A stretch of DNA of 64,000 nucleotides from Pseudomonas vanderleydeniana (GTDB taxonomy: Bacteria; Pseudomonadota; Gammaproteobacteria; Pseudomonadales; Pseudomonadaceae). The notes below the pieces were generated by a model. That model saw only the letters and a program-made list of their open reading frames with translations. It was not told the DNA's origin and did not search any database. Shown here piece after piece: positions 1 to 64,000 of the stretch. The stretch is from positions 3,088,001 through 3,152,000 of the forward strand of contig NZ_CP077093.1 of assembly GCF_014268755.2 (NCBI RefSeq). Reading direction: 5' to 3'. Made by a program: the position numbers and the translations under genes. The first letter of the stretch is position 1; each line of letters starts with the position of its first letter.

Positions 1-1083
1 GGCTTGTGCGGCGCCGGTTTCGACGTCAAAAGCCCTGACCGAACAAACAGCCGCAACGGCTACCGCGATCGCCTCTGGCAAACTCGCGCTGGCGACGTTG
101 ACCTGAAGATCCCCAAGCTGCGCCAGGGCAGCTATTTTCCCGGTTTTCTCGAACCACGACGCACCGCCGAAAAGGCCATGGCAGCCGTGATCCAGGAAGC
201 CTATATCCAGGGCGTTTCGACGCGCTCGGTCGACGAACTGGTCAAGGCCATGGGCATGTCCGGCATCTCGAAAAGCCAAGTATCCAGGCTCGCTGGCGAG
301 ATCGATGAGCGCGTCCACGCCTTCCTTGATCGACCGCTTGAGGGCGATTGGCCCTACCTGTGGATTGACGCTACCTACGTCAAGGTGCGGGAGGCCGGGC
401 GCATCGTCTCGGTCGCCGTCATAATCGCTGTGGCCGTGAACACCAACGGCGGGCGCGAGGTGCTGGGTATGCGGGTTGGCCCGTCGGAAGCCGAACCGTT
501 CTGGACGGACTTCCTGAGAAGCCTGATGCGACGCGGGCTGCGGGGTGTGAAACTGGTGATCTCTGACGCTCACGAAGGGCTCAAGGCCGCTGTTTCCAAG
601 GTTTTCCACGCGACCTGGCAACGCTGTCGCGTTCACTTCATGCGCAATGCCATGGCCCATGTCGGCAAGGGCCAGCGCACCATGGTAGCGGCCTTGCTGC
701 GCACGGTGTTTGCCCAGGACAGTCGAACCGAATGCCATCAGCAATGGCGGCTGGTGGCTGATCAACTTCGTGAGAAATACCCCAAGATCGCCACGCTCAT
801 GGACGGCTGCGAAGATGAAGTGCTGGCGCACATGGCCTTCCCGAAGGCACATCGACAGCAGTTACACAGCACTAACCCGCTGGAACGGCTAAACGCTGAG
901 ATCAAGCGGCGTACCGAAGTGGTGGGCATCTTCCCCAACGATCCGGCGATTACACGGTTGGTTGGGGCAATGCTGCTGGAGCAGAACGACGAGTGGTGCC
1001 TGCAACGGCGCTATATGCAGTTGGAGGCCTTCGAGGCGGTCAGCGATAATCCGCAGGCCAAGCTGTCGGCCGTGATCAACTAA
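1..1083 (+). CDS. IS256-family transposase, 5' end outside window
   Basis: This is a DDE transposase of the IS256 (mutator-like) family that moves its own element. The frame is open from base 1, and comparison with the complete 398-residue copy shows the first codon here is residue 39, so 38 residues are missing only because of the window edge. Catalytic Asp residues are expected in the [10 protein letters not shown] and LVISDAHEG segments, and the catalytic Glu in [15 protein letters not shown], all present. The C-terminal end (LSAVIN) is identical to the other copy. There is no frameshift, so the element is probably still active. Confidence 0.95.
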
Positions 1084-1140
1084 ACGGCAAACTCAGTGGC
1101 CAGAGCCATGATGAGTTACACCACGTCCTGGGACACGATC
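1..1140 (+). mobile_element. IS256-family insertion sequence, left part cut off by the window edge
   Basis: This is the right-hand part of an insertion sequence whose complete copy lies at 60986-62363 on the other strand. The right terminal inverted repeat ends at 1140 (GATCGTGTCCCAGG read inward from the end). The two copies agree over the whole shared coding stretch except one base I could spot, near 762, which gives Asp here and Glu in the other copy. The flanking bases 1141-1148 (GGCGATGG) would be one side of the 8-bp target duplication, but the other side is outside the window. Confidence 0.93.
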
Positions 1141-1263
1141 GGCGATGGCGTCCGTCCAGACGACACAGGGCTGATGATTTCACCGCAAACTTCAACGTAT
1201 TCCACTCTCTGCAACCAGGTGAAGAGCCTGATAGATATGCTGCTTCCGCGCTGCAGGAAGTAG
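1141..1263 (+). pseudogene. Possible 3' remnant of a gene cut by the IS insertion
   Basis: After the IS end, frame 1 stays open for 40 codons and stops at TAG 1261-1263, directly before a hairpin. This is what the tail of a gene interrupted by the insertion would look like. A second frame (starting at 1143) is also open across the same stretch, so the true frame is uncertain, and I recognise no family. The segment might instead be only the upstream region of the HNH-ATPase operon. Confidence 0.25.
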
Positions 1264-1264
1264 A

Positions 1265-1290
1265 GACGAAAAACGCCTCCACTTTTCGTC
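1265..1290 (+). terminator. Hairpin with T-rich arm, possible terminator or attenuator
   Basis: An 8-bp perfect inverted repeat, GACGAAAA / TTTTCGTC, with a 10-base loop lies 70 bases upstream of the chosen start of the HNH-ATPase gene. It could end transcription coming from the IS or from the disrupted upstream gene, or act in the leader of the defence operon. Confidence 0.4.
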
Positions 1291-1359
1291 TTGCGCCGAT
1301 TACAGTCTGCGTTTTTCATGGATGCACCGCCCAGTCGCGGCTTCTCAGGGAAGCTTCTC

Positions 1360-3621
1360 ATGCAGTTGTTCGATCGCCGTTCCGTGCCTGTTCCCGAATT
1401 TTTTCAAAGCCGGGTGATGCAGGCGTCCCGCATGCAATTGAAAGAGTTCTTCGCCGAGGACAAACGTGTCCGTGCCCAGACACGTCCCTCGTACCTTCGA
1501 GTCGAGCTGAGAGATGCCTCGTTGTTCCGTGGGCTGGACAGGCTGTTTCATGGCAAGTGCGCGTTTTGCGAGAGCCTGATGGGTGTCACCCAGGAAACCT
1601 CTGTCTATCGCTTTCGTCCCGGCAGCAACGCCAGTCCCGCACAGAATGACGAGAATGACCACCTGTACTACGCCTGGCTGGTCAATGCGTGGGAGAACCT
1701 CTACCCGATCTGCCGTGGCTGCCTGCCCGAGCGCCGCAACCATTTTCCAGTCGAGGGGGCCAGGGCGCCGATTCCCCATGAGTTGCAGTTTTCGGCCTAT
1801 GCCGAGGATCCCGAAGGGCTGTGGCGCGATCATCCGCCCAGGGAGATGAGCCTGTTGCTCGATCCGTGCGGGGATTGGCTGCCTCACTCGCATTTCGAGA
1901 TTCATCCGTCGACCGGGACCCTCGCGACATTCAGCGATGCCGGCCTGGAAACCATACGGCACTTCAATCTCAATCGGCCCGAACTCAAGCAACGACGGGC
2001 CCAAAAGCTCGGTGAATACATGGACGCGCTGGAGTTCCTGGTGCAGTCCGCAGAGCGCAAACCAGCCGACATCGAGGCATTGTTCGATTTCTCCTCCATG
2101 GAATTCGGTGGACTGTGCCATCTGCTCTGCCTGCAGTTGGAGCCATTGCTCAAAGGCTCGTTCGGCGATGGCCGTTCGCTGAATCCGCAGCGTTTTGCCT
2201 CGGTTTTCGTCGGTCTCGGGCGGCAAGCGCGAGGGCTGGCGGTCACGCCTGCGCAGGCCCTGGATGCCGAACGCCAGGCGCCATGGGCCGAACAGGAGCC
2301 ACCGCTACCACGCCTGCAATCCATCGAACTGGAAAACTTCAAGGGGATCGAGCGCCTGTGTCTGTCCCTGCCGGCACAGTCCACCGGTTTCCAGCAGCCC
2401 GCCCTGTTGATCCTCGGAGACAATGCCGCAGGCAAGAGCTCGATCCTGGAGGCGACCGCGCTGGCGTTGTGCTCTTCCACGGCGCGTGGCAGGTTGCGGC
2501 TTGACCCGCGCAAGCTGCCGCTCGATCCACGGTTGATGGGGGTGGCCCGGACGATGGCGTCCAAGCGTGCACAGGTCGTTCTGACGTTCGACGACTCGAC
2601 TCGTCGAACGCTGACCATCAGCGGCCGGAGCTACCAATCGCAGGGGCAGGATGAACGGCCTCCGGTATTTGCCTATGGCGCTTTTCGCCAGTATCTGAAC
2701 CGCACGCGCGACTTCGGCGAGGCCCGATGGATCGTCAACCTGTTCAAGTCCGATGTGCTGCTGCCCAACCCGGAGAAATGGCTGCTGGGACTCGAACAAC
2801 ATGACTTCGATCAGGTGGTCAGGGCATTGCGCGAGGTGTTGTCGATCGAATCGGTGTTCAAGGTCATCGAGCGTGACGAGGCGGGCCGATCCCGCCGCTG
2901 CCATATCGTTACCGCCACCGGCCGTACGCCGTTGAGTCATGCATCATCGGGCTATCGCTCCATGCTGGCGATGGTCTGCGACATCATTCGCGGCCTGATG
3001 GACCGGACGCTCAACCCATCTTTCGAGGATCTGGAAAGCGCCCGCGCCGTGGTACTGATCGATGAGGTAGAGGCCCATCTGCACCCGCGCTGGAAGATCC
3101 AGATCATGCGGGCCCTGCGGGCGGCCTTGCCGGAGGTCACCTTTATCGCCACCACTCACGACCCGCTGTGCCTGCGCGGCATGCAGGATGGCGAGGTGGT
3201 CGTCATGCAGCGGGTCCCGAGCGGCCAGCGGGCCGACACCCAACTGCCGGTCATGGTCGAGCAGGTGGTCCGCCTGCCGAATGTCAGCCAACTGACCGTG
3301 GAGCAACTGCTGACCTCGGATTTCTTCAGCCTGACCTCCACCGACCAGCCGGACACCGAGCGAGAGCTGGCCCACTTCGCTGACCTGCTGAGCGCCCGCG
3401 AGAGAGGCGAGCCGCTGACGGCTGCACAACAGGAGGCTTGGCGCAGTCTCGAACGTGATATCGCCGATGCCTTGCCGGTGGGCTCCACCGAAGTCCAGCG
3501 GCTGGTGCAGGAGGCTGTTGTCGACTACCTGAAGGGCCGGCGGCGGACCTCAGCGGAACAGCTCACGCATCTGCGCAGCGACGCCAAACAGCGCATCCTC
3601 GGCATCCTGGAAGGACTCTGA
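1360..3621 (+). CDS. AAA-type ATPase with N-terminal degenerate HNH domain (PtuA-like defence ATPase)
   Basis: This 753-residue protein is probably the ATPase sensor of an anti-phage system. Its N-terminal third (about 1-250) is a TIGR02646-like HNH region with zinc cysteines C67/C70 and C118/C121. The catalytic Glu-His pair of the family is replaced by Y83-R84, and the CxHCN ending is changed to CRGC, so this domain looks inactive. The C-terminal part is an ABC/RecF-like ATPase: Walker A GDNAAGKS at 353-360, signature-like SSGYRS near 529, Walker B with D568-E569 followed by HLHPRW, and a switch His at 600 (TTHD). Longer starts exist (TTG 1291, ATG 1318). ATG 1360 is preferred because AGGGA precedes it and because the N-terminus then aligns with the next protein (both carry an SVPVP motif near residue 9). 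The next gene begins 3 bases after the stop. Confidence 0.85.
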   Translation: MQLFDRRSVPVPEFFQSRVMQASRMQLKEFFAEDKRVRAQTRPSYLRVELRDASLFRGLDRLFHGKCAFCESLMGVTQETSVYRFRPGSNASPAQNDENDHLYYAWLVNAWENLYPICRGCLPERRNHFPVEGARAPIPHELQFSAYAEDPEGLWRDHPPREMSLLLDPCGDWLPHSHFEIHPSTGTLATFSDAGLETIRHFNLNRPELKQRRAQKLGEYMDALEFLVQSAERKPADIEALFDFSSMEFGGLCHLLCLQLEPLLKGSFGDGRSLNPQRFASVFVGLGRQARGLAVTPAQALDAERQAPWAEQEPPLPRLQSIELENFKGIERLCLSLPAQSTGFQQPALLILGDNAAGKSSILEATALALCSSTARGRLRLDPRKLPLDPRLMGVARTMASKRAQVVLTFDDSTRRTLTISGRSYQSQGQDERPPVFAYGAFRQYLNRTRDFGEARWIVNLFKSDVLLPNPEKWLLGLEQHDFDQVVRALREVLSIESVFKVIERDEAGRSRRCHIVTATGRTPLSHASSGYRSMLAMVCDIIRGLMDRTLNPSFEDLESARAVVLIDEVEAHLHPRWKIQIMRALRAALPEVTFIATTHDPLCLRGMQDGEVVVMQRVPSGQRADTQLPVMVEQVVRLPNVSQLTVEQLLTSDFFSLTSTDQPDTERELAHFADLLSARERGEPLTAAQQEAWRSLERDIADALPVGSTEVQRLVQEAVVDYLKGRRRTSAEQLTHLRSDAKQRILGILEGL

Positions 3622-3624
3622 AGC

Positions 3625-4653
3625 ATGCGTGCCGTCAGTCGCGATAGCGTTCCGGTGCCCGATGCCATGTCGGGAGAAGAATCACCGGCGAAAAAGGAGC
3701 TGCAGAAACTCCAGGATTACTTCAAGGCACCCAAGGGGGCGTTACCGGCCTTTGCCGTCTACAAGTCCGACAGCGTCAAGAAGCAGTTGCATGAGCTGTT
3801 CCACGGCAAGTGCGCCTACTGCGAGAGCTTCTACTACGGCAGTGCGCCGGTGGATATCGAGCACTATCGGCCCAAGGGCCGTGTCTACGAAGAGCCGGAC
3901 CACCCTGGCTACTGGTGGATCGCCATGGACTGGGAAAACCTGTTGCCCAGCTGCATTCACTGCAACCGGCGCAGTGGACAGGTAACGCCCACGTTGTCGG
4001 CGAGCCTGGTCCGCCTGGTCAATGAAGACAAGGCGTTCAGCCGCTCGAGGATGCTTCAGACCGGCAAGCAGGACAGCTTTCCCATCCTCGGTCAGCGGGC
4101 TGTGGTGGGGGCCTCGGACTTTTCCGGTGAACAGGCATTGCTGCTGGATCCGTGCCGGGACCAGCCTGAAGAGCACCTGCGGTTTCATGTCGACAGCGAC
4201 AACCTGATAGGCCTGGTCCTGCCCAAGCCCCATGACAGTGGCGGGCTGGCCCTGGGCGCTGGCGTGGCGGGCGTCAGGCCGGAGTTGCGCGGGGTGATCG
4301 AGCAGGCGCTGGCGGATGGGTTGAGCCTGCGAGGGGCGGTATCGATCCATGTCTACGGCCTGAATCGGCTCGGCCTGGTACAGGAGCGCACACGGCTACT
4401 GCGCCAGCTGGAGTTCCTGGAAATGCTGTCGGTGGAAATGGGGCTGATGGCCCAGGAGCTGGAGCCTGACGCGCAGGCCGAGGGGGTCGAGAGTGAGGAG
4501 GCGCGGGCGCGCAGCGAGCGCATTGCCAGGCGACTGCGGTTTCTCCAGGAGCAGATACTGGGGGAGATCAAGGCCATGGCCCGGCCCGAGGCGCCTTACT
4601 CGGCGATGGTCCGGGAGTGGCTGGAGGGGTTTAAGGAGCGCTTGCGTCGCTGA
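3625..4653 (+). CDS. HNH endonuclease (PtuB-like, TIGR02646 type)
   Basis: This 342-residue protein is probably the nuclease effector paired with the upstream ATPase. The HNH core is intact: zinc cysteines C63/C66 in HGKCAYCE, the catalytic E79-H80 in VDIEHYRPKG, and C110-x-H112-C113-N114 near the second zinc site. Beyond the core it shares further blocks with the N-terminal third of the ATPase (LLLDPC near residue 172, LNRLGLVQERTRLLRQ later), so the two arose from one ancestor. A helical, charged C-terminus follows. The gene starts 3 bases after the ATPase stop, so the two are cotranscribed. Its stop is only 4 bases from the end of the convergent START-domain gene. By family knowledge, PtuB proteins degrade nucleic acid on phage infection; target and trigger cannot be read here. 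Confidence 0.85.
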   Translation: MRAVSRDSVPVPDAMSGEESPAKKELQKLQDYFKAPKGALPAFAVYKSDSVKKQLHELFHGKCAYCESFYYGSAPVDIEHYRPKGRVYEEPDHPGYWWIAMDWENLLPSCIHCNRRSGQVTPTLSASLVRLVNEDKAFSRSRMLQTGKQDSFPILGQRAVVGASDFSGEQALLLDPCRDQPEEHLRFHVDSDNLIGLVLPKPHDSGGLALGAGVAGVRPELRGVIEQALADGLSLRGAVSIHVYGLNRLGLVQERTRLLRQLEFLEMLSVEMGLMAQELEPDAQAEGVESEEARARSERIARRLRFLQEQILGEIKAMARPEAPYSAMVREWLEGFKERLRR

Positions 4654-4657
4654 GGCC

Positions 4658-5284
4658 TCAGGGCGTATCCCGTACACCCTGGCGCTCCGCCACCGCCCGC
4701 AACGTCTTGAGGCTGACCATCGGCGCATCGACCACGAACCGGTTGGCCAGCCAGGAGGGGATGTCCCCGGCCGGCTCGGCCTGCAGCTGGTAGGTCACTT
4801 CGGTCTCGCCGTCAGTCTTGGGCCGCATCTGCCACAGGCCGCTCAGCTGGCGCACGCGAATCAGGCCTGTGACTGGCGGCAGGTAGTCGGGTGTCGCCTC
4901 CAGGCGGCGGACCAGGCTGCCGTCGTCGCCCTGTTCGGTGTGCACGTGCAACACCATGTCCCGCGGTGCGGCGGGCCAGGGCAGCTCGGTGGTGAGGTAG
5001 ACCCAGGTGTCATCGCCGTCGTTCTTCAGCAGGCGCATCTCGGCACAGGCGTACAGCCATTTGCAGGCGACCCTGAGGTTTTCCTGCAGGTCGCGCAGGG
5101 TCGAGACTTCGGCCTTGATATCGGCCACGCCGCGAAAGCTCTGGTAGCGTGAACCCGGCACCTGCGTCAGGTAGACCTTGATGCCGTCTTCCTCGTGGGC
5201 CAGCTTCCAGTTTTCCGCCGCGGCCAGGGTGGCCGTACCCAGGCAGGCCGTTGTCAGGGCGATCACGGATAACAGGGTTTTCAT
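4658..5284 (-). CDS. Exported START-domain lipid-binding-like protein
   Basis: This 208-residue protein starts with a signal peptide (MKTLLSVIALTTACLGTATLAAA) and then has the pattern of a bacterial START domain: a GIKVYLTQVPGS strand, a Trp-rich centre (KWLYACAEMR, WVYLTTELPWP), and a C-terminal helix ending in LKTLRAVAERQG. START domains bind hydrophobic ligands in a deep pocket, and the protein is likely periplasmic. It is monocistronic, converging on the HNH gene with a 4-base gap. The ligand cannot be inferred. Confidence 0.8.
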   Translation of the reverse strand: MKTLLSVIALTTACLGTATLAAAENWKLAHEEDGIKVYLTQVPGSRYQSFRGVADIKAEVSTLRDLQENLRVACKWLYACAEMRLLKNDGDDTWVYLTTELPWPAAPRDMVLHVHTEQGDDGSLVRRLEATPDYLPPVTGLIRVRQLSGLWQMRPKTDGETEVTYQLQAEPAGDIPSWLANRFVVDAPMVSLKTLRAVAERQGVRDTP

Positions 5285-5389
5285 TCGCAGCCTCCGCAGA
5301 CACCCGACGGTAGGTTCAGGTCTGTCAGATATAACACGCGAACGCGAAGTTTATTCGATGGTTTTGCGCGGTTGTGCTTCGAGGGGGGC

Positions 5390-5422
5390 ACCTGTCGTCG
5401 CGAGCTGCGGGCGACGACAGGT
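5390..5422 (-). terminator. Strong hairpin after the ABC importer operon
   Basis: A perfect 12-bp inverted repeat (ACCTGTCGTCGC / GCGACGACAGGT) with a 9-base loop lies 18 bases after the stop of the ABC ATPase gene. There is no long T run, so it may be a pause or RNA-stability hairpin as much as an intrinsic terminator. Confidence 0.6.
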
Positions 5423-5439
5423 TGGGGTGGGACGGGGTA

Positions 5440-6594
5440 TCAGTGGCTGCCTGCGGCCTTGTTCAGGTCGCTTTCCTGCCACTCGGTGTAGACGCAGGCA
5501 TCGGCGGTGGCCCAGCGCACGACGACCGAGTCACCGGCCTTGAGCGGCATGCCGGTGGCGGACAGGGCCTTGACGGTCATCGCCGTGCCGCCCTGGGTGA
5601 CGACACTGCAGGTCTGGCTTTCACCGAGGAACAGTACCTCGCCGACGGTCGCCTTGACCTGGTTCCAGCCGGCGGCCAGGGGTTCGCTGGCGGCCTGTTC
5701 GAGGCTCAGGGCCAGGGCCTTTTCCGGCCGCACCATCAGCAGGATGTCCTGGTCGTTCTGCAGGCCCGAGGTCAGTCGGATCGACAGTGCCTGGCTCTCG
5801 AAGCTGGCGGCCCCGTTGCCCTGGGCCTTGAGCCGCAGGAAGTTGGAGTTGCCCAGGAACGAGGCGACGAAGGCATTCGGCGGATTCTGGTAGAGGTCAT
5901 AGCCACTGCCCAGGCCGACGATCTTGCCGTGGCTGAAGATGGCGATGCGCTGGGACAGGCGCATGGCTTCTTCCTGGTCGTGGGTCACGTAGACGATGGT
6001 GATGCCCAGGCGCCGATGCAACTGGCGCAGCTCGTCCTGCAGGTCCTCGCGCAGTTTCTTGTCCAGGGCGCCGAGCGGTTCGTCCATCAGCAGGATCCGT
6101 GGCTCATAGACCAGGGCCCGGGCAATCGCCACGCGCTGTTGTTGACCGCCGGACAGTTGCGCCGGGCGGCGATGGGCGAACTTGTCCAGCTGGACCAGCT
6201 TGAGCATGGCATCGACGCGCTTGTCCCGCTCGGCGGCATCGAGCTTGCGAATGGCCAGGGGGAAGGCGATGTTGTCGCGGACCGAGAGGTGCGGGAACAG
6301 CGAGTAACGCTGGAACACCATGCCGATGTCACGCTTGTGCGGCGGCACGTTGACCAGCGACTTGCCCTCGACCAGGATCTCCCCGGTGCTGGGCGTCTCG
6401 AAACCGGCCAGCATCGACAGGGTGGTGCTCTTGCCCGAGCCGCTGGAGCCGAGGAAGGTCAGGAACTCGCCGTCCTTGATGTCCAGCGAGATGTTGTCCA
6501 CGGCGGCGAAGTCGCCGTAGTGCTTGTTCAGGTTGCGCAGGCTGACCAGGGTACGGTCGTTCTGTTGTGCGGAGTCTTTGATCACGGCACTCAT
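5440..6594 (-). CDS. ABC importer ATP-binding subunit, PotA-like
   Basis: This 384-residue ATPase energises a polyamine/opine-type ABC importer at the inner face of the cytoplasmic membrane. Walker A GSSGSGKST is at about 49-57, Q-loop FQRYSLFPH near 94, signature LSGGQQQR at 147-154, Walker B LLMDEP at 169-174 and switch THDQEEA after it. A C-terminal TOBE-like region (about 270-384) is typical of the PotA/MalK class. ATG 6594 is chosen over 6630 because AGGAG sits at proper distance before it and the longer form would overlap the permease gene. It is the last gene of a four-gene operon (binding protein, two permeases, ATPase). Confidence 0.93.
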   Translation of the reverse strand: MSAVIKDSAQQNDRTLVSLRNLNKHYGDFAAVDNISLDIKDGEFLTFLGSSGSGKSTTLSMLAGFETPSTGEILVEGKSLVNVPPHKRDIGMVFQRYSLFPHLSVRDNIAFPLAIRKLDAAERDKRVDAMLKLVQLDKFAHRRPAQLSGGQQQRVAIARALVYEPRILLMDEPLGALDKKLREDLQDELRQLHRRLGITIVYVTHDQEEAMRLSQRIAIFSHGKIVGLGSGYDLYQNPPNAFVASFLGNSNFLRLKAQGNGAASFESQALSIRLTSGLQNDQDILLMVRPEKALALSLEQAASEPLAAGWNQVKATVGEVLFLGESQTCSVVTQGGTAMTVKALSATGMPLKAGDSVVVRWATADACVYTEWQESDLNKAAGSH

Positions 6595-6613
6595 CTTGTC
6601 TACTCCTGGGCGC

Positions 6614-7423
6614 TCAGGCGCTGAGTTCATTGCGCCGACGCAGGGCGGCGGCTATCACCATCACCAACACCGACAGGCCGATCAGCAGCGTCGAAGCGAC
6701 GGCGATCACCGGGGTCAGGTCCTGGCGCAGGGTGGTCCACATTTTTACGGGCAGGGTCTGCAGGGTCGGGCTGGCCATCATCACGCTCAGCACCACCTCG
6801 TCCCACGACACCAGGAAGGCGAACAGGGCACCGGCGACCATGCCGGGACGGATGGCCGGGAAGGTCACCTTGAACACCGCCTGCAGGCGCGAGGCGCCAC
6901 AGATCACCGCGGCATCCTCGATCGACTGGTCGAACAGTTTCAGCGAGTTGATGATCGAGATGATGGTGAAGGGCAGGGCGACGATCACGTGGCTGACCAC
7001 GAAGGCGAACATCGTGCCGGTGTAGCCCAGCTTGAGGAACAGCGCATAGACGGCCACCGCGATGATCACCAGCGGCACGATCATCGGCAGGGTGAACAGC
7101 CCGTAGAGCATTTCACGACCGGGGAAGCGCCCGCGCACCAGGGCGAAGGCGGTCGGCAGGCCCAGCGCGACGGCACAGACGGTGGTCAGCACGGCGACCT
7201 TGAGGCTGGCCAGGGCGGCGCTCATCCACTCCGGGTTGGAGAAGAACTGGCCGTACCATTTCAGGGTCCAGCCCGGTGGTGGGAACACCAGCCACTGCGA
7301 GGAACCGAACGACAGCAGGACGATGAACACGATCGGCAGCAACAGGAACAGCGCGATCAGTCCGGTGGTGAGGTAGAGGCCCAGGCGCATGCGCCGGCTC
7401 ATGGCATTCGGGGTCAGGAGCAT
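6614..7423 (-). CDS. ABC importer permease, PotC-like
   Basis: This 269-residue inner-membrane permease has six predicted hydrophobic segments. It carries the EAA-type cytoplasmic loop around residues 174-195 (EDAAVICGASRLQAVFKVTFP), which contacts the ATPase. Its pattern is that of the PotC half of polyamine-type transporters. It follows the PotB-like gene by 6 bases and precedes the ATPase by about 20. Confidence 0.93.
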   Translation of the reverse strand: MLLTPNAMSRRMRLGLYLTTGLIALFLLLPIVFIVLLSFGSSQWLVFPPPGWTLKWYGQFFSNPEWMSAALASLKVAVLTTVCAVALGLPTAFALVRGRFPGREMLYGLFTLPMIVPLVIIAVAVYALFLKLGYTGTMFAFVVSHVIVALPFTIISIINSLKLFDQSIEDAAVICGASRLQAVFKVTFPAIRPGMVAGALFAFLVSWDEVVLSVMMASPTLQTLPVKMWTTLRQDLTPVIAVASTLLIGLSVLVMVIAAALRRRNELSA

Positions 7424-7429
7424 GGCGGC

Positions 7430-8374
7430 TTACCTCGCATTGCTCGCGCCGACCGGGGATTCCGGCTGGAGCTTCAGGTAGAAGTAGAACAGCACCAGGG
7501 TGATCAGGATCAGCAGGGCGGCGCCGGCGCTGGCCAGGCCCCAGTTGAGGAACGATTGCACCTGTTGAATGATGAACTCCGGCAGCATCATGTTCTGCGC
7601 GCCGCCCAGCAGGGCCGGCGTGACGTAGTAACCCAGGGACATCACGAACACCATCAGTGCGCCGGAAAACAGTCCCGGACGGCACAGCGGCAGGAAGACC
7701 CGGAAGAAGTTGGTCCACGGGCTGGCACCACAGATGGAGCCGGCCTGCAGGATCATCGGGTCGATGGCCTGCATGGTCGCCTGCAGGGGCAGGACGATGA
7801 ACGGAATCATGATGTAGCTCATGCCGATCACCACGCCGGTCAGGTTGTGCACCATCTCCAGCGGTTGGTCGATGATCCCCAGGCCCATCAGCAGCTTGTT
7901 GATCACACCCGAGGCCTGCAGCAGCACCAGCCAGGAGTAGGTGCGCGCCAGCAGGCTGGTCCACATCGACAGCAGGACGATATTGAGCAGCCAGCGGCCC
8001 CAGCCCCGTGGTACCAGGGTGATTGCCCAGGCCAGCGGGAAGCCCAGCAGCAGGCTGAACAGCGTGACCAGGCCGGCCACCGAGAAGGTGTTGAGCAGCA
8101 CCCGTGCATACGCCGAGTTGGCGAACAGTTGCTGGTAGTTCTCAAGCCCCGGGGTAGGCTCCAGCACGCCGCGCAGCAGCAGGCCGATCAGCGGTGCGAG
8201 AAAGAACACGCCCAGGAACAGCAGGGCGGGGGCCAGGTTGCTGGCGCCCTTCCAGCGTCGGGCCAGCGAAGGTGTGGATTTCATGACAGCCGCCTTGCCG
8301 GAGGCCGAGCCGGCGGCGCCAGCGGCGCCTCCGGTCGGTTGGGAGGAATGGGACGCGGAAGCGGCCATTTTCAT
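7430..8374 (-). CDS. ABC importer permease, PotB-like
   Basis: This 314-residue inner-membrane permease has a low-complexity Ala/Gly/Ser-rich N-terminal tail (first ~30 residues) followed by six hydrophobic segments and an EAA-like loop (ILQAGSICGASPWTNFFRVF). ATG 8374 is chosen because it overlaps the upstream stop as ATGA, suggesting translational coupling with the binding-protein gene; a start at 8395 is also open. The Ala/Gly tail is unusual for PotB proteins and may be a linker of no catalytic role. Confidence 0.9.
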   Translation of the reverse strand: MKMAASASHSSQPTGGAAGAAGSASGKAAVMKSTPSLARRWKGASNLAPALLFLGVFFLAPLIGLLLRGVLEPTPGLENYQQLFANSAYARVLLNTFSVAGLVTLFSLLLGFPLAWAITLVPRGWGRWLLNIVLLSMWTSLLARTYSWLVLLQASGVINKLLMGLGIIDQPLEMVHNLTGVVIGMSYIMIPFIVLPLQATMQAIDPMILQAGSICGASPWTNFFRVFLPLCRPGLFSGALMVFVMSLGYYVTPALLGGAQNMMLPEFIIQQVQSFLNWGLASAGAALLILITLVLFYFYLKLQPESPVGASNAR

Positions 8375-9396
8375 TTGACCAGCCATTCGTTCCACCGTGT
8401 CGCGATAGCAGGGCCGTTCTTGGCCCAGTAGGCGAAGTCAAGGGTGATCTGGTCCTTGGCGTAGGCGGTCGGCAGGTTTGGAGCCAGTACGGAGTCCAGG
8501 CGCGATACGCTGTCGACGTTGACCGGCGCGTAGGCGGTCAGGTTGGAGAAGTCGGCCTGGCCCTTGGCGCTGCTGGCGTTGGCCAGGAACTTCATGGCAG
8601 CGGCCTTGTTCTTGGTGCCCTTCGGTACGACCAGGATGTCGGCCATGACCAGGTTCTGCTTCCAGCTCACGCCCACTGGCGCGCCGTCCTGTTGCAGGGC
8701 ATAGACGCGGCCGTTCCAGAACTGGCCGAGCGTGGCTTCGCCGGAGGCCAGCAGTTGCTGGGACTGGGCACCACCGCCCCACCAGACGATATCTTTCTTG
8801 ATGGTGTCGAGTTTCTTGAAGGCGCGGTCCAGGTCCAGCGGATAGAGCTTGTCGGCCGGTACGCCATCAGCCAGCAGGGCCAGCTCGAGTACGCCAGGGC
8901 TTGGCCATTTGTAGAGGGCGCGCTTGCCGGGGTAGGTCTTGGTGTCGAACAGGGCGGTCCAGTCCTGGGGCTTGGTGCCAGCGAGCTTGCCCTCGTTGTA
9001 GCCGAGTACGAAGGAGAAGAAGAACGAGCCGACGCCGTGGTCGGAAACGAAGCGTGGGTCGATCTTGTCGCGCTGGATCACACTGAAGTCGAGGGGTTCG
9101 AGCAGGCCTTCGCTGGCGGCCCGCAGGGCGAAGTCGGCTTCGACGTCGACCACGTCCCACTGCACGTTGCCGCTTTCGACCATGGCCTTGAGCTTGCCGT
9201 AGTCGGTGGGGCCGTCCTGGACGACGGTGATGCCGCTGGCCTTGCTGAACGGGTCGGCCCATGCCTGCTTCTGCGCATCCTGGGTGCTACCACCCCAGCT
9301 GACGAAGTTGACGCTTTCGGCGGCCATCGCGGCCTGGCTGCCCATGCTCAGCAAGCCTGCCAGCAATACAGCGGTCGTACCTTTTTTCAACACCAT
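8371..9396 (-). CDS. ABC importer periplasmic substrate-binding protein, PotD/F-like
   Basis: This 341-residue protein has a signal peptide (MVLKKGTTAVLLAGLLSMGS, cut after AMA) followed by a type II periplasmic-binding fold of the spermidine/putrescine class. An early VNFVSWGGSTQDAQKQAW segment is typical. GTG 9402 is in frame, but ATG 9396 is better spaced from the AGGG element. It heads the importer operon. The substrate is unknown: members of this class carry polyamines, opines and other small cations, and the shared operator points to the substrate of the neighbouring catabolic genes. Confidence 0.92.
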   Translation of the reverse strand: MVLKKGTTAVLLAGLLSMGSQAAMAAESVNFVSWGGSTQDAQKQAWADPFSKASGITVVQDGPTDYGKLKAMVESGNVQWDVVDVEADFALRAASEGLLEPLDFSVIQRDKIDPRFVSDHGVGSFFFSFVLGYNEGKLAGTKPQDWTALFDTKTYPGKRALYKWPSPGVLELALLADGVPADKLYPLDLDRAFKKLDTIKKDIVWWGGGAQSQQLLASGEATLGQFWNGRVYALQQDGAPVGVSWKQNLVMADILVVPKGTKNKAAAMKFLANASSAKGQADFSNLTAYAPVNVDSVSRLDSVLAPNLPTAYAKDQITLDFAYWAKNGPAIATRWNEWLVK

Positions 9397-9557
9397 TTTC
9401 ACGCCCTCATTGTTGTGTTTTTGAGCGGGCTATCGATGCCCGCCTATCGGGAGCAGCTGGTTCTTCAATGCCTTTGCAGGCGGTCTTGGCAAGGCTAGTC
9501 GCCTGTCTCGTTCTTGGCCGGGTTCCTGGGTAAGTTTGTTCGGTCTACGGGATATCA

Positions 9558-9572
9558 TATTATGGTATTCCA
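9558..9572 (+). promoter_or_regulatory. Operator site 1 of the predicted GntR regulon
   Basis: The sequence ATATTATGGTATTCCA around 9557-9572 matches two other sites (10778-10787 core and 16627-16636 core) at all but one base of the shared TATTATGGTATACCA element. The core TGGTATTCCA is at 9563-9572. It lies about 165 bases upstream of the binding-protein start, in the promoter region of the importer operon. The 9403-9635 stretch contains no gene. Confidence 0.6.
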
Positions 9573-9635
9573 AACTTTCTGCAAGCACTTTGCCTTACCG
9601 GTTATCCGGCCAATACGGTTTTTCTCCCCCCGCGG

Positions 9636-10745
9636 CTACTGGGTGAAGGGAATGCTCTCGACCACTTCGAGGTTGTAGCCGGTCAAGCCCGCATATTTGA
9701 GCGGTGGGCCCAGGTGGCGCAGCTTGCCGATACCGAGGTCCTGCAGGATCTGTGCCCCGGTACCGACCTCGGAGTAGATCCGCGATTGTGAGCGGCTGTA
9801 CTGGCGCGGTGGTTGGGTCAGTTGCGGAATCCGCTCGAGCAGGGCCTGGGACGATTCATGGTTGGCCAGGACCACGACGACGCCGCGACCTTCCTCGGCG
9901 ACCCGTTGCAGGGCGGCCCACAGCGTCCAGTTGCTCGGCCCGTGGTACTCGGCGCCGACCAGGTCGCGCAGCGGGTCGATGACGTGCACCCGCACCAGCG
10001 TCGGCTCGTCGCGGCGGATATCGCCCATGACCATGGCCATGTGTACGCCGCCTTCGATCCGGTCTTCGTAGCTCACCAGGCGGAAGGTGCCGTGCACGGT
10101 CGGCAGCTCGCGCTCGCCGATCCGCACCACGGTGTGCTCGGTGCTCAGGCGATAGTGGATGAGGTCGGCAATGGTGCCGATCTTGATCCCGTGCTTGCGG
10201 GCGAACACTTCCAGGTCCGGGCGGCGGGCCATGGTGCCGTCGTCGTTCATCACTTCGACGATCACCGAGGCAGGGGTGAAGCCGGCCAGGCGCGCCAGGT
10301 CGCAACCGGCCTCGGTGTGCCCGGCGCGGGTGAGCACGCCGCCTTCACGGGCACGCAGGGGGAAGATGTGTCCCGGTTGCACCAGGTCGTCGGCGCAGGC
10401 GTTGGCGGCGACGGCGGCGGCCACGGTGCGTGCGCGGTCGGCGGCGGAGATACCGGTGGTGACGCCCGTGGCAGCCTCGATGGACACGGTGAAGGCGGTA
10501 CTGAAGGCGCTGCCGTTGCTGGGCACCATCTGCTCCAGGCCCAGCCGTTGGCAGTGCTCGTCGGTCAGGGTCAGGCAGATCAGTCCCCGCGCTTCGCGGG
10601 CCATGAAGCTGATGGCCTGGGCGTCGCAACGGTCGGCGGCGAGCAGCAGGTCGCCTTCGTTCTCGCGGTCTTCATCGTCCACCAGCAGGACCATCTTGCC
10701 CTGGCGGTAGTCTTCGATTATTTCTTCGATGCTGTTAAAGGCCAT
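9636..10745 (-). CDS. ribB: 3,4-dihydroxy-2-butanone 4-phosphate synthase with degenerate GTP cyclohydrolase II domain
   Basis: This 369-residue protein is laid out as RibBA. Residues 1-200 are the DHBP synthase half, which makes the four-carbon riboflavin precursor from ribulose 5-phosphate. It has the acidic [10 protein letters not shown] metal/substrate loop and the [13 protein letters not shown] segment. Residues 205-369 are the GTP cyclohydrolase II half, but its zinc cysteines are absent: the usual CxxDxCxC region reads [17 protein letters not shown]. Only the RibB activity is expected, as in other pseudomonad RibB proteins with a dead second domain. It is divergent from the DUF1330 gene across a 74-base gap holding an operator. 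It probably supplies extra flavin for the nearby flavin reductase. Confidence 0.9.
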
Positions 10746-10774
10746 GTTGGATTCTCAGCGTGTGTGGCAGTATT

Positions 10775-10791
10775 TTGTGGTATACCATAAT
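10775..10791 (-). promoter_or_regulatory. Operator site 2 of the predicted GntR regulon
   Basis: The perfect palindrome TGGTATACCA at 10778-10787, extended on the minus strand to TATTATGGTATACCA, sits in the 74-base divergent promoter between the ribB-like and DUF1330 genes. It could repress both. A further pair TATTTTG / CAAAATA flanks it. Confidence 0.7.
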
Positions 10792-10819
10792 ACAAAATAA
10801 ACAAACAATGAGGTCGACA

Positions 10820-11113
10820 ATGAAGGCTTACTGGATCGCTCATGTGGAAGTCACCGACCCTGAGCAATACACCGAGTACACCCGCCGTGCGCCGGCGGCC
10901 TTTGCTCAGTATGGTGGACGTTTCCTGGCCCGGGGCGGGCGTTCGCAGGCCGTGGAAGGGCGGCAGACGCCGCAGCGCAGCGTGGTGATCGAGTTCGACT
11001 CCTACGACCAGGCGCTGGCCTGCTACCACTCGGACTTGTACCAGGAGGCCAAGGGGCACCGCGCGGGTGTGGCGAAGGCGGAAATCATCATCGTCGAGGG
11101 CATGGCGCCCTGA
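10820..11113 (+). CDS. DUF1330 family protein
   Basis: This 97-residue alpha/beta ferredoxin-like-fold protein of the DUF1330 family has the typical MKAYWIAHVEVTDPEQY start, a central GGRFLARGG strand-turn and IEFDSYDQALACYHS. ATG 10820 is chosen over upstream in-frame starts because GAGG precedes it at 7 bases and the family begins here. It is divergent from the ribB-like gene and shares its operator. DUF1330 proteins occur beside catabolic genes; the exact reaction is unknown. Confidence 0.88.
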   Translation: MKAYWIAHVEVTDPEQYTEYTRRAPAAFAQYGGRFLARGGRSQAVEGRQTPQRSVVIEFDSYDQALACYHSDLYQEAKGHRAGVAKAEIIIVEGMAP

Positions 11114-11114
11114 T

Positions 11115-11295
11115 GTGACATTCCGCGGGGGAATGGCCGCCTTCGGCGGTTCGCTGCATCACCAGGGCGGACGCGGAGCGTCCTGGGAGGCGTTCCCACG
11201 GGGGCCGTGGGAACGATCGGAATACAAGGGCCCAGCCGATGATCGTTCCCACGCTCTGCGTGGGAATGCAGCCGTGACGCTCTGCGTCACCAGGG
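11115..11295. repeat. Cluster of short palindromes between convergent genes (Pseudomonas intergenic repeat)
   Basis: Five hairpins follow each other. They include ATTCCGCGGGGGAAT near 11120, GGACGCGGAGCGTCC (11169-11183), GTTCCCACG-GGGGC-CGTGGGAAC (11192-11214), TTCCCACGCTCTGCGTGGGAA (11246-11266) and GTGACGCTCTGCGTCAC (11274-11290). CACCAGGGCGGACGCG occurs twice. Such arrays are frequent in Pseudomonas intergenic DNA. This one separates the converging DUF1330 and Nudix genes and likely works as a two-way terminator. Confidence 0.75.
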
Positions 11296-11315
11296 CGGAC
11301 GCGAAACACAAGGCC

Positions 11316-11879
11316 TCAGCGGATGAAGTGGACCTTGCCGGTGTCGTCATTGCCGACATACAGGCCATAGACTCCAGCCTGCCGTTCCTCGATGTAGCGC
11401 TCTAGAATCTGCCGGATCGCCGGGTAGTAGATGCAGTCCCAGGGGATTTCGTCGGGTGCGAAGAAGCGGTAGTCCAGGGTCTCCGGACCGTACTGGTCGG
11501 TGATCTCCAGGGCGATGGCGCGGAAGATGATGTACACCTCGCTGATCTTCGGCACGCTGAAGATCGAATACGGCGAAATGATTTCCGCGCGCACGCCACT
11601 TTCTTCCCAGACCTCGCGCAGCGCCGCCTGTTCGGTGGTCTCGCCGCTTTCCATGAAACCGGCCGGCAGGGTCCAGGTACCGGGGCGAGGGGGGATCGCC
11701 CGCTGGCACAGCAGGTAGCGACCATCGCGCTCGATGATGCAGCCGGCGATGATCTTCGGGTTGACGTAGTGGATGTAGCCGCAGCCCCGGCACATCAGGC
11801 GCTCATGGGTATCGCCCGGAGGCACCTGGTGAGCGAGGTCACCGGCACCGCATTGCGGACAGAAGCGCGGGGCGGCCAT
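11316..11879 (-). CDS. Nudix hydrolase with N-terminal zinc ribbon
   Basis: This 187-residue protein has a zinc ribbon (C7/C10 and C30/C33) followed by a Nudix domain with a canonical Nudix box at 74-96 (GFMESGETT ... REVWEESG). It would hydrolyse a nucleoside-diphosphate-linked compound, such as a flavin or nicotinamide dinucleotide; the substrate is not readable. It is the last gene of the seven-gene operon, 2 bases after the GntR gene. Confidence 0.92.
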   Translation of the reverse strand: MAAPRFCPQCGAGDLAHQVPPGDTHERLMCRGCGYIHYVNPKIIAGCIIERDGRYLLCQRAIPPRPGTWTLPAGFMESGETTEQAALREVWEESGVRAEIISPYSIFSVPKISEVYIIFRAIALEITDQYGPETLDYRFFAPDEIPWDCIYYPAIRQILERYIEERQAGVYGLYVGNDDTGKVHFIR

Positions 11880-11881
11880 GT

Positions 11882-12631
11882 TCAGATACCTATGCGAGGT
11901 TCTTTGACAGCGATCGGGGCGACGATTTCCGGAATCGGGCCGGACTCGTCCTGTTTGCGCTGCAGGTATTCCATCGCCACCTTGGCTGCGGCGCGGACAT
12001 GGTCCACGGAAGCCTGGTGCGCGGCCAGCGGGTCGCCGCTCTTGATCGCCTCGACGATGCGTTCCATTTCCTTGTTGCTGGCGCCGCGACGGTTTTCCTG
12101 GGAGACCGAGGTGGCCCGCAGGTAGCTGATGCGCGCCTGCAACTGGCGCAGCTGGGTGGCGGCGGCGTGGTTGCCCGAGCCTTCGAGCAGCACGTCGTAG
12201 AAGCCCTGCACCGAATCGAGCACCTGCTGCAGCTCGCCGTCCTTGAGGGCCTTGCGGTTCTCCTCCAGGGCCTTTTCCAGGGCCTTGATGTCCTTGGCCT
12301 TGGCGCGCAGGGTGAACAGCTGGACGATCAGGCTTTCCAGCGCGCAGCGCAGCTCGTAGATATCACGGGCATCGGCCAGGGTGATGATGGCCACGCTCGG
12401 GCCCTTGGCGTCGGCGAACGCCACCAGGCCTTCGGACTCCAGGTGGCGCAGGGCTTCGCGCACGGATGTGCGGCTGACCCCCAGGCGATCACACAGATCG
12501 CGCTCGACCAGACGATCCCCCGGCAGGAGCTGGAAGTTCATGATGGCGCTTCGCAGCTTGTCCAGCACGATTTCGCGCAGGGTGACGGGGTTGCGATTGA
12601 CCTTGAAAGTATCGTCGAGTGGCAGGCGTTT
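11882..12631 (-). CDS. GntR-family (FCD-type) transcriptional regulator of the catabolic regulon
   Basis: This 249-residue protein has an N-terminal winged helix (about 18-85, with DLCDRLGVSRTSVREALRHLESEGLV) and a C-terminal all-helical FCD-type ligand domain. ATG 12631 is preferred over GTG 12667, which lies in a weakly coding extension. It lies inside the operon it probably controls. The palindromic TGGTATACCA sites at three promoters have the size and symmetry of FadR/GntR operators (T-GT---AC-A pattern), so it is the natural candidate to bind them. The ligand is unknown. Confidence 0.9.
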   Translation of the reverse strand, partial: KRLPLDDTFKVNRNPVTLREIVLDKLRSAIMNFQLLPGDRLVERDLCDRLGVSRTSVREALRHLESEGLVAFADAKGPSVAIITLADARDIYELRCALESLIVQLFTLRAKAKDIKALEKALEENRKALKDGELQQVLDSVQGFYDVLLEGSGNHAAATQLRQLQARISYLRATSVSQENRRGASNKEMERIVEAIKSGDPLAAHQASVDHVRAAAKVAMEYLQRKQDESGPIPEIVAPIAVKEPRIGI

Positions 12632-12713
12632 CATGGGGGCGGCTCTGAATCTGGTGGTCCGCGTCACGCGAGCTGGGCATCTGGCCTGCTACGCCGTACC
12701 GGACCGCCATCGG

Positions 12714-13109
12714 TTAACTGGAGGCGCCTGCTTCGGCGTCGGCCTCGGCAAAGGCTTCGCGGGCCAGCCGGAAACTGTCCACGGCCGCGGGTACGCCGCA
12801 ATAGATACCGACTTGAAGCAGGATTTCGCGTATTTGTTCACGACTGAGGCCGTTACGCAAGGCACCACGTACATGCAATTTGAGTTCGTGGGGGCGGTTG
12901 AGGGCCGAAATCATGGCCAAGTTTATCATGCTGCGCTCCTTGAGCGATAAGCCCTCGCGGCCCCAGACATGACCCCAGCAGTATTCGGTGACCAGTTCCT
13001 GCAGCGGACGGTTGAAGTCGTCGGCGTTCTGGATGGACTTCTGCACATAGGCCTCGCCCAGTACCTGGGTGCGGATCTGCAGGCCCTTCTGGTATTTCTC
13101 GTTGCTCAT
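12714..13109 (-). CDS. Carboxymuconolactone decarboxylase (CMD) family protein
   Basis: This 131-residue helical protein resembles PcaC, the 4-carboxymuconolactone decarboxylase of the protocatechuate pathway. It has ERSMINLAMISALNRPHELK followed by HVRGALRNGLSREQIREIL and a single CGVPAA cysteine. Many CMD proteins outside pca clusters act on other ring-cleavage products. It lies beside an alpha/beta hydrolase of PcaD-like type, so the pair may handle a lactone intermediate. Confidence 0.88.
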   Translation of the reverse strand: MSNEKYQKGLQIRTQVLGEAYVQKSIQNADDFNRPLQELVTEYCWGHVWGREGLSLKERSMINLAMISALNRPHELKLHVRGALRNGLSREQIREILLQVGIYCGVPAAVDSFRLAREAFAEADAEAGASS

Positions 13110-13167
13110 GTCGCGTCCTCGAAAAAAGGGCCGTGCGCGAGAGGGTAGCGCACGGCCGAAGCAGCCA

Positions 13168-13653
13168 TTACCCCAGGGTCGGCAGCGCGCCCAGCTTGCC
13201 CTTGTGGTAGATCATCGGGGTGACCGGGTCCTGCGGCAGGATCAGGTTCTTCACCGCGCCGACGATGATCGCGTGATCGCCGCCGTCGTACTCGCGCCAC
13301 AGCTCGCACTCGATGATCGCCGTGGCCTTGGCCAGCAGCGGGTTGCCCAGCTCGCTCAGGTGCCAGTCGATGCCCTTGGCCTTTTCCTTGCCCTTGCCGG
13401 CGAAGGCATAGGCCTCGGCGGTCTGGTCGGCGGACAGCAGGTGAATCGCGAACTGCTTGCTGTCGCGCAGGATCGGGTAGGTGTCCGAAGCATAGTTGGG
13501 GCAGAACAGCACCAGGGCCGGATCGATCGACAGCGCGCTGAAGGCGCTGGCGGTGATCCCGACGATGCCACCCTCGGCGTCGAGGGCGGTGACCACCGTG
13601 ACGCCGGAGGGGAAGGAGCCCATGACTTCTTTGTAGATACCGGGTTCGATCAT
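13168..13653 (-). CDS. Flavin reductase (HpaC-like), reductase half of a two-component monooxygenase
   Basis: This 161-residue protein belongs to the flavin-reductase-like FMN-binding family. Its hallmarks are SFPSGVTVVTALD near residue 13, GITASAFSALSIDPALVLFCPN and a C-terminal HAIIVGAVKNL. Such enzymes pass reduced FMN or FAD to an oxygenase. No luciferase-like or other flavin-dependent oxygenase is encoded in the operon or elsewhere in the window, so its partner must be outside or lost. It follows the aldehyde dehydrogenase by 12 bases. Confidence 0.92.
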   Translation of the reverse strand: MIEPGIYKEVMGSFPSGVTVVTALDAEGGIVGITASAFSALSIDPALVLFCPNYASDTYPILRDSKQFAIHLLSADQTAEAYAFAGKGKEKAKGIDWHLSELGNPLLAKATAIIECELWREYDGGDHAIIVGAVKNLILPQDPVTPMIYHKGKLGALPTLG

Positions 13654-13665
13654 TTCATCTGTCTC

Positions 13666-15144
13666 CTAGCGCATCACGAAGGGGTCGGGCATCGGTGCCT
13701 GCGAGAGGTTGATCCAGACCGTTTTCAGCTCGGTGTAGGCCAGTACCGAGTCGATACCGCTCTCACGGCCGTAGCCGCTGTTCTTGAAGCCGCCGATCGG
13801 CGCCATGGCCGACACGGCGCGGTAGGTGTTGACCCAGATGATGCCCGAGCGCACGTCCCGGGCCAGGCGATGGGCGCGGCCCAGGTCGCGGGTCCAGATG
13901 CCGGCGGCCAGGCCGAACTGCGAGTCGTTGGCGATGGCCAGCGCTTCGGCTTCGTCCTTGAAGCGGATCACCGAGGCGACCGGGCCGAAGACTTCTTCCT
14001 GCATGATCTTCATCGAGTTACGGTCGCACTCGAACAGGGTCGGCTCGTAGAACCAGCCGCCGCCGATGTCCGGACGCTTGCCGCCGGTACGCAGGCGCGC
14101 GCCTTCGGTCAGGGCGTCGGCGACCAGGCCTTCGACCACGGCCAGCTGCTGGGCCGTGGCCATCGGGCCCATCTCGCTGGTTTCATCCTGCGGATTGCCG
14201 ATGCGGATACGCTGGGCACGGGCGATCAGGCGTTCGACGAACTCGTCGTAGATCTCGTCCTGGACCAGCAGGCGCGAGCCGGAGACGCAGCTCTGGCCGG
14301 AAGCGGCGTAGATCCCGGCGACGGCGCCGTTGATCGCGCTGTCGAGGTCGGCGTCGGCGAAGATGATGTTCGGCGACTTGCCGCCCAGTTCCAGGGACAG
14401 CTTGGCGAAGTTCTCGGCGCTGCTGCGTACCACGTGGCGCGCGGTGGCCGCGCCACCGGTGAAGGCGATCTTGCGCACCAGCGGATGGCGGGTGAGGGCG
14501 GCGCCGGTGCTCGGGCCGTAGCCGGTGACGACGTTGACCACGCCGGGCGGAATGCCGGCTTCGAGGGCCAGGCGGGCCAGCTCGAGAATGGTCGCCGAGG
14601 CGTGCTCGGACGGCTTGATCACGATGGTGTTGCCGGCCGCCAGGGCCGGTGCCAGCTTGATCGCGGTCAGGTACAGCGGGCTGTTCCACGGAATGATCGC
14701 GGCGACCACGCCGATTGGCTCGTGCACGGTGTAGGCGAACAGGTCCGGCTTGTCCAGCGGCAGGGTACCGCCTTCGAGCTTGTCGGCCAGACCCGCGGTG
14801 TAGTGGAAGAACTCGGGCAGGTAGCTGACCTGGCCACGGGTTTCACGGATCAGCTTGCCGTTGTCACGGCTTTCCAGCTGGGCCAGTTGTTCCTTGTTCT
14901 CGGCGATCAGGTCGCCCAGGCGGCGCAACAGCTTGCCCCGCGCGGTGGCGGTCAGGCCACGCCAGGCCGGGTTGTCGAAAGCCGCCTGGGCGGCCTGGAC
15001 AGCGCGCTCGACATCGGCTTCGTCGGCATCGGGCAGTTGGGCCCAGGGCTCGGCCAGGGCCGGGTTGAGGCTGTCGAAGGTCTTGCCGGAGAGGGCATCG
15101 ACCCATTCGCCGCCGATGCACATCTTAAAGCGTGCGAGTGTCAT
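13666..15144 (-). CDS. NAD(P)-dependent aldehyde dehydrogenase
   Basis: This 492-residue protein of the ALDH superfamily oxidises an aldehyde to the acid. It has the cofactor-binding PWNSPLYLTAIKLAPALAAG segment, the catalytic Glu in LELGGKSPNI and the nucleophilic Cys in ASGQSCVSGSR. Length is normal. The start overlaps the stop of the hydrolase gene by 4 bases (ATGA), showing coupled translation. The substrate is unknown. Confidence 0.94.
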   Translation of the reverse strand: MTLARFKMCIGGEWVDALSGKTFDSLNPALAEPWAQLPDADEADVERAVQAAQAAFDNPAWRGLTATARGKLLRRLGDLIAENKEQLAQLESRDNGKLIRETRGQVSYLPEFFHYTAGLADKLEGGTLPLDKPDLFAYTVHEPIGVVAAIIPWNSPLYLTAIKLAPALAAGNTIVIKPSEHASATILELARLALEAGIPPGVVNVVTGYGPSTGAALTRHPLVRKIAFTGGAATARHVVRSSAENFAKLSLELGGKSPNIIFADADLDSAINGAVAGIYAASGQSCVSGSRLLVQDEIYDEFVERLIARAQRIRIGNPQDETSEMGPMATAQQLAVVEGLVADALTEGARLRTGGKRPDIGGGWFYEPTLFECDRNSMKIMQEEVFGPVASVIRFKDEAEALAIANDSQFGLAAGIWTRDLGRAHRLARDVRSGIIWVNTYRAVSAMAPIGGFKNSGYGRESGIDSVLAYTELKTVWINLSQAPMPDPFVMR

Positions 15145-15971
15145 GCAACGATCCCCTTTATGGTTTGTTGGACGTAGGTGGTTGCAAGGAAGTCCAGGAG
15201 CATCTGGTTGACCAGGCGCGGTGATTCCACCGGCATCATATGCCGTTGCTCGGGGAGTACGGCAACCTGGGCGCCGGGAATCCGCTCGGCCAGTTGCCGG
15301 GCCATCAGCGGGGTCGAACCGGGGTCCAGTTCGCCAGTGGCGACCAGCGTCGGCGCCTGGATGCTGCCCAGGTCGTCGGCGCGGTACATGTCCTGGGTGG
15401 CGAACAGCTTGTAGGTGGTCAGGTAGCCCTGCGGGTCATTGCTGGCCAGGACCTGGCGGATCGCCGCGATCTGGGCCGGGTTGGCCGCCTGGTACTCGCG
15501 GCTGAACCAGCGTGACAGGGCCGCTTCGGCATTGGCATCCGGACCGTGTTCGGCGGCCTGGCTGGTGCGGGCAATCACGCCTTCGCGCTGTTCGGCGCTA
15601 CGGTTGAACACGCTGTTGAGCACCACCAGGCTTTGCAGCCGTTGCGGATAGTGCAGGGCAAAGGCCCTGGCGACCAGGCCACCCATGGAGAAGCCAATGA
15701 TGCTCGCCGTAGGCAGTTGCAGGTGGTCGAGCAGTTCGCGCAACTGATCGGCATACCCGAGCAGCCCGCAGTCGGGGTCCGGGCGCGGACTGGCGCCGTG
15801 CCCGAGCATGTCGTAGGCAATCACCCGGTAGTGCGGCGCGAGGCCAACGATCTGGCCGCCCCACATTTCTTTGTTCAGCCCGACCCCGTGGATCAGGACT
15901 ACGGGTTGGCCTTCGCCGGTCGCCAGGTAACTGGTGCCGGCCGGGGTGCGTTCAGCGGTGTGCCGAATCAT
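15141..15971 (-). CDS. Alpha/beta hydrolase, PcaD/RutD-like
   Basis: This 276-residue alpha/beta hydrolase has an oxyanion-hole HGVG motif near residue 29, nucleophile elbow GFSMGG, and a C-terminal histidine in LPEQRHMMP. Its length and spacing resemble enol-lactone hydrolases (PcaD) and RutD. It lies second in the operon, 26 bases after the PF06684 gene. A role in hydrolysing a lactone, ester or carbamate intermediate is likely but the substrate is not known. Confidence 0.9.
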   Translation of the reverse strand: MIRHTAERTPAGTSYLATGEGQPVVLIHGVGLNKEMWGGQIVGLAPHYRVIAYDMLGHGASPRPDPDCGLLGYADQLRELLDHLQLPTASIIGFSMGGLVARAFALHYPQRLQSLVVLNSVFNRSAEQREGVIARTSQAAEHGPDANAEAALSRWFSREYQAANPAQIAAIRQVLASNDPQGYLTTYKLFATQDMYRADDLGSIQAPTLVATGELDPGSTPLMARQLAERIPGAQVAVLPEQRHMMPVESPRLVNQMLLDFLATTYVQQTIKGIVA

Positions 15972-15997
15972 GGAGCGCTCCTGCCTTTCTTATTTGA

Positions 15998-16588
15998 TTA
16001 CTGGGCTTTCTCGGCGGCCAGCTCTTCCAGGTCGATGTAGCGGTTGCCGATGCGTGGGTGCAGGCGGCCGCCGTCGGCGCAGCCCAGGACCACGACGATT
16101 TCGTCGGCACGTGGCGCGTCTTCGATCTGCATTTCCAGGGTGATGTAGTGCGAACGCAGGCCTTCGTCATCCTTGTGCATCATCGGAATCTGGATCGAAG
16201 TGCCCGGGCCGCCGCGCTTGTTGGTGAAGCTCAGGTAGCTCTTGGCCTTGACCGCTTCACGGTAGTGGTTGCCAAAGCGCAGGGTGTGGATCACCGCCGA
16301 AGCGTGCTCGATCTCGCCATCGGCGCCGACGACAGCGGCCTTGCCGTAGGCTTCGATTTTCTCGGCACCGCCAATGGCCTTGACCAGGCGCTCGACCATC
16401 AGGGCACCCAGGTCGGAGCAGTTGGCACGGATTTCAGGCTTGAGGTCTTCGACGAAACCACGGCCCAGCCATGGGTTCTTGATCACGACCGCCAGGCCGA
16501 TCATGGTCACCGGCTTGTCGGTGGCCTTGCCGCCTTCGATGAAGGTTTCCTCGATGTAGCTGACGATCTTGCGGATTTCGAAACTCAT
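15998..16588 (-). CDS. PF06684 (DUF1185, 'amino acid synthesis') family protein
   Basis: This 196-residue protein matches the PF06684 pattern: MSFEIRKIVSYIEETFIEGG at the start, VVIKNPWLGRGFVEDL, and a VGADGEIEHASAVIHTLRFG segment. The family's reaction is poorly defined, and the database name should not be taken as a function. ATG 16588 is chosen because GGAG precedes it and upstream codons are non-conserved. It is the first gene of the seven-gene operon, immediately downstream of operator site 3. Confidence 0.85.
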   Translation of the reverse strand: MSFEIRKIVSYIEETFIEGGKATDKPVTMIGLAVVIKNPWLGRGFVEDLKPEIRANCSDLGALMVERLVKAIGGAEKIEAYGKAAVVGADGEIEHASAVIHTLRFGNHYREAVKAKSYLSFTNKRGGPGTSIQIPMMHKDDEGLRSHYITLEMQIEDAPRADEIVVVLGCADGGRLHPRIGNRYIDLEELAAEKAQ

Positions 16589-16622
16589 AAGGGGCTCCTC
16601 GGTTGTGTGTCGGTCTGTTGGT

Positions 16623-16642
16623 ATGATGGTATACCATAATAT
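16623..16642 (-). promoter_or_regulatory. Operator site 3 of the predicted GntR regulon
   Basis: TGGTATACCA at 16627-16636, extended on the minus strand to ATATTATGGTATACCAT, lies 39 bases upstream of the first codon of the seven-gene operon. That position would block transcription start or elongation. It matches sites 1 and 2. Confidence 0.7.
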
Positions 16643-16774
16643 TGGCTGCGCAAGCCCCTTGAACGAGTTTGTGTTGCACGAGGATGACCGAAGGTCGGAA
16701 TAACGGGCTGAAGGCCCGTGTTTGAACGCTTTCGGGGGAAAGCGGGGCCGGGTGGGGAACACCCGGACGGAAGG

Positions 16775-17692
16775 TCAGAAGGGCCGATCGGGCAGGTTCT
16801 GTTGGCGAATCATTTCCATCAGTTGGCGCAGTCCCGGTTGCGATTGGCGCTGGCTGGAGTAGTACATGCACAACGGCGCACCGAGGCAGGACCACTGTGG
16901 CAGCACCTCCTGCAGGCGGCCGTCGCGCACCTCGTCGCGCACCCGCCATTCCAGGCAATAGGCGATGCCGACTCCAGCCAGGGCGGCATCGATCACCGAC
17001 TGGCTGTCGGCGGCACTGAGCATGCCGGGCACGTCGAGGCGCAGCTGGTTTTCACTGTTGCCCAGCTCCCAGCGATAAAGGGTGTTGTCGCCCAGGCGCA
17101 TGCGGATGCAGGCATGCTGCAACAAGTCCTGCGGTTCCCGGGGCGCCGGGTGACGAGCCAGATAGTCGGCTGAGGCGACCATCACCCAGCGCAGTTCCCC
17201 GGTCAGTGGCACGGCGATCATGTCCTGGGGCACCGTCGCGCCATAGCGGATACCGGCGTCATAGCCTTCGGCGACGATGTCGACCAGCCGGTCCTCGACC
17301 ATCAGCTCCAGCTGCAACTGTGGATAGGCCGCCATGAACGGGCCGAGCACCGGGCTGATCAGCAGTTTTGCCGCATCGCGGGGCACGTTCAGGCGCAGGC
17401 GCCCGATTGGGGTATCACGGTAGCGATCCAGTTGGTCGAGTGCCCCCTGGATGGTCTCGAACCCCCGGGACAGCTGTTCGGCCAGCAGCGCACCGGCATC
17501 GGTCGGCTCCACCGAACGGCTGTTGCGGTTGAGCAGCTTGACCCCCAGGCGGGTTTCCAGGTTGCGCATGGTGTGGCTCAGGGCCGAGGTGGTGACCCCC
17601 AGCTCATGCGCTGCCTGGCGAAAGCTGCGGCGGCGGATGATTGCCATGAAAACGTTGAGATCTGCCAGTTCGGAGCGGTTGAAGCCTGCCAT
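16775..17692 (-). CDS. LysR-family transcriptional regulator
   Basis: This 305-residue protein has an N-terminal winged helix (ADLNVFMAIIRRRSFRQAA, GVTTSALSHTMRNLE) and a LysR substrate-binding domain with RLRLNVPRDAAKLLI. ATG 17692 is preferred over 17713 because AAGG precedes it. It is divergent from the aldo/keto reductase gene with a 108-base gap, so it probably controls that gene. The effector is unknown. Confidence 0.93.
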   Translation of the reverse strand: MAGFNRSELADLNVFMAIIRRRSFRQAAHELGVTTSALSHTMRNLETRLGVKLLNRNSRSVEPTDAGALLAEQLSRGFETIQGALDQLDRYRDTPIGRLRLNVPRDAAKLLISPVLGPFMAAYPQLQLELMVEDRLVDIVAEGYDAGIRYGATVPQDMIAVPLTGELRWVMVASADYLARHPAPREPQDLLQHACIRMRLGDNTLYRWELGNSENQLRLDVPGMLSAADSQSVIDAALAGVGIAYCLEWRVRDEVRDGRLQEVLPQWSCLGAPLCMYYSSQRQSQPGLRQLMEMIRQQNLPDRPF

Positions 17693-17800
17693 CGGTGAGC
17701 CTTTGCAAGACAAGTCGGGTCAATGGGGTGTTGAGCCCCATTCAACCATGGATGAACTAAGGTAACCGTTTTCTTCCTTCGATTCTGCGAGAGGTCCTTG

Positions 17801-18790
17801 ATGAGCATCGAACACATCAGCATTGCCGGTATCGACAAACCGGTTTCGCGTATTGCCCTGGGCACCTGGTCCATGGGCGGCTGGATGTGGGGCGGGGCAG
17901 ATGACGCCGTATCGATCCAGACCATTCGCCACGCCCTCGATAGCGGTATCAACCTGATCGACACCGCGCCGGTCTATGGCAAGGGGTTGTCCGAGGAGCT
18001 GATCGGCCAGGCGCTGCGCGGCGTGCGCCACCAGGCGGTGATCGCGACCAAGGCGGGCCTGCAGTGGGATGACGGTTCGGTGCGCCGCAATGCCACGGCC
18101 AGGCGCCTGCGCCATGAGGTCGAGGATTCGCTGCGTCGGCTGGAAACCGACTACATCGACCTGTACCAGATTCACTGGCCCGATCCGTTGGTGGCCCAGC
18201 AGGAAACCGCCGAGGAGCTGGAAAAGCTGCGCCAGGAAGGCAAGATCCTCGCGGTCGGCGTGAGCAATTACTCGCCGGCGCAAATGGATGAGTTCCGCCA
18301 ATACACCGCCCTGGCGACGGTGCAGCCGCCCTACAACCTGTTCGAGCGGGCCATCGACAGCGACATCCTGCCGTATGCCCGCCAGCACGAGATGGTGGTG
18401 CTGGCCTACGGCTCGCTTTGTCGTGGCCTGCTGACCGGCAGCATGCACGCCGAAACGGCCTTCGCCAGTGACGATGTGCGCAACCACGACCCGAAATTCC
18501 GCGCGCCACGTTTTGCCCAGTACCTGGAAGCGGTGGCGGCGCTGGACCTGTTCGCCCGTGAGCGGCACGACAAGTCGGTGCTGGCCCTGGCCTTGCGCTG
18601 GGTGCTGGACCAGGGCCCGACCATCGCCTTGTGGGGCGCGCGCAAGCCTGAGCAGTTGAAAGGGTGCGAACAGGCCTTCGGCTGGAGCCTGTCCGCTGAC
18701 GACCTGCAGCAGATCGATCGCATCCTGCTCAACACTGTCAAGGACCCGGTAGGTCCCGAGTTCATGGCGCCCGGTACCCGCCAGGGCTGA
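17801..18790 (+). CDS. Aldo/keto reductase
   Basis: This 329-residue TIM-barrel NAD(P)H oxidoreductase has the catalytic residues Asp and Tyr in LIDTAPVYGKG, Lys in VIATKAG and His in YQIHWPDP. It ends with a cofactor-binding WGARKPEQL segment. ATG 17801 has GAGAGG six bases upstream. Its closest style is the YdhF/Tas-like AKR group; the substrate is unknown. It is divergent from the LysR gene. Confidence 0.93.
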   Translation: MSIEHISIAGIDKPVSRIALGTWSMGGWMWGGADDAVSIQTIRHALDSGINLIDTAPVYGKGLSEELIGQALRGVRHQAVIATKAGLQWDDGSVRRNATARRLRHEVEDSLRRLETDYIDLYQIHWPDPLVAQQETAEELEKLRQEGKILAVGVSNYSPAQMDEFRQYTALATVQPPYNLFERAIDSDILPYARQHEMVVLAYGSLCRGLLTGSMHAETAFASDDVRNHDPKFRAPRFAQYLEAVAALDLFARERHDKSVLALALRWVLDQGPTIALWGARKPEQLKGCEQAFGWSLSADDLQQIDRILLNTVKDPVGPEFMAPGTRQG

Positions 18791-18801
18791 CCGGCCGGCT
18801 T

Positions 18802-18828
18802 GCCGACGACGCTTCGGTCCTCGTCGGC
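18802..18828. terminator. Hairpin between convergent genes
   Basis: Inverted repeat GCCGACGA / TCGTCGGC (8 bp, 11-base loop) lies in the 59-base space between the aldo/keto reductase stop and the convergent small lipoprotein gene. There is no T run. Confidence 0.45.
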
Positions 18829-18849
18829 GAGCGGTTCCTCCACGGTGGG

Positions 18850-19128
18850 CTAGCGGCAGCTGGCCACTGTCACCTTGCAGCTGCCTGGCGTACCGCCCGA
18901 CTCGGCGGCGTAGCGCCGGCAGTTGTCCAACGACTTGACGCTGGCGGTCTTCACGTTCGGCCCCCAGGCCAAGCCACCCACACCCGTCGTCGGCACCGCC
19001 TTGGCATAGCAGGGATAGCCGTTGACTGGCGTCTGGTGCCCGGAGCAGCCGGCGATCATCGAAAAACCGCAGGCCAGCAGGAGCAGGCGGGGCAGTGGCA
19101 GCAGGTGGGGTCGGCGGTATCCGGTCAT
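18850..19128 (-). CDS. Small lipoprotein of unknown function
   Basis: This 92-residue protein has a signal peptide with a lipobox (SMIAGC), so the mature form is a lipid-anchored peptide of about 67 residues. Four cysteines remain after the lipobox (NGYPCYAK, LDNCRRY, GSCKV, VASCR) and may form two disulfides. I do not recognise the family. It is a single gene converging on the aldo/keto reductase. Confidence 0.7.
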   Translation of the reverse strand: MTGYRRPHLLPLPRLLLLACGFSMIAGCSGHQTPVNGYPCYAKAVPTTGVGGLAWGPNVKTASVKSLDNCRRYAAESGGTPGSCKVTVASCR

Positions 19129-19335
19129 GTCGGGTTCGTTATCGATAGAAAGAGTCGGCCTTATTGTCCTGTGTTATCGATTAAGCGCAAGACCCGCCAG
19201 CCAGACAGTCCCGCGCTTGTGGCACGCCTTGCCCGACAGAAACGGATGATCCGATGGTCGCATTAATGGCATCATGGCGGACTGTCGAGGCGCACGAGCC
19301 TGTGCGCGTACCTTTCGAGCCTGGAGAGTTGATCA

Positions 19336-20592
19336 ATGGCTGTGCAGCAAACCCTCACCGTGATCCCGCCGAACGCGTCCCTGAACGGCAAGGTGACGCC
19401 ACCCGGTTCGAAATCGATCACCAACCGGGCCCTGTTGCTCGCCGCCCTGGCCAAGGGCACCAGCCGCCTGTCCGGCGCGCTGAAAAGCGATGATACCCGC
19501 CACATGTCCAATGCCCTGCGGCAGATGGGCGTGACCATCAGCGAACCCGACGACACCACCTTCGTGGTCACCGGCAGCGGCCAGTTGCAGGTGCCTGAGC
19601 AACCGCTGTTCCTGGGCAATGCCGGAACCGCGGTGCGCTTTCTGACCGCGGCGGTGAGCACCGTCAACGGCACCGTGGTACTCGATGGCGACCACTACAT
19701 GCAGAAGCGTCCGATCGGTCCGCTGCTCGACGCGCTGGGCCGCGCCGGCCTGGATGTCGCAAGCCCGACCGGTTGCCCACCGGTGACCGTGCGCGGCCAA
19801 GGTCGCGTGCAGGCGCGGCGTTTCGAGATCGATGGTGGCCTGTCGAGCCAATACGTGTCGGCCCTGCTGATGCTGGCGGCCTGCGGCGAGGAACCCGTGG
19901 ACGTGGCGCTGACCGGCAAGGACATCGGTGCCCGCGGTTATGTCGACTTGACGCTGGCCTGCATGCGCGCCTTCGGTGCCCAGGTCGAGGAAGTCGACGA
20001 GACCACCTGGCGGGTCGCGGCCACCGGCTACACCGCCTGCGACTATCAGGTCGAGCCGGATGCGTCGGCCGCCACCTACCTGTGGGCAGCCGAAGCGTTG
20101 ACCGGGGGGCGTATCGACCTGGGCGTGGCCGGTGAAGCTTTCACCCAGCCGGATGCCAAGGCGCTGGACGTGATCCAGCAGTTCCCCAACATGCCGGCGG
20201 TGATCAATGGCTCGCAGATGCAGGACGCGATCCCGACCCTGGCCGTGCTGGCCGCGTTCAACCGCACGCCGGTGCGTTTCGTCGAACTGGCGAACCTGCG
20301 GGTCAAGGAGTGCGATCGGGTCCAGGCGCTGCATGACGGCCTGAACGAAATCCGCGCCGGGCTGGCGGCGGTGGAGGGCGACGATCTGCTGGTGGCGGCC
20401 GACCCGGCGTTGGCCGGCAGCCACTGCAACGCGTTGATCGACACCCACTCCGACCACCGCATTGCCATGTGCTTCGCCCTGGCCGGACTGAAGGTCTCCG
20501 GTATCCGCATCCAGGACCCGGATTGCGTGGCCAAGACCTACCCGGACTACTGGAAGGCCCTGGCTTCGCTGGGTGTGCAGTACGCTTCGTAA
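19336..20592 (+). CDS. aroA: 3-phosphoshikimate 1-carboxyvinyltransferase (EPSP synthase), stand-alone copy
   Basis: This 418-residue enzyme joins phosphoenolpyruvate to shikimate 3-phosphate in aromatic amino-acid synthesis. Key segments are PPGSKSITNRALLLAAL at the N-terminus, LFLGNAGTAVRFL around 92-103, SSQYVSALLM, QDAIPTLAV (catalytic Asp), LRVKECDR and SDHRIAMCFAL near the C-terminus. The position equal to E. coli Pro101 is Phe102 here, while the neighbouring Gly and Thr are kept. By general knowledge, pseudomonads usually carry EPSP synthase fused behind prephenate dehydrogenase, so this free-standing gene is probably a second copy. It is monocistronic and convergent with the HAD gene. 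Confidence 0.95.
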   Translation: MAVQQTLTVIPPNASLNGKVTPPGSKSITNRALLLAALAKGTSRLSGALKSDDTRHMSNALRQMGVTISEPDDTTFVVTGSGQLQVPEQPLFLGNAGTAVRFLTAAVSTVNGTVVLDGDHYMQKRPIGPLLDALGRAGLDVASPTGCPPVTVRGQGRVQARRFEIDGGLSSQYVSALLMLAACGEEPVDVALTGKDIGARGYVDLTLACMRAFGAQVEEVDETTWRVAATGYTACDYQVEPDASAATYLWAAEALTGGRIDLGVAGEAFTQPDAKALDVIQQFPNMPAVINGSQMQDAIPTLAVLAAFNRTPVRFVELANLRVKECDRVQALHDGLNEIRAGLAAVEGDDLLVAADPALAGSHCNALIDTHSDHRIAMCFALAGLKVSGIRIQDPDCVAKTYPDYWKALASLGVQYAS

Positions 20593-20605
20593 AACCGTTG
20601 CCTGA

Positions 20606-21256
20606 TCAGGCCTGGACCAGCGCCAGGCCCTGATCGTTGCTGTCGACCGTGACCCGGCGGTAGTTCACCAGCGTCGGGTGCGGTGTCTCCAGCGGGTGAC
20701 TGTGGGTCGCGGTGATCACCGCCACGGGCATGCCCGCCGCTTGCGCCGCGCCAATGCCGGCGGGCGCATCCTCGAAAATCAGACACTGCGATGGCTCGAC
20801 GCCCAGTCGCCGGGCGGCCAGCAGGTAGCCGTCCGGTGCCGGTTTGCCGCGGCTGACGTCTTCGGCGGTGATCACCAGGTCCGGCAGCGCAATGCCGGCG
20901 GCGGCCATGCGGCTCTCTGCCAGGGCGCGCGGCGCCGAGGTCACCACGGCCCAGCGGTTGGCGGGCAGGGCAGCGAGAAATGGCAGCGCCCCCTCGATGG
21001 CGACCACGCCTTCGACGTCATCGATCTCGGCCTGGGAAATGGCCGCAGCCTCACGTTCGACGTCGATACCGGGCAGGTTCTGCCGGCGGACGGTGTCGAT
21101 GCAGCGTACGCCGTGGATGGTCTTCAGGAAGGCGGGTACATCGAGCCCATGCCGGCGTGCCCAGTTGCTCCAGACGCGCTCGGTGGCCGCCACCGAGTTG
21201 AGCAGCGTCCCGTCCATATCGAACAGAAACGCCGCGAAGCGCTGACCTTCAAACAT
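20606..21256 (-). CDS. HAD-superfamily phosphatase (sugar-phosphatase type)
   Basis: This 216-residue HAD-IA hydrolase has motif [13 protein letters not shown], motif II VVTSAP, motif III Lys in RGKPAPDGY and motif [15 protein letters not shown] helical cap lies between motifs I and II, as in YfbT/YniC and glycerol- or 2-deoxyglucose-phosphatases. It converges on aroA with 13 bases between the stops. The substrate is not determinable. Confidence 0.9.
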
Positions 21257-21512
21257 GCCGTGTCCTCCTTTGGGTAAAAAAACATGCTAACACGCACAAC
21301 CTGCGGGGTAGGCGGACGGGCGGCGCTCCCCTTGCTGGCGATAGCGATCTTACGGGTGCCACAAGGCAGGCGAGCAATCACTGCCAGGACTTTTTCAGCA
21401 AGCCGTGGAATAACGGTGGGCCGCGTTCGTCAGACCTGGGAAACCCGCCTGATACAGCAGGAGCTTCAGGTCGGCGCCTGTGAAAACCGATCCCTATTGC
21501 GAGACGAACCTG

Positions 21513-22289
21513 ATGAAACTGTCCAAGACCCGTTCCCTGTTTGCTGCCGCTTCCCTGGCATTGCTGGCTGCCGGTGGCGCCAATGCCGCCCCGGCCGCTT
21601 CGATCCACAACATCGTGCTGGTCCATGGCGCGTTCGTGACCGGTGCCGGCTGGAAGCCGGTCTACGACATCCTGGTCAAGGACGGCTATCACGTCTCGAT
21701 CGCGCAGCACCCGCTGACCGGTTTCCAGGATGACGTGACCGCCGTCAAGCGTATCCTGGCGATGCAGGATGGCCCGACCATCCTGGTCGGCCACAGCTAT
21801 GGCGGCGCGGTGATTTCCGATGCCGGTACCGACTCGCACGTCGCGGGCCTGGTCTACATCGCCGCGCACGCCCTCGATATCGGCGAAACCGAAGCGGCCA
21901 ACGGCAAGCTGTACCCGAATGCGACCAAGGCGGTGAAGAAGACCGAAGACGGGTTCCTCTATCTCGATCCGGCGTTCTATCCCGCCGACTTCGCGGCCGA
22001 CCTGCCCAAGGCCCAGGCCGAGTTCGAAGCCCGGTCCCAGGCGCTGACCTCGGCCTCGGTGTTCACCACGGCAGCGACCTCCGCCGCCTGGAAGACCAAG
22101 CCGAGCTGGTACGCTGTCGCCAAGTCCGATCGCATCATCAACCCGGACCTGGAGCGCATGTACGCCAAGCGCGCCAACAGCCACACCATCGAGATCCCCG
22201 GGGCCAGCCATGCGGTCTACGAGTCGCACCCCAAGGAAGTGGCAGCCCTGATCGAACAGGCGGCCCAGCACGCCCTGGATGGCAAGTAA
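21513..22289 (+). CDS. Exported alpha/beta hydrolase
   Basis: This 258-residue protein has a signal peptide (MKLSKTRSLFAAASLALLAA, cut after ANA) and then an esterase-like domain. That domain has an LVHGAFVTGAGW oxyanion region, nucleophile GHSYGG, and C-terminal GASHAVYESHP with the catalytic His. ATG 21513 is chosen, since the upstream GTG 21480 would mask the signal peptide. It resembles salicylate-esterase/MhpC-like short hydrolases common in Proteobacteria. It is likely periplasmic; the substrate is unknown. Confidence 0.88.
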   Translation: MKLSKTRSLFAAASLALLAAGGANAAPAASIHNIVLVHGAFVTGAGWKPVYDILVKDGYHVSIAQHPLTGFQDDVTAVKRILAMQDGPTILVGHSYGGAVISDAGTDSHVAGLVYIAAHALDIGETEAANGKLYPNATKAVKKTEDGFLYLDPAFYPADFAADLPKAQAEFEARSQALTSASVFTTAATSAAWKTKPSWYAVAKSDRIINPDLERMYAKRANSHTIEIPGASHAVYESHPKEVAALIEQAAQHALDGK

Positions 22290-22361
22290 CCGGCCAGCAG
22301 GGTACTTGCTACACTCAGGGTTCAACGCCCGGACGGCCCGGGCGGTCGATGCGAGGTGCGT

Positions 22362-22565
22362 ATGGATACCCAGCCTGCTGGTATGACCGTTCCGTTTTCA
22401 CGCTACCCCTTGGGCATGATGCCCTGGCGTGAGGTGCCGGCGCCCGAGGAGGATGACGTCGTCGAGGAGGAGGTGGACGATGAGCCCCCACCGCAGACCT
22501 GGAAGCATCCCGAGGATGGCAAGGAGATGCCGGAGCGCGACCGGGAGACACCGCTCAAGCCCTGA
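22362..22565 (+). CDS. Small acidic, proline-rich hypothetical protein
   Basis: This 67-residue frame has GAGG five bases before its ATG. It is rich in Glu, Asp and Pro, with an EEDDVVEEEVDDEPPP run, and looks disordered. It is followed by a strong hairpin. I do not recognise the family, but the ribosome site and hairpin support a real small gene. Confidence 0.5.
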   Translation: MDTQPAGMTVPFSRYPLGMMPWREVPAPEEDDVVEEEVDDEPPPQTWKHPEDGKEMPERDRETPLKP

Positions 22566-22583
22566 CGATGACGCCTGATACGG

Positions 22584-22612
22584 CCGTTGCCCGCCCGCCG
22601 GGTGGGCAACGG
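22584..22612 (+). terminator. Hairpin terminator after the small acidic protein gene
   Basis: Perfect 9-bp inverted repeat CCGTTGCCC / GGGCAACGG with an 11-base GC-rich loop, 18 bases after the stop of the small gene. No clear T run follows. Confidence 0.5.
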
Positions 22613-22768
22613 ATCGTTCCCGGACGGAGCCGGTGCTGTTCGCAGATCGCCCGAAATCTGTCCGCAAGTGCCGGTTCAGAGCCTTTCGCCCTTGCTGGCT
22701 TGCGGCAGAGGGATCATCATCGTCCTCCCGAGTGCCTTTGCACCCCATTCCCATTCAGGTGAAGATCC

Positions 22769-23068
22769 ATGAACCATGCCATTCGTGTCGTTGCCATCCT
22801 TCAAGCCAAGCCGGGCAAGGCTGCCGAGCTGGAGGCCGTGTTGAAGGCCGCCGTGGTGCCATCGCGTGCGGAAGCCGGTTGCCGTGAGTACACGCTGCAT
22901 GTCGATCGCGAGAATCCCGGGCGTTTCGTCTTCGTCGAGACCTGGATCGACATGGCGGCAATCGAACACCACCGTGAAACCGAACACTATCGGGTCATGG
23001 GGGCTGCGGCCGCCGACCTGGTCCAGGACAGGCAGGTCCTGCTGCTGGACGAAGTACCCGGACAGTAA
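22769..23068 (+). CDS. Antibiotic-biosynthesis-monooxygenase (ABM) family protein, quinol-monooxygenase-like
   Basis: This 99-residue ferredoxin-like-fold protein of the ABM/YgiN family has a VVAILQAKPGKAAELEAVL start, EAGCREYTLHVDRENPG and FVFVETWIDMAAIEHH. Such dimeric, cofactor-free enzymes oxidise quinols or related phenolics. It lies 44 bases before a nitroreductase gene on the same strand, so the two may form a small quinone-redox unit. Confidence 0.88.
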   Translation: MNHAIRVVAILQAKPGKAAELEAVLKAAVVPSRAEAGCREYTLHVDRENPGRFVFVETWIDMAAIEHHRETEHYRVMGAAAADLVQDRQVLLLDEVPGQ

Positions 23069-23112
23069 TATCGCCGCGCAGGGACGCGTCCATTTCCCTT
23101 TCGAGATTGACC

Positions 23113-23943
23113 ATGACCGTGCTGACTTCTTCTTTTGATGCCCTGTGGCAGGCGCGTTACGGCCTGCCACTGTCCGAGGCTGACCTGCCGCACAATGCGG
23201 TACTGCAAAGCCTGCTGGAGCACCGCTCGGTCCGGGCCTTCCTGCCCGATGCGCTGCCTGCCGGAGCACTGGAGGCCGGGGTGGCCGCAGCCCAGTCGGC
23301 GTCCACTTCGTCCAACCTGCAGGTGTGGAGCGTTATCGCGATCCGGGACCCGGCGCGCCGGGCCCGCTTCGCCGAGTTGTCCGGAGGCCAGCGGCATATC
23401 GAGCAGGCGCCGTTGTTCCTGGCCTGGGTACTCGACCTGTCACGCCTGCGGCGCCTGGGGGATGCCCGGGAGCAGGCCACCGACGGCCTCGACTACCTGG
23501 AGACCTTTGTCGTGGGCAGTGTCGACACCGCGCTGGCCGCGCAGAACGCCGCCGTAGCCTTCGAGTCGCTGGGGCTGGGTATCGTCTACATCGGTGGCAT
23601 GCGCAACCATCCGGAAATCGTCGCCGAGGAACTGGGCCTGCCGGCTGGCAGCCTGGTGCTGTTCGGCATGTGCGTCGGCCATCCCGACCCGGCCTTGCCG
23701 GCGACGGTCAAACCGCGCCTGCCGCAGAGCGTGGTGTTGCATCACGATCGTTATGGCGCGACCGATGAACTGCAGCAGTGCCGTGCCTACGATGAGCAGA
23801 TGCAGCAGGCGCAGAGCCGCCAGGGGCGGGCAGTGCAGCCCTGGTCCGAGGCGGTGGTGCAGCGTGTGGCGGGGCCTGCTTCGCTCAGCGGTCGTGACCG
23901 GCTGCGTGAGGCGGTCGCGGCGCTAGGGTTCGAGTTGCGCTAG
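23113..23943 (+). CDS. Nitroreductase-family NADPH-dependent FMN oxidoreductase (NfsA-like)
   Basis: This 276-residue protein has the FMN-contact motif LLEHRSVRAFLPDALP, AAAQSASTSSNLQVWSVI, and a second FMN/NADPH segment GLGIVYIGGMRNHPE. The basic C-terminus and overall length fit NfsA/Frp-type oxygen-insensitive nitro- or quinone reductases. ATG 23113 is preferred over TTG 23107. It follows the ABM gene. Confidence 0.9.
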   Translation: MTVLTSSFDALWQARYGLPLSEADLPHNAVLQSLLEHRSVRAFLPDALPAGALEAGVAAAQSASTSSNLQVWSVIAIRDPARRARFAELSGGQRHIEQAPLFLAWVLDLSRLRRLGDAREQATDGLDYLETFVVGSVDTALAAQNAAVAFESLGLGIVYIGGMRNHPEIVAEELGLPAGSLVLFGMCVGHPDPALPATVKPRLPQSVVLHHDRYGATDELQQCRAYDEQMQQAQSRQGRAVQPWSEAVVQRVAGPASLSGRDRLREAVAALGFELR

Positions 23944-23975
23944 TGTCCGGTCCCTGAGGATGGTGGTGTTCTCAG

Positions 23976-24076
23976 GGGCCTCTCGCGGGCAAGCCACGCT
24001 CCCACAGGATTGCGGCGTACGCAGGTTTTGCGAGCAATGCGCGACTGTGGGAGCGTGGCTTGCCCGCGAGAGGCCC
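23976..24076. repeat. REPIN: two inverted REP sequences
   Basis: Two 31-bp arms (23976-24006 and 24046-24076) are perfect reverse complements, spaced by 39 bases. Each contains the GGGCAAGCCACGCTCCCACA type of pseudomonad REP. Such doublets are mobilised in trans by RAYT transposases; no RAYT gene is in this window. It lies between two convergent genes and would also form a very stable RNA hairpin. Confidence 0.92.
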
Positions 24077-24111
24077 TGGCAGGCAACCCATAAACGCCGG
24101 CCTCTCCTCAT

Positions 24112-24915
24112 TCAGAACCGCAAGGTAGCCCCCGTGGTGAACCAGTGATCCTGGTCGCCATTCAACTGTCCGCCCGCCACCAGGTCGATGTCGAGCTTCT
24201 GGCCGATGTGCAGGCGTGGGCCCGCTTGCCAGCCCTGGTCGCCGCCCTCCTGGCCGAAACGCTCGGCCACCAGGGTCAGTGCCGGTGCCAGGTCGTACTC
24301 CATGCCGGTGCCCCAGGTCAGCCGGTGCTTCTGCTCACCGTCGTCATAGACATGGCTCCAGCCGCCGCTGAGGGTCAGGCGCAGCGCTTCAATCGGTTTG
24401 TAGGTCAGCGGCAGGGCCAGGTCGATACCGTCGTAGGCATGGCGTCGACCGGTGGCGAGATGCGCCTGGGCCAGTATCGCGCTTTCAAGGCCGAGGTCCT
24501 CGCGGCTGAACAGCGACGCCTTGAGGTGCGGGCTGAATAGGGTCTGGTGCTCGCCGTCGTGGCGGCTGCGGTTGATATCGGCGCCCAGTTGCAGGGACGG
24601 CAGGCCGGTTGGGGTACAGTCCGCCGACAGTACGGTTTCGCCGCTGGAGGCCTGGTGCCGGTTGCTCTTGTACCAGGTGTCGACGTTGCATGCTCCGGGG
24701 GCGTTGATGGCGCCGTCGTCGACGACGTAGGCACCGCCGGCGGCATGGGCCTTGGCGTAGATCGACAGCAGGGCGAAGGTGCCCAGGGTCGCACCGAGGA
24801 ACGCCAGGGTCCCGCGCAGGGTACGTCGTCGAGCGCGTGGCAGGGCCTGGTAAAGAGAGACGTGGGTAGTGGTGTGCAACGAACGCTCGGTCCGGGGTTG
24901 AGGATGCTTGTGCAT
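24112..24915 (-). CDS. Probable outer-membrane beta-barrel protein
   Basis: This 267-residue protein has a long basic N-terminal region, a hydrophobic signal segment (TLAFLGATLGTFALLSIYA, cut after AHA) and then alternating-pattern strands such as LRLTLSGGWSHVYDD and GTGMEYDLAPALTLVAERFG. It ends in Phe (TTGATLRF), the usual outer-membrane assembly signature. Two cysteines early in the mature part may form a disulfide. I do not recognise a named family. It follows the SLOG-type gene by 12 bases. Confidence 0.7.
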   Translation of the reverse strand: MHKHPQPRTERSLHTTTHVSLYQALPRARRRTLRGTLAFLGATLGTFALLSIYAKAHAAGGAYVVDDGAINAPGACNVDTWYKSNRHQASSGETVLSADCTPTGLPSLQLGADINRSRHDGEHQTLFSPHLKASLFSREDLGLESAILAQAHLATGRRHAYDGIDLALPLTYKPIEALRLTLSGGWSHVYDDGEQKHRLTWGTGMEYDLAPALTLVAERFGQEGGDQGWQAGPRLHIGQKLDIDLVAGGQLNGDQDHWFTTGATLRF

Positions 24916-24927
24916 GAGGGGGCTCGC

Positions 24928-25275
24928 TCAATCGTCGATCGAAAGGGTTTCAATGCCGCTGGCCCTGGCCTGGGCCACCAGCTCTTCGGTGTCGCTGCCG
25001 CCAGGGAAGGCGATCACCCGGTCCGGTCCGCTGTCCTGCAGCATGAACCGGTTGCGGCGACGTTCGGCCTGCTTGCCGTAGTGTTGCCAGTTGGAGGGGT
25101 AGCGCACGATGTGGACGCCGGTTTCCCGGGCCCAGTCCTCGAGGGTGCTGCCCAGGTGCTGGTTGCCGCCATGCACCAGCACCGTGAGCGGGTGCTGTGC
25201 GTGGTAGGCCTCCAGCACCTGGCGGCACAGGGCGGCGTTCATGTAGTAGCGGCCGGCACAGATCAGGACGCGCAT
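24928..25275 (-). CDS. DUF2493 / SLOG-type nucleotide-binding protein
   Basis: This 115-residue Rossmann-like protein has MRVLICAGRYYMN at the start, the glycine-rich VHGGNQHLGSTLEDWA turn and IAFPGGSDTEEL. This matches DUF2493 (YspA-like) of the SLOG superfamily, which binds nucleotide-like ligands. Its start overlaps the end of the Na/Pi cotransporter gene by 13 bases, so the two are translated together. Confidence 0.85.
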   Translation of the reverse strand: MRVLICAGRYYMNAALCRQVLEAYHAQHPLTVLVHGGNQHLGSTLEDWARETGVHIVRYPSNWQHYGKQAERRRNRFMLQDSGPDRVIAFPGGSDTEELVAQARASGIETLSIDD

Positions 25276-26981
25276 GGAAGGTCATCCTTGTCGTTCGGGT
25301 GCCGTTCGCCATCCCGGACCAGCGTTGGGCCGGGTGTCTCCGGCGTTTCGTCCAGCCCCGGGAAGTGCTCGCCGGCCCGCTCCAGCACCGGATAGGCCAG
25401 CGCGGCGATGTGGTGGTGGACCCGCCGGTAATCGCGCAGCACCCGTTGGAAAATGTCCCCGGACTCGGCCCAGGCGCTTTTGTCGGCGCTGAGCTTGCGA
25501 AAGTGCTCGCGACTGGCGCTGGCCTCCAGTCGACGAATCGCGGCCTTGCGCGCGACCAGGTGGTGGGCGCTGGCAATGTCCTCGCGCAGGAACACGGTGA
25601 TGGCCAGGCTGAGGCTTTCCAGCAACTCATCGTGCAGCCGATGAATATGCCCCAGCTCGAACTTCGAGAAGTTCTCGCCACGCCGACGCCGACGCGCGGC
25701 CAGTTGCGCCAGGCTGCTGGCAAGGATGTCGCCGGCGTGCTCCAGGTTGATCACGAACATGAGGATCTCCTGGGCGCGATCGGCATCCTCGTCGCACAGG
25801 CCATCCTGGCCGATGTCCGCGAGGTAGGCGCGGATGGCGGCGCTGAGCAGGTCCAGCGACTGGTCCAGCTGCCTGATCTGTTCGGGGGTGGCCTGGGCCT
25901 GGTGCTCGAACAGCCTGAGCATCTGGCTGAACATCACCGACAGCATGTCGGCCAGGCGCAGCGCTTCGCGCACCGCGTTGGACAGGCCGATGTTGGCCAC
26001 TTCCAGCCCGGCTTCGTCGAGGTATTGCGGCATGCCCGGGTCGGCTGCCGGTTCAGGCGCCGGCAGCCAGCGGGTCAGCAGGTTGGCCATGGGCTGCACC
26101 AGGCCCAGGAAACCCAGGCCCAGCAGCAGGTTGAAGGCGGTGTGCAGGTACACCGCCTGGCGGTCCGGGGCGAGCCCCGAGGCCTCGAGCAGCGGACCCA
26201 GCCACGATACGCACGGCAGCACCAGCGATGCCCCCAGCAACCGTACGGCCAGGTTGCCCAGGGGCAGGCGCCGGGCGACCGTCGTGCTGGCGCTCATGAC
26301 CGGCGGCAGGGCGCCGCCGATGTTCGCGCCCAGCACCAGGGCCAGGGTGGTGACCGGCGACATCACGCCGGTGCCGGCCAGTGAAGCGATCAGCAGGATC
26401 ACCGCGACGCTGGAGTGGCAGATCCAGGTCAGCAGGGCGGCGACCAGCAGCGCGATCAGGATATCGCCCTGCAGGCCCTGCATCACCGCATGAAAGACCG
26501 AGGTGTTTTCCATCTGGCCGAGCACGCCGCCCAGCAGGTTCAGGGCCAGCAGCATCAGCCCCAGGCCGATCAGCGCGCAGCCGATGCTCTCGTAGCGCGA
26601 GTCATCGCGCAGGCGGAACACCACGAAACCGACCAGCAGGACGATGGGGATCGCCAGCGAGGTGTTGAAGCTCAGCAACTGCGCGACCAGTGTCGAGCCG
26701 ATGTTGGCGCCGAGCATCACCGCCAGTGCCGGCGCGAGGCTCAGGGTGCCGGCGGCGGTGAATGAAGTCGCCATCAGGCTGACCGCCGTACTGCTTTGCA
26801 GGATGGCGGTCAGGCCGATGCCCGAGAGCAGGGCCTTCCAGCGCCTGTCCAGGTTGCGGCCCAGGCCGTTGCGCAGTTGGGTGCCGAAACCGCGCAGCAG
26901 GGCGGTGGAAACCATGTGGGTGCCCCACAGCAACAGGGCGATGGTGCCGGCGAGTTTGATCAACAGAGTGGTTCCAGACAT
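25263..26981 (-). CDS. Na/Pi-cotransporter family protein with C-terminal PhoU-like domain
   Basis: This 572-residue inner-membrane protein of the NptA/YjbB type has an N-terminal transport part with two inverted-repeat signature blocks (ILQSSTAVSLMATSFTAAG and ICHSSVAVILLIASLAGTG, both with the QSS/HSS serines). A cytoplasmic helical PhoU-like domain runs from about residue 330 to the end. It probably moves phosphate with sodium. GGGAG stands before ATG 26981. It sits between a small gene downstream of mgtA and the SLOG-type gene. Confidence 0.92.
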   Translation of the reverse strand: MSGTTLLIKLAGTIALLLWGTHMVSTALLRGFGTQLRNGLGRNLDRRWKALLSGIGLTAILQSSTAVSLMATSFTAAGTLSLAPALAVMLGANIGSTLVAQLLSFNTSLAIPIVLLVGFVVFRLRDDSRYESIGCALIGLGLMLLALNLLGGVLGQMENTSVFHAVMQGLQGDILIALLVAALLTWICHSSVAVILLIASLAGTGVMSPVTTLALVLGANIGGALPPVMSASTTVARRLPLGNLAVRLLGASLVLPCVSWLGPLLEASGLAPDRQAVYLHTAFNLLLGLGFLGLVQPMANLLTRWLPAPEPAADPGMPQYLDEAGLEVANIGLSNAVREALRLADMLSVMFSQMLRLFEHQAQATPEQIRQLDQSLDLLSAAIRAYLADIGQDGLCDEDADRAQEILMFVINLEHAGDILASSLAQLAARRRRRGENFSKFELGHIHRLHDELLESLSLAITVFLREDIASAHHLVARKAAIRRLEASASREHFRKLSADKSAWAESGDIFQRVLRDYRRVHHHIAALAYPVLERAGEHFPGLDETPETPGPTLVRDGERHPNDKDDLPCAS

Positions 26982-27005
26982 GAGGGGTCTCCCTGTGCTG
27001 GTGTA

Positions 27006-27221
27006 TTACTTCCTGGGTGGGCGTAGCAGCCTCACCGAGGCACGACTGATGGTGCTGGACAACGCCAGCAGGTAGCGCATCTCGATACTCGTCAGGCGCC
27101 TGCGGACATACAGCCTGACGGTGATGCGCCGGACGAACCGGGCGGCCTGGCTCAGGCACAGCACCGCCAGTGCCCGGCAGCCGTAGTCGAGGAAGGCGAA
27201 GGCTTTTTCCAATGGATTCAT
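27006..27221 (-). CDS. Small basic hypothetical protein
   Basis: This 71-residue basic protein has a short amphipathic-hydrophobic stretch (GCRALAVLCLSQAARFV) and an Arg-rich C-terminus. GGGAG lies six bases before its ATG. It sits between mgtA and the Na/Pi cotransporter gene, reading the same way. Function unknown; it could be a small membrane-associated regulator of either transporter, but that is a guess. Confidence 0.6.
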   Translation of the reverse strand: MNPLEKAFAFLDYGCRALAVLCLSQAARFVRRITVRLYVRRRLTSIEMRYLLALSSTISRASVRLLRPPRK

Positions 27222-27296
27222 GGCAGTCTCCCGGGGTTATCCGGTGGGTTTGACGGTGAAGGCACCTGCGCTTGCGCAGGTACCTTCAATGCGGTG

Positions 27297-30023
27297 TCAG
27301 AACCACTGCCTGAAGCGGCGGATGTAGAACGTCTTCATGGTCTGGGCCAGCACGCAGTAGGCGAGCAGGGTGCCGACCAGCCACGGGAAGTAGCTCATCG
27401 GCAACGGCACCAGGCCGACCAGCGTGCCCAGTTGCGAGAACGGCAGGTAGATGCCGATGGCGACCGCCAGGCAGGTCATGACGATGATCGGCAGCGCCGC
27501 GGTGCTCTGGAAGAACGGGATCTTCTGGGTCCGCAGCATGTGCACGACCAGCGTCTGCGACAGCAGCCCCTCGACGAACCAGCCGGACTGGAACAGCGCC
27601 TGCATTTCCACACTGTTGGCGGCGAACACGTACCACATCAGCGCAAAGGTGGTGATGTCGAAGATCGACGAGGTCGGCCCGATCCACAGCATGAAGCGGC
27701 CGATGTTCTTCGCATCCCACTTGCGTGGCTTGCGCAGGAACTCCTTGTCCATCTTGTCCCACGGCAGGGCCAACTGCGAGATGTCGTAGATCAGGTTCTG
27801 CAGCAGCAGATGGATCGAGAGCATGGGCAGGAACGGGATGAACGCACTGGCCACCAGCACCGAGAACACGTTGCCGAAGTTGGAACTGGCGGTCATGTTC
27901 AGGTACTTCATGATGTTGCCGAAGGTCTCCCGGCCCTTGAGCACACCTTCCTCGAGCACCATCAGGCTCTTTTCCAGGAGGATGATGTCGGCCGACTCCT
28001 TGGCGATGTCCGTGCCGCTGTCCACCGAGATACCGACGTCGGCATCGCGCAGCGCCGGGGCGTCGTTGATGCCATCGCCGAGAAAGCCCACGGTGTGCCC
28101 GTTCGATTGCAGGGCCTTGAGTACCCGCGACTTTTGCAATGGAGTCAGCTTGGCGAAGACCGTGCGTTCCTCGACCCGCAGCTTGAGGGTGGCGTCGTCC
28201 ATGTGCTCGATGTCCTGGCCGAGCAGCGGCAGGCCTGGCTCCAGTCCGACCTCGCGGCAGATCTTGCAGGTGACCACCGCGTTGTCGCCGGTCAACACCT
28301 TGACCGCCACGCCGATGTCGCGCAGGGCGGCAATCGCCGGCCCCGCGGTTTCCTTGGGCGGGTCGAGGAAGGTCAGGAAGCCGCGGATCACCAGTTCGCG
28401 CTCGTCGGCGGTCTTGTACTGGGCCTTGGCCTGGCCCTCGGGGATATCGCGGGTGGCCACCAGCAGGACGCGGAAACCGTCCTTGTTGTAGTCGTTGGCC
28501 AATGCCAGCAGTTCCTGGCGGCGCCGCTCGTCGAGCGCGACCACCTCGTTGCCTTGCATCACGTGGCTGGAGATGGCGAGCATTTCCTCGACCGCGCCCT
28601 TGCAGACCAGCAAGTGATCGCCAGCGCTGTCCTTGACGATGATCGACAGGCGCCGGCGAACGAAGTCGAACGGCAGCTCATCGACCTTGCTGTAGGCGAA
28701 GGGCTCCTGGAATTTGGGGTTCTGTTGGGAAAACTGCAGCACGGCCTGGTCCATCAGGTTCTTCATGCCGCTCTGGTGGTAGCTGTTCAGCCAGGCCAGG
28801 CCGAGGACTGCGTCGTCGCGCTGGCCGTTGCTGTCGACATGGTGCTCCAGGATGATTTTGTCCTGGGTCAGGGTGCCGGTCTTGTCGGTGCACAGCACGT
28901 CCATCGAGCCGAAGTTCTGGATCGCGTTGAGGCGCTTGACCACCACCTTGCGCCGGGCCATGGCAACCGCGCCCTTGGCCAGGTTGGCACTGACGATCAT
29001 CGGCAACATTTCCGGGGTCAGGCCAACAGCCACAGCCAGAGCAAAGAGCAGGGCATCGCCCCAGTCACCCTTGGAAAAGCCGTTGAGCAGGAACACCACC
29101 GGCACCATGACCAGCATGAAGCGGATGAGCAGCCAGCTGACGCTGTTCACGCCGCGGTCAAAGGCGGTCTGCACCCGCGAGCCGACGATGGCCTTGGCCA
29201 GCGAGCCGAAATAGGTGCGCGGGCCGGTGGCGACCACCACGGCCTTGGCGGTGCCGCTGACCACGTTGGTGCCCATGAAGCAGATGTTCTGCAGGTCGAG
29301 GAGGTTGCCCAGGTCGGCCGTCGTTCCGGTGGCGGACTTCTGTGCGACATCACCGAGGGTGTCGTACTTTTCCACCGGGAGTGCTTCGCCGGTCAGCACG
29401 GCCTGGCTGATGAACAGGTCACGGGACTCGATCAGGCGGATATCCGCCGGGATCATGTCGCCGGCCGACAGGTGCACGATGTCACCGGCTACCAGTTCGC
29501 GCATCGGAATCTCACGCAGGGTGGGCTGGCTGCCCAGTTGCTCGCGCCGTAGCACGGTGGCGGTGGTGCGCACCATGGCCTTGAGGGCCTCGGCGGATTT
29601 GGCCGAGCGGTATTCCTGCCAGAAGCGCAGGCCGCTGCTGAGGCTGACCATGGTCATGATGATGATGACCTTGGTCAGGTCGCCGTCTTCGCCTGCACGC
29701 TCGGCCAGCCAGAAGTCGGTGAAGAAGCTGATACCGGCGAGGATCAGCAGGACGTAAATGAAGGGATTGTTCAGCGCATGGAGGAACTGGACCAGCGCGT
29801 GAGGCGGCTTGTCGTGGGCGACTTCATTGAAGCCTTCGCGTTGCAGGCGGCCTTCGGCATCCAGCTCGGTGAGACCGTCGCGGCTGGCGCGGACATTGCC
29901 CAGGGTGGTGGCCAGGTCCTGCTGCGATTCGCGGGCAGCGCGCATCGACAGGCGAGGGGTGTCCTTGCCGTTCTGCGGTTTGTTGTGGAGGTGTTGCCGT
30001 GGTGGAGTCTTGACGTTGCTCAT
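27297..30023 (-). CDS. mgtA: Magnesium-translocating P-type ATPase
   Basis: This 908-residue P3B-type ATPase imports Mg2+ across the inner membrane. The phosphorylation site DKTGTLT has its Asp at residue 380. The TGEALPVEK actuator loop, LTPEMLPM in transmembrane helix 4, and the GDGINDAPAL hinge are all present. Length fits MgtA/MgtB. A long basic N-terminal tail precedes the actuator domain. It is followed on the same strand by a small gene and a Na/Pi cotransporter. Its 5' leader is about 200 bases or more and structured. Confidence 0.96.
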   Translation of the reverse strand: MSNVKTPPRQHLHNKPQNGKDTPRLSMRAARESQQDLATTLGNVRASRDGLTELDAEGRLQREGFNEVAHDKPPHALVQFLHALNNPFIYVLLILAGISFFTDFWLAERAGEDGDLTKVIIIMTMVSLSSGLRFWQEYRSAKSAEALKAMVRTTATVLRREQLGSQPTLREIPMRELVAGDIVHLSAGDMIPADIRLIESRDLFISQAVLTGEALPVEKYDTLGDVAQKSATGTTADLGNLLDLQNICFMGTNVVSGTAKAVVVATGPRTYFGSLAKAIVGSRVQTAFDRGVNSVSWLLIRFMLVMVPVVFLLNGFSKGDWGDALLFALAVAVGLTPEMLPMIVSANLAKGAVAMARRKVVVKRLNAIQNFGSMDVLCTDKTGTLTQDKIILEHHVDSNGQRDDAVLGLAWLNSYHQSGMKNLMDQAVLQFSQQNPKFQEPFAYSKVDELPFDFVRRRLSIIVKDSAGDHLLVCKGAVEEMLAISSHVMQGNEVVALDERRRQELLALANDYNKDGFRVLLVATRDIPEGQAKAQYKTADERELVIRGFLTFLDPPKETAGPAIAALRDIGVAVKVLTGDNAVVTCKICREVGLEPGLPLLGQDIEHMDDATLKLRVEERTVFAKLTPLQKSRVLKALQSNGHTVGFLGDGINDAPALRDADVGISVDSGTDIAKESADIILLEKSLMVLEEGVLKGRETFGNIMKYLNMTASSNFGNVFSVLVASAFIPFLPMLSIHLLLQNLIYDISQLALPWDKMDKEFLRKPRKWDAKNIGRFMLWIGPTSSIFDITTFALMWYVFAANSVEMQALFQSGWFVEGLLSQTLVVHMLRTQKIPFFQSTAALPIIVMTCLAVAIGIYLPFSQLGTLVGLVPLPMSYFPWLVGTLLAYCVLAQTMKTFYIRRFRQWF

Positions 30024-30064
30024 GGGATGCCCCTGTCACGTGTTCGCGACCAGGCATGTGCGGC

Positions 30065-30226
30065 TCACCGAATGAGAGGCGAGCGAATACCTGCCGAGTC
30101 GCGAACGTGCGATCGATTCGAATATGGGTGTTGGGGGATATTTAACGTTCGCTGCCCATCTGCGGAAAAACGACAGGCAGCGAACCGACTACTGGCTTCG
30201 TCCATAATAACTTTCTCGATATTCAT
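30065..30226 (-). other. mgtA leader with short frame and 10-bp hairpin
   Basis: The region between mgtA and the upstream gene (30024-30308) holds a 53-codon open frame (ATG at 30226, stop at 30065) without a convincing ribosome site. Inside it is a perfect 10-bp hairpin, GTTCGCTGCC / GGCAGCGAAC (30147-30156 with 30176-30185). In enterobacteria the mgtA leader senses Mg2+ and carries a leader peptide, so a similar role is possible. Nothing here matches the known M-box or mgtL sequences that I can recall. Confidence 0.35.
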
Positions 30227-30250
30227 TAATTAACGGGCAAAGAAATCCCG

Positions 30251-30275
30251 TGCACTTAAAAATTGCGAAAGTGCA
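30251..30275 (-). terminator. Possible terminator of the 99-residue gene
   Basis: Inverted repeat TGCACTT / AAGTGCA around an A-rich loop lies about 35 bases after the stop of the gene at 30309-30608 and before the mgtA leader. Confidence 0.35.
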
Positions 30276-30308
30276 TGTTTGAAAGTTGTCTTCGCTGGCG
30301 CCGGATAA

Positions 30309-30608
30309 TTAGGCGGCGCGAACCTCGACGGCGCCTTGCCGGGTTTTACCCATGCGCAGTGAGGGTTGCGCGAGCACGCTACTCTGCGGGTCCTGGCTGT
30401 CATCGAAGCTCCAGCGTTGCTGCAGCCGGCCGGTGGTCGGGCAGATGCGCCAGCCGATGGCCGCGCGAGGCAGGGCCTGGCTGCTGGAGGAGGGAACGGC
30501 GAACAGCGCGCTGGGCCGCAGGGCAACAGTGGGCTCGCGGGACAGCTTGACGCGCATGCTGGAAGCAAAGGCGCGAACGCCTGGCATTACGGAGGATTTG
30601 AAAGTCAT
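30309..30608 (-). CDS. Small basic hypothetical protein
   Basis: This 99-residue protein has a GAGG ribosome site before its ATG. The C-terminal half contains the pattern WRICPTTGRLQQRWS, in which a Trp-rich motif and a basic tail recur in small proteobacterial proteins of unknown role. It reads toward mgtA, 285 bases upstream of it. No function can be assigned. Confidence 0.55.
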   Translation of the reverse strand: MTFKSSVMPGVRAFASSMRVKLSREPTVALRPSALFAVPSSSSQALPRAAIGWRICPTTGRLQQRWSFDDSQDPQSSVLAQPSLRMGKTRQGAVEVRAA

Positions 30609-30971
30609 AACACACCTCGCGACCGGACTGGCGCCGGCAGAGGCGAGTTACGTGGGAGCACTAGGCTCTGGCGCAGCTCACCCGACTGTGCGTCGAGTCC
30701 CGTCATTGTTTGGGTTAAGCGCCCGATGAACCGCGCTCGCGGTAATCGGACTGCGTCTAGATACTGTGTCCATTGGGTTCTTTTTTAAGTTGAAAAAGGG
30801 GCCTGTTTCGCAGGCAGGGCAAATTTACTCAGCAAGAACTGTCAAGTCAATTAAAAATAAGCTGTTTTGTTACATATAAGCTGAATGGCAGCTGAAGTAC
30901 CAGGCAATTGGATATGAAGTTGTTTCCCGGACGGGTGGGGAACCCGCCGTCATGGCAGGCTCCCGCAGCCG
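30609..30971. other. Gene-free stretch, AT-rich upstream region
   Basis: This 363-base stretch separates the 99-residue gene from the DUF1989 gene. Bases 30770-30895 are notably AT-rich (TTTTTTAAGTTGAAAAAG, ATTAAAAATAAGC) compared with the rest of the window and are the probable promoter of the 99-residue gene. I see no convincing coding frame in it. Confidence 0.6.
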
Positions 30972-31820
30972 TTACTCCCAATCGGCCTTGCCGATTGCCA
31001 GTCCATGCAAGCCGTTATAGCTGGCGCGCTCGGGCGACTTCCAGCCTTCGAGCAGGCTTTCTTCCAGCTGATAGACCTCGACGCCCAGCGGCCGGCACAC
31101 GGACAGCGGGTCCTGGGCATCCGGCCCCCACATTGGCAGCGACAGGTCGCCACCCGGGCAGGTCGACAGGGCGCAGAGCACATCGATCTCGGCGAAGAAC
31201 TCCAGGTAGTCGCCTTTCTTGGCCGGGCAGGCTTTCATGAAGTACATGTCGTCATGGTTCAGGCCGGTGCACTGGAAGATGTTCAGCACATCGTGCACGT
31301 CGAACTCGGTCAGCCCATGAGGCAGCACCGCGCGGGTCAGGTTGGAGTGGCAGTGGTGGTGGAAGTCCTCGCCGGTGAGCATCTTGTTGACGTAGGGATC
31401 GCAGCGGGTGCCGAGCAGGTCGTGCAGGCGCCCGCCGTGTTCGTCGATGCCGTAGTCGGCCAGGCTGTCGTCGGTGATGGTTACCAGCGGCCGCAGGAAT
31501 GGCAGGTTCGACCACAGGCGATCATGGGTGGTCACGTGCGCGCCCTGCAACTGGCGGGTGCGGGCAGCCCACAGGCGCTCGCGCGGATCGTTGGCGTTCC
31601 AGATATTGAAATCGCCGACCTGCGGGCCGACCGGCGCGGTGACACGGAACACGTGGCCGGCCGGCACCTTCCAGGCGCGGCCGGTGCGGATCGGAACCTC
31701 GAACGACTCGACCAGGGTGCGGGCGTCCTGACGCTCGCGGATACGGTCGTAGAACGGCTTGTCGACCTGCAGGGCCGAGCCTTTGCTGACCTGGTAGGCG
31801 GCTGGGTAATCCTTGTACAT
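30972..31820 (-). CDS. DUF1989 (urea-carboxylase-associated) family protein
   Basis: This 282-residue protein of the DUF1989/UAAP family has WKVPAGHVFRVTAPVGPQVGDFNIW near the N-terminus, HDLLGTRCDPYV and the metal-ligand-rich HHHCHSNLTRAV segment. Members lie beside urea- or guanidine-related carboxylases, and several act in guanidine or amine degradation. ATG 31820 (MYKDYPAAYQ) has GGAG upstream and is preferred over 31877. It precedes no urea carboxylase here; it is downstream of a GntR gene and an amino-acid-type ABC importer. Confidence 0.88.
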   Translation of the reverse strand: MYKDYPAAYQVSKGSALQVDKPFYDRIRERQDARTLVESFEVPIRTGRAWKVPAGHVFRVTAPVGPQVGDFNIWNANDPRERLWAARTRQLQGAHVTTHDRLWSNLPFLRPLVTITDDSLADYGIDEHGGRLHDLLGTRCDPYVNKMLTGEDFHHHCHSNLTRAVLPHGLTEFDVHDVLNIFQCTGLNHDDMYFMKACPAKKGDYLEFFAEIDVLCALSTCPGGDLSLPMWGPDAQDPLSVCRPLGVEVYQLEESLLEGWKSPERASYNGLHGLAIGKADWE

Positions 31821-31836
31821 GGGTGGGTCTCCGGTT

Positions 31837-32511
31837 TCAGGAACGGGGTGGGTGGTTGAACAGATCGAGCAGGGCATGCTCGGAATCGTCCAGGTAACGG
31901 GTCATCGCTTCGGCGGCGTCATGGCGACGGCCGTCGGCGAGCAGGTCGTGGATCTGTCGGTCGCGCTCCAGCCAGGGGCGCTGGAAGTTCTCTTCATCGG
32001 GGGCCACGGCGAACACCAGGCGCATCTGCGCGGCGATGTTGGTGAAGAAGGCATCGAGCAACGGGCTGCGCAACAGCCCGATGATGTGCTGGTGAAAACG
32101 CAGGCTGTGGGTACCGAAGGCCTGCCAGTCTTCGCGCTCGCGGGCCAGTTCGGCGGCCTCGATGGCATCGAGCATGCGGTCGGATTCGTATTCGCGCAGC
32201 GGCTTGCTGCCCAGGATCGCCTGGACCTCGAGGGTGCGGCGCACAAGGAACAGGTCGCGCACTTCCGGCACGCCCAGGCGGCGGACCATCACACCCTTGT
32301 TGCGCACGTAGGTCGCCAGGCCCTCGTGGCCGAGCTGGTGCAACGCCTCGCGCACGGTATTGCGCGAGGCGTTGTAGCGTCCGGTGAGTTCGGCCTCGAC
32401 CAGCGCCATGCCGGGCAGCAGCCGGCCGCCGATGATGTCCTCGCGCACCTCGCAGGCCACCTGGTCGGCCAGGGACAGGGTTTCGCCGGTTTTTTCCGTG
32501 GTCTTGGTCAT
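31837..32511 (-). CDS. GntR-family (FCD-type) transcriptional regulator
   Basis: This 224-residue regulator has an N-terminal winged helix (ADQVACEVREDIIGGRLLPG, NASRNTVREALHQLGHEGL) and an FCD ligand-binding domain with LRFHQHIIGLLRSPLLD. It overlaps the end of the fused ABC gene by 4 bases. The likely target is the palindrome GATTGTTCAACAATC just upstream of the binding-protein gene that starts this operon. Confidence 0.9.
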   Translation of the reverse strand: MTKTTEKTGETLSLADQVACEVREDIIGGRLLPGMALVEAELTGRYNASRNTVREALHQLGHEGLATYVRNKGVMVRRLGVPEVRDLFLVRRTLEVQAILGSKPLREYESDRMLDAIEAAELAREREDWQAFGTHSLRFHQHIIGLLRSPLLDAFFTNIAAQMRLVFAVAPDEENFQRPWLERDRQIHDLLADGRRHDAAEAMTRYLDDSEHALLDLFNHPPRS

Positions 32512-34022
32512 GCCAGTTGCACATCCTTGAGGAAGCGGCTCATCCGTTCGCTGCGGTTTTCCAGCAGTTCGCGTGGCGCGCCGGCCTGGACGATCTGCCC
32601 GCGCTCCATGAACACCACGCGGTCGGAAACCTGGAAGGCGAACTTCATTTCATGGGTGACGATGACCATGGTCATGCCTTCGCGGGCCAGGTCCTCGATC
32701 ACCTTCAGCACGTCACCGACCAGCTCCGGGTCCAGCGCCGAGGTCGGTTCGTCGAACAGCATCACCTGTGGCCGCATCGCCAGTGCCCGGGCGATCGCCA
32801 CGCGCTGCTGCTGGCCACCGGAGAGCTGGTGCGGGTACTTGCCGGCGTGCTCCCGCAAACCCACCTTGGCCAGCAGCGACAGGCCCAGGGCCCGCAGTTC
32901 GGCATCGTTGGCGTGACCATGGTGGCGTGGTGCGAGCATGACGTTCTCCAGGACCGTCTTGTGCGGGAACAGGTTGAAGCCCTGGAACACCATGCCCACC
33001 TGGACGATGCCATCCATGTGCAGGCGAGTGCCCAGGCTGCCGCCGTCTTCGTGGCTGCCGCGCAGGAACGGCGCGCCGCACAATTCGACCTGGCCGCGAT
33101 CGAGCCCCTCCAGGCCGTTGAGGGTGCGGATCAGGGTGGTCTTGCCCGAACCCGATGGACCGATGATCGATACCACCTCCCCGAAGCGGATGTTCAGGTC
33201 GATGCCCTTGAGCACCTCCAGTTGACCATAGTGCTTGCGCGCACCGGTCACCCGCAGGGCATACTCGCCGCGGCGTGCGGTGTTCTCCTGGCGTGCCGGA
33301 GCCACCTGCGCCGGGCTGTCGGCAATCACCCTGGGTTGGCGGCGCGTCACGTCCAGATGCTGTTCCAGGCGTTGGAGCAGATAGCTGAAGACCGTGACGA
33401 TCAATACATAGTAGAAGGCCACCGCCAGCATGGTCTCCATGACCAGGAAGTTCTGCGTGTACAACTGCTGACCCACCAGCAGGATCTCCGACAGCGAGAT
33501 CACCGACACCAGTGAGGTCAGCTTGACGATGGTGATGTACTCGTTGGCCAGGGTGGGCAGGGCGACCCGCAGTGCCTGTGGGATGACGATCAGTCGTTGC
33601 ACGCCGGTGTAGCGGATGCCCAGCGCCTTGCCCGCCTCCAGTTGGCCCTTGGCGACGGCCAGCAGGCCGCCGCGATGGATCTCGGCGATGTACGCCGCTT
33701 CGCTCAATACCAGTGCGATCAGGCCCGCGGCATAGGGGTTGGACAGCAGCGCGCTGGTGCTCGGAAACACCTGCGGCAGGTTGTAGACGAAGATCAGCAG
33801 CACCAGCAATGGCAGGCTGCGGAAGAACCAGATGTACAGGGCCGCTGCCCGGTTGAGGACGCGGTTGCCCGACTGTCGTGCCAAGGCCAGCACGAAGCCG
33901 AGCACGATGCCCAGCAACCAGGTCTCGACACTCAGCTCCACCACGGTGCCGACTGCCTTCCAGAAATCGCCGTTGACCAGCAGGCTGGCGGCGTAGTGCC
34001 AATCGAATTGCATGCTCGACAC
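32508..34022 (-). CDS. Fused permease-ATPase of an amino-acid-type ABC importer
   Basis: This 504-residue protein joins two subunits that are usually separate. Residues 1-225 are a HisM/GlnP-type permease with the EAA loop EAGKALGIRYTGVQRLIVIPQAL. Residues about 255-504 are a GlnQ/HisP-type ATPase with Walker A GPSGSGKTT, signature LSGGQQQR and Walker B LLFDEP-like VMLFDEPTSALD. The linker is about 30 residues and polar. A homodimer would supply both permease and both ATPase sites. It follows the binding-protein gene by 6 bases. Confidence 0.93.
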   Translation of the reverse strand: MSSMQFDWHYAASLLVNGDFWKAVGTVVELSVETWLLGIVLGFVLALARQSGNRVLNRAAALYIWFFRSLPLLVLLIFVYNLPQVFPSTSALLSNPYAAGLIALVLSEAAYIAEIHRGGLLAVAKGQLEAGKALGIRYTGVQRLIVIPQALRVALPTLANEYITIVKLTSLVSVISLSEILLVGQQLYTQNFLVMETMLAVAFYYVLIVTVFSYLLQRLEQHLDVTRRQPRVIADSPAQVAPARQENTARRGEYALRVTGARKHYGQLEVLKGIDLNIRFGEVVSIIGPSGSGKTTLIRTLNGLEGLDRGQVELCGAPFLRGSHEDGGSLGTRLHMDGIVQVGMVFQGFNLFPHKTVLENVMLAPRHHGHANDAELRALGLSLLAKVGLREHAGKYPHQLSGGQQQRVAIARALAMRPQVMLFDEPTSALDPELVGDVLKVIEDLAREGMTMVIVTHEMKFAFQVSDRVVFMERGQIVQAGAPRELLENRSERMSRFLKDVQLA

Positions 34023-34028
34023 TCCCGC

Positions 34029-34865
34029 TTACTGTGCTGCCGCTTGGGGATTCTGGCCCAGGGCCTGGGCGACTTCACTCGGGCTGGGTTCGCCCAGGTT
34101 GTAGTGGGCGAGGAGGGTCTGGTATTCGCCGCTGCTCTTCATGGCGGCCAGCCCCTGGCGCAGTTCGCCGAGCAGCGCATCGTTACCCTTGCGCACGGCC
34201 AGGCCGATCACGACCGGGTAGATCAGTTCCCTGGAGCTGATGACCACGCGGCCCTTGAGTTTGTCGGCGGTGATCGTCGCCACCGCGGCGTCCTCGAACT
34301 GCACGTCGACGGCCTTGGCCAGCAGTGCCTGGGCCGCCTCCGGCGAGGTGGGGAATTCACGCGAGTCGATCGGTGCCTGGCCAGTGGCCTCGCAGTGGCT
34401 CTTGGAAAGTGCCATCAGCTTGGGGATCCACGAGCCGCCCTTGATCGAGCCGATGCGCTTGCCGCAGAGGTCTTCGGGGTGTTGTGGGCGGAAGCTGTCA
34501 TCGGCGCGCACCATCAGCGAGGCGCCGCTCTTGAGGTAGGGCACGAAGTCGACCTGGGCGGCGCGCTCCGGGGTGACGTACAGCGCCGAGGCGACCACGT
34601 CGAAGCGCCGGGCGTTGACGCCCATCACCAGGTTGGCGAAGCGGGTGTCCTGGAACTGGGTGGTCAGCTTGAGGTGCTGGCCGAGCAGGGTCATGAACTC
34701 AGGGTCGAAGCCGGCCGGCTTGCCCTGGGCCAGGTAGGTGTAGGGCGGGTAGGTGAGGTCCGAGCCGATGCTCAGGCGATCGGCTTGCAGGGTGCCGTCG
34801 GCGGCATGGGCGGCGCCGGCGGCGCTGAGGGTCAGTGCGAGGGTGAAGGCTTTTACTCGGGACAT
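34029..34865 (-). CDS. Amino-acid-type ABC importer substrate-binding protein
   Basis: This 278-residue protein has a signal peptide (MSRVKAFTLALTLSAAGAAHA) and a family-3 solute-binding fold. Typical segments are LSIGSDLTYPPYTYLAQGKPAGFD near the N-terminus and CGKRIGSIKGGSWIPKLM in the middle. It heads the operon with the fused permease-ATPase, the GntR and the DUF1989 genes. The cargo is unknown; DUF1989 nearby suggests a nitrogen compound. Confidence 0.92.
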   Translation of the reverse strand: MSRVKAFTLALTLSAAGAAHAADGTLQADRLSIGSDLTYPPYTYLAQGKPAGFDPEFMTLLGQHLKLTTQFQDTRFANLVMGVNARRFDVVASALYVTPERAAQVDFVPYLKSGASLMVRADDSFRPQHPEDLCGKRIGSIKGGSWIPKLMALSKSHCEATGQAPIDSREFPTSPEAAQALLAKAVDVQFEDAAVATITADKLKGRVVISSRELIYPVVIGLAVRKGNDALLGELRQGLAAMKSSGEYQTLLAHYNLGEPSPSEVAQALGQNPQAAAQ

Positions 34866-34883
34866 GGGAAACGCTCCACTTAT

Positions 34884-34898
34884 GATTGTTCAACAATC
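34884..34898. promoter_or_regulatory. Palindromic operator upstream of the amino-acid ABC operon
   Basis: Perfect 15-base palindrome GATTGTTCAACAATC, centred on the C at 34891, lies 19 bases upstream of the binding-protein start. Its arm pattern TTGTT-AACAA is that of FCD-type GntR operators. The GntR gene in this operon is the obvious partner. Confidence 0.6.
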
Positions 34899-35131
34899 GT
34901 TGTGGTTACGTATATCAATAGTCATGCCATGTATTGATAGCAAGACCGTGCAGAGGGGTTTGGCACGATGGGGTGCTACAGAAAAGCGCACGGTCTTTAC
35001 CGGAAGTAACATCATGGTGCGTCGCGCTCGGTCGTTTCCGATACGGCACGGATGGTTTCCTGATCGATAGACGTGCAATCAGTGCTCTTGGCACAATCGG
35101 GCCTTCGGCAGGCACTCATTCAAGGGGCACC

Positions 35132-36328
35132 ATGGATCGTTACGTACACTCCCTCCGTTCGATGCTGTTAATTTCCGGATTGCTGCTGGGGGCCGGTTCG
35201 CCCGCCATCGCCGCGTCCTTCGATTGCCAGAAGGCCTCCACGGCAGTGGAAAAGGCCATTTGTGCCAGTCCTGAACTGAGCGGGCTGGACAGTGCCCTCG
35301 GGGACTACTACAGCCAGGCGATGGCCAAGCTGGCCCCGGAGCCGCGCGAGGCCCTGCGTAGCGACCAGCGGGCCTGGCTGCAGACCCGCAATGCCTGTGC
35401 GGCCGATCCGACCCAACTGGCCGGCTGCCTGCAACCGCTGCTGAGCCAGCGCGTGCTGGAGGTGGGCAAGCAGGTGCGGCTCGACACCGTGGCGCTGGAC
35501 GCGCTTATTGCCAGCATTCCCTATCACCCGGCCGAAGCGGCCCAAGGTCTGAGGGGTTATCCGAACAATGGCCTGGCCGCTGCCTGGCTGGTCTACCTGT
35601 CTCGTTTCGAACCCAACAGTGGGGTGACGCAAAAGGAAGCCGAGGAAAGCCGGCGAGTGGCGATCAAGGCGCTGTCGGACGACAGTTTTTCGCTGTCGGT
35701 CTACACCGATACCGAGAAGGACGCTTCGGTCAGTCGTGCCCGGGTGGACCTGACGCTGCTGCGCATGCTGATCGAACGATCGGAATATGAACCCTATGAC
35801 AGTCAACGTGCCTATGTGCACTGTTTCGTCTTCTCGCGTCAGGGCAAGGATGCCTTCGCCACCTTTGGGCCGTTGTATGGCTCCACCCGCGACAGTGGTG
35901 CTCCGATCTGCTCTCCCGAGGGCAATCTGTTCGAGCAGGGACCCTGGCAACAATTGGCTCGTGGCTTCGACAAGGTACTGGAGGCGGCCAGCGAGAACAG
36001 CGGGACCATTCGCTTTGCCAGTTACGCTGGCTGGCGCCTGATGCTGTTGGAAGCGACGGTTGCTCCGCGCGACTTTCTCACGGCTGCGGACAAGCAGGCT
36101 GCGGATCCCGAACAGGTCATCCGCGACTGGACGGACGACAAGACCTGGCCGCAGAAGCAGCGGCAACAGGTCTTGGCGGCCGTCGAGCCTGCGCGCCGGG
36201 CAACCAGCACCTGGCTGCAGCGCGCGCGCGGCCTGTCAGCCGGCGAGGCTCAGCAGGCGGCGCGGGAGATCGTCCGCCAGTGGCTGAATGATCGGCTGGA
36301 TTTCATCGGCGAAAACAACGAGGGCTGA
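35132..36328 (+). CDS. Secreted or periplasmic protein with LprI-like (DUF1311) N-terminal domain
   Basis: This 398-residue protein has a signal peptide (SMLLISGLLLGAGSPAIA). Next comes a DUF1311/LprI-type domain with four paired cysteines (FDCQKASTAVEKAICASPEL ... RNACAADPTQLAGC), known from lysozyme-inhibitor-like lipoproteins. The remaining 280 residues are a helical region I do not recognise. AAGGGG precedes ATG 35132. Monocistronic. A protective role against lysozyme is only an inference from the N-terminal domain. Confidence 0.72.
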   Translation: MDRYVHSLRSMLLISGLLLGAGSPAIAASFDCQKASTAVEKAICASPELSGLDSALGDYYSQAMAKLAPEPREALRSDQRAWLQTRNACAADPTQLAGCLQPLLSQRVLEVGKQVRLDTVALDALIASIPYHPAEAAQGLRGYPNNGLAAAWLVYLSRFEPNSGVTQKEAEESRRVAIKALSDDSFSLSVYTDTEKDASVSRARVDLTLLRMLIERSEYEPYDSQRAYVHCFVFSRQGKDAFATFGPLYGSTRDSGAPICSPEGNLFEQGPWQQLARGFDKVLEAASENSGTIRFASYAGWRLMLLEATVAPRDFLTAADKQAADPEQVIRDWTDDKTWPQKQRQQVLAAVEPARRATSTWLQRARGLSAGEAQQAAREIVRQWLNDRLDFIGENNEG

Positions 36329-36350
36329 TGCAGCGCGGGCCGCTGAGCGA

Positions 36351-36611
36351 TCAGGGTGTTTTCAGGCTGGGCAGCGCAGCCTTGCCCTTGTCGCTCAGGA
36401 CCGGCTGCAACTGCTCCCAGGTAAAACTCCGTTCGTTGTCGCAGCCATCCCCGGTCGCGGGCGTGGCGAGCTTCATGCCCTGGGTGTCGAAGGTCAGGTC
36501 GAAGTTGGAGTAACGGGTGATGGCCGGGCAGCCTTCGTCCACGCTGGTCTGTCCGGCCAACCAGGTGCTGAACTTGCCAGGGCAGCCGATAGCCGAGCTC
36601 TGGCCATGTGC
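36351..36611 (-). pseudogene. Possible C-terminal remnant of a cysteine-containing periplasmic protein gene
   Basis: On the minus strand, a protein-like stretch reads through SSAIGCPGKFSTWLAGQ, ITRYSNFDLTFDTQGMKL, DGCDNERSFTWEQLQPVLSD and ends in GKAALPSLKTP. The ending resembles tails of DUF3298-like proteins. No proper start or signal sequence lies upstream, where the frame runs into the GntR gene on the other strand. I read it as the 3' end of a truncated gene. The gap 36329-36671 holds nothing else that I can support. Confidence 0.35.
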
Positions 36612-36671
36612 GCTACCCTGACGGTCCCGGACGACGTCAATGAGCCGGGGCCAGACAAGAAAGGGTACCTG

Positions 36672-37382
36672 ATGAGCAGCAAGCAAGCTTCGGATGAGCA
36701 AGGCAGTGGCCGCCGCCATGGTGGCCGGTATATCTATGAGGAGTTGCGCAAGCAGATTCTCACGCTGAAACTGAAACCGGGCGCGCCTCTCGACGAGGTG
36801 TCCCTGGCTACTCAGTTCGGGCTGTCCCGCTCACCGGTACGTGATGCCCTGGCGCGCTTGATCACCGAGGGACTGGTGACGATCCTGCCGAACCGGACGA
36901 CCCTCGTCACGCCGTTCGAGATCGAAGAGTTCCCCAACTACATCGCCGCGCTCGACCTGTTGCAGCGTGCGGTCACCCGCCTGGCCGCGCTGCAGCGCAC
37001 CGAAGAGGACCTGGAGCGCATCCGGGCCGCCGAGGCTGCCTACATGGCCTCGATTTCCTGCGGCGATTTCCAGGTCATGACCGAGCGCAACAAGGAAATG
37101 CACATGGAGATCGCGCGGGCCGGGAAAAACCCGTACCTGACGAGTCACTATGAGCGCCTGCTCGGCGAAGGGCAGCGCTTGTCGCACCTGCATTTCGATT
37201 TCCTCCTCAGTCCTGCCGGTTCGTCCGGCATGGGCCGTGACCATGGCGAGATCGTCGAGGCGATCGCGGCGCGTGATGCCGACGCTGCGGAGCAGGCTGC
37301 GCATGAGCATACGATGCTGTTCCAGCGTCGATTCCTGGATTTCATGCAGCAGAACCTGACGTCGAACATGAGGGTCGGCTAG
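36672..37382 (+). CDS. GntR-family (FCD-type) transcriptional regulator
   Basis: This 236-residue regulator has a winged helix around residues 15-80 (EELRKQILTLKLKPGAPLDE, FGLSRSPVRDALARLITEGLV) and an FCD ligand domain (NKEMHMEIARAGKNPYL, RDHGEIVEAIAARDADAAE). ATG 36672 with AAGG upstream is chosen over 36288, which would run through an unrelated stretch. The next feature is a broken amino-acid permease gene, probably its former target. Confidence 0.9.
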   Translation: MSSKQASDEQGSGRRHGGRYIYEELRKQILTLKLKPGAPLDEVSLATQFGLSRSPVRDALARLITEGLVTILPNRTTLVTPFEIEEFPNYIAALDLLQRAVTRLAALQRTEEDLERIRAAEAAYMASISCGDFQVMTERNKEMHMEIARAGKNPYLTSHYERLLGEGQRLSHLHFDFLLSPAGSSGMGRDHGEIVEAIAARDADAAEQAAHEHTMLFQRRFLDFMQQNLTSNMRVG

Positions 37383-37540
37383 GGAGGCTTGAGTGGCATC
37401 AAGTTAAAACCTCAATAAAAGCTGATGCCAGCAGCACGAGATATGAATTTTCTCTGATGTAAGGCCGTCATACCCTGCGCAGGAACCCGTCCGGCTCCCA
37501 GCCGGCCCACCTCGATAACAAATCCAACCGAGGATCCTGC

Positions 37541-37609
37541 CATGCCATTGCCTGTTCCTTTCACTCGGCATCTAGTCGTGCCCGCGCAGAGCGGGGTTCG
37601 ACATGAGTG
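37541..37609 (+). pseudogene. 22-codon remnant, possibly the start of a lost DUF1989 gene
   Basis: GAGGATCC precedes ATG 37541 and a 22-residue frame MPLPVPFTRHLVVPAQSGVR ending at TGA just inside the permease start. The HLVVPAQSG stretch looks like the beginning of DUF1989-family proteins, which often sit beside a GntR regulator and an APC permease. The rest of such a gene would have been deleted. This is speculative. Confidence 0.2.
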
Positions 37610-38163
37610 ATCTTTCATCTTCCGTCGCCCAGCAGGATGAAAGCCTGCTAGCCAGTCATGGCTATCACCAGGAGCTGGACCGGGGACTTAGCCTGTGGTC
37701 TTCCTTTTCCGTGGGGTTTGCCACGATTTCCCCGGTTGTCGGGATCTACTCGGTGATGTCCCTCGGGGCCGTCAACATCGGCCCCGCATGGTTGTGGATC
37801 GTGCCGCTGAGCCTACTGCTGCAGATGAGCGTGGCTACGGTGTACGCCGAGTTGTCTTCGCAGTTCCCGCTGGCTGGCGGCTGCTACCAATGGGTACGGC
37901 GGCTGAGCGGTGATCGCTTGGCCTGGTTCACCGGTTTTCTCTATCTGTCGGCGGCCCTGGCTTCTCTGACCACGGTGGCTTACCTGGGCGGGTTCTGGCT
38001 CGGGTTGCTGGTGCTGAGCGAACCGCCATCGCCGAATACTCAGGTTGCCTGTGGGGCGCTGCTGCTGGCACTGGGGCTCGGGGTGAATCTATTGGGAATC
38101 AATCCGCTGAAGTAATTCGTCAACGCGGGGATTTTCGCTGAAGCCATTATCGGGATTGAATAG
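37603..38163 (+). pseudogene. Truncated APC-family amino-acid permease
   Basis: The first 170 residues are a normal APC-superfamily permease N-terminus: GYHQELDRGLSLWSSFSVGF, helix 1 with ISPVVGIYSV, AELSSQFPLAGGCYQW and about four hydrophobic segments, against about 12 in a full protein. The frame ends at TAA 38113-38115 inside what should be the NPLKFFVN stretch. The reading continues in the same frame as FVNAGIFAEAIIGIE before a second stop at 38161. So a nonsense change plus loss of the last two thirds has inactivated it. The break lies about 120 bases before the giant hemagglutinin gene. Confidence 0.85.
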
Positions 38164-38285
38164 TTTTGTAACTATTTGTTGACGCCATTGTTTTGTCTTG
38201 GATAGCATTTTGATATCAGCGTCTGCGGCCAGCGGCTGATTTCTCGCCTTTCAATTGCACCGATTCATCGGATCCGAGACCTGAC

Positions 38286-41200
38286 ATGGACGTTCGCCAG
38301 TTCACTTTTCCCGTGGGCCAGTCTTCTGCAGCCCTAAAAGACCGCGATCATTTCCTTGGGTTTCCCAAACGCGGCCTTGCGTTATTGATGGCGAACGTCA
38401 TGTTCTGGCAGCCGCTATGGGCGCAGGCGGATGGCATCGTGGTCAGCGCACCGGGGACGACGCTCGGCCAGGCGGGCAACGGCGTGCCCATCGTCAACAT
38501 CGCCGCCCCCAATGGCAGCGGTCTGTCGCACAACCAATTCCAGGACTACAACGTCGGCAGCCAGGGCGTCATCCTCAATAACGCCACGAACCGTACCCAG
38601 TCGACGCAATTGGGCGGGATCATTCTTGGCAACAGCAACCTCAACGGCCGTGCTGCGTCCACCATTCTCAACGAGGTCAACGGCGGCAGTCCGAGCCAGT
38701 TGCGCGGCTATACCGAGGTGGCGGGGCAGTCGGCCCACGTCATTGTTGCCAACCCCTATGGCATCACCTGTAACGGCTGCGGCTTCATCAACACCCCGCA
38801 GGCGACGCTGACCACCGGCAAACCAGTCGTGGAAAACGGCCAGGTGAGTCGCTACCAGGTCGACCAGGGCAGCGTGTCCATCGAAGGCGCGCTGCTGAAC
38901 GCCAACAACATCGACCGCTTCGAGATCATCACCCGCTCGGCCAAGCTCAATGCCGAGATCCAGGCCAGGAACCTGGCGATCATCACCGGCGCCAACGACG
39001 TCGATGCCAAGACTCTCAAGGCCACAGCCCGTGCCGCCGATCCTGCCAGTGCACCGCAACTGGCGATCGACTCCTCGGCGCTGGGCGGCATGTACGCCGG
39101 AGCGATCAAGCTGGTGGGTACCGAGGCCGGTGTCGGGGTAAAACTCGACGGCAAGATGGTTGCCAGCGGTGGCGACATTCAGCTCGACGCCAATGGCCAT
39201 CTGAGCATGGTCGACGCGGCGGCGACGGGCGCGGTCAACGTCAAGGCGCAGAGCCTCGAAGCCAAGGGTCCGGTCTATGCCGGCACCACCCTGGACGTGA
39301 ACACCCAGGGCGACCTGACCAGCCAGAACAACCTCGTCGCCAAGGACCGCATCACCCTCAACAGCGGCGGCCAACTGACCAACAACGGCATCATCGAAGC
39401 CGGAGTCAATGCTGATAACAGCCGCAACACCGCAGGCGACGTCAGCGTCACGGCGCAGAATTTCAACAACACCGGCAAGAGCGTTATCGCCAGCCGCGAC
39501 CTGACCGTCACCACCGCCCAGACCCTGACCAACCAGGGCGGCACCCTGAGCGGCAAGCGCCAGACCACCGTCACCGCCGGCACCCTCGACAACCAGAACC
39601 AGGGCCGAGTCCTCAGCGCCGACAGCCTGAACCTGACCGCCGATACCGTACTGAACGGGCAGGGCGGCCTGATCAACAGCGTCGGTCAATTGACTGCCAC
39701 CCTCGGTCATTTGAATAACAATGCAGGCGAAGTGTCCACCAAGGCCAGCAGTACGCTGATCCTGGGTACGATGGACAACCTCACTGGCCTGGTGATGGCC
39801 GAGAGCACCCTCGGCCTCACCGCCGCCGGCGCGATCAACAACCAGAGCGGCGTGATCTCCGGTTGGCAGGGCCTGACCGTCAACGGCACCAGTCTGGACA
39901 ACCGCAACAGCGGCACTGTCTCCAGTCGCAGCGGTGATGTCGCCGCCACCCTCAGTGGTGCGCTGCTCAACAGCCACGCCGGCGCGGTGGTCAGCCAGAA
40001 GGCCCTGACCGTCACCGCCGACAGCCTCGACAACAGTGACCAGGGCGTCCTCTCCAGCGGCGCTGCCCAGAAGCTGACGGTCACCGGCCTGCTCGACAAC
40101 ACCCTGGGCGGTTCCATCACCAGCTCGGCCACCCTGACCCTGCAGGCGATGGCCCTGAACAACGCCGGCACCCTCAGCGCCGATGACGCGCTGAGCTTCA
40201 CCGGTACCGACCTGGACAACAGTCACGGCACCTTCACCGGCAATGCCGGTGTCACCCTCGACCTGCTCGGGACCCTGACCAATAACTACGGCAAGCTGTC
40301 CAGCGCAGGCCCGCTGCTGCTCCAGCGCAGCACGCAGATCAACAACCAGAACGGCGGGATCAACAGCCAGGACCTGCTGACTCTGCTCACCGGCAGCCTG
40401 GACAACAGCCAGAATGGCACCATCGGGGCTAGCGATACCTTGCTGGTCACGGCCAGCGGTAAAGTCGACAACAGCACCGGCGGCCTGATCGCCAGCCGCA
40501 ATGCCGACCTGCAACTCAATGCTGACAGCCTGGGCAACAGCAAGGGCTCCCTGCAAGGCAAGGGGGCGGTCACTCTCAATGTCACCGGCGACATCGACAA
40601 CCAGAGCGGCAAGGTCATCGCCCAGGACGGTGACCTGAGCGTCACTGCGGCCAACCTCGACAGTCGCGGCGGCCTGCTGTCCAGCGTCAAGGGCGCCTTC
40701 GAAAGCCACATCGTCGGTGTACTGAAGAACGGTTACGACCTGAGCAACAACAACCAGGGCGGCACCATCCAGGCCCAGCGCCTGGCGCTCAATGCCTTTG
40801 GCGGTATCGACAACAATGGCGGCCGCATCGCCGCTCAGTCGGGTGATGCGGTACTCGATGCCCGTAGCGGCAATATCGACAACCGCAACGGCGGCCTCTA
40901 CGCCTCCAATCTGGTGCAGGTCAGCGGCAATGATCTGGATAACAGTGGTGATACCGGCGGCCAGGTGACCGGCCAACGGATCGGCCTGAGCCTGAGCGGT
41001 GAGCTGAATAACAGCAAGGGGATCGTCGAGAGTGGGACTACGCTGGCCGTTGGTGCCGCCAGCGTGGTCAACCAGGGTGGGCAACTGCGGGCGCTGGGTA
41101 CTGTCGACAAGACCTCCTTCAAGATCGGTGGCCTGTTCGACAACCGTGGCGGTACTGTGGAAACCGCCAACAACGACCTCGATTTTGACGTGGCGAGCTT

Positions 41201-44200
41201 CCAGAACCAGGGGGGCAGCCTGTTGCATGCGAACACTGGTGTCTTCGGCATTTCCATGGCCAATCTCAATGATGTTGGCGGCCGGCTGGTCACCCAAGGT
41301 GACCTGACGCTGGCGACCGATACCTGGACCAACAGCAGCTCGCTGCAGGCCAATCACCTGATCGTCAATGTCAATCACTTGACCCAGACCGCTACCGGCC
41401 AGCTCTTGTCCAGTAGCGGTTTCCAGGGCAGTGGCAATGACTGGCGCAACGATGGCCTGATCGGCACCGACGGCGCTGTCCGTCTCGATCTGCACGGTGG
41501 TTACGCTGGCTCGGGACGTCTGAGTGGAGTCCAAACCCTGGGGCTGCACGCGATACAGGTCGATCTGGGCGATACCGGCAGTATCGCCGCCGGCGCAGAT
41601 GCCACCGTCAATATCGATGGGCTGTTCAACAGTTCCGGTCGGCTGACCTCTGGTGGAAACCTGAAGCTCACCGCTTCAGGCGTGAACAACCTGGGGACCC
41701 TGGGTAGTGGCAAGGGGCTGGTGATCACGACGGGCAACCTGCTCAACGATCATGGCCTGATCTCCAGTGGCGAAGACATGCAACTGCTGGTCAGCAGTTT
41801 CACCAACCGCTATGCGCAGGTCTACAGCCTGGGCACAGCGTTGATCGCCAGGGATTCCAATGGCACCCGGGCCGACCTGCTGGACAACCGTTCGGGCGAC
41901 ATCGAGAGCATGGGCAAACTGACGGTCGCGGCGACAACGGTCAACAACGTGATGGATGTACTGGAGTACACCGAGCATGAAAAGAGTGCTACGGGCATTA
42001 CCCGCTTGTCGTGCACCCTGATCCCGACGGCAGGCTGCGATGATCGCGGTGGTGGTCGTATCAATGGTCTGTGGGAGTTGACCGAGACCGACCGCTTGAA
42101 TGTCACCCAAAGCAGCGCAGCGGCGAGCCTGACCAGTGGCGCCGACCTGTCGATCGATACCCAGGTTCTGAACAATACCAGCAGCATCATTGCCGCCACC
42201 GGCAACGTGCAGGTTGACGCGAACACGATCAACAACAAGGGGCTGCAACCCCAGGAAATCAAGACTACGCGCCGCTACTGGAGCTTCGTCAACGAAACCG
42301 GTGCTGCCGCTGCCGCGGCAGCCAACTTCAACGCGAGGAACAACCCGACACCTTCGGCTTCCTATGCTTCGGACCTGAGCGCATTCTTCCACTGGGCCAC
42401 GGTGGACATGGGCGGGACCACGGTCACCAACAACATCAGTGACAAGTCCTACGACGCGATTATCCAGGCTGGTGGCAGTGTTTCGCTCAATGCCAACGAA
42501 AAGATCAACAACAGTGTGATCCGACCGTTCTACGAGTACGTCGCAGCCGGTCGCACGGCAACGGATACCGGCTCGGGCAGTGCCTACTCGACACCGATCT
42601 ACATCAATGCCCAGTTGCCGCCAGACCTGGCGCAGCATCAGATCAACCCGGTCGCGTTGCCTGGCTTTACCCTTCCAGCCGGGCAGAATGGGCTGTTCCG
42701 CCTGAGCGGGCAGGGCACCAGTTCGAACGGTTCGGCCTCCGGTCTGGTGCACGTTCCAGGTCTGCCGGACACTTCGGGCAAATCCAACCCGCAGAAGTAC
42801 CTGATTGAAACCAATCCGGCGCTCACCGATCTCAAGCAGTTCATGAGCTCGGATTACCTGCTGTCAAATCTTGGATACGACCCTGACGCCAGCGCCAAGC
42901 GCCTGGGCGATGGGTTCTACGAACAGAAACTGATCCAGCAGGCGGTGACTGCGCGTACCGGCCAGCGCTACATCGATGGCCAGACTTCCGATGATGCGAT
43001 GTTCAAGTACCTGATGAACAACGCTGTCGCCAGCAAGCAGGAATTGAACCTGCAATTGGGCGTGAGCCTGACTTCGGAGCAGGTTGCGGCCCTGACCCAT
43101 GACATCGTGTGGATGGAGAACCAGACGATCAATGGCGAGCAAGTGCTGGTCCCGGTGTTGTACCTGGCCAGTGCCAACAACCGCCTGGCCGACAACGGTG
43201 CGCTGATTCAGGGTAGCGACGTGACCCTGGTTGCCGGCCAGGACCTGAGCAATGCCGGCACCCTGCGCGCCAGCAGCAACCTCAAGGCCACGGCCAGCAA
43301 CGACCTGGTGAACAGCGGCCTGCTCGAAGCAGGCAATCGCCTCGACGCCCTGGCGACCAATAATCTCAGCAACAAGGCCGGCGGGATCATTGCCGGTCGC
43401 GATGTGAGTGTCACCGCCGTCAAGGGCGACGTGCTCAATGAGCGAACGGTGACCACTCACCAGAGCTATGACGGCCTGATCAGCAATCGCAAGGACTTCG
43501 CCGACAGCGCCGCGCGGATTGAAGCGAGCAATGACCTGGGCGTCAATGCCGGGCGGGATCTGCTCAACCAGGGCAGTGTGCTGCAGAGTGGGCGTGACAC
43601 CAGCGTCACTGCAGGGCGAGACGTCAAGATCACTTCGGCCGAACAGACCAGCAATGTTCGCTATGACAACTACACCAGCGGCCAGGTGACTCAACTGAGT
43701 TCAAGCCTGACCTCCGGGCGTGATGTGTCCGTGGTCGCGGGGCGCGATCTGTCGGTAGTCGCCAGCCAGATCGACGCCAAGCGCGATGCGACGATGTCGG
43801 CAACGGGTGATCTGACATTGGAGTCCGCAGCGAACGCCAGTACCTACAGTGGTTGGAACAAGAAGTACCGAGGGGACGAGAACCACAGCCAGCAGGTTTC
43901 CACCCAGGTTACAGCGGGCGGTAATGTGACACTCAATGCCGGCAAGGATTTGGGCCTGGTGTCCAGCCAGGTGAGCGCACAGAAAGAGGCCTACCTGTCT
44001 GCTGGCGCGAATCTGACGTTGCAGACGGCGACCAACGAGGACTACAGCTTCTACAGCAAGACCTCGAAAAGCTCGTCGGGCAAGAAGAGTCAGTTGGATG
44101 AGGAGTCGCGCAGTACCAACGTCGCCAGTGCCGTGAGTGGTGCCAGCAAGGCCACGCTGGTGGCGGGTAATGATCTGCTGGTCAAGGGTAGCAAGGTCGT

Positions 44201-46784
44201 TTCCGGCGAAGGAGCTGTCAAGCTGACAGCAGGCAACGATGTACAGATTGTTGCAGCCACCGATGCAAGTAGCAGCCAGCATGATCGCAGCCAGAGCAAG
44301 AGCAGTTGGCTTGGTCTCAAGGCAAGCAAGGTTTCGGACCATATGGCGGCGGCGCAGACCAAGGCATCCGGCAGTCTGATTTCGGGTGACACTGTGGACG
44401 TGGTTGCCAAGCGCGATGCCACGGTGACGGGGTCGGCACTGGCCAGCATGCAGGACCTGACGGTTCAAGCGGGTCGTGACCTGACGATCAATGCGGCGCA
44501 AAACACGTTCACCAGTGAGCAGGCGCATAAGGAAAAGAACCGTGACCTGACCGGCATTCTGACGGCCAACAAGTTGGGGATCGATGACATCACGGGTAAG
44601 CAGAAACTGTTCATCAACAGTGGTAGCCATGATGGTCAAACGTCCGGTACCACGTTGACGGGCAGCACCGTTGGCTCTGCCCTGGGGAATGTGAGCCTCA
44701 CCGCGGGTCGTGAGCTGAACGTCGTAGCCAGTAATCTGGTCAGTAGCAAGGACATGAGCCTGACCGGTTCCAATGTGAACATTGTCGCTGGGATGGAGAA
44801 CTCCAATGAGGAGATGACTGACAAGACTTCCAGTCTTGGGGTGAAGCGGGTCATGGGTGGAGTGGTTGTGAACGCGGTGACGGCGCTCTACAACTTGCCC
44901 GAGACGATCAAGTCGATCGAGTCCATCGACGACCCGCGCTTGCGAGCGGTCAAGCAGGCGCAGCTTGCCTTGTCGCTGACCGACTCAGGGACCACCCTTT
45001 GGAAGACAGAGCAGGAGTTGCAGAATAAATTTTCACAGCTTGTCGGTGCGAAATCCCTTTCAACCGATACATCAGCCGGTTTTGGTGATGCGATCAACGC
45101 CTATAAAAATAAGACAGCTGGCGGTGACACGACGTTGATCAAGATCGGTTCGGAACTGGCCAGTAGCAGCAGTCGCAAGACCTCCGAGAAAGAGACCCAG
45201 ACAGCGAAGGCCAGTTCGATCATGGCGGGACAGAACCTGGCAGTCGTTTCGACTGGCGCCATGACCGGTTCGGCGGGTGATATTCATGTGGTGGGCAGCT
45301 CGTTGAAGGCGAACTCGACGGTATTGGAGGCGAAAAACAACATTACGTTGGAGAGCGCTCAGAATACGGTTCGTCAGTCCAGCGACTCCCATACCAATGA
45401 GACCTCCATAGGCGTCAGTTTCAACCTGGGGGCACAGAACGGCTTCACGCTTGATCTGGGAGCCAAGCTGGGCTTGGTGGACGGCAAGGGCAAGTCAGTG
45501 ACCCAAGTCAACAGTACGCTGGAGACGGGTGACCTCCTGCTGCATAGCGGCAAGGATACGACCCTGGCTGGAGCTCAGGTCAAGGCTCAGACGATTGACG
45601 CGACAATCGACGGCAATCTCAATATTGCCTCAAGGCAAGATACCGATAAGTTTGAGAGCAAGAATACCAATATCGGTTTTGGTGCCAGCCTGTGTATTCC
45701 TCCGTTCTGTTATGGCGCAACGGCCGGTGCCAGTGGTAGTGCAAGTCTTGAACTCTCAAATGGCGGTTTGGATCGAGATTATCGTGCGGTCAAGGACCAG
45801 AGTGGACTGTTTGCCGGCAAAGGTGGATACAACATCAATGTTGGTAATAACACGACGCTGGAAGGCGCGGTCATTGCCAGTGATGCCAGTGTGGACAAGA
45901 ACCTTATCGTCACGGATCGTCTGATTGTCAGCGATATCAAGAACAAGAGTGAAATCGACAGCCATAGCACCTCTGTTGCTCTGTCCGGTTCTTATGGCAG
46001 CGTGAAAGGCTTTGACGGCGGGATCAGTACTGGAATGCCCTTGGCACTGGGAGAGTCGAACAGTAGCAAGACTCGTAGTGCCGTAAGTGAAGGTACCATC
46101 ATCGTCCGGGATGCCGCCGGCGCTTATGATCTGGTGGGGCTCAATCGCGATACCGCGCATGCGAATGAACCTTTGGATAAGCCGGACGAGAAGGCGCTGC
46201 AGGAGCGGATCGAGCTTCTGAAGAGCTCAATCGGCCTGACTAAGGACATAGTGGGTAAGGTGGCTGAGCAGGCGGAAAAGCAGGCCAAGAACTTGCTGGA
46301 TGATGCCAAGAATACAAAGGGCAAAGAGGACATAGCGGCTGCTGAACTCAATTACAAGCAGGTGACCGAGAGCTGGGCTGCGGGTGGAAATAATCGTGTC
46401 GCTGCTGATATTGCCGCGGGTCTGATTGGCGCAACATTAGGGGGCGCAGGTGGGCTGACCTCGCTGGGAATTGTCGCCAATACCACAAAGGACGATACCA
46501 AGAAACTGATCGGCGACTATGCCGATACCCAGCGTGATCTGGCCAAGGACCCGGCTTCCAAGGCAGCCTGGGACGAACATGGCTCCGCCCGACTGGTATT
46601 GGAAATGCTGGCTGGTGCAACTCAGGGGATGTCCGGGACTGCGGTAGATGTGGTAACCGGGGCTGGTGGTCCGGCTGGCAAAGCGCAGTGGTCCGTGCTC
46701 AAGGAAAAGATTTCCAAACTTGAATTGAGCGACCAGTTGAAGAACATCCTACTGTCGACTACGGCTGCACTTACCGAAATGTAA
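38286..46784 (+). CDS. Filamentous hemagglutinin / CdiA-like TpsA exoprotein without visible toxin tip
   Basis: This 2832-residue protein is exported by two-partner secretion. An extended signal region (FPKRGLALLMANVMFWQPLW, ending QA) is followed by the TPS domain (about 50-300) with NPYGITCNGCGF near 155. Residues about 300-1900 are long runs of short beta-helix repeats (DNxxGxLxSxxxLxL style), interrupted around 1220-1650 by a non-repetitive segment. Another hemagglutinin-repeat block (SGRDVSVVAGRDLSVVASQ and similar) reaches about 2400. The last 180 residues are Gly/Ala-rich and helical. I find no VENN motif, no recognisable C-terminal toxin and no immunity gene downstream. No TpsB/CdiB gene lies on either side. 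It may be an adhesin, or a CdiA that has lost its tip. Its 3' end is less GC-rich than its neighbours. Confidence 0.92.
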   Translation: MDVRQFTFPVGQSSAALKDRDHFLGFPKRGLALLMANVMFWQPLWAQADGIVVSAPGTTLGQAGNGVPIVNIAAPNGSGLSHNQFQDYNVGSQGVILNNATNRTQSTQLGGIILGNSNLNGRAASTILNEVNGGSPSQLRGYTEVAGQSAHVIVANPYGITCNGCGFINTPQATLTTGKPVVENGQVSRYQVDQGSVSIEGALLNANNIDRFEIITRSAKLNAEIQARNLAIITGANDVDAKTLKATARAADPASAPQLAIDSSALGGMYAGAIKLVGTEAGVGVKLDGKMVASGGDIQLDANGHLSMVDAAATGAVNVKAQSLEAKGPVYAGTTLDVNTQGDLTSQNNLVAKDRITLNSGGQLTNNGIIEAGVNADNSRNTAGDVSVTAQNFNNTGKSVIASRDLTVTTAQTLTNQGGTLSGKRQTTVTAGTLDNQNQGRVLSADSLNLTADTVLNGQGGLINSVGQLTATLGHLNNNAGEVSTKASSTLILGTMDNLTGLVMAESTLGLTAAGAINNQSGVISGWQGLTVNGTSLDNRNSGTVSSRSGDVAATLSGALLNSHAGAVVSQKALTVTADSLDNSDQGVLSSGAAQKLTVTGLLDNTLGGSITSSATLTLQAMALNNAGTLSADDALSFTGTDLDNSHGTFTGNAGVTLDLLGTLTNNYGKLSSAGPLLLQRSTQINNQNGGINSQDLLTLLTGSLDNSQNGTIGASDTLLVTASGKVDNSTGGLIASRNADLQLNADSLGNSKGSLQGKGAVTLNVTGDIDNQSGKVIAQDGDLSVTAANLDSRGGLLSSVKGAFESHIVGVLKNGYDLSNNNQGGTIQAQRLALNAFGGIDNNGGRIAAQSGDAVLDARSGNIDNRNGGLYASNLVQVSGNDLDNSGDTGGQVTGQRIGLSLSGELNNSKGIVESGTTLAVGAASVVNQGGQLRALGTVDKTSFKIGGLFDNRGGTVETANNDLDFDVASFQNQGGSLLHANTGVFGISMANLNDVGGRLVTQGDLTLATDTWTNSSSLQANHLIVNVNHLTQTATGQLLSSSGFQGSGNDWRNDGLIGTDGAVRLDLHGGYAGSGRLSGVQTLGLHAIQVDLGDTGSIAAGADATVNIDGLFNSSGRLTSGGNLKLTASGVNNLGTLGSGKGLVITTGNLLNDHGLISSGEDMQLLVSSFTNRYAQVYSLGTALIARDSNGTRADLLDNRSGDIESMGKLTVAATTVNNVMDVLEYTEHEKSATGITRLSCTLIPTAGCDDRGGGRINGLWELTETDRLNVTQSSAAASLTSGADLSIDTQVLNNTSSIIAATGNVQVDANTINNKGLQPQEIKTTRRYWSFVNETGAAAAAAANFNARNNPTPSASYASDLSAFFHWATVDMGGTTVTNNISDKSYDAIIQAGGSVSLNANEKINNSVIRPFYEYVAAGRTATDTGSGSAYSTPIYINAQLPPDLAQHQINPVALPGFTLPAGQNGLFRLSGQGTSSNGSASGLVHVPGLPDTSGKSNPQKYLIETNPALTDLKQFMSSDYLLSNLGYDPDASAKRLGDGFYEQKLIQQAVTARTGQRYIDGQTSDDAMFKYLMNNAVASKQELNLQLGVSLTSEQVAALTHDIVWMENQTINGEQVLVPVLYLASANNRLADNGALIQGSDVTLVAGQDLSNAGTLRASSNLKATASNDLVNSGLLEAGNRLDALATNNLSNKAGGIIAGRDVSVTAVKGDVLNERTVTTHQSYDGLISNRKDFADSAARIEASNDLGVNAGRDLLNQGSVLQSGRDTSVTAGRDVKITSAEQTSNVRYDNYTSGQVTQLSSSLTSGRDVSVVAGRDLSVVASQIDAKRDATMSATGDLTLESAANASTYSGWNKKYRGDENHSQQVSTQVTAGGNVTLNAGKDLGLVSSQVSAQKEAYLSAGANLTLQTATNEDYSFYSKTSKSSSGKKSQLDEESRSTNVASAVSGASKATLVAGNDLLVKGSKVVSGEGAVKLTAGNDVQIVAATDASSSQHDRSQSKSSWLGLKASKVSDHMAAAQTKASGSLISGDTVDVVAKRDATVTGSALASMQDLTVQAGRDLTINAAQNTFTSEQAHKEKNRDLTGILTANKLGIDDITGKQKLFINSGSHDGQTSGTTLTGSTVGSALGNVSLTAGRELNVVASNLVSSKDMSLTGSNVNIVAGMENSNEEMTDKTSSLGVKRVMGGVVVNAVTALYNLPETIKSIESIDDPRLRAVKQAQLALSLTDSGTTLWKTEQELQNKFSQLVGAKSLSTDTSAGFGDAINAYKNKTAGGDTTLIKIGSELASSSSRKTSEKETQTAKASSIMAGQNLAVVSTGAMTGSAGDIHVVGSSLKANSTVLEAKNNITLESAQNTVRQSSDSHTNETSIGVSFNLGAQNGFTLDLGAKLGLVDGKGKSVTQVNSTLETGDLLLHSGKDTTLAGAQVKAQTIDATIDGNLNIASRQDTDKFESKNTNIGFGASLCIPPFCYGATAGASGSASLELSNGGLDRDYRAVKDQSGLFAGKGGYNINVGNNTTLEGAVIASDASVDKNLIVTDRLIVSDIKNKSEIDSHSTSVALSGSYGSVKGFDGGISTGMPLALGESNSSKTRSAVSEGTIIVRDAAGAYDLVGLNRDTAHANEPLDKPDEKALQERIELLKSSIGLTKDIVGKVAEQAEKQAKNLLDDAKNTKGKEDIAAAELNYKQVTESWAAGGNNRVAADIAAGLIGATLGGAGGLTSLGIVANTTKDDTKKLIGDYADTQRDLAKDPASKAAWDEHGSARLVLEMLAGATQGMSGTAVDVVTGAGGPAGKAQWSVLKEKISKLELSDQLKNILLSTTAALTEM

Positions 46785-47116
46785 GAGGTTGAGCAATACC
46801 TGATCCCGAGGGCTTGAAACAAGGTCATCGGGATCTCATGCATGTATCAGTTTCTTGACGCTCAAAAGTCGTCGAATTATGATGGTTGCCATTAAATTGA
46901 TATTAACTGTATCGAGGGATCGTACATACAGGTTTATCCTCGGGATGAGGTTCCTCGCGGCCATGCCGCTCTGCGTTACCCCCCCCTATGAAACGCCTCC
47001 TTCAGTGGCTCGAGCGAAAATGACGGCTCGGGCCTGATGCCTTGTACTTGAAGAACACCTCGACCCATTCGTTTCCAGATTTCCCCCCCAGTCCGTTTTT
47101 TAAAGGAGAGTACTGC
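46785..47116. other. AT-rich gene-free stretch after the hemagglutinin gene
   Basis: This 332-base stretch holds an imperfect terminator-like inverted repeat, GATCCCGA / TCGGGATC (46802-46809 with 46828-46835), then an AT-rich run near 46875-46935. I find no convincing gene. In CdiA loci this is where a toxin tip and immunity gene would sit. The end of the stretch carries the ribosome site of the CsgG-like gene. Confidence 0.5.
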
Positions 47117-47803
47117 GTGAAGAAAATGCCGCAGGTGATGATGTCAGGGATGGCGGCAATCGTGCTGGCCACCCTTGCCGGTTGTGCGGCCCAGGAGACC
47201 TCCCGGGCGTTGCCGGTGCAGCAGGTCGAAAGCGTCAGTCGGCCCTATGTCGGCGCGCGTACACCGATTGCCGTCGGCAAGTTCGACAACCGTTCCAGCT
47301 ACATGCGCGGGATCTTTTCCGATGGCGTCGACCGTTTGGGCGGCCAGGCCAAGACCATCCTGATCACCCACCTGCAGCAGACCAACCGCTTCAGCGTGCT
47401 GGACCGCGACAACATGGCCGAGATCCAGCAGGAGGCGACCATCAAGTCCCAGGCCCAGAAGCTCAAGGGCGCGGACTATGTCGTCACCGGCGATGTCACC
47501 GAGTTCGGGCGCAAGGAAACCGGCGACCAGCAGCTGTTCGGTATCCTCGGTCGTGGCAAGACCCAGGTGGCCTATGCCAAGGTCGCGTTGAACATCGTCA
47601 ATATCGTGACCTCCGAGGTGGTCTATTCCACCCAGGGTGCGGGTGAGTACGCCTTGTCCAACCGTGAGATCGTCGGTTTTGGTGGTACCGCCAGCTACGA
47701 CTCGACCCTCAACGGCAAGGTCCTCGACTTGGCCATGCGCGAAGCCGTGAACAAGATGGTCGATGCCATCGACAGCGGTGCGTGGAAACCGGGTCAGCAC
47801 TAA
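47117..47803 (+). CDS. CsgG/HfaB-family lipoprotein
   Basis: This 228-residue lipoprotein has a lipobox LATLAGC near residue 20, then a CsgG-type fold: TPIAVGKFDNRSSY, ILITHLQQTNRFSVLDRDNM, KGADYVVTGDVTEFGRKE and VNKMVDAIDSGAW. GTG 47117 is chosen because AAAGGAG precedes it at 8 bases. CsgG proteins form outer-membrane secretion channels for curli. This shorter group, followed by DUF4810 and DUF799 lipoproteins, is widespread but its cargo is undefined. It is the first of three lipoprotein genes. Confidence 0.9.
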   Translation: MKKMPQVMMSGMAAIVLATLAGCAAQETSRALPVQQVESVSRPYVGARTPIAVGKFDNRSSYMRGIFSDGVDRLGGQAKTILITHLQQTNRFSVLDRDNMAEIQQEATIKSQAQKLKGADYVVTGDVTEFGRKETGDQQLFGILGRGKTQVAYAKVALNIVNIVTSEVVYSTQGAGEYALSNREIVGFGGTASYDSTLNGKVLDLAMREAVNKMVDAIDSGAWKPGQH

Positions 47804-47827
47804 CGTATTCGATAACAGGGAGTTTCA

Positions 47828-48202
47828 GTGGTGATGGGTAACGTGTTCAGTTCGCTGCGTTTCGGCGCGCTAGTGCTCGGTGGTACGGTGTTGGTGGGGT
47901 GTGCCCAACAACCCAAGACGCTTTATCAGTGGGAAGGCTACGAGCCGCAGGTCTACGAGTATTTCAAGGGCGAATCCAAGGAAGCGCAGGTCGCTGCGCT
48001 GGAAGCCGACCTGCAAAAGATCAAGGCGACCAATCGTGCGGCACCGCCGGGCTATCACGCTCACCTGGGCCTGCTGTATGGCAGCCTGGGCAAGGACGAC
48101 CAGATGGTGCAGCAGTTCCAGACCGAAAAGGCGCTGTTTCCCGAGTCGGGCACCTATATGGATTTCCTGTTGAGTAACGCACAGAAAGGAAGCAAGCCAT
48201 GA
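47828..48202 (+). CDS. DUF4810 lipoprotein
   Basis: This 124-residue protein has a lipobox VLVGC and the typical TLYQWEGYEPQVYEYFKGESKE start of the DUF4810 family. It then has a TPR-like helical part (HAHLGLLYGSLGKDDQMVQQF) that reads like a single tetratricopeptide hairpin. GTG 47828 fits the AGGGAG site. Its end overlaps the next gene by four bases. It is the middle member of the CsgG-DUF4810-DUF799 trio. Confidence 0.88.
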   Translation: MVMGNVFSSLRFGALVLGGTVLVGCAQQPKTLYQWEGYEPQVYEYFKGESKEAQVAALEADLQKIKATNRAAPPGYHAHLGLLYGSLGKDDQMVQQFQTEKALFPESGTYMDFLLSNAQKGSKP

Positions 48203-48861
48203 ACCTGCGCTTTTGGGGGATCGTGACCGGGCTGATCGTGCTGAGCCTGCTGGGCGGCTGTGCCCACCAGGTCAAGAGCCTCGACTATTCGGCCTACAAG
48301 CAGGCGCGTCCGCGAACCATCCTGGTGTTGCCGCCGCTGAACCAGTCGCCGGACATCAAGGGTTCCTACAGCCTGCTGTCCCAGGTGACCTTCCCGCTGG
48401 CCGAGGCAGGCTACTATGTGATGCCGGTGGCCCTGGTGGACGAGACGTTCAAGCAGAACGGCCTGACCACCGCCGATGACATTCACAACACCTCGCCAGC
48501 CAAGCTGCATGACATCTTCGGTGCGGACGCGGCGATGTACATCACCGTGACCGACTATGGCACCAAGTACATGGTATTGAGCAGCAACACCATCGTTACC
48601 GCGAACGCCAAGCTGGTCGACCTCAAGTCCGGTACCACCCTGTGGACCGGCAGCGCGACCGCATCGAGCGAAGAGGGCAACAACAATAACCAGGGCGGCC
48701 TGGTCGGCATGCTGATTACGGCGGCGGTCAAGCAGATCATCAACAGCTCCACCGATGCCGGGCATCCGATTGCCGGCCTGACCAGTCGACGCCTGCTGTC
48801 CGTAGGCCGCAATACCGGGCTGCTGTACGGGCCACGGTCACCGAAGTACGGCACCGACTGA
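48199..48861 (+). CDS. DUF799 (GNA1162-like) lipoprotein
   Basis: This 220-residue lipoprotein has a lipobox LLGGC, the opening RPRTILVLPPLNQSPDIKGS and the conserved PVALVDETFKQNGLTTADDI of the DUF799 family, whose Neisseria member is GNA1162. The fold is related to the TolB N-terminal/CsgG-like domain. It overlaps the DUF4810 gene by four bases (ATGA), so the trio is translationally coupled and probably forms one envelope complex. Confidence 0.9.
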   Translation: MNLRFWGIVTGLIVLSLLGGCAHQVKSLDYSAYKQARPRTILVLPPLNQSPDIKGSYSLLSQVTFPLAEAGYYVMPVALVDETFKQNGLTTADDIHNTSPAKLHDIFGADAAMYITVTDYGTKYMVLSSNTIVTANAKLVDLKSGTTLWTGSATASSEEGNNNNQGGLVGMLITAAVKQIINSSTDAGHPIAGLTSRRLLSVGRNTGLLYGPRSPKYGTD

Positions 48862-49069
48862 TGTCCGCAAGGGGCAGGTCGCTGCCCCACCTCGCGGCCT
48901 TGCGCGGCGCTTGTGCAACACAGGCGCCGATCGAACACGATCCATGTTCCTCGCCATCACCCTCGCGCCATTGATGCCCCACCCAGGCTCCCTATGATGG
49001 ACATGAAGCCTGTCGGCCCCTGACCGTGATCCGACGGCCTCGCGTACCTTCATTCCTGCGAGCGCCACC

Positions 49070-50491
49070 ATGACTCCAACAAGAACCCTCTACGACAAGC
49101 ACATCGATTCCCATACGGTGTGCCGCCTCGATGACCAGGGCCATGTCCTGCTGTACGTCGACCGCCAGGTCATCAATGAATACACCAGCCCACAGGCCTT
49201 CAGTGGCCTGCGTGAAGCCGGGCGCAAGGTGTGGCGGCCGGAGACGGCATTGGCCGTGGTCGATCATGTGAACCCCACCGCACCCCGGCGCATCGCCGCC
49301 ATGCCGGATGCCGGTGGCGCCCGGCAGGTGTCCTACCTGGGCGAGAACTGCGCCGATTTCGGCATCGAGCTGTTCGATGTGCTCGACAAGCGCCAGGGCA
49401 TCGAGCACGTGGTCGCCCCGGAGCAGGGCTTCATCCTGCCGGGCATGGTGGTCGCCGCCGGTGATAGTCACACCACCACCTATGGCGCCCTGGGCGCCTT
49501 CGGCTTCGGCATCGGCACCTCCGAGATCGAGCATCTGCTGGCCTCCCAGACACTGGTCTACAAGCGCCTGAAGACCCTGCGCGTGACCGTCGATGGCGAG
49601 TTGCCTAAAGGCTTGACCTCCAAGGACGTGATCATGGCGCTGATCGGTGAGATCGGCGCCTCCGGTGCGACTGGCTATGCCATCGAGTTCTGCGGTTCGA
49701 CCATCGATGCGTTGAGCGTCGAGGCGCGCATGACCATCTGCAACATGGCCGTGGAGGCCGGTGCCCGCGGAGCCTTCATGGCCCCGGACGAGAAGGTTTT
49801 CGCCTACCTGAAGGACAAGCCGCGAGCCCCTCGGGGCGAGTTGTGGGACCAGGCCGTTGCCCGCTGGCGCGAGCTCAAGAGCGATGCCGGCGCGCGGTTC
49901 GACCGCGAAGTACACCTCGACGCCACGACCTTGGAACCGATGGTCACCTGGGGCACCAGCCCGGACCAGGCGGCGCCCATCGGCGCGCGGGTACCGGACC
50001 CGGACAGCCTCGATGATCCGATCCTGCGCCAGGACATGCGCCGGGCCCTGAGCTACATGGGCCTGGAAGCCGGCATGCCGTTGAACGAGATCACCATCAG
50101 TCATGCGTTCATCGGCTCTTGTACCAATGCCCGCATCGAGGACTTGCGTGACGCGGCCCGAGTGGTGCAGGGGCGGCAGGTTGCCAGGCATGTACGGGCG
50201 ATGATCGTGCCCGGATCGACCCAGGTTCGCGACCAGGCCGAAGCCGAAGGGCTGGCTGCCGTGTTCATCGCGGCCGGGTTCGAATGGCGCCAGTCCGGCT
50301 GCTCGATGTGCCTGGCGATGAACGACGATGTGCTGGCGGCGGGCGACCGTTGTGCTTCCAGCACCAACCGCAACTTCGAAGGTCGCCAGGGCGCCGGTGC
50401 CCGGACGCACCTGATGAGCCCGGCGATGGTGGCGGCCGCGGCGATTGCCGGGCGCCTGACCGATATCCGTTCCCTGGAGCAACGCCCATGA
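49070..50491 (+). CDS. leuC: LeuC-like aconitase-family dehydratase, large subunit
   Basis: This 473-residue large subunit of a 3-isopropylmalate-dehydratase-type enzyme has the iron-sulfur ligand cysteines in SCTNARIEDL and CSMCLAMN. The signature AAGDSHTTTYGALGAFGFGIG is intact. It is followed by the small subunit with an ATGA overlap. leuB is not next to it, and several normally conserved spots differ (VVDHVNPTAPRR instead of a DHN-type motif). So it is probably a second, paralogous pair acting on a related hydroxy-diacid rather than the housekeeping leucine enzyme. The symbol is by family only. Confidence 0.88.
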   Translation: MTPTRTLYDKHIDSHTVCRLDDQGHVLLYVDRQVINEYTSPQAFSGLREAGRKVWRPETALAVVDHVNPTAPRRIAAMPDAGGARQVSYLGENCADFGIELFDVLDKRQGIEHVVAPEQGFILPGMVVAAGDSHTTTYGALGAFGFGIGTSEIEHLLASQTLVYKRLKTLRVTVDGELPKGLTSKDVIMALIGEIGASGATGYAIEFCGSTIDALSVEARMTICNMAVEAGARGAFMAPDEKVFAYLKDKPRAPRGELWDQAVARWRELKSDAGARFDREVHLDATTLEPMVTWGTSPDQAAPIGARVPDPDSLDDPILRQDMRRALSYMGLEAGMPLNEITISHAFIGSCTNARIEDLRDAARVVQGRQVARHVRAMIVPGSTQVRDQAEAEGLAAVFIAAGFEWRQSGCSMCLAMNDDVLAAGDRCASSTNRNFEGRQGAGARTHLMSPAMVAAAAIAGRLTDIRSLEQRP

Positions 50492-51102
50492 GCCTGCAAC
50501 CGTTTTCCCAGGTCACCGGCAAGGCCGCGCCGATGCTGGCTGCCAATATCGACACCGACGTGATCATGCCCAAGCAGTTTCTCAAGGGCATCGACCGCAA
50601 CGGCCTGGACCGTGGCTTGTTCTTCGACCTGCGTTTGCTGCCTTCGGGCGAGCCCAATCCCGAGTTCGTGCTGAATCAACCGGCCTGGCAGGGGGCGAGC
50701 TTCATGGTGGTCGGGCCGAACTTCGGTTGCGGCTCCAGTCGTGAACATGCGGTGTGGGGCCTGAAGCAGGTGGGCATCCGGGCGCTGATCGGCAGCAGCT
50801 TTGCCGGGATTTTCTACGACAACTGCCAGCGCAACGGCGTGTTGCTGATTACCCTCGACGAGGCGACGGCGCAGCATCTGGGGCGGGTGGTCAGCCAGCC
50901 GCAGAGCGCCGAGATCTCGATTGACCTGCCGGCCCAGCAGATCCGCCTGCAGGACGGCAGCGTGATCGATTTCCAGATCGATGAACTGCGCAAGTCCGCC
51001 TTGTTGCTCGGGCTCGATGCCATCGGCAGCACCTTGCAGCGCCGCGAGCAGATCGAGGCGTTCGAGCGCTCGCACCTGCAGGCCAATCCCTGGCTGAAGT
51101 GA
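50488..51102 (+). CDS. leuD: LeuD-like aconitase-family dehydratase, small subunit
   Basis: This 204-residue swivel-domain subunit has NIDTDVIMPKQFLKG at the N-terminus, the substrate-binding GCGSSREHAVWGLK, and GSSFAGIFYDNCQRNGVL. ATG 50488 overlaps the large-subunit stop (ATGA). It belongs with the upstream LeuC-like gene as one enzyme. No leuB, and no methyltransferase or cis-aconitate gene, follows. Confidence 0.9.
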   Translation: MSLQPFSQVTGKAAPMLAANIDTDVIMPKQFLKGIDRNGLDRGLFFDLRLLPSGEPNPEFVLNQPAWQGASFMVVGPNFGCGSSREHAVWGLKQVGIRALIGSSFAGIFYDNCQRNGVLLITLDEATAQHLGRVVSQPQSAEISIDLPAQQIRLQDGSVIDFQIDELRKSALLLGLDAIGSTLQRREQIEAFERSHLQANPWLK

Positions 51103-51154
51103 GGCTTGGGGTGACCGCCCCCAGGTTCAGGAGGCGATCACCCATCCAGGCGAC

Positions 51155-52381
51155 TCAGGTGTTGTTGCAGGACTTGGCGATAGAGTCTTCGTTGGAGGTG
51201 TAGGGCCGCGAGGGCTCCAGGTTCCACTGCGGCTTGTTGCGGGCGATGTTGAAGTGACAGACCAGTTGCCGGCGCATGCTGCCGACCGTGCTGTCACGGT
51301 TGTCCGGGTTGTTCTTCCAGTTCGGGTTCAGGTACTGCGCCGCGGCCAGTTCATTGAAGAAGTTGTTGGTCTGGTTGTCCCGGATGTTCCGGCCGCAGTC
51401 GGTCGGCGTCACCTCAAGCGTCATGATCTTCTTGCCGAAGCCCGGATCGTCGCGCTCCACCCACACCGCACTCTGTACATAACGCTCGCAGCTGTTGCGC
51501 TCGCTGGTGGGGTAGATCACCTGTTTCTTACTGTCGTAGAGGAAGGTGGCATCCTGCTGCGGCGTTTGCGGCAGCTTCATGTTGATCAGCGGCAGGTAGC
51601 GCTGGGTCGCCCGGTACCACTGGATCTGGTTCAGGCGGGCGCCTTCCAGTCCGCTGTCCTCGGTGTAGAACAGCGCGAGAATCGAAGGCGAAAGCGGTGG
51701 CTTTTCCTCCCATTTGGCCAGGCGCAGCTCGTTCTGGGTGCCGAAGGACTCGGTGGCGATCTGTGCCATCGCACGAATGCTCTGGTAGAAGGCCGGGCCG
51801 GCGGCGCTGTTGCGTTCATCGCGGACGTCGAAGGCACATTGACGCGAATGATCGCCGCCGTTCTGGCGGTAGTTGGCTCCCCATTGCTCGGCGGTGGTCA
51901 CACCGATTTCGTGGCAGTACTTCTCCACGTTGGCGGGCGTGCGTCGTGAGTCGGTGCAGCCGGCCTGCTGGCGATCGTCGGTGGCGGCATCGATGGCGAA
52001 CGAGCACAGCACCGCGTAGTCCTGGTGATCCCGGGGGTTGCCGAAGATGGTGTCGAAGATGAAGCCGCTGGTGAGGCCGTAGGCCAGCTTGCGGTACTTC
52101 GCATCCTTGCGCAGGTACGAGGCGGAGACGCCGCCGCTGGCCTGGCTCTTGGGGCTGATGCTGTAGAACTGGTAGTCGGTGGAGGGCCAGGTGGCACGAA
52201 ACAGGACCCCGGAACAGAGGAACGCCGGCTTGGAGGGGCCGCCACAATCCTGTCGGGTATCGTTGTAGAGCTGGTAGAGGCGGGCGACGGTTTCGCTGCC
52301 TTGGTCTGCCTGGGCGGCGGCACAAAACGACAGGCCGAAGGCAGCCGCCAGGCCGGCGATGGACGCTCTGGTGCTTTTCAT
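51155..52381 (-). CDS. Halovibrin-like secreted protein (putative NAD-glycohydrolase-type toxin)
   Basis: This 408-residue protein has a signal peptide (SIAGLAAAFGLSFCAAAQA) and then the opening YQLYNDTRQDCGGPSKPAFL followed by CSGVLFRATWPSTDYQFYSI. Proteobacterial proteins annotated halovibrin (HvnA) carry this pattern. Vibrio fischeri halovibrins are secreted NAD-glycohydrolases. Cysteines are frequent throughout, so the mature protein is disulfide-rich. ATG 52381 is preferred (AGGAAG upstream). It converges on the LeuD gene. The family call is from memory of sequence pattern only. Confidence 0.55.
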   Translation of the reverse strand: MKSTRASIAGLAAAFGLSFCAAAQADQGSETVARLYQLYNDTRQDCGGPSKPAFLCSGVLFRATWPSTDYQFYSISPKSQASGGVSASYLRKDAKYRKLAYGLTSGFIFDTIFGNPRDHQDYAVLCSFAIDAATDDRQQAGCTDSRRTPANVEKYCHEIGVTTAEQWGANYRQNGGDHSRQCAFDVRDERNSAAGPAFYQSIRAMAQIATESFGTQNELRLAKWEEKPPLSPSILALFYTEDSGLEGARLNQIQWYRATQRYLPLINMKLPQTPQQDATFLYDSKKQVIYPTSERNSCERYVQSAVWVERDDPGFGKKIMTLEVTPTDCGRNIRDNQTNNFFNELAAAQYLNPNWKNNPDNRDSTVGSMRRQLVCHFNIARNKPQWNLEPSRPYTSNEDSIAKSCNNT

Positions 52382-52538
52382 CATGCAACTTCCTTGTGGT
52401 GTGGAACTGTGGCCGATCACGGCCTGCCATCACTGGCAATGGCATGAGAGTAGAGGGCACCTGAAAGGGCTGAAGATTTTTTTCGGCAGCTGCGTGGCAT
52501 TTCGGGGACAGCGCCAGGGCGATGGCTGGCGCCGGTTG

Positions 52539-53453
52539 TCAGAGCGACAATTGCCGGAAGTGTTCCTGCAGGAACTCCACGCACGCCCGCAGTTTTCCGG
52601 AGTAGGCCAGCCGTGTCGGATACACCGCCCAGACATTCGCGCTCTGGGTGTGCTCGTGCAGCACCTGTACCAGTCGACCCTGCTCCAGCAGTGGTTTGAC
52701 GTCCCACAGCGAGCGCAGCAGGATGCCGCGGCCGTCCAGTGCCCACTGCAGCACGATTTCACCGCTGTTGGAGGACAGCGGCCCGCGTACGCGCACGCTG
52801 TCCTGGCGACCGTCGCATTCCAGGTTCCAGATGCCGAAGGCGTTGTCGCGCTCCTTGAGCACCAGACAATCATGGTGCTCCAGGTCGCTCAACTGTTGCG
52901 GGATGCCTCGCCGTTCCAGGTAGGCGGGAGCGGCGCACAGGACCCGACGGTTGCTGACCAGGCGCCGACCGATGTGTTGCCCGGGGATATCATCGCCGAC
53001 CCGGATTTCCAGGTCGAAACCCTCGCTGACGATGTCGACCACGCGATCGAACAGGTCCAGGCGGATCTCCAGTGCCGGATAACGCTCGGCCAGCAGCGAC
53101 AGGGCCGGTGCCACATGGTTGCGACCGAAGCCGAAGCTGCTGCACAGGTGCAGGCGGCCGCTGGGGCTGTCATGGGCTTCGGACAGCTCGTCGCTGAGCT
53201 GCTGGAAGTCCTCGAGGATGCGCACGGCCCAGCGTTGCACCCGCTCGCCGTCCTCGGTCAGGGCGATACGGCGACTGGTACGGTGCAGCAGGCGAGTGGC
53301 GAGGGTGGTTTCGAGAATCTGGATGCGCTTGCTGACGTAGGCGGGCGACAGCCCCAGCTCATCGGCTGCGGCCGCGAAGCCGGTCTTGCGGATGACGGTC
53401 AGGAACACGCGCAGGTCTTCGGGCAGGGGCACGGTGTCTTTCTTTGGGTTCAT
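52539..53453 (-). CDS. LysR-family transcriptional regulator (DmlR-like)
   Basis: This 304-residue LysR regulator has a winged helix (DLRVFLTVIRKTGFAAAADE, LGLSPAYVSKRIQILE) and a substrate-binding domain (FDRVVDIVSEGFDLEIRVGD), as in the DmlR/YafC-like group. ATG 53453 is chosen; the upstream frame runs through REP-like palindromes. It stands after the DctA gene on the same strand, about 270 bases away, so it may regulate dicarboxylate uptake. Confidence 0.9.
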   Translation of the reverse strand: MNPKKDTVPLPEDLRVFLTVIRKTGFAAAADELGLSPAYVSKRIQILETTLATRLLHRTSRRIALTEDGERVQRWAVRILEDFQQLSDELSEAHDSPSGRLHLCSSFGFGRNHVAPALSLLAERYPALEIRLDLFDRVVDIVSEGFDLEIRVGDDIPGQHIGRRLVSNRRVLCAAPAYLERRGIPQQLSDLEHHDCLVLKERDNAFGIWNLECDGRQDSVRVRGPLSSNSGEIVLQWALDGRGILLRSLWDVKPLLEQGRLVQVLHEHTQSANVWAVYPTRLAYSGKLRACVEFLQEHFRQLSL

Positions 53454-53535
53454 GGGCAAGGCAACGAACACTGGCGGCAGAAGCCGCCAGAATAGCATCG
53501 TTGGTCGTGGTGCCGGGGAGCAGGACCACCAGGAA

Positions 53536-53702
53536 CCGGACTCACTGCAGGAGTCGGATTCACTGTAGGAGTCGGACTTGTGGGAGCCGGATTTATCCGC
53601 GAAGAGGTCACTGAAATCGCTAAAAGCTTCGCGGATGAATCCGGCTCCCACAAGGTAAGAACCTGGCGCGGTCACTGTAGGAGCCGCCCGGCCGGCTCCT
53701 AC
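53536..53702. repeat. REP-like palindromes between LysR and dctA genes
   Basis: Arms 53579-53604 and 53627-53652 (26 bp, one mismatch) form an inverted pair with the REP-type GGGAGCCGGAT...CGCGAAG core. A second hairpin, GTAGGAGCCG / CGGCTCCTAC, is at 53677-53702. To the left, GGAGTCGGA recurs in tandem (from about 53549 and 53568), looking like a decayed start of the same repeat. Confidence 0.8.
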
Positions 53703-53726
53703 GAGGACGGTGCGAGGCCATGAGCC

Positions 53727-55019
53727 TTACTCGGCGGGCTGGCTGGCTAGGGCCTTGCGCTCGTGCCCGAGGGCGATCGGCGCCATTTTCTCGCGGTCGA
53801 GCTGGCCTTCCCAGGCGGCCACCACCAGGGTGGCGACGGCGTTGCCGATGATGTTGGTCAGTGAGCGGCACTCGGCCATGAACCGGTCTACGCCGAGGAT
53901 CAGCACCATGGCCGCCACCGGCACGGTCGGCACCACGGCGAGGCTGGCGGCCAGCGCAACGAAACCCGCACCGACCACCGCACCGGCGCCCTTGGAGGTG
54001 AGCATGGTCACCGCCAGCAGGGTCAGTTGCTGCTCCAGCGTCAGGTCGATGTTGGTTGCCTGGGCCAGGAACAGCACCGCAAGGGTCATGTAGATGTTGG
54101 TGCCATCGAGGTTGAAGGTGTAGCCGGTTGGTACCACGATGCCCACCACGCCCTTGGAGCAGCCGAGGTTCTCCAGTTTCTGGATCAGTTGCGGCAGGGC
54201 CGATTCCGATGAGCTGGTGCCGAGTACGATCAGCAGCTCCGACTTGATGTAGCCCAGCAGGCGCAGGATGCTGAAGCCGGCATAGCGGGCGATGCTGCCC
54301 AGCACGCAGGTGATGAAGATCAGCGCGGTCAGGTAGAAGGTGCCCACCAGCTTCATCAGCGGCAGCAGCGAGCCCAGGCCGTACTTGCCGATGGTGAAGG
54401 CCATCGCGCCGAAGGCACCCACGGGGGCGACCCGGGCGATCATGCCGACGATGCGGAAGAACACTTCGCTGGCCTGGTGGATCACGCCCACCAGCGGCCG
54501 GGCTTTCTCACCGGCCATCACCAGCGCCAGGCCGAACAGCAGCGAGACGAACAGCACCGGCAGGATCTCGCCCTGGGTGAAGGCATCGAAGAAGGTGGTG
54601 GGGATCACGTGCAGCAGGAAGCCGGTCACGCCTTCGCCGTGCTGGGCCTGGCCAACGAAACTGGCGATGGCCGAGGAGTCGAGGGTCTTCACGTCGACGT
54701 TGAAGCCCGAGCCCGGGTGCAGGGCGTGGGCGGCCAGCAGGCCGATGGCCAGGGCCAGGGTGGAGACGATCTCGAAGTACAGCAGCGCCTTGCCACCGAC
54801 CCGCCCGACCTGTTTCACGTCGTGCATGTTGGTGATGCCGGAGACTACGGTGCAGAAGATGATCGGGCCGATGATCATCTTGATCAGCTTGATGAAACCA
54901 TCACCCAGGGGCTTGAGCTCGACACCGGTCTGCGGCCAGTGGTTGCCGATCAGCACTCCCAGCACGATGGCGATGACGACCTGGATATACAGGGTTCCCA
55001 GCAGTTTTCTGATTGTCAT
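53727..55019 (-). CDS. dctA: C4-dicarboxylate/proton symporter
   Basis: This 430-residue inner-membrane transporter of the glutamate-type DAACS family takes up succinate, fumarate and malate. Hallmarks are [19 protein letters not shown], serine-rich [32 protein letters not shown] and [18 protein letters not shown] 55019 has GGAG upstream. Length fits DctA. It neighbours the LysR gene downstream and an alpha/beta hydrolase upstream on the same strand. Confidence 0.95.
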
Positions 55020-55117
55020 TTTTATTATCTCCAGAGTTTCAGGCAAGCCGATCCCGTCATGGGCCGTCACGGCGGCCCATGGGGAAGGGGTGTTTCAAAT
55101 CGGTGGTGGCCGGTACT

Positions 55118-55993
55118 TCAGCGCAGGAACGGCAAGACTTCGTCCAGCAGTTCCTGCGGAATTTCCTCGGCCAGGTAATGACCGCCCGGCAGTGCCTTGC
55201 CGCGTACATCGGTGGCGACCTGCCGCCATTCGTGCAGTGGGTCGAAGCAGCGGCCGACCGTACCCTCGGCGCCCCACAGGGCCAGCAGTGGCAGGTTCAG
55301 CTTGCGCCCGGCAGCGAGATCGGCGCGATCGTGTTCCAGGTCGATGCCGGCGCTGGCGCGATAGTCCTCGCAGACGCCACGTGCGCTGCCAGGCAGACTG
55401 AGACAGCGGATGTATTCAGCGAAGGCTTCGTCGGTGAATGGCTTGAGCCCGGCGCTGCGGCTGCCCATGACGCTGCGCAGGTACTGTTCCGGGTTGGCCT
55501 CGATCAGGCTCTCCGGCAGCGGTGCCGGGCGGATCAGGAAGAACCAGTGCCAGTAGGCGCGGGCGAAGGCTTCATTGGTCTGGGCGTACATCGACAGGGT
55601 CGGCGCGATATCCAGCAGGACCATGCGCTGCACCGTTTCGGGATGGTCGAGTGCCAGGCGATGGGCGACGCGGGCACCACGGTCGTGGGCCAGGATCGAG
55701 AACTGCGTGAAGCCCAGGGCGCGCATCAGCTCGACGCCGTCGCGGCCCATTTCGCGCTTGGAGTAGTTCAGGTGCTGCTCGTCGGCCGCTGGCCGGCTGC
55801 TGTCACCGTAGCCGCGCAGGTCGGCGGCGACCACGGTGAAATGCTTGGCAAGCTCGCCCGCGACCTTGTGCCAGATAACGTGTGTCTGTGGGTGGCCGTG
55901 CAACAGCAACAGGCCTGGCCCACTGCCGCCAATGCGGTAGGCGATGTCCACACCGTTGACGTGGCGCTGGTCTTTCTCGAATCCGGCGAACAT
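55118..55993 (-). CDS. Haloacetate (fluoroacetate) dehalogenase-like alpha/beta hydrolase
   Basis: This 291-residue hydrolase has all the residues described for fluoroacetate dehalogenases: nucleophile D104, carboxylate-binding R105 and R108 in HDRGAR, acid D128, halide-pocket H149, W150 and Y211 (CEDYRAS), and base H272. Spacing matches the D110/R111/R114/D134/H155/W156/Y219/H280 set with offsets of -6 and, after a two-residue deletion, -8. Such enzymes hydrolyse the C-halogen bond of 2-haloacetates to give glycolate. It lies upstream of dctA, 98 bases away, on the same strand, so the two may share control. Confidence 0.85.
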   Translation of the reverse strand: MFAGFEKDQRHVNGVDIAYRIGGSGPGLLLLHGHPQTHVIWHKVAGELAKHFTVVAADLRGYGDSSRPAADEQHLNYSKREMGRDGVELMRALGFTQFSILAHDRGARVAHRLALDHPETVQRMVLLDIAPTLSMYAQTNEAFARAYWHWFFLIRPAPLPESLIEANPEQYLRSVMGSRSAGLKPFTDEAFAEYIRCLSLPGSARGVCEDYRASAGIDLEHDRADLAAGRKLNLPLLALWGAEGTVGRCFDPLHEWRQVATDVRGKALPGGHYLAEEIPQELLDEVLPFLR

Positions 55994-56112
55994 GGAAGTG
56001 ACTCCTCGTTATTGTTGCCGACATCCTAAGACCCACAGCGCCAGGGGCAAGGCGCAAAGCGTGGTGCGCTCGTTCATGAAGTGTGTTGCTGGTCGCGGAT
56101 GAGACCGATGCT

Positions 56113-56577
56113 TCAGCCTTGAGGCTGCTCGTACAACGCAGCGAGTCGTGCCTCGAGTTCGGCCTGTGGCACGTCCTCCTTGTGGCTGGCCAGGAACCAG
56201 ACATGGCCAAATGGGTCTGCGAGCGTGCAACTGCGGTCGCCGTAGAACTGGTCCTGGACCTCCTTGATCACCGTGGCACCAGCGGCCGTGGCGGTTTCGA
56301 ACTGCTTGTCGACGTCCGAGACGTACAGGTGAATGCCGACTGAAGTGTGGCCCTGCGGACTGACGAACGGTCCATCTTCGCAGGGTGTGCCCAGCATCAG
56401 TGGTGAATCGCCGATACGCAGTTCGGCATGGCCGATGCTGCCATCGGGCATCGCCAGGCGCATGACTTCCGTGGCGCCGAAGGCTTTCTTGTAGAAGTCG
56501 ATGGCTGCTGCGGCCTGGCTGACGCCGAGGTAGGGGGTGATGCTGTGGAAACCCTCCGGTATCGCTTTGACGCTCAT
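56113..56577 (-). CDS. VOC-superfamily (glyoxalase / PhnB-like) protein
   Basis: This 154-residue protein has the paired beta-alpha-beta-beta-beta VOC layout: GFHSITPYLGVSQAAAAIDF, YKKAFGATEVMRLAMPDGSI, and the C-terminal half VGIHLYVSDVDKQFETA, ADPFGHVWFLASH. It resembles PhnB-like or YdfZ-type metal-dependent VOC proteins. Activity is unknown. Confidence 0.88.
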   Translation of the reverse strand: MSVKAIPEGFHSITPYLGVSQAAAAIDFYKKAFGATEVMRLAMPDGSIGHAELRIGDSPLMLGTPCEDGPFVSPQGHTSVGIHLYVSDVDKQFETATAAGATVIKEVQDQFYGDRSCTLADPFGHVWFLASHKEDVPQAELEARLAALYEQPQG

Positions 56578-56688
56578 GACGGTTCTCCCTTGTCAGGTGG
56601 CAATGACCGGTCATCGTGGCCGGTCATTTGACTATAGGTCACGGGCGATGAAGTCTGTGGCGGTCTGACGGGCGTGCTGGCGTGGGCA

Positions 56689-57684
56689 TCAGTAGCGGCC
56701 ACGGACCTCCTGATTGTAGCGAATGAGCAAGGCATCGTAGGTGGTCTGGATTTTTTCCAGATCATCGTCCAGATACAACGAGTCGCGTTGCGCTGTCCAA
56801 TCGTCCCTGAGGCTATCCAACGCCTTGAAGTAATCTGTAGCGGGTGTGTGGAGGTGCTCCCAGATGCCTTGGACCGACTTGTCGCTGCTGGTGGCAGGAT
56901 GTGCCTGCATGTAGCTGGTTCCGGCAGCATGGGCCGCTTTCACATTCTCGATAAGACCGCTCAACAGCGTGGGTGTCAGGTTGTGCTCGGCACTGGCTTT
57001 TGTCAATTGATCAAGGTTCAGCCTGGCCTGGAGCATGAAGTTCAACAGGTGCCAATGCTGGTCCTGCCCGAAGCGAGCCTCTATCTGTCGTAGTTGTACC
57101 TGACGAATCCTCAGGTCTTGGGCGACGATCTCGCGGCGCAACTGGTCGGACTCCTTGAGGAAGTCCTCGGCCAGAGGGCGGAAGGTTGGGTCCAGGTGCT
57201 CCTTCTCCTCGGCTGTCAGGGGCGGCGCAAGCAGGTAGCTGTAAAAGTTGAAGGTCTCGGTCACTTCACTGACCCTGATCCAGGCTGTCAGGTACCGGGA
57301 AAACCCTGGCAGCATCCTTGCCAGCGCCTGGCGATCGCCTTCGTCTGGCAGGCAGGCGATAATGCGCGAGCGTTGGCCTGCGAACATCATCTTGTTCCGT
57401 TGTCCCTGGGTGTCAATAGCGACCAGTCTACCGTCGTGATCGCTGCTCTGCTGGGTAGAAGTGATCTTCTGGTAGCGTGTATACGCGTTTCGCCATTCGA
57501 CATCTACGCTGCGCAGGCAGTCGACCAAGGGCTTCATGGCTGCTGCCTGGTCGTTTTCAGTGCTTGGCAGGATTCCTAGCCAGTTCCAGACAGCATCCAG
57601 TACTGAGTACTTGGCTGTTGAGAGATTAGCCAGCATGGCTACTACCAGGCCGATCAGCAAGTACATCCGTGCCTTGCGATTCAT
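56689..57684 (-). CDS. DUF3829-like membrane-anchored helical protein
   Basis: This 331-residue protein has an N-terminal hydrophobic segment (MYLLIGLVVAMLANLS) that anchors or exports it. A long all-helical region follows, like the YiiG/DUF3829 family (LVDCLRSVDVEWRNAYTRY, DLRIRQVQLRQIEARFG). GGAG lies before ATG 57684, which overlaps the stop of the J-domain-like gene as ATGA. The two probably act together at the envelope; role unknown. Confidence 0.7.
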   Translation of the reverse strand: MNRKARMYLLIGLVVAMLANLSTAKYSVLDAVWNWLGILPSTENDQAAAMKPLVDCLRSVDVEWRNAYTRYQKITSTQQSSDHDGRLVAIDTQGQRNKMMFAGQRSRIIACLPDEGDRQALARMLPGFSRYLTAWIRVSEVTETFNFYSYLLAPPLTAEEKEHLDPTFRPLAEDFLKESDQLRREIVAQDLRIRQVQLRQIEARFGQDQHWHLLNFMLQARLNLDQLTKASAEHNLTPTLLSGLIENVKAAHAAGTSYMQAHPATSSDKSVQGIWEHLHTPATDYFKALDSLRDDWTAQRDSLYLDDDLEKIQTTYDALLIRYNQEVRGRY

Positions 57685-59360
57685 TGGCCTGGCTCCTGTT
57701 TGCGCTGCTCTGCGTACCACTGCACCCGACTCGAGGACGCTCTGCATTCGGGCAGGTCGGGGGAGCGCGTGCATAGCCGCTCAGGCCATGGCTGCAGGCC
57801 CTGGTCCCGGCCCAGTCGGATATGGTTGCCATAGGCGATCATGCCCACTATCAGGAGCAGAACTGCGCCTGCGAACAGTGCCGAGCGGGTCAGCACTGAC
57901 GAGGGCATGGATCGATAGGCACGGGCTGGCCATAGAAAATGCTCGCGAACCCGCTGCAGTCCGCCAATGGCCAGCAAGCAGCCTGTGTAGGCGAGCAGTG
58001 CGGCCAATCCTCCGGAGAATGCCACCGCGCAACCCAGCAACCAGCACGGTACGATTTCCCTTAGTAGCAAGGGGGCAGGACGGCGAGGGCTTAGCCAATT
58101 GGATAAACGCGTGGTCAGGTGTTGCTCCAAGCCTGAAGCAGGGTCAATCAGTGCTCGCCACAACTTCAGAAACAGCCAGGTGCAGCCAGCGAACATGCCG
58201 CTCCAGAAGAGAGTTCCGGACAAGACTGCGGCGGCATCCGCCATCGAAAGACCGAACTGGGCAATGGCGCAAGTTGCCCCGGACACGACTGCGGCCATGT
58301 ACATCGGCCAATCCGTCAGTGCACTTTCCAGGGGGCGCCAGAAGAAAGGATCGCCCTCAGGCATGCTCTTGCGCAGTTGCGGGTATTGGTTGTAGACGAC
58401 TTCGCTGAGATGTTGGCAGGCGATCCAGTCCTGCTTGCGCATTCTGCGGGCGTGCACGATGCGTTCACTGGACGCCAGAGCACCGAACAGCAATCGTGCG
58501 GCCCTTGATTCCGGTGTACGGTCATCAAGAGCCGCCAGACGCTTCTGCTCTTCCACGAAAGCCTCGGTTCGGCTGCGTTTGAGCAGGCTTTGCCAGTAGC
58601 TCTCGGGGTTGACCACGTATCTGGCGTCGTCTTCCCAGTTCTCCAGTCGCGATAACTCGGCGAACAGTTCCGATGACCAGAAAGCTGACTCCAGAAGTAC
58701 GTCAGCCAACAGCCGTCCGTACTGTCTGCGCCGCTCCAGTGATTGCATCCAGGACGATTGTCTGAATTGCTCATACATCTGGCGAAAGCTGTTCAGGTCA
58801 CCCAACGCCAGAGTCTGGAGCAGTGTCTGTCGTACGTCGACGAACAGTTTATGCTGCAGTTGTTGCAAGGCCTGAGTAGGCAGTACACCCTCCTGCCATG
58901 GACTAAGCCACTGAAACTGCTTCAGGGCCCATTGGATCAGCGCCCGGCTCTGAGGCGAGGGCTCCAGGCAAAGTTGTAACAGTTGCTCTTCGAACTCCGC
59001 CTGGCAGCAATAGAGGGCCGCCCGGGCAAAACGTTCATCCAGCAGTTGCGCAGTGATGCCGTCGAGCAGTTCGCTGGCTGCCTGCTGTGCTGCGCTGGGG
59101 CCTGGGTCTTTGCGGGGCAGACCGGTTTCTCTGGTGCATGGGGTGGTTTCGACGAAAACGGTTGGCGCTGCTGAAAACTCGAGCTCAGCCATCGGGCTGC
59201 TCCAGTCCAGTGCCTGTTCATAGGCTTCGCGCAACCGCTGGAAACCCTCCGGGTCATCATCCGGGCGGGTCTGTTTGAGTAAGGTGGCGTATTGACGCTT
59301 GATTCTACGGGTATCGGCGTCTGATGGTAGTCCTAAAATTTCCCAGCAACTCATCGGCAA
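57681..59360 (-). CDS. J-domain-like membrane protein with altered HPD motif
   Basis: This 559-residue protein begins with a J-domain-like helical hairpin (CWEILGLPSDADTRRIKRQY ... FQRLREAYEQAL). The HPD motif that stimulates Hsp70 reads RPD here (KQTRPDDDPE). The next 280 residues are helical. From about residue 350, several hydrophobic segments (ALTDWPMYMAAVVSGATC, LFWSGMFAGCTWLF, CWLLGCAVAFSGGLAALLA, SALFAGAVLLLIVGMIAYG) make it a polytopic membrane protein. The DUF3829-like gene overlaps its stop. I do not recognise a named family. Confidence 0.7.
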   Translation of the reverse strand: MPMSCWEILGLPSDADTRRIKRQYATLLKQTRPDDDPEGFQRLREAYEQALDWSSPMAELEFSAAPTVFVETTPCTRETGLPRKDPGPSAAQQAASELLDGITAQLLDERFARAALYCCQAEFEEQLLQLCLEPSPQSRALIQWALKQFQWLSPWQEGVLPTQALQQLQHKLFVDVRQTLLQTLALGDLNSFRQMYEQFRQSSWMQSLERRRQYGRLLADVLLESAFWSSELFAELSRLENWEDDARYVVNPESYWQSLLKRSRTEAFVEEQKRLAALDDRTPESRAARLLFGALASSERIVHARRMRKQDWIACQHLSEVVYNQYPQLRKSMPEGDPFFWRPLESALTDWPMYMAAVVSGATCAIAQFGLSMADAAAVLSGTLFWSGMFAGCTWLFLKLWRALIDPASGLEQHLTTRLSNWLSPRRPAPLLLREIVPCWLLGCAVAFSGGLAALLAYTGCLLAIGGLQRVREHFLWPARAYRSMPSSVLTRSALFAGAVLLLIVGMIAYGNHIRLGRDQGLQPWPERLCTRSPDLPECRASSSRVQWYAEQRKQEPGQ

Positions 59361-59564
59361 GTCCCGGGTGTTGTATTCGACACTGCTACCGCGACCATAC
59401 CGCCAAGGCTCCTTGAAAAACCGCTCCGTTGTTGGCGGGGGATAATATCAAAATGCAGTTGCCGATGTTGAAACTGGCTTTATCGACGCAGCAGGCTGGC
59501 TTTTTGCTTGGCGCTGCCTAAGATGGCCGTCACAAGGAACAGCACAAGGCTCGGGCAACGGCCA

Positions 59565-60581
59565 ATGTCGGAAAAAGACACCATCTCCATCCATCTGGTG
59601 CGTGAGGCACTGCTGCAGAGTTGCGCCCCGGGCGTGGCCACCGAAGAGGTCCTGGGCAAGGTCGGAATCGACCCGGCTCTATTGCACCGGCCCGAGGCCC
59701 GGGTACCGGCCAGTGACTATGCGCGCCTGTGGCGTCTGCTCGCGCGGCGCAACGATGACGAGTTCTTCGGCATGGACCCGCGCAGGCTGCGGGCCGGCAG
59801 TTTTGCCTACCTGTGCCGGACCGGCATGGCGCAGCCGACGGTGAGGGCCGGGCTGGAAGCGGTGCTGGAATTCCTCTCGCTGATCTTCGAGCGGCTGCCG
59901 GCGCAACTGGTGACCCAGCAGAGCCTGGCCGAAATCGTCCTTGCAGAGCCTGAAGACGAGGCCCGACGACCGTTCACCTATTTCACCTACTGGATGATCG
60001 TCCACGGTGTGGCCTGTTGGCTGGCGGGGCGGCGGATTCCGATCCTGGCTATCGAGCTGCGTTGTGAGGCACCCGACTACTGCGATGACTACCGGGTGAT
60101 GTTTTCCGAGAACCTGCGCTTTGCCCGACCACGGACACGGATGATCCTCGCGGCCGATTGCCTGGACCTGCCGATCAAGCGCAGCCCCCAGGAGTTGCAG
60201 CGTTTTCTCGGGCATGCGCCGGCCAACATCCTGGTCAAGTATCGCGATGCCCAAAGCTTTTCCAGTCGGATCCGGCACGACCTGCGGCAGTTGCCGGCCC
60301 AGCAGTGGCCGGAAACCGAGGGCCTGGCGCTGCAGTTGTGCATGTCGGCATCGACCCTGCGGCGGCGGCTGGCGGAGGAGGGGCAGACCTACCAGGGGCT
60401 CAAGGACAGCGTGCGCAAGGAGCTGGCGATCGCCTGGCTGGCCGAGCCGGCGATCAGCTTCGCCGAGATCGCCACGCGGCTGGGGTTCGCCGATGTCAGC
60501 TCGTTCTACAAGGCCTTTCGCAAATGGTCGGGTTCGAATCCGGGGCATTATCGCAGCCTGATTCTCAACGAAAGCCAATAA
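59565..60581 (+). CDS. AraC-family transcriptional regulator
   Basis: This 338-residue regulator has an N-terminal Arabinose_bd-type ligand domain (APGVATEEVLGKVGIDPALL, RTGMAQPTVRAGLEAVLEFL, with Trp-rich FTYFTYWMIVHGVACW) and a C-terminal double helix-turn-helix (LCMSASTLRRRLAEEGQTYQ, ISFAEIATRLGFADVSSFYK). ATG 59565 is preferred over 59508 and 59523. The arrangement resembles OruR/CdhR-type activators. Its natural target is probably the AMP-binding enzyme gene now 2.1 kb away beyond the repeat and IS. Confidence 0.92.
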   Translation: MSEKDTISIHLVREALLQSCAPGVATEEVLGKVGIDPALLHRPEARVPASDYARLWRLLARRNDDEFFGMDPRRLRAGSFAYLCRTGMAQPTVRAGLEAVLEFLSLIFERLPAQLVTQQSLAEIVLAEPEDEARRPFTYFTYWMIVHGVACWLAGRRIPILAIELRCEAPDYCDDYRVMFSENLRFARPRTRMILAADCLDLPIKRSPQELQRFLGHAPANILVKYRDAQSFSSRIRHDLRQLPAQQWPETEGLALQLCMSASTLRRRLAEEGQTYQGLKDSVRKELAIAWLAEPAISFAEIATRLGFADVSSFYKAFRKWSGSNPGHYRSLILNESQ

Positions 60582-60640
60582 TCCCATTCATTTCTGATCG
60601 TTCCCATGCTCCTAGTCCCCGGTAAAAACGAAAGGGGGGG

Positions 60641-60985
60641 CACCGCAGCCTTTGTGGCGAGCGGGCTTGTCGGGACGCCGCACTGCCGCACTCGGCTGCG
60701 AGGCAGCCGCAACCCCGGGTTCCCCAATTTCTCCTGATGCACCGCGTTGGCCGGTTCTGGGGGCGCTCCGCGCCCCAGCGCAGGCAAGCCTGCTCGCCAC
60801 ATTGGTCCGTGGTGCAACCAGGTGATGGGAACTGCCACATTTTGATCGTCTTTGTCACCGGTGTCCGGCAAACACCCACAGCTCTTGAGGCGAGCGGGCT
60901 TGTCGGGACGCCGCACTGCCGCACTCGGCTGCGAGGCAGCCGCAACCCCGGGTTCCCCAATTTCTCCTGATGCACCGCGTTGGCC
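60641..60985. repeat. 233-bp tandem repeat with REP-like inverted borders, left part
   Basis: Unit A runs 60658-60890. Unit B begins at 60891 with a 233-base offset and is cut at 60985 by the IS insertion. The left border at 60641-60673 is repeated inverted at 62484-62516 with one mismatch in 33. Unit content includes GCGGGCTTGTCGGGACGCC, hairpin CTCGGCTGCGAGGCAGCCG and GGGGGCGCTCCGCGCCCC. The stretch 60582-60640 shows no gene. Confidence 0.85.
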
Positions 60986-62363
60986 GATCGTGTCCCAGGA
61001 CGTGGTGTAACTCATCATGGCTCTGGCCACTGAGTTTGCCGTTTAGTTGATCACGGCCGACAGCTTGGCCTGCGGATTATCGCTGACCGCCTCGAAGGCC
61101 TCCAACTGCATATAGCGCCGTTGCAGGCACCACTCGTCGTTCTGCTCCAGCAGCATCGCCCCAACCAACCGTGTAATCGCCGGATCGTTGGGGAAGATGC
61201 CCACCACTTCGGTACGCCGCTTGATCTCAGCGTTTAGCCGTTCTAGCGGGTTAGTGCTGTGCAACTGCTGTCGATGTGCCTTCGGGAAGGCCATGTGCGC
61301 CAGCACTTCATCTTCGCAACCGTCCATGAGCGTGGCGATCTTGGGGTATTTCTCACGAAGTTGTTCAGCCACCAGCCGCCATTGCTGATGGCATTCGGTT
61401 CGACTGTCCTGGGCAAACACCGTGCGCAGCAAGGCCGCTACCATGGTGCGCTGGCCCTTGCCGACATGGGCCATGGCATTGCGCATGAAGTGAACGCGAC
61501 AGCGTTGCCAGGTCGCGTGGAAAACCTTGGAAACAGCGGCCTTGAGCCCTTCGTGAGCGTCAGAGATCACCAGTTTCACACCCCGCAGCCCGCGTCGCAT
61601 CAGGCTTCTCAGGAAGTCCGTCCAGAACGGTTCGGCTTCCGACGGGCCAACCCGCATACCCAGCACCTCGCGCCCGCCGTTGGTGTTCACGGCCACAGCG
61701 ATTATGACGGCGACCGAGACGATGCGCCCGGCCTCCCGCACCTTGACGTAGGTAGCGTCAATCCACAGGTAGGGCCAATCGCCCTCAAGCGGTCGATCAA
61801 GGAAGGCGTGGACGCGCTCATCGATCTCGCCAGCGAGCCTGGATACTTGGCTTTTCGAGATGCCGGACATGCCCATGGCCTTGACCAGTTCGTCGACCGA
61901 GCGCGTCGAAACGCCCTGGATATAGGCTTCCTGGATCACGGCTGCCATGGCCTTTTCGGCGGTGCGTCGTGGTTCGAGAAAACCGGGAAAATAGCTGCCC
62001 TGGCGCAGCTTGGGGATCTTCAGGTCAACGTCGCCAGCGCGAGTTTGCCAGAGGCGATCGCGGTAGCCGTTGCGGCTGTTTGTTCGGTCAGGGCTTTTGA
62101 CGTCGAAACCGGCGCCGCACAAGCCCTCGACGTCGAACTCCATCATGCGCTGGGCAACAAACTGGATCATTTGCTTGAGCAGATCAGCGTCTGCCCCTTT
62201 CTCAACCAACTCGGTCAATGCGATAGTGGGCTTGGTCATCGTGGTTTCCTGGTGAAGGTTAAGTCCGCAAACTCAACGTTAGCCAAGAACCACGATGACC
62301 CACCTCTTTCGCCCGCAGGGCGCCTTCGGTTGGTTCAGTTACACCACTTCTAGGGACACGATC
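60986..62363 (-). mobile_element. Complete IS256-family insertion sequence
   Basis: This 1378-bp element is bounded by imperfect 27-bp inverted repeats (GATCGTGTCCCAGGACGTGG and GATCGTGTCCCTAGAAGTGG read inward, 24 of 27 matching). Both sides carry the same 8-bp target duplication CGTTGGCC (60978-60985 and 62364-62371), so it arrived as a simple insertion. It split repeat unit B. It is inverted relative to the partial copy at 1-1140. Confidence 0.96.
61043..62239 (-). CDS. IS256-family transposase, complete
   Basis: This 398-residue DDE transposase begins [20 protein letters not shown]. Catalytic residues are expected in [20 protein letters not shown] and [15 protein letters not shown], all present. 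It is intact and identical to the left copy over the shared length except for the Glu in VAEQLREK (Asp on the left). Upstream of the start, about 124 bases precede the inverted repeat end, holding the promoter. Confidence 0.96.
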
Positions 62364-62516
62364 CGTTGGCCGGTTCTGGGGGCGCTCCGCGCCCCAGCGC
62401 AGGCAAGCCTGCTCGCCACATTGGTCCGTGGTGCAACCAGGTGATGGGAACTGCCACATTTTGATCGTCTTTGTCACCAGTGTCCGACAAGCCCGCTCGC
62501 CACAAAGGTTGCGGTG
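62364..62516. repeat. Remaining part of repeat unit B beyond the IS, with inverted border
   Basis: Bases 62372-62487 repeat 60753-60868 nearly exactly, continuing unit B after the target duplication. The right border 62484-62516 is the inverted copy of 60641-60673. Without the IS, the whole element would be about 500 bases with inverted REP-like ends and two internal units. Confidence 0.85.
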
Positions 62517-62701
62517 CGCCCGGAGTTTCAGTGCTATAGCCTCTCAATGGGTTAAGCCAGGAGCTGGACAATCCCTCCATATTGGCCAAACCAGTCAATC
62601 AGGTTGAAGGCTTTGACCATTGTCCCAAGTCTCTGACGGGGCGACTATTTCCTCGATTTTTCTACGGTTTCCTCTAATAACAAGACCGGGAGATTGCTGG
62701 G
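62517..62701. other. Upstream region of the acyl-CoA synthetase gene
   Basis: No gene is seen in this stretch. It likely contains the promoter and any AraC-type activator site for the gene starting at 62702. A short AT-rich run around 62650-62680 precedes the GGGAG ribosome site. Confidence 0.4.
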
Positions 62702-64000
62702 ATGCGCGACTACCTGACTGCCACCGAGAATTTCAATTATCAACACGTGGCCGACATGAGCCTGAAGGGCTCTCTGACGGCACTCAATGCCTGCGTCGAA
62801 TGCTGTGACCGGCATGCCTTGCCGGGGCGGATCGCACTGTTCTGGGAGGGCCGCGACGGCAGCAGCGCCACCCATACCTTCAGCCAATTGCAGGAGCAGG
62901 CCGGGCGCTTCGCCAATTTCCTGCGGGCCCAGGGCGTGGGACGGGGCGACAAGGTCGCCGGGTTGCTGCCACGCAATGTCGAGTTGCTGGTGACGCTGTT
63001 CGCCACCTGGCGTATCGGTGCGGTCTACCAGCCGCTGTTCACCGCGTTCGGGCCCAAGGCCATCGAACACCGGCTGAACAGCTCGGCGGCCAAGGTGGTG
63101 GTCACCGACGCCGCCAACCGCAGCAAGCTCGACGAGGTCGCCGACTGCCCGACCATCGTCACGGTCGCCGGTGCCAAGGGGCAGGGGATCGTGCGCGGGG
63201 ATTTCAGCTTCTGGGCCGAACTGGACAACTATCCCGCGGCTTGCGAGCCGGTGATGTTGAACGGCGAAGACCCGTTCCTGCTGATGTTCACCTCGGGCAC
63301 CACCGGCCCCGCCAAACCCCTGGAAGTGCCGCTCAAGGCAATTATCGCCTTCCAGAGCTACACCCGCGATGCGGTCGACCTGCGTCCCGAAGATGCCTTC
63401 TGGAACGTCGCCGATCCGGGCTGGGCCTACGGTCTCTATTTCGGTATCACCGGGCCGCTGGGCCTGGGCCACCCGATCACCTTCTACGACGGTCCGTTCA
63501 CCGTGGAAAGCACCTGCCGGGTGATCGAGAAGTACGGCATCACCAACCTGACCGGCTCGCCGACGGCCTACCGCCTGCTGATTGCCGCCGGCGAGGCGTT
63601 TTCCAGCCGGATCCGTGGCCGCCTGCGAGCGGTCAGCAGCGCCGGCGAGCCGCTGAACCCCGAGGTGATCCGCTGGTTCGCGGAAAACCTCGACGTCACT
63701 ATTCTTGATCATTATGGCCAGACCGAACTGGGCATGGTCCTGTGCAACCACCATGGCCTGCAGCATCCGGTGCACGTGGGCTCGGCGGGGTTTGCCTCGC
63801 CTGGTCATCGCATCGTGGTGCTCGATGACGATCATCAGGAGTTGGGTGTCGGTCAGCCAGGCATTCTTGCCCTGGACCGCACCCAGTCGCCGATGTGCTG
63901 GTTCAATGGCTACAAGGGTTTCGAGACCAAGGCCTTCGTCGGCCCGTACTACCTCAGTGGCGACACGGTCGAGCTGAACCCCGACGGCAGCATCAGCTTC
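62702..64000 (+). CDS. AMP-binding acyl-CoA synthetase, 3' end outside window
   Basis: The first 433 residues of an acetyl-/medium-chain acyl-CoA synthetase-like ligase are present. It would activate a carboxylic acid via an acyl-AMP. Typical motifs are LLMFTSGTTGPAKPLEVP (A3), the aromatic WAYGLYFGITGPL segment, SSAGEPLNPEVIRWF, ILDHYGQTELGM (A5) and YYLSGDTVELNPDG (A7/A8) at the very end. ATG 62702 has GGGAG upstream. The C-terminal lid domain is beyond the window. Gene order AraC-ligase was probably contiguous before the repeat and IS came between. Confidence 0.92.
   Translation, partial: MRDYLTATENFNYQHVADMSLKGSLTALNACVECCDRHALPGRIALFWEGRDGSSATHTFSQLQEQAGRFANFLRAQGVGRGDKVAGLLPRNVELLVTLFATWRIGAVYQPLFTAFGPKAIEHRLNSSAAKVVVTDAANRSKLDEVADCPTIVTVAGAKGQGIVRGDFSFWAELDNYPAACEPVMLNGEDPFLLMFTSGTTGPAKPLEVPLKAIIAFQSYTRDAVDLRPEDAFWNVADPGWAYGLYFGITGPLGLGHPITFYDGPFTVESTCRVIEKYGITNLTGSPTAYRLLIAAGEAFSSRIRGRLRAVSSAGEPLNPEVIRWFAENLDVTILDHYGQTELGMVLCNHHGLQHPVHVGSAGFASPGHRIVVLDDDHQELGVGQPGILALDRTQSPMCWFNGYKGFETKAFVGPYYLSGDTVELNPDGSISF

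Follow-up and report, generated by a model that had tools for sequence, protein, structure and literature searches.

The window analyzed here, a 64,000-nucleotide stretch of the Pseudomonas vanderleydeniana genome, carries two genes on the + strand that lie 3 bp apart and form the two-gene operon described in an earlier sequence-only reading. The first, ptuA (1360..3621, +), encodes a fused PtuA of 753 aa with a PtuB-like pseudo-HNH domain and an ABC ATPase, and the second, ptuB (3625..4653, +), a 342-aa HNH nuclease with its catalytic set intact. The start of ptuA was placed at the ATG at 1360, where Met1 is nearly invariant in the 91 aligned rows. The mechanically called open reading frame of the gene opens earlier, with a TTG at 1291. 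Scanning for promoters revealed no sigma-70-like site, and the two terminator-like sites of the scan did not exceed the number seen in shuffled sequence.

Profile searches bore out the proposed likeness to Septu. PtuA matched the PADLOC Septu model PDLC00291 over residues 1–752, its full length (E = 7.3e-283), and was matched end to end also by PDLC00288, while the adjacent PtuB matched PDLC00329 over residues 1–341 (E = 1.7e-140); the pair thus belongs to Septu (PtuAB) in the PADLOC sense. The description of the larger protein as an AAA/RecF-like ATPase agrees with Pfam AAA_21 (E = 7.5e-16), AAA_15, and DUF2813, whereas the assignment of the smaller one to TIGR02646 was only partly upheld, as its score of 41.8 bits is under the curated cut-off of 52.15 although the PADLOC PtuB model matches in full. 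Septu defense requires Walker A and B in PtuA and the H–N residues in PtuB, according to excerpts of PMC13096335, and both sets are intact here. By these sequence features, the operon is a stand-alone Septu, a predicted anti-phage system, the term stand-alone being used because no reverse transcriptase is found nearby. A housekeeping role was rejected on account of the whole-length Septu models on both genes and the patchy occurrence of the fused family, found in 21 of the 298 genomes sampled within the genus.

The N-terminal domain of PtuA (residues 1–302; 1360..2265, +) is homologous to PtuB, with a BLASTP E value of 8e-16 and 26% identity over 258 columns. The full-length structure comparison barely covered residues outside 312–704, and the structure of the N-terminal domain was hence predicted separately as well as within full-length PtuA; it showed the PtuB fold, with chains of the retron I-A PtuAB complexes (Eco7/Ec78 and Ec83) among its best structural matches. 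Two CxxC pairs are retained: Cys67 and Cys70 (1558..1569, +), presumed zinc ligands, are both conserved in 115 of 121 rows, with gaps in the remaining 6, and Cys118 and Cys121 (1711..1722, +) in 117 of 121, with gaps in the remaining 4. The catalytic positions are different. Arg84 (1609..1611, +) aligns with the catalytic His80 of PtuB and is Arg in 104 of 121 rows, where the PtuB rows have His in 121 of 121, and Leu122, right after the second CxxC, occupies the position of PtuB Asn114 (Asn in 121 of 121 PtuB rows). In 91 rows, Arg84, Phe85, Arg86, and Pro87 each reach a conservation of at least 90%. The earlier reading's "full N-terminal HNH-like region" is right in its homology but not in its completeness, as both the His of the active site and the Asn of the last motif are gone, and the fused domain, with key catalytic residues replaced, is predicted to be unable to cut.

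The other parts of the operon retain their motifs. The ATPase part contains Walker A (residues 353–361, GDNAAGKSS; 2416..2442, +; G353, N355, and K359 invariant in 91 rows), the ABC signature (residues 529–534, SSGYRS; 2944..2961, +; S529, S530, G531, and R533 invariant in 91 rows), and Walker B (Asp568–Glu569; 3061..3066, +; invariant in 91 rows); His600 is likewise invariant in 91 rows. In PtuB, Glu79, His80, Lys84, Asn105, Asn114, and Arg115 are each present in 121 of 121 rows, Glu79–His80 (3859..3864, +) providing the H of the HNH site. Searching the PDB sequences with PtuB returned nothing at E 1. Within the operon, PtuB is the only predicted nuclease.

We surveyed genomes for the same gene order and found PtuB at 103 of 104 loci, which are not 104 independent cases, as some represent the same operon twice (for example, L028/L049) and L183 and L184 are alike. 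The fused domain is retained in loci of Pseudomonadota, Planctomycetota, and Bacillota, and 25 plasmid matches were listed, eight of which were fetched. Among 93 distinct N-terminal domains, counting that of the window and omitting identical sequences, the window's own copy (L037), and L124 with its N terminus cut by the contig, the His position is still His in 9, with other positions altered. Among 120 fused PtuAs at greater distance, from which four proteins without the CxxC motif (P0039, P0051, P0064, and P0097) were omitted, 15 have a fully conserved Glu/Asp–His–Asn–Asn set. Given these two groups, some relatives may have a fused domain that is still able to cut. The locus L185 combines an Asp–His–Asn–Asn fused domain with a PtuB, indicating that the pairing with PtuB did not start with the catalytic loss. 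Motif reading at this distance is unsure, since the frames beside plain PtuA-like ATPases at L012, L023, and L024 also read other than Glu/Asp–His–Asn–Asn.

To the His position of 141 fused PtuAs, a set for which we took every fifth close relative and omitted rows gapped at the four positions or lacking the Walker A pattern, we could assign ten different residues besides His and at least 17 changes on the tree, which cannot separate loss from gain. In the relatives, this catalytic histidine appears to have disappeared repeatedly and independently, and the apparent recurrence suggests that the inactivated nuclease was likely put to a new use, perhaps as an infection-recognizing part.

Comparison with the operon copy of Pseudomonas fuscovaginae IRRI 6609 reveals a mosaic structure. 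The blastn match begins at window position 2658, leaving residues 1–432 of PtuA (1360..2657, +) as a variable part unlike that copy, while the remaining operon is alike. Amino acid identity is 43% over PtuA residues 1–310, 51% over 311–432, and 73% over 433–753, and 91% for PtuB, and the N-terminal half of ptuA looks recombined relative to that strain. Across the family, with 862 of 900 drawn pairs used, the N-terminal domain is the fastest-diverging part of the operon, ahead of both PtuB and the ATPase, in a comparison with few four-fold sites (62) and with pairs that are not independent; the rapid divergence also fits relaxed constraint. Beyond what is shared with the ATPase, the N-terminal domain shows little co-evolution with PtuB (partial value 0.095 against 0.631; L040, L068, L124, and duplicates omitted), a weakness that may stem from the noise expected of a domain that changes quickly.

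The mobile element noted beside the operon is confirmed as an IS256-family transposase (1..1083, +; the gene begins before the window; NF033543, 346 bits with a cut-off of 150), located 168 bp upstream. P. fuscovaginae SE-1 lacks a stretch of 1,631 bp (L004:11561-13191), and a script search for target-site duplications of at least 8 bp near the IS junctions found none. Judged by the sequence comparison, the IS256 element inserted later and lies outside the operon, and mobile-element cargo was rejected, as SE-1 has the operon without the IS. The neighbors in the window look metabolic. Elsewhere, the flanking frames of 24 of 80 loci were listed (153 frames), and 115 frames from 19 loci were scanned, the 38 omitted being 35 from five Pseudomonas loci and 3 from L114. 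At E 1e-15, these matched 16 PADLOC families, mostly restriction-modification models, with LmuA in three members and the others in one each; we do not claim a defense-island context, as the scan had no matched control. Of 80 related operons, 29 have a phospholipase gene inside the flanks that were fetched, and in 25 of these it is the immediate neighbor in the same orientation, which suggests a three-gene form; the window's operon has no such gene beside it. Eight of the lipases gave no model match in PADLOC-DB 2.0.0, and none of the best 15 of 38 titles was an on-topic paper on them.

The claim of a distinct architecture holds in that a PtuB-like domain is fused to the ATPase, and fails in that such PtuAs are, by the end-to-end matches to PDLC00291 and PDLC00288, already in the PADLOC Septu set. 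The PADLOC PtuA1 models (PDLC00291, 773 positions; PDLC00288, 733; PDLC00292, 726) are described there as "AAA ATPase domain" only, with mention of neither fusion nor dead active site, and we found no paper on fused or dead-HNH PtuA in the open-access literature, beyond which such fusions may be mentioned. The PtuA of the Escherichia coli Septu PtuAB (PDB 8eea/8ee4) has 465 aa in 8ee4_A, too short for an extra domain, unlike the 753 aa with a dead PtuB copy found here. The ptuXYZ system shares a PtuA-like ATPase working with other effectors, but its partners, according to excerpts of PMC11980606, are DUF262 and PIN-BECR proteins.

The retron type I-A effectors (Eco7/Ec78 and Ec83) are PtuA and PtuB homologs, and the nearest solved relatives include a retron I-A PtuA; that the present pair is such an effector is nevertheless extremely improbable. 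Retron PtuAs have 456–552 aa and a reverse transcriptase beside them, while here no RVT_1 match occurs within 0.9 Mb, the two matches in the genome lying ~0.96 and 3.5 Mb from the operon. A search of window positions 1–6700 against Rfam gave no match at the gathering score, so neither part of the type I-A signature (a reverse transcriptase and msr-msd) was found beside ptuAB, and the NCBIfam equivalogs for retron Ec78 PtuA and PtuB, NF041760 and NF041761, score 102 of 500 and 31.2 of 150 bits, far under their cut-offs. On the absence of a nearby reverse transcriptase, we rejected this reading. It is also very unlikely that PtuA itself cuts, as a second nuclease with an atypical active site, and the residue survey led us to reject this for the window's clade. 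The distant relatives with the complete set look like intact nuclease fusions, but the window's PtuA lacks the His and the last-motif Asn, and Septu defense is abolished when H or N of PtuB is changed in E. coli (excerpts of PMC13096335) or His53 in the Providencia system (excerpts of PMC12935923).

By analogy with ERCC1 and EME1, the nuclease-dead partners of XPF and MUS81, the dead domain could be a docking half that pairs with PtuB through a PtuB–PtuB-like surface and positions the live subunit. The predicted fold shared with the partner, the near-constant presence of PtuB, and the 6:2 PtuA–PtuB complex published for Septu (excerpts of PMC12948488) speak for such docking, but the little co-evolution with PtuB beyond the ATPase and a PtuB that can stay 91% identical while the domain falls to 43% speak against it, and we consider it rather unlikely. 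That the fused copy is a vestige, stripped of catalysis after the fusion and now only a folding aid in an ordinary Septu, would accord with its fast divergence and the ten residues at the His position; it is made improbable by CxxC cysteines in every non-gap row, the conservation of residues 84–87, and the retention of the domain across three phyla. Because of the faster divergence, apparent recombination, and little direct co-evolution with PtuB, we favor a nuclease-derived recognition domain over docking: tentatively, and at somewhat less than even odds, the dead PtuB-like domain would be a variable module binding the trigger or target nucleic acid, with PtuB as the only nuclease. By extension from other Septu systems, PtuB would be seated on the ATPase part of PtuA and the ATPase would hold the complex in check until infection freed PtuB to cut nucleic acid, which in the studied systems is ssDNA or tRNA. 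The pseudo-nuclease domain would provide recognition without cutting, and its conserved Arg84, which lies next to the CxxC pairs where the active site used to be, could touch nucleic acid or a different anionic ligand.

The means by which a stand-alone Septu senses infection are, to our knowledge, unsettled, and a concrete place to look is offered by a branch of Septu with an extra domain that derives from a nuclease, changes fast, and apparently recombines. If the changes at the His position are losses, the family would provide a strong natural example of an immune enzyme turned pseudoenzyme. More speculatively, a nuclease fused to its own ATPase may have been repeatedly stripped of catalysis to become an exchangeable phage-recognition domain, the N-terminal half being swapped between strains while the ATPase core and PtuB stay, and some lineages having a phospholipase as an optional third component. 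If true, this would be a Septu branch with a modular sensor made from a dead copy of its own effector.

The whole of the 753-aa protein encoded by ptuA (1360–3621, + strand) matches the PADLOC PtuA model PDLC00291 (E = 7.3e-283), and ptuB (3625–4653, + strand) encodes a 342-aa protein matching the PtuB model PDLC00329 equally completely (E = 1.7e-140). The sequence-only reading had seen here a Septu-like ATPase and HNH pair in a tight two-gene operon, and both points hold, the genes lying on the same strand 3 bp apart. The C-terminal part of PtuA is an ABC/RecF-like ATPase with invariant nucleotide-binding residues (alignment of 91 rows), and the pair has the features required of a Septu system as far as these could be assessed here. 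Support from NCBIfam was weak: the HNH protein had been called TIGR02646-type, a label not sustained by its score of 41.8 bits (cut-off 52.15), and scores for the retron Ec78 PtuA and PtuB equivalogs fell far under their cut-offs. The suggestion that the architecture may be distinct needs limiting: fused PtuAs are already covered by the PADLOC models, so the operon with its fusion cannot count as a new system. The ptuA stop and ptuB start (3619–3627) share one frame, as they do in several Pseudomonas relatives; since this succession is not general among relatives, it probably reflects tight coupling and nothing more.

The proposed survey for the same gene order found PtuB at 103 of 104 fused-PtuA loci. 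In species-representative genomes, a PtuB-matching frame, short (121 aa) at locus L068, followed directly on the same strand at 80/80 loci, the best 80 of 444 confirmed relatives. The exception, the Pseudomonas locus L040 (G237:C12), has a 614-aa frame of a shortened fused PtuA, likely a decaying copy, and no PtuB in the fetched flank. All 10 intact fused genes at the fetched plasmid (7) and viral-contig (3, two of them alike) loci were accompanied by a Glu-His-Asn-Asn PtuB, among them L185, where the fused domain still reads Asp-His-Asn-Asn. At an eleventh such locus, on a Rhizobium plasmid (L175:2480–4773), the HNH and ATPase parts of PtuA occupy separate frames beside a PtuB, which may be a natural split, a frameshift or a sequencing error. 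The fused form was found in Pseudomonadota, Planctomycetota (L106, a metagenome-assembled genome) and Bacillota (L178, a Priestia megaterium plasmid), and within Pseudomonas in 21 of 298 sampled genomes, one being the shortened copy. At L178:2507–6660, a gene annotated as a retron St85-family reverse transcriptase lies just downstream of the fused PtuA and PtuB, on the opposite strand.

The window begins inside an IS256-family transposase gene (1–1083). This IS256 copy is an insertion: P. fuscovaginae SE-1 lacks the 1,631 bp concerned (11561–13191 of L004, the window's surroundings; about −439 to 1191 in window coordinates), and its flanks, 92.7 and 96.6% identical, join at a single point where the window has the copy. 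The end of the copy lies 168 bp upstream of ptuA, and the insertion may affect the promoter or operon expression. As read from translations, a flavin-reductase-like and a permease-like gene lie upstream, and a START-like lipid-binding gene and a polyamine-type ABC transporter operon downstream. The chromosomal site is common within the genus, as 11 of the 80 loci, every one from Pseudomonas, likewise have the transporter genes of window 4658–9402 on the downstream side of the operon.

Within fetched flanks of up to 6 kb around the 80 loci (L047–L126), 21 carried a patatin-like gene (PF01734; five representatives Pfam-checked) and 8 a Tle1-like phospholipase gene (PF09994; three Pfam-checked), never both at one locus; examples of these phospholipase genes are L082:9102–10817, L121:4087–5985, L064:3616–4932 and L119:9192–10343. 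Nineteen patatin and six Tle1-like genes were immediate same-strand neighbors of the operon, on one side or the other, and the remainder lay on the opposite strand or farther away. The labels are scattered over a tree of 79 PtuAs, patatin needing at least 9 and Tle1-like at least 6 changes. Of 398 Pseudomonadota genomes, 6 had the patatin family of these loci, and none of the six had it within 1.5 kb of PtuA or PtuB. Neither lipase was found at 30 plain Septu loci, where flanks were shorter, often under 1.5 kb, nor beside the window's operon, and none of eight lipases tested matched a PADLOC model. A lipase is a possible third component of fused-PtuA Septu operons.

In PtuB, Glu79, His80, Lys84, Asn105, Asn114 and Arg115 are each conserved in 121/121 rows. 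According to published accounts, PtuB H75 and N91 are required for defence by an E. coli Septu (PMC13096335) and PtuB His53 by a Providencia Septu (PMC12935923). The full HNH-like region that had been assigned to the ATPase stands in its framework and fails in its catalytic center: the four CxxC cysteines are kept in 115, 115, 117 and 117 of 121 rows, the remainder being gaps, and the Asn105 equivalent is retained, but the catalytic His has become Arg84 (Arg in 104/121 rows). An intact Glu-His-Asn-Asn set was found in none of 116 close relatives, and in 0 of 93 distinct fused domains versus 92 of 93 PtuB rows from the same sequenced loci, both counts including the window's own sequence; the odd PtuB row reads Glu-His-Asn-Thr. 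By these alignments the fused domain has lost its active site. The picture is nevertheless not uniform. The His is kept in 9 of the 93 fused domains, each changed at another position; 9 of 120 more distant fused PtuAs have Glu-His-Asn-Asn and 6 Asp-His-Asn-Asn; and frames next to plain PtuA-like ATPases at L012, L023 and L024 also deviate from Glu/Asp-His-Asn-Asn.

A tree of 141 fused PtuAs built on the ATPase requires at least 17 changes, 13 of them forced by starred branches, to account for where the His is present and where it is absent. This tree does not separate loss from gain, and it carries a warning of long branches meeting at the proteins P0350 and P0085. Eleven residues, His among them, occupy its place, and 13 of the 141 keep the Glu/Asp-His-Asn-Asn set. 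As intact-looking fusions exist, the straightforward interpretation is repeated loss of the catalytic His. When 38 domains and 43 PtuBs were placed in one tree, 34 of the domains, the window's among them, formed one set (93); because the other four (L043–L046) fell among the PtuBs, there may have been more than one fusion event, a point that long branches make unsure. Our literature searches, mostly of open-access papers with most subscription papers outside, found no description of the dead active site, of repeated change at it, of the variability of the domain or of the lipase neighbors.

In 853 of 862 sampled locus pairs, which are not independent of one another, the domain is less identical than PtuB, and in 853 it is also less identical than the ATPase; mean identities are 36% for the domain, 47% for PtuB and 46% for the ATPase. 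Against P. fuscovaginae IRRI 6609 (L096), identity is 91% for PtuB and 73% for PtuA residues 433–753, and 43% and 51% for residues 1–310 and 311–432; at comparable four-fold sites it is 37% (62 sites) for residues 1–310, 21% (34) for 311–432, 58% (125) for 433–753 and 68% (158) for PtuB. DNA similarity to L096 starts at window 2658 and to three P. gingeri loci at 2658–2659, with an additional weak match to P. gingeri L048 (68% over 358 columns, window 1517–1868). The window's PtuB groups with that of L096 (97*), and the L096 domain groups instead with those of P. gingeri L054 and P. viridiflava L085 (91). The identity break, the start of the DNA match and the discordant trees are consistent with recombination within ptuA. 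Mirror-tree comparisons of 91 loci gave a partial correlation of 0.095 between domain and PtuB when the ATPase was controlled for, a value reached in 25 of 500 permutations. ATPase and PtuB correlated at 0.631 when the domain was controlled for, and domain and ATPase at 0.597 when PtuB was; none of 500 permutations reached either value. This pattern of co-evolution suggests that here, too, the partner of PtuB within PtuA is the ATPase part.

An E. coli Septu is described as cleaving tRNA-Tyr, and infection as releasing PtuAB from a retron-bound state. A review gives the PtuA–PtuB complex a 6:2 composition and reports that it degrades the phage genome (PMC12948488). For the N-terminal domain of PtuA, service as a docking domain appears rather unlikely: a domain that varies fast and is apparently swapped between strains, while keeping its paired CxxC cysteines and one conserved arginine, suits that role less well than recognition. 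Persistence as a vestige of the nuclease we consider improbable. These same features, namely the retained CxxC pairs and arginine of the dead copy, its fast variation and its seeming exchange between strains, lead us to favor, tentatively and at somewhat less than an even chance, a role in recognition. The dead nuclease copy carried in PtuA would then be the recognition domain, and PtuB would partner with the ATPase part.
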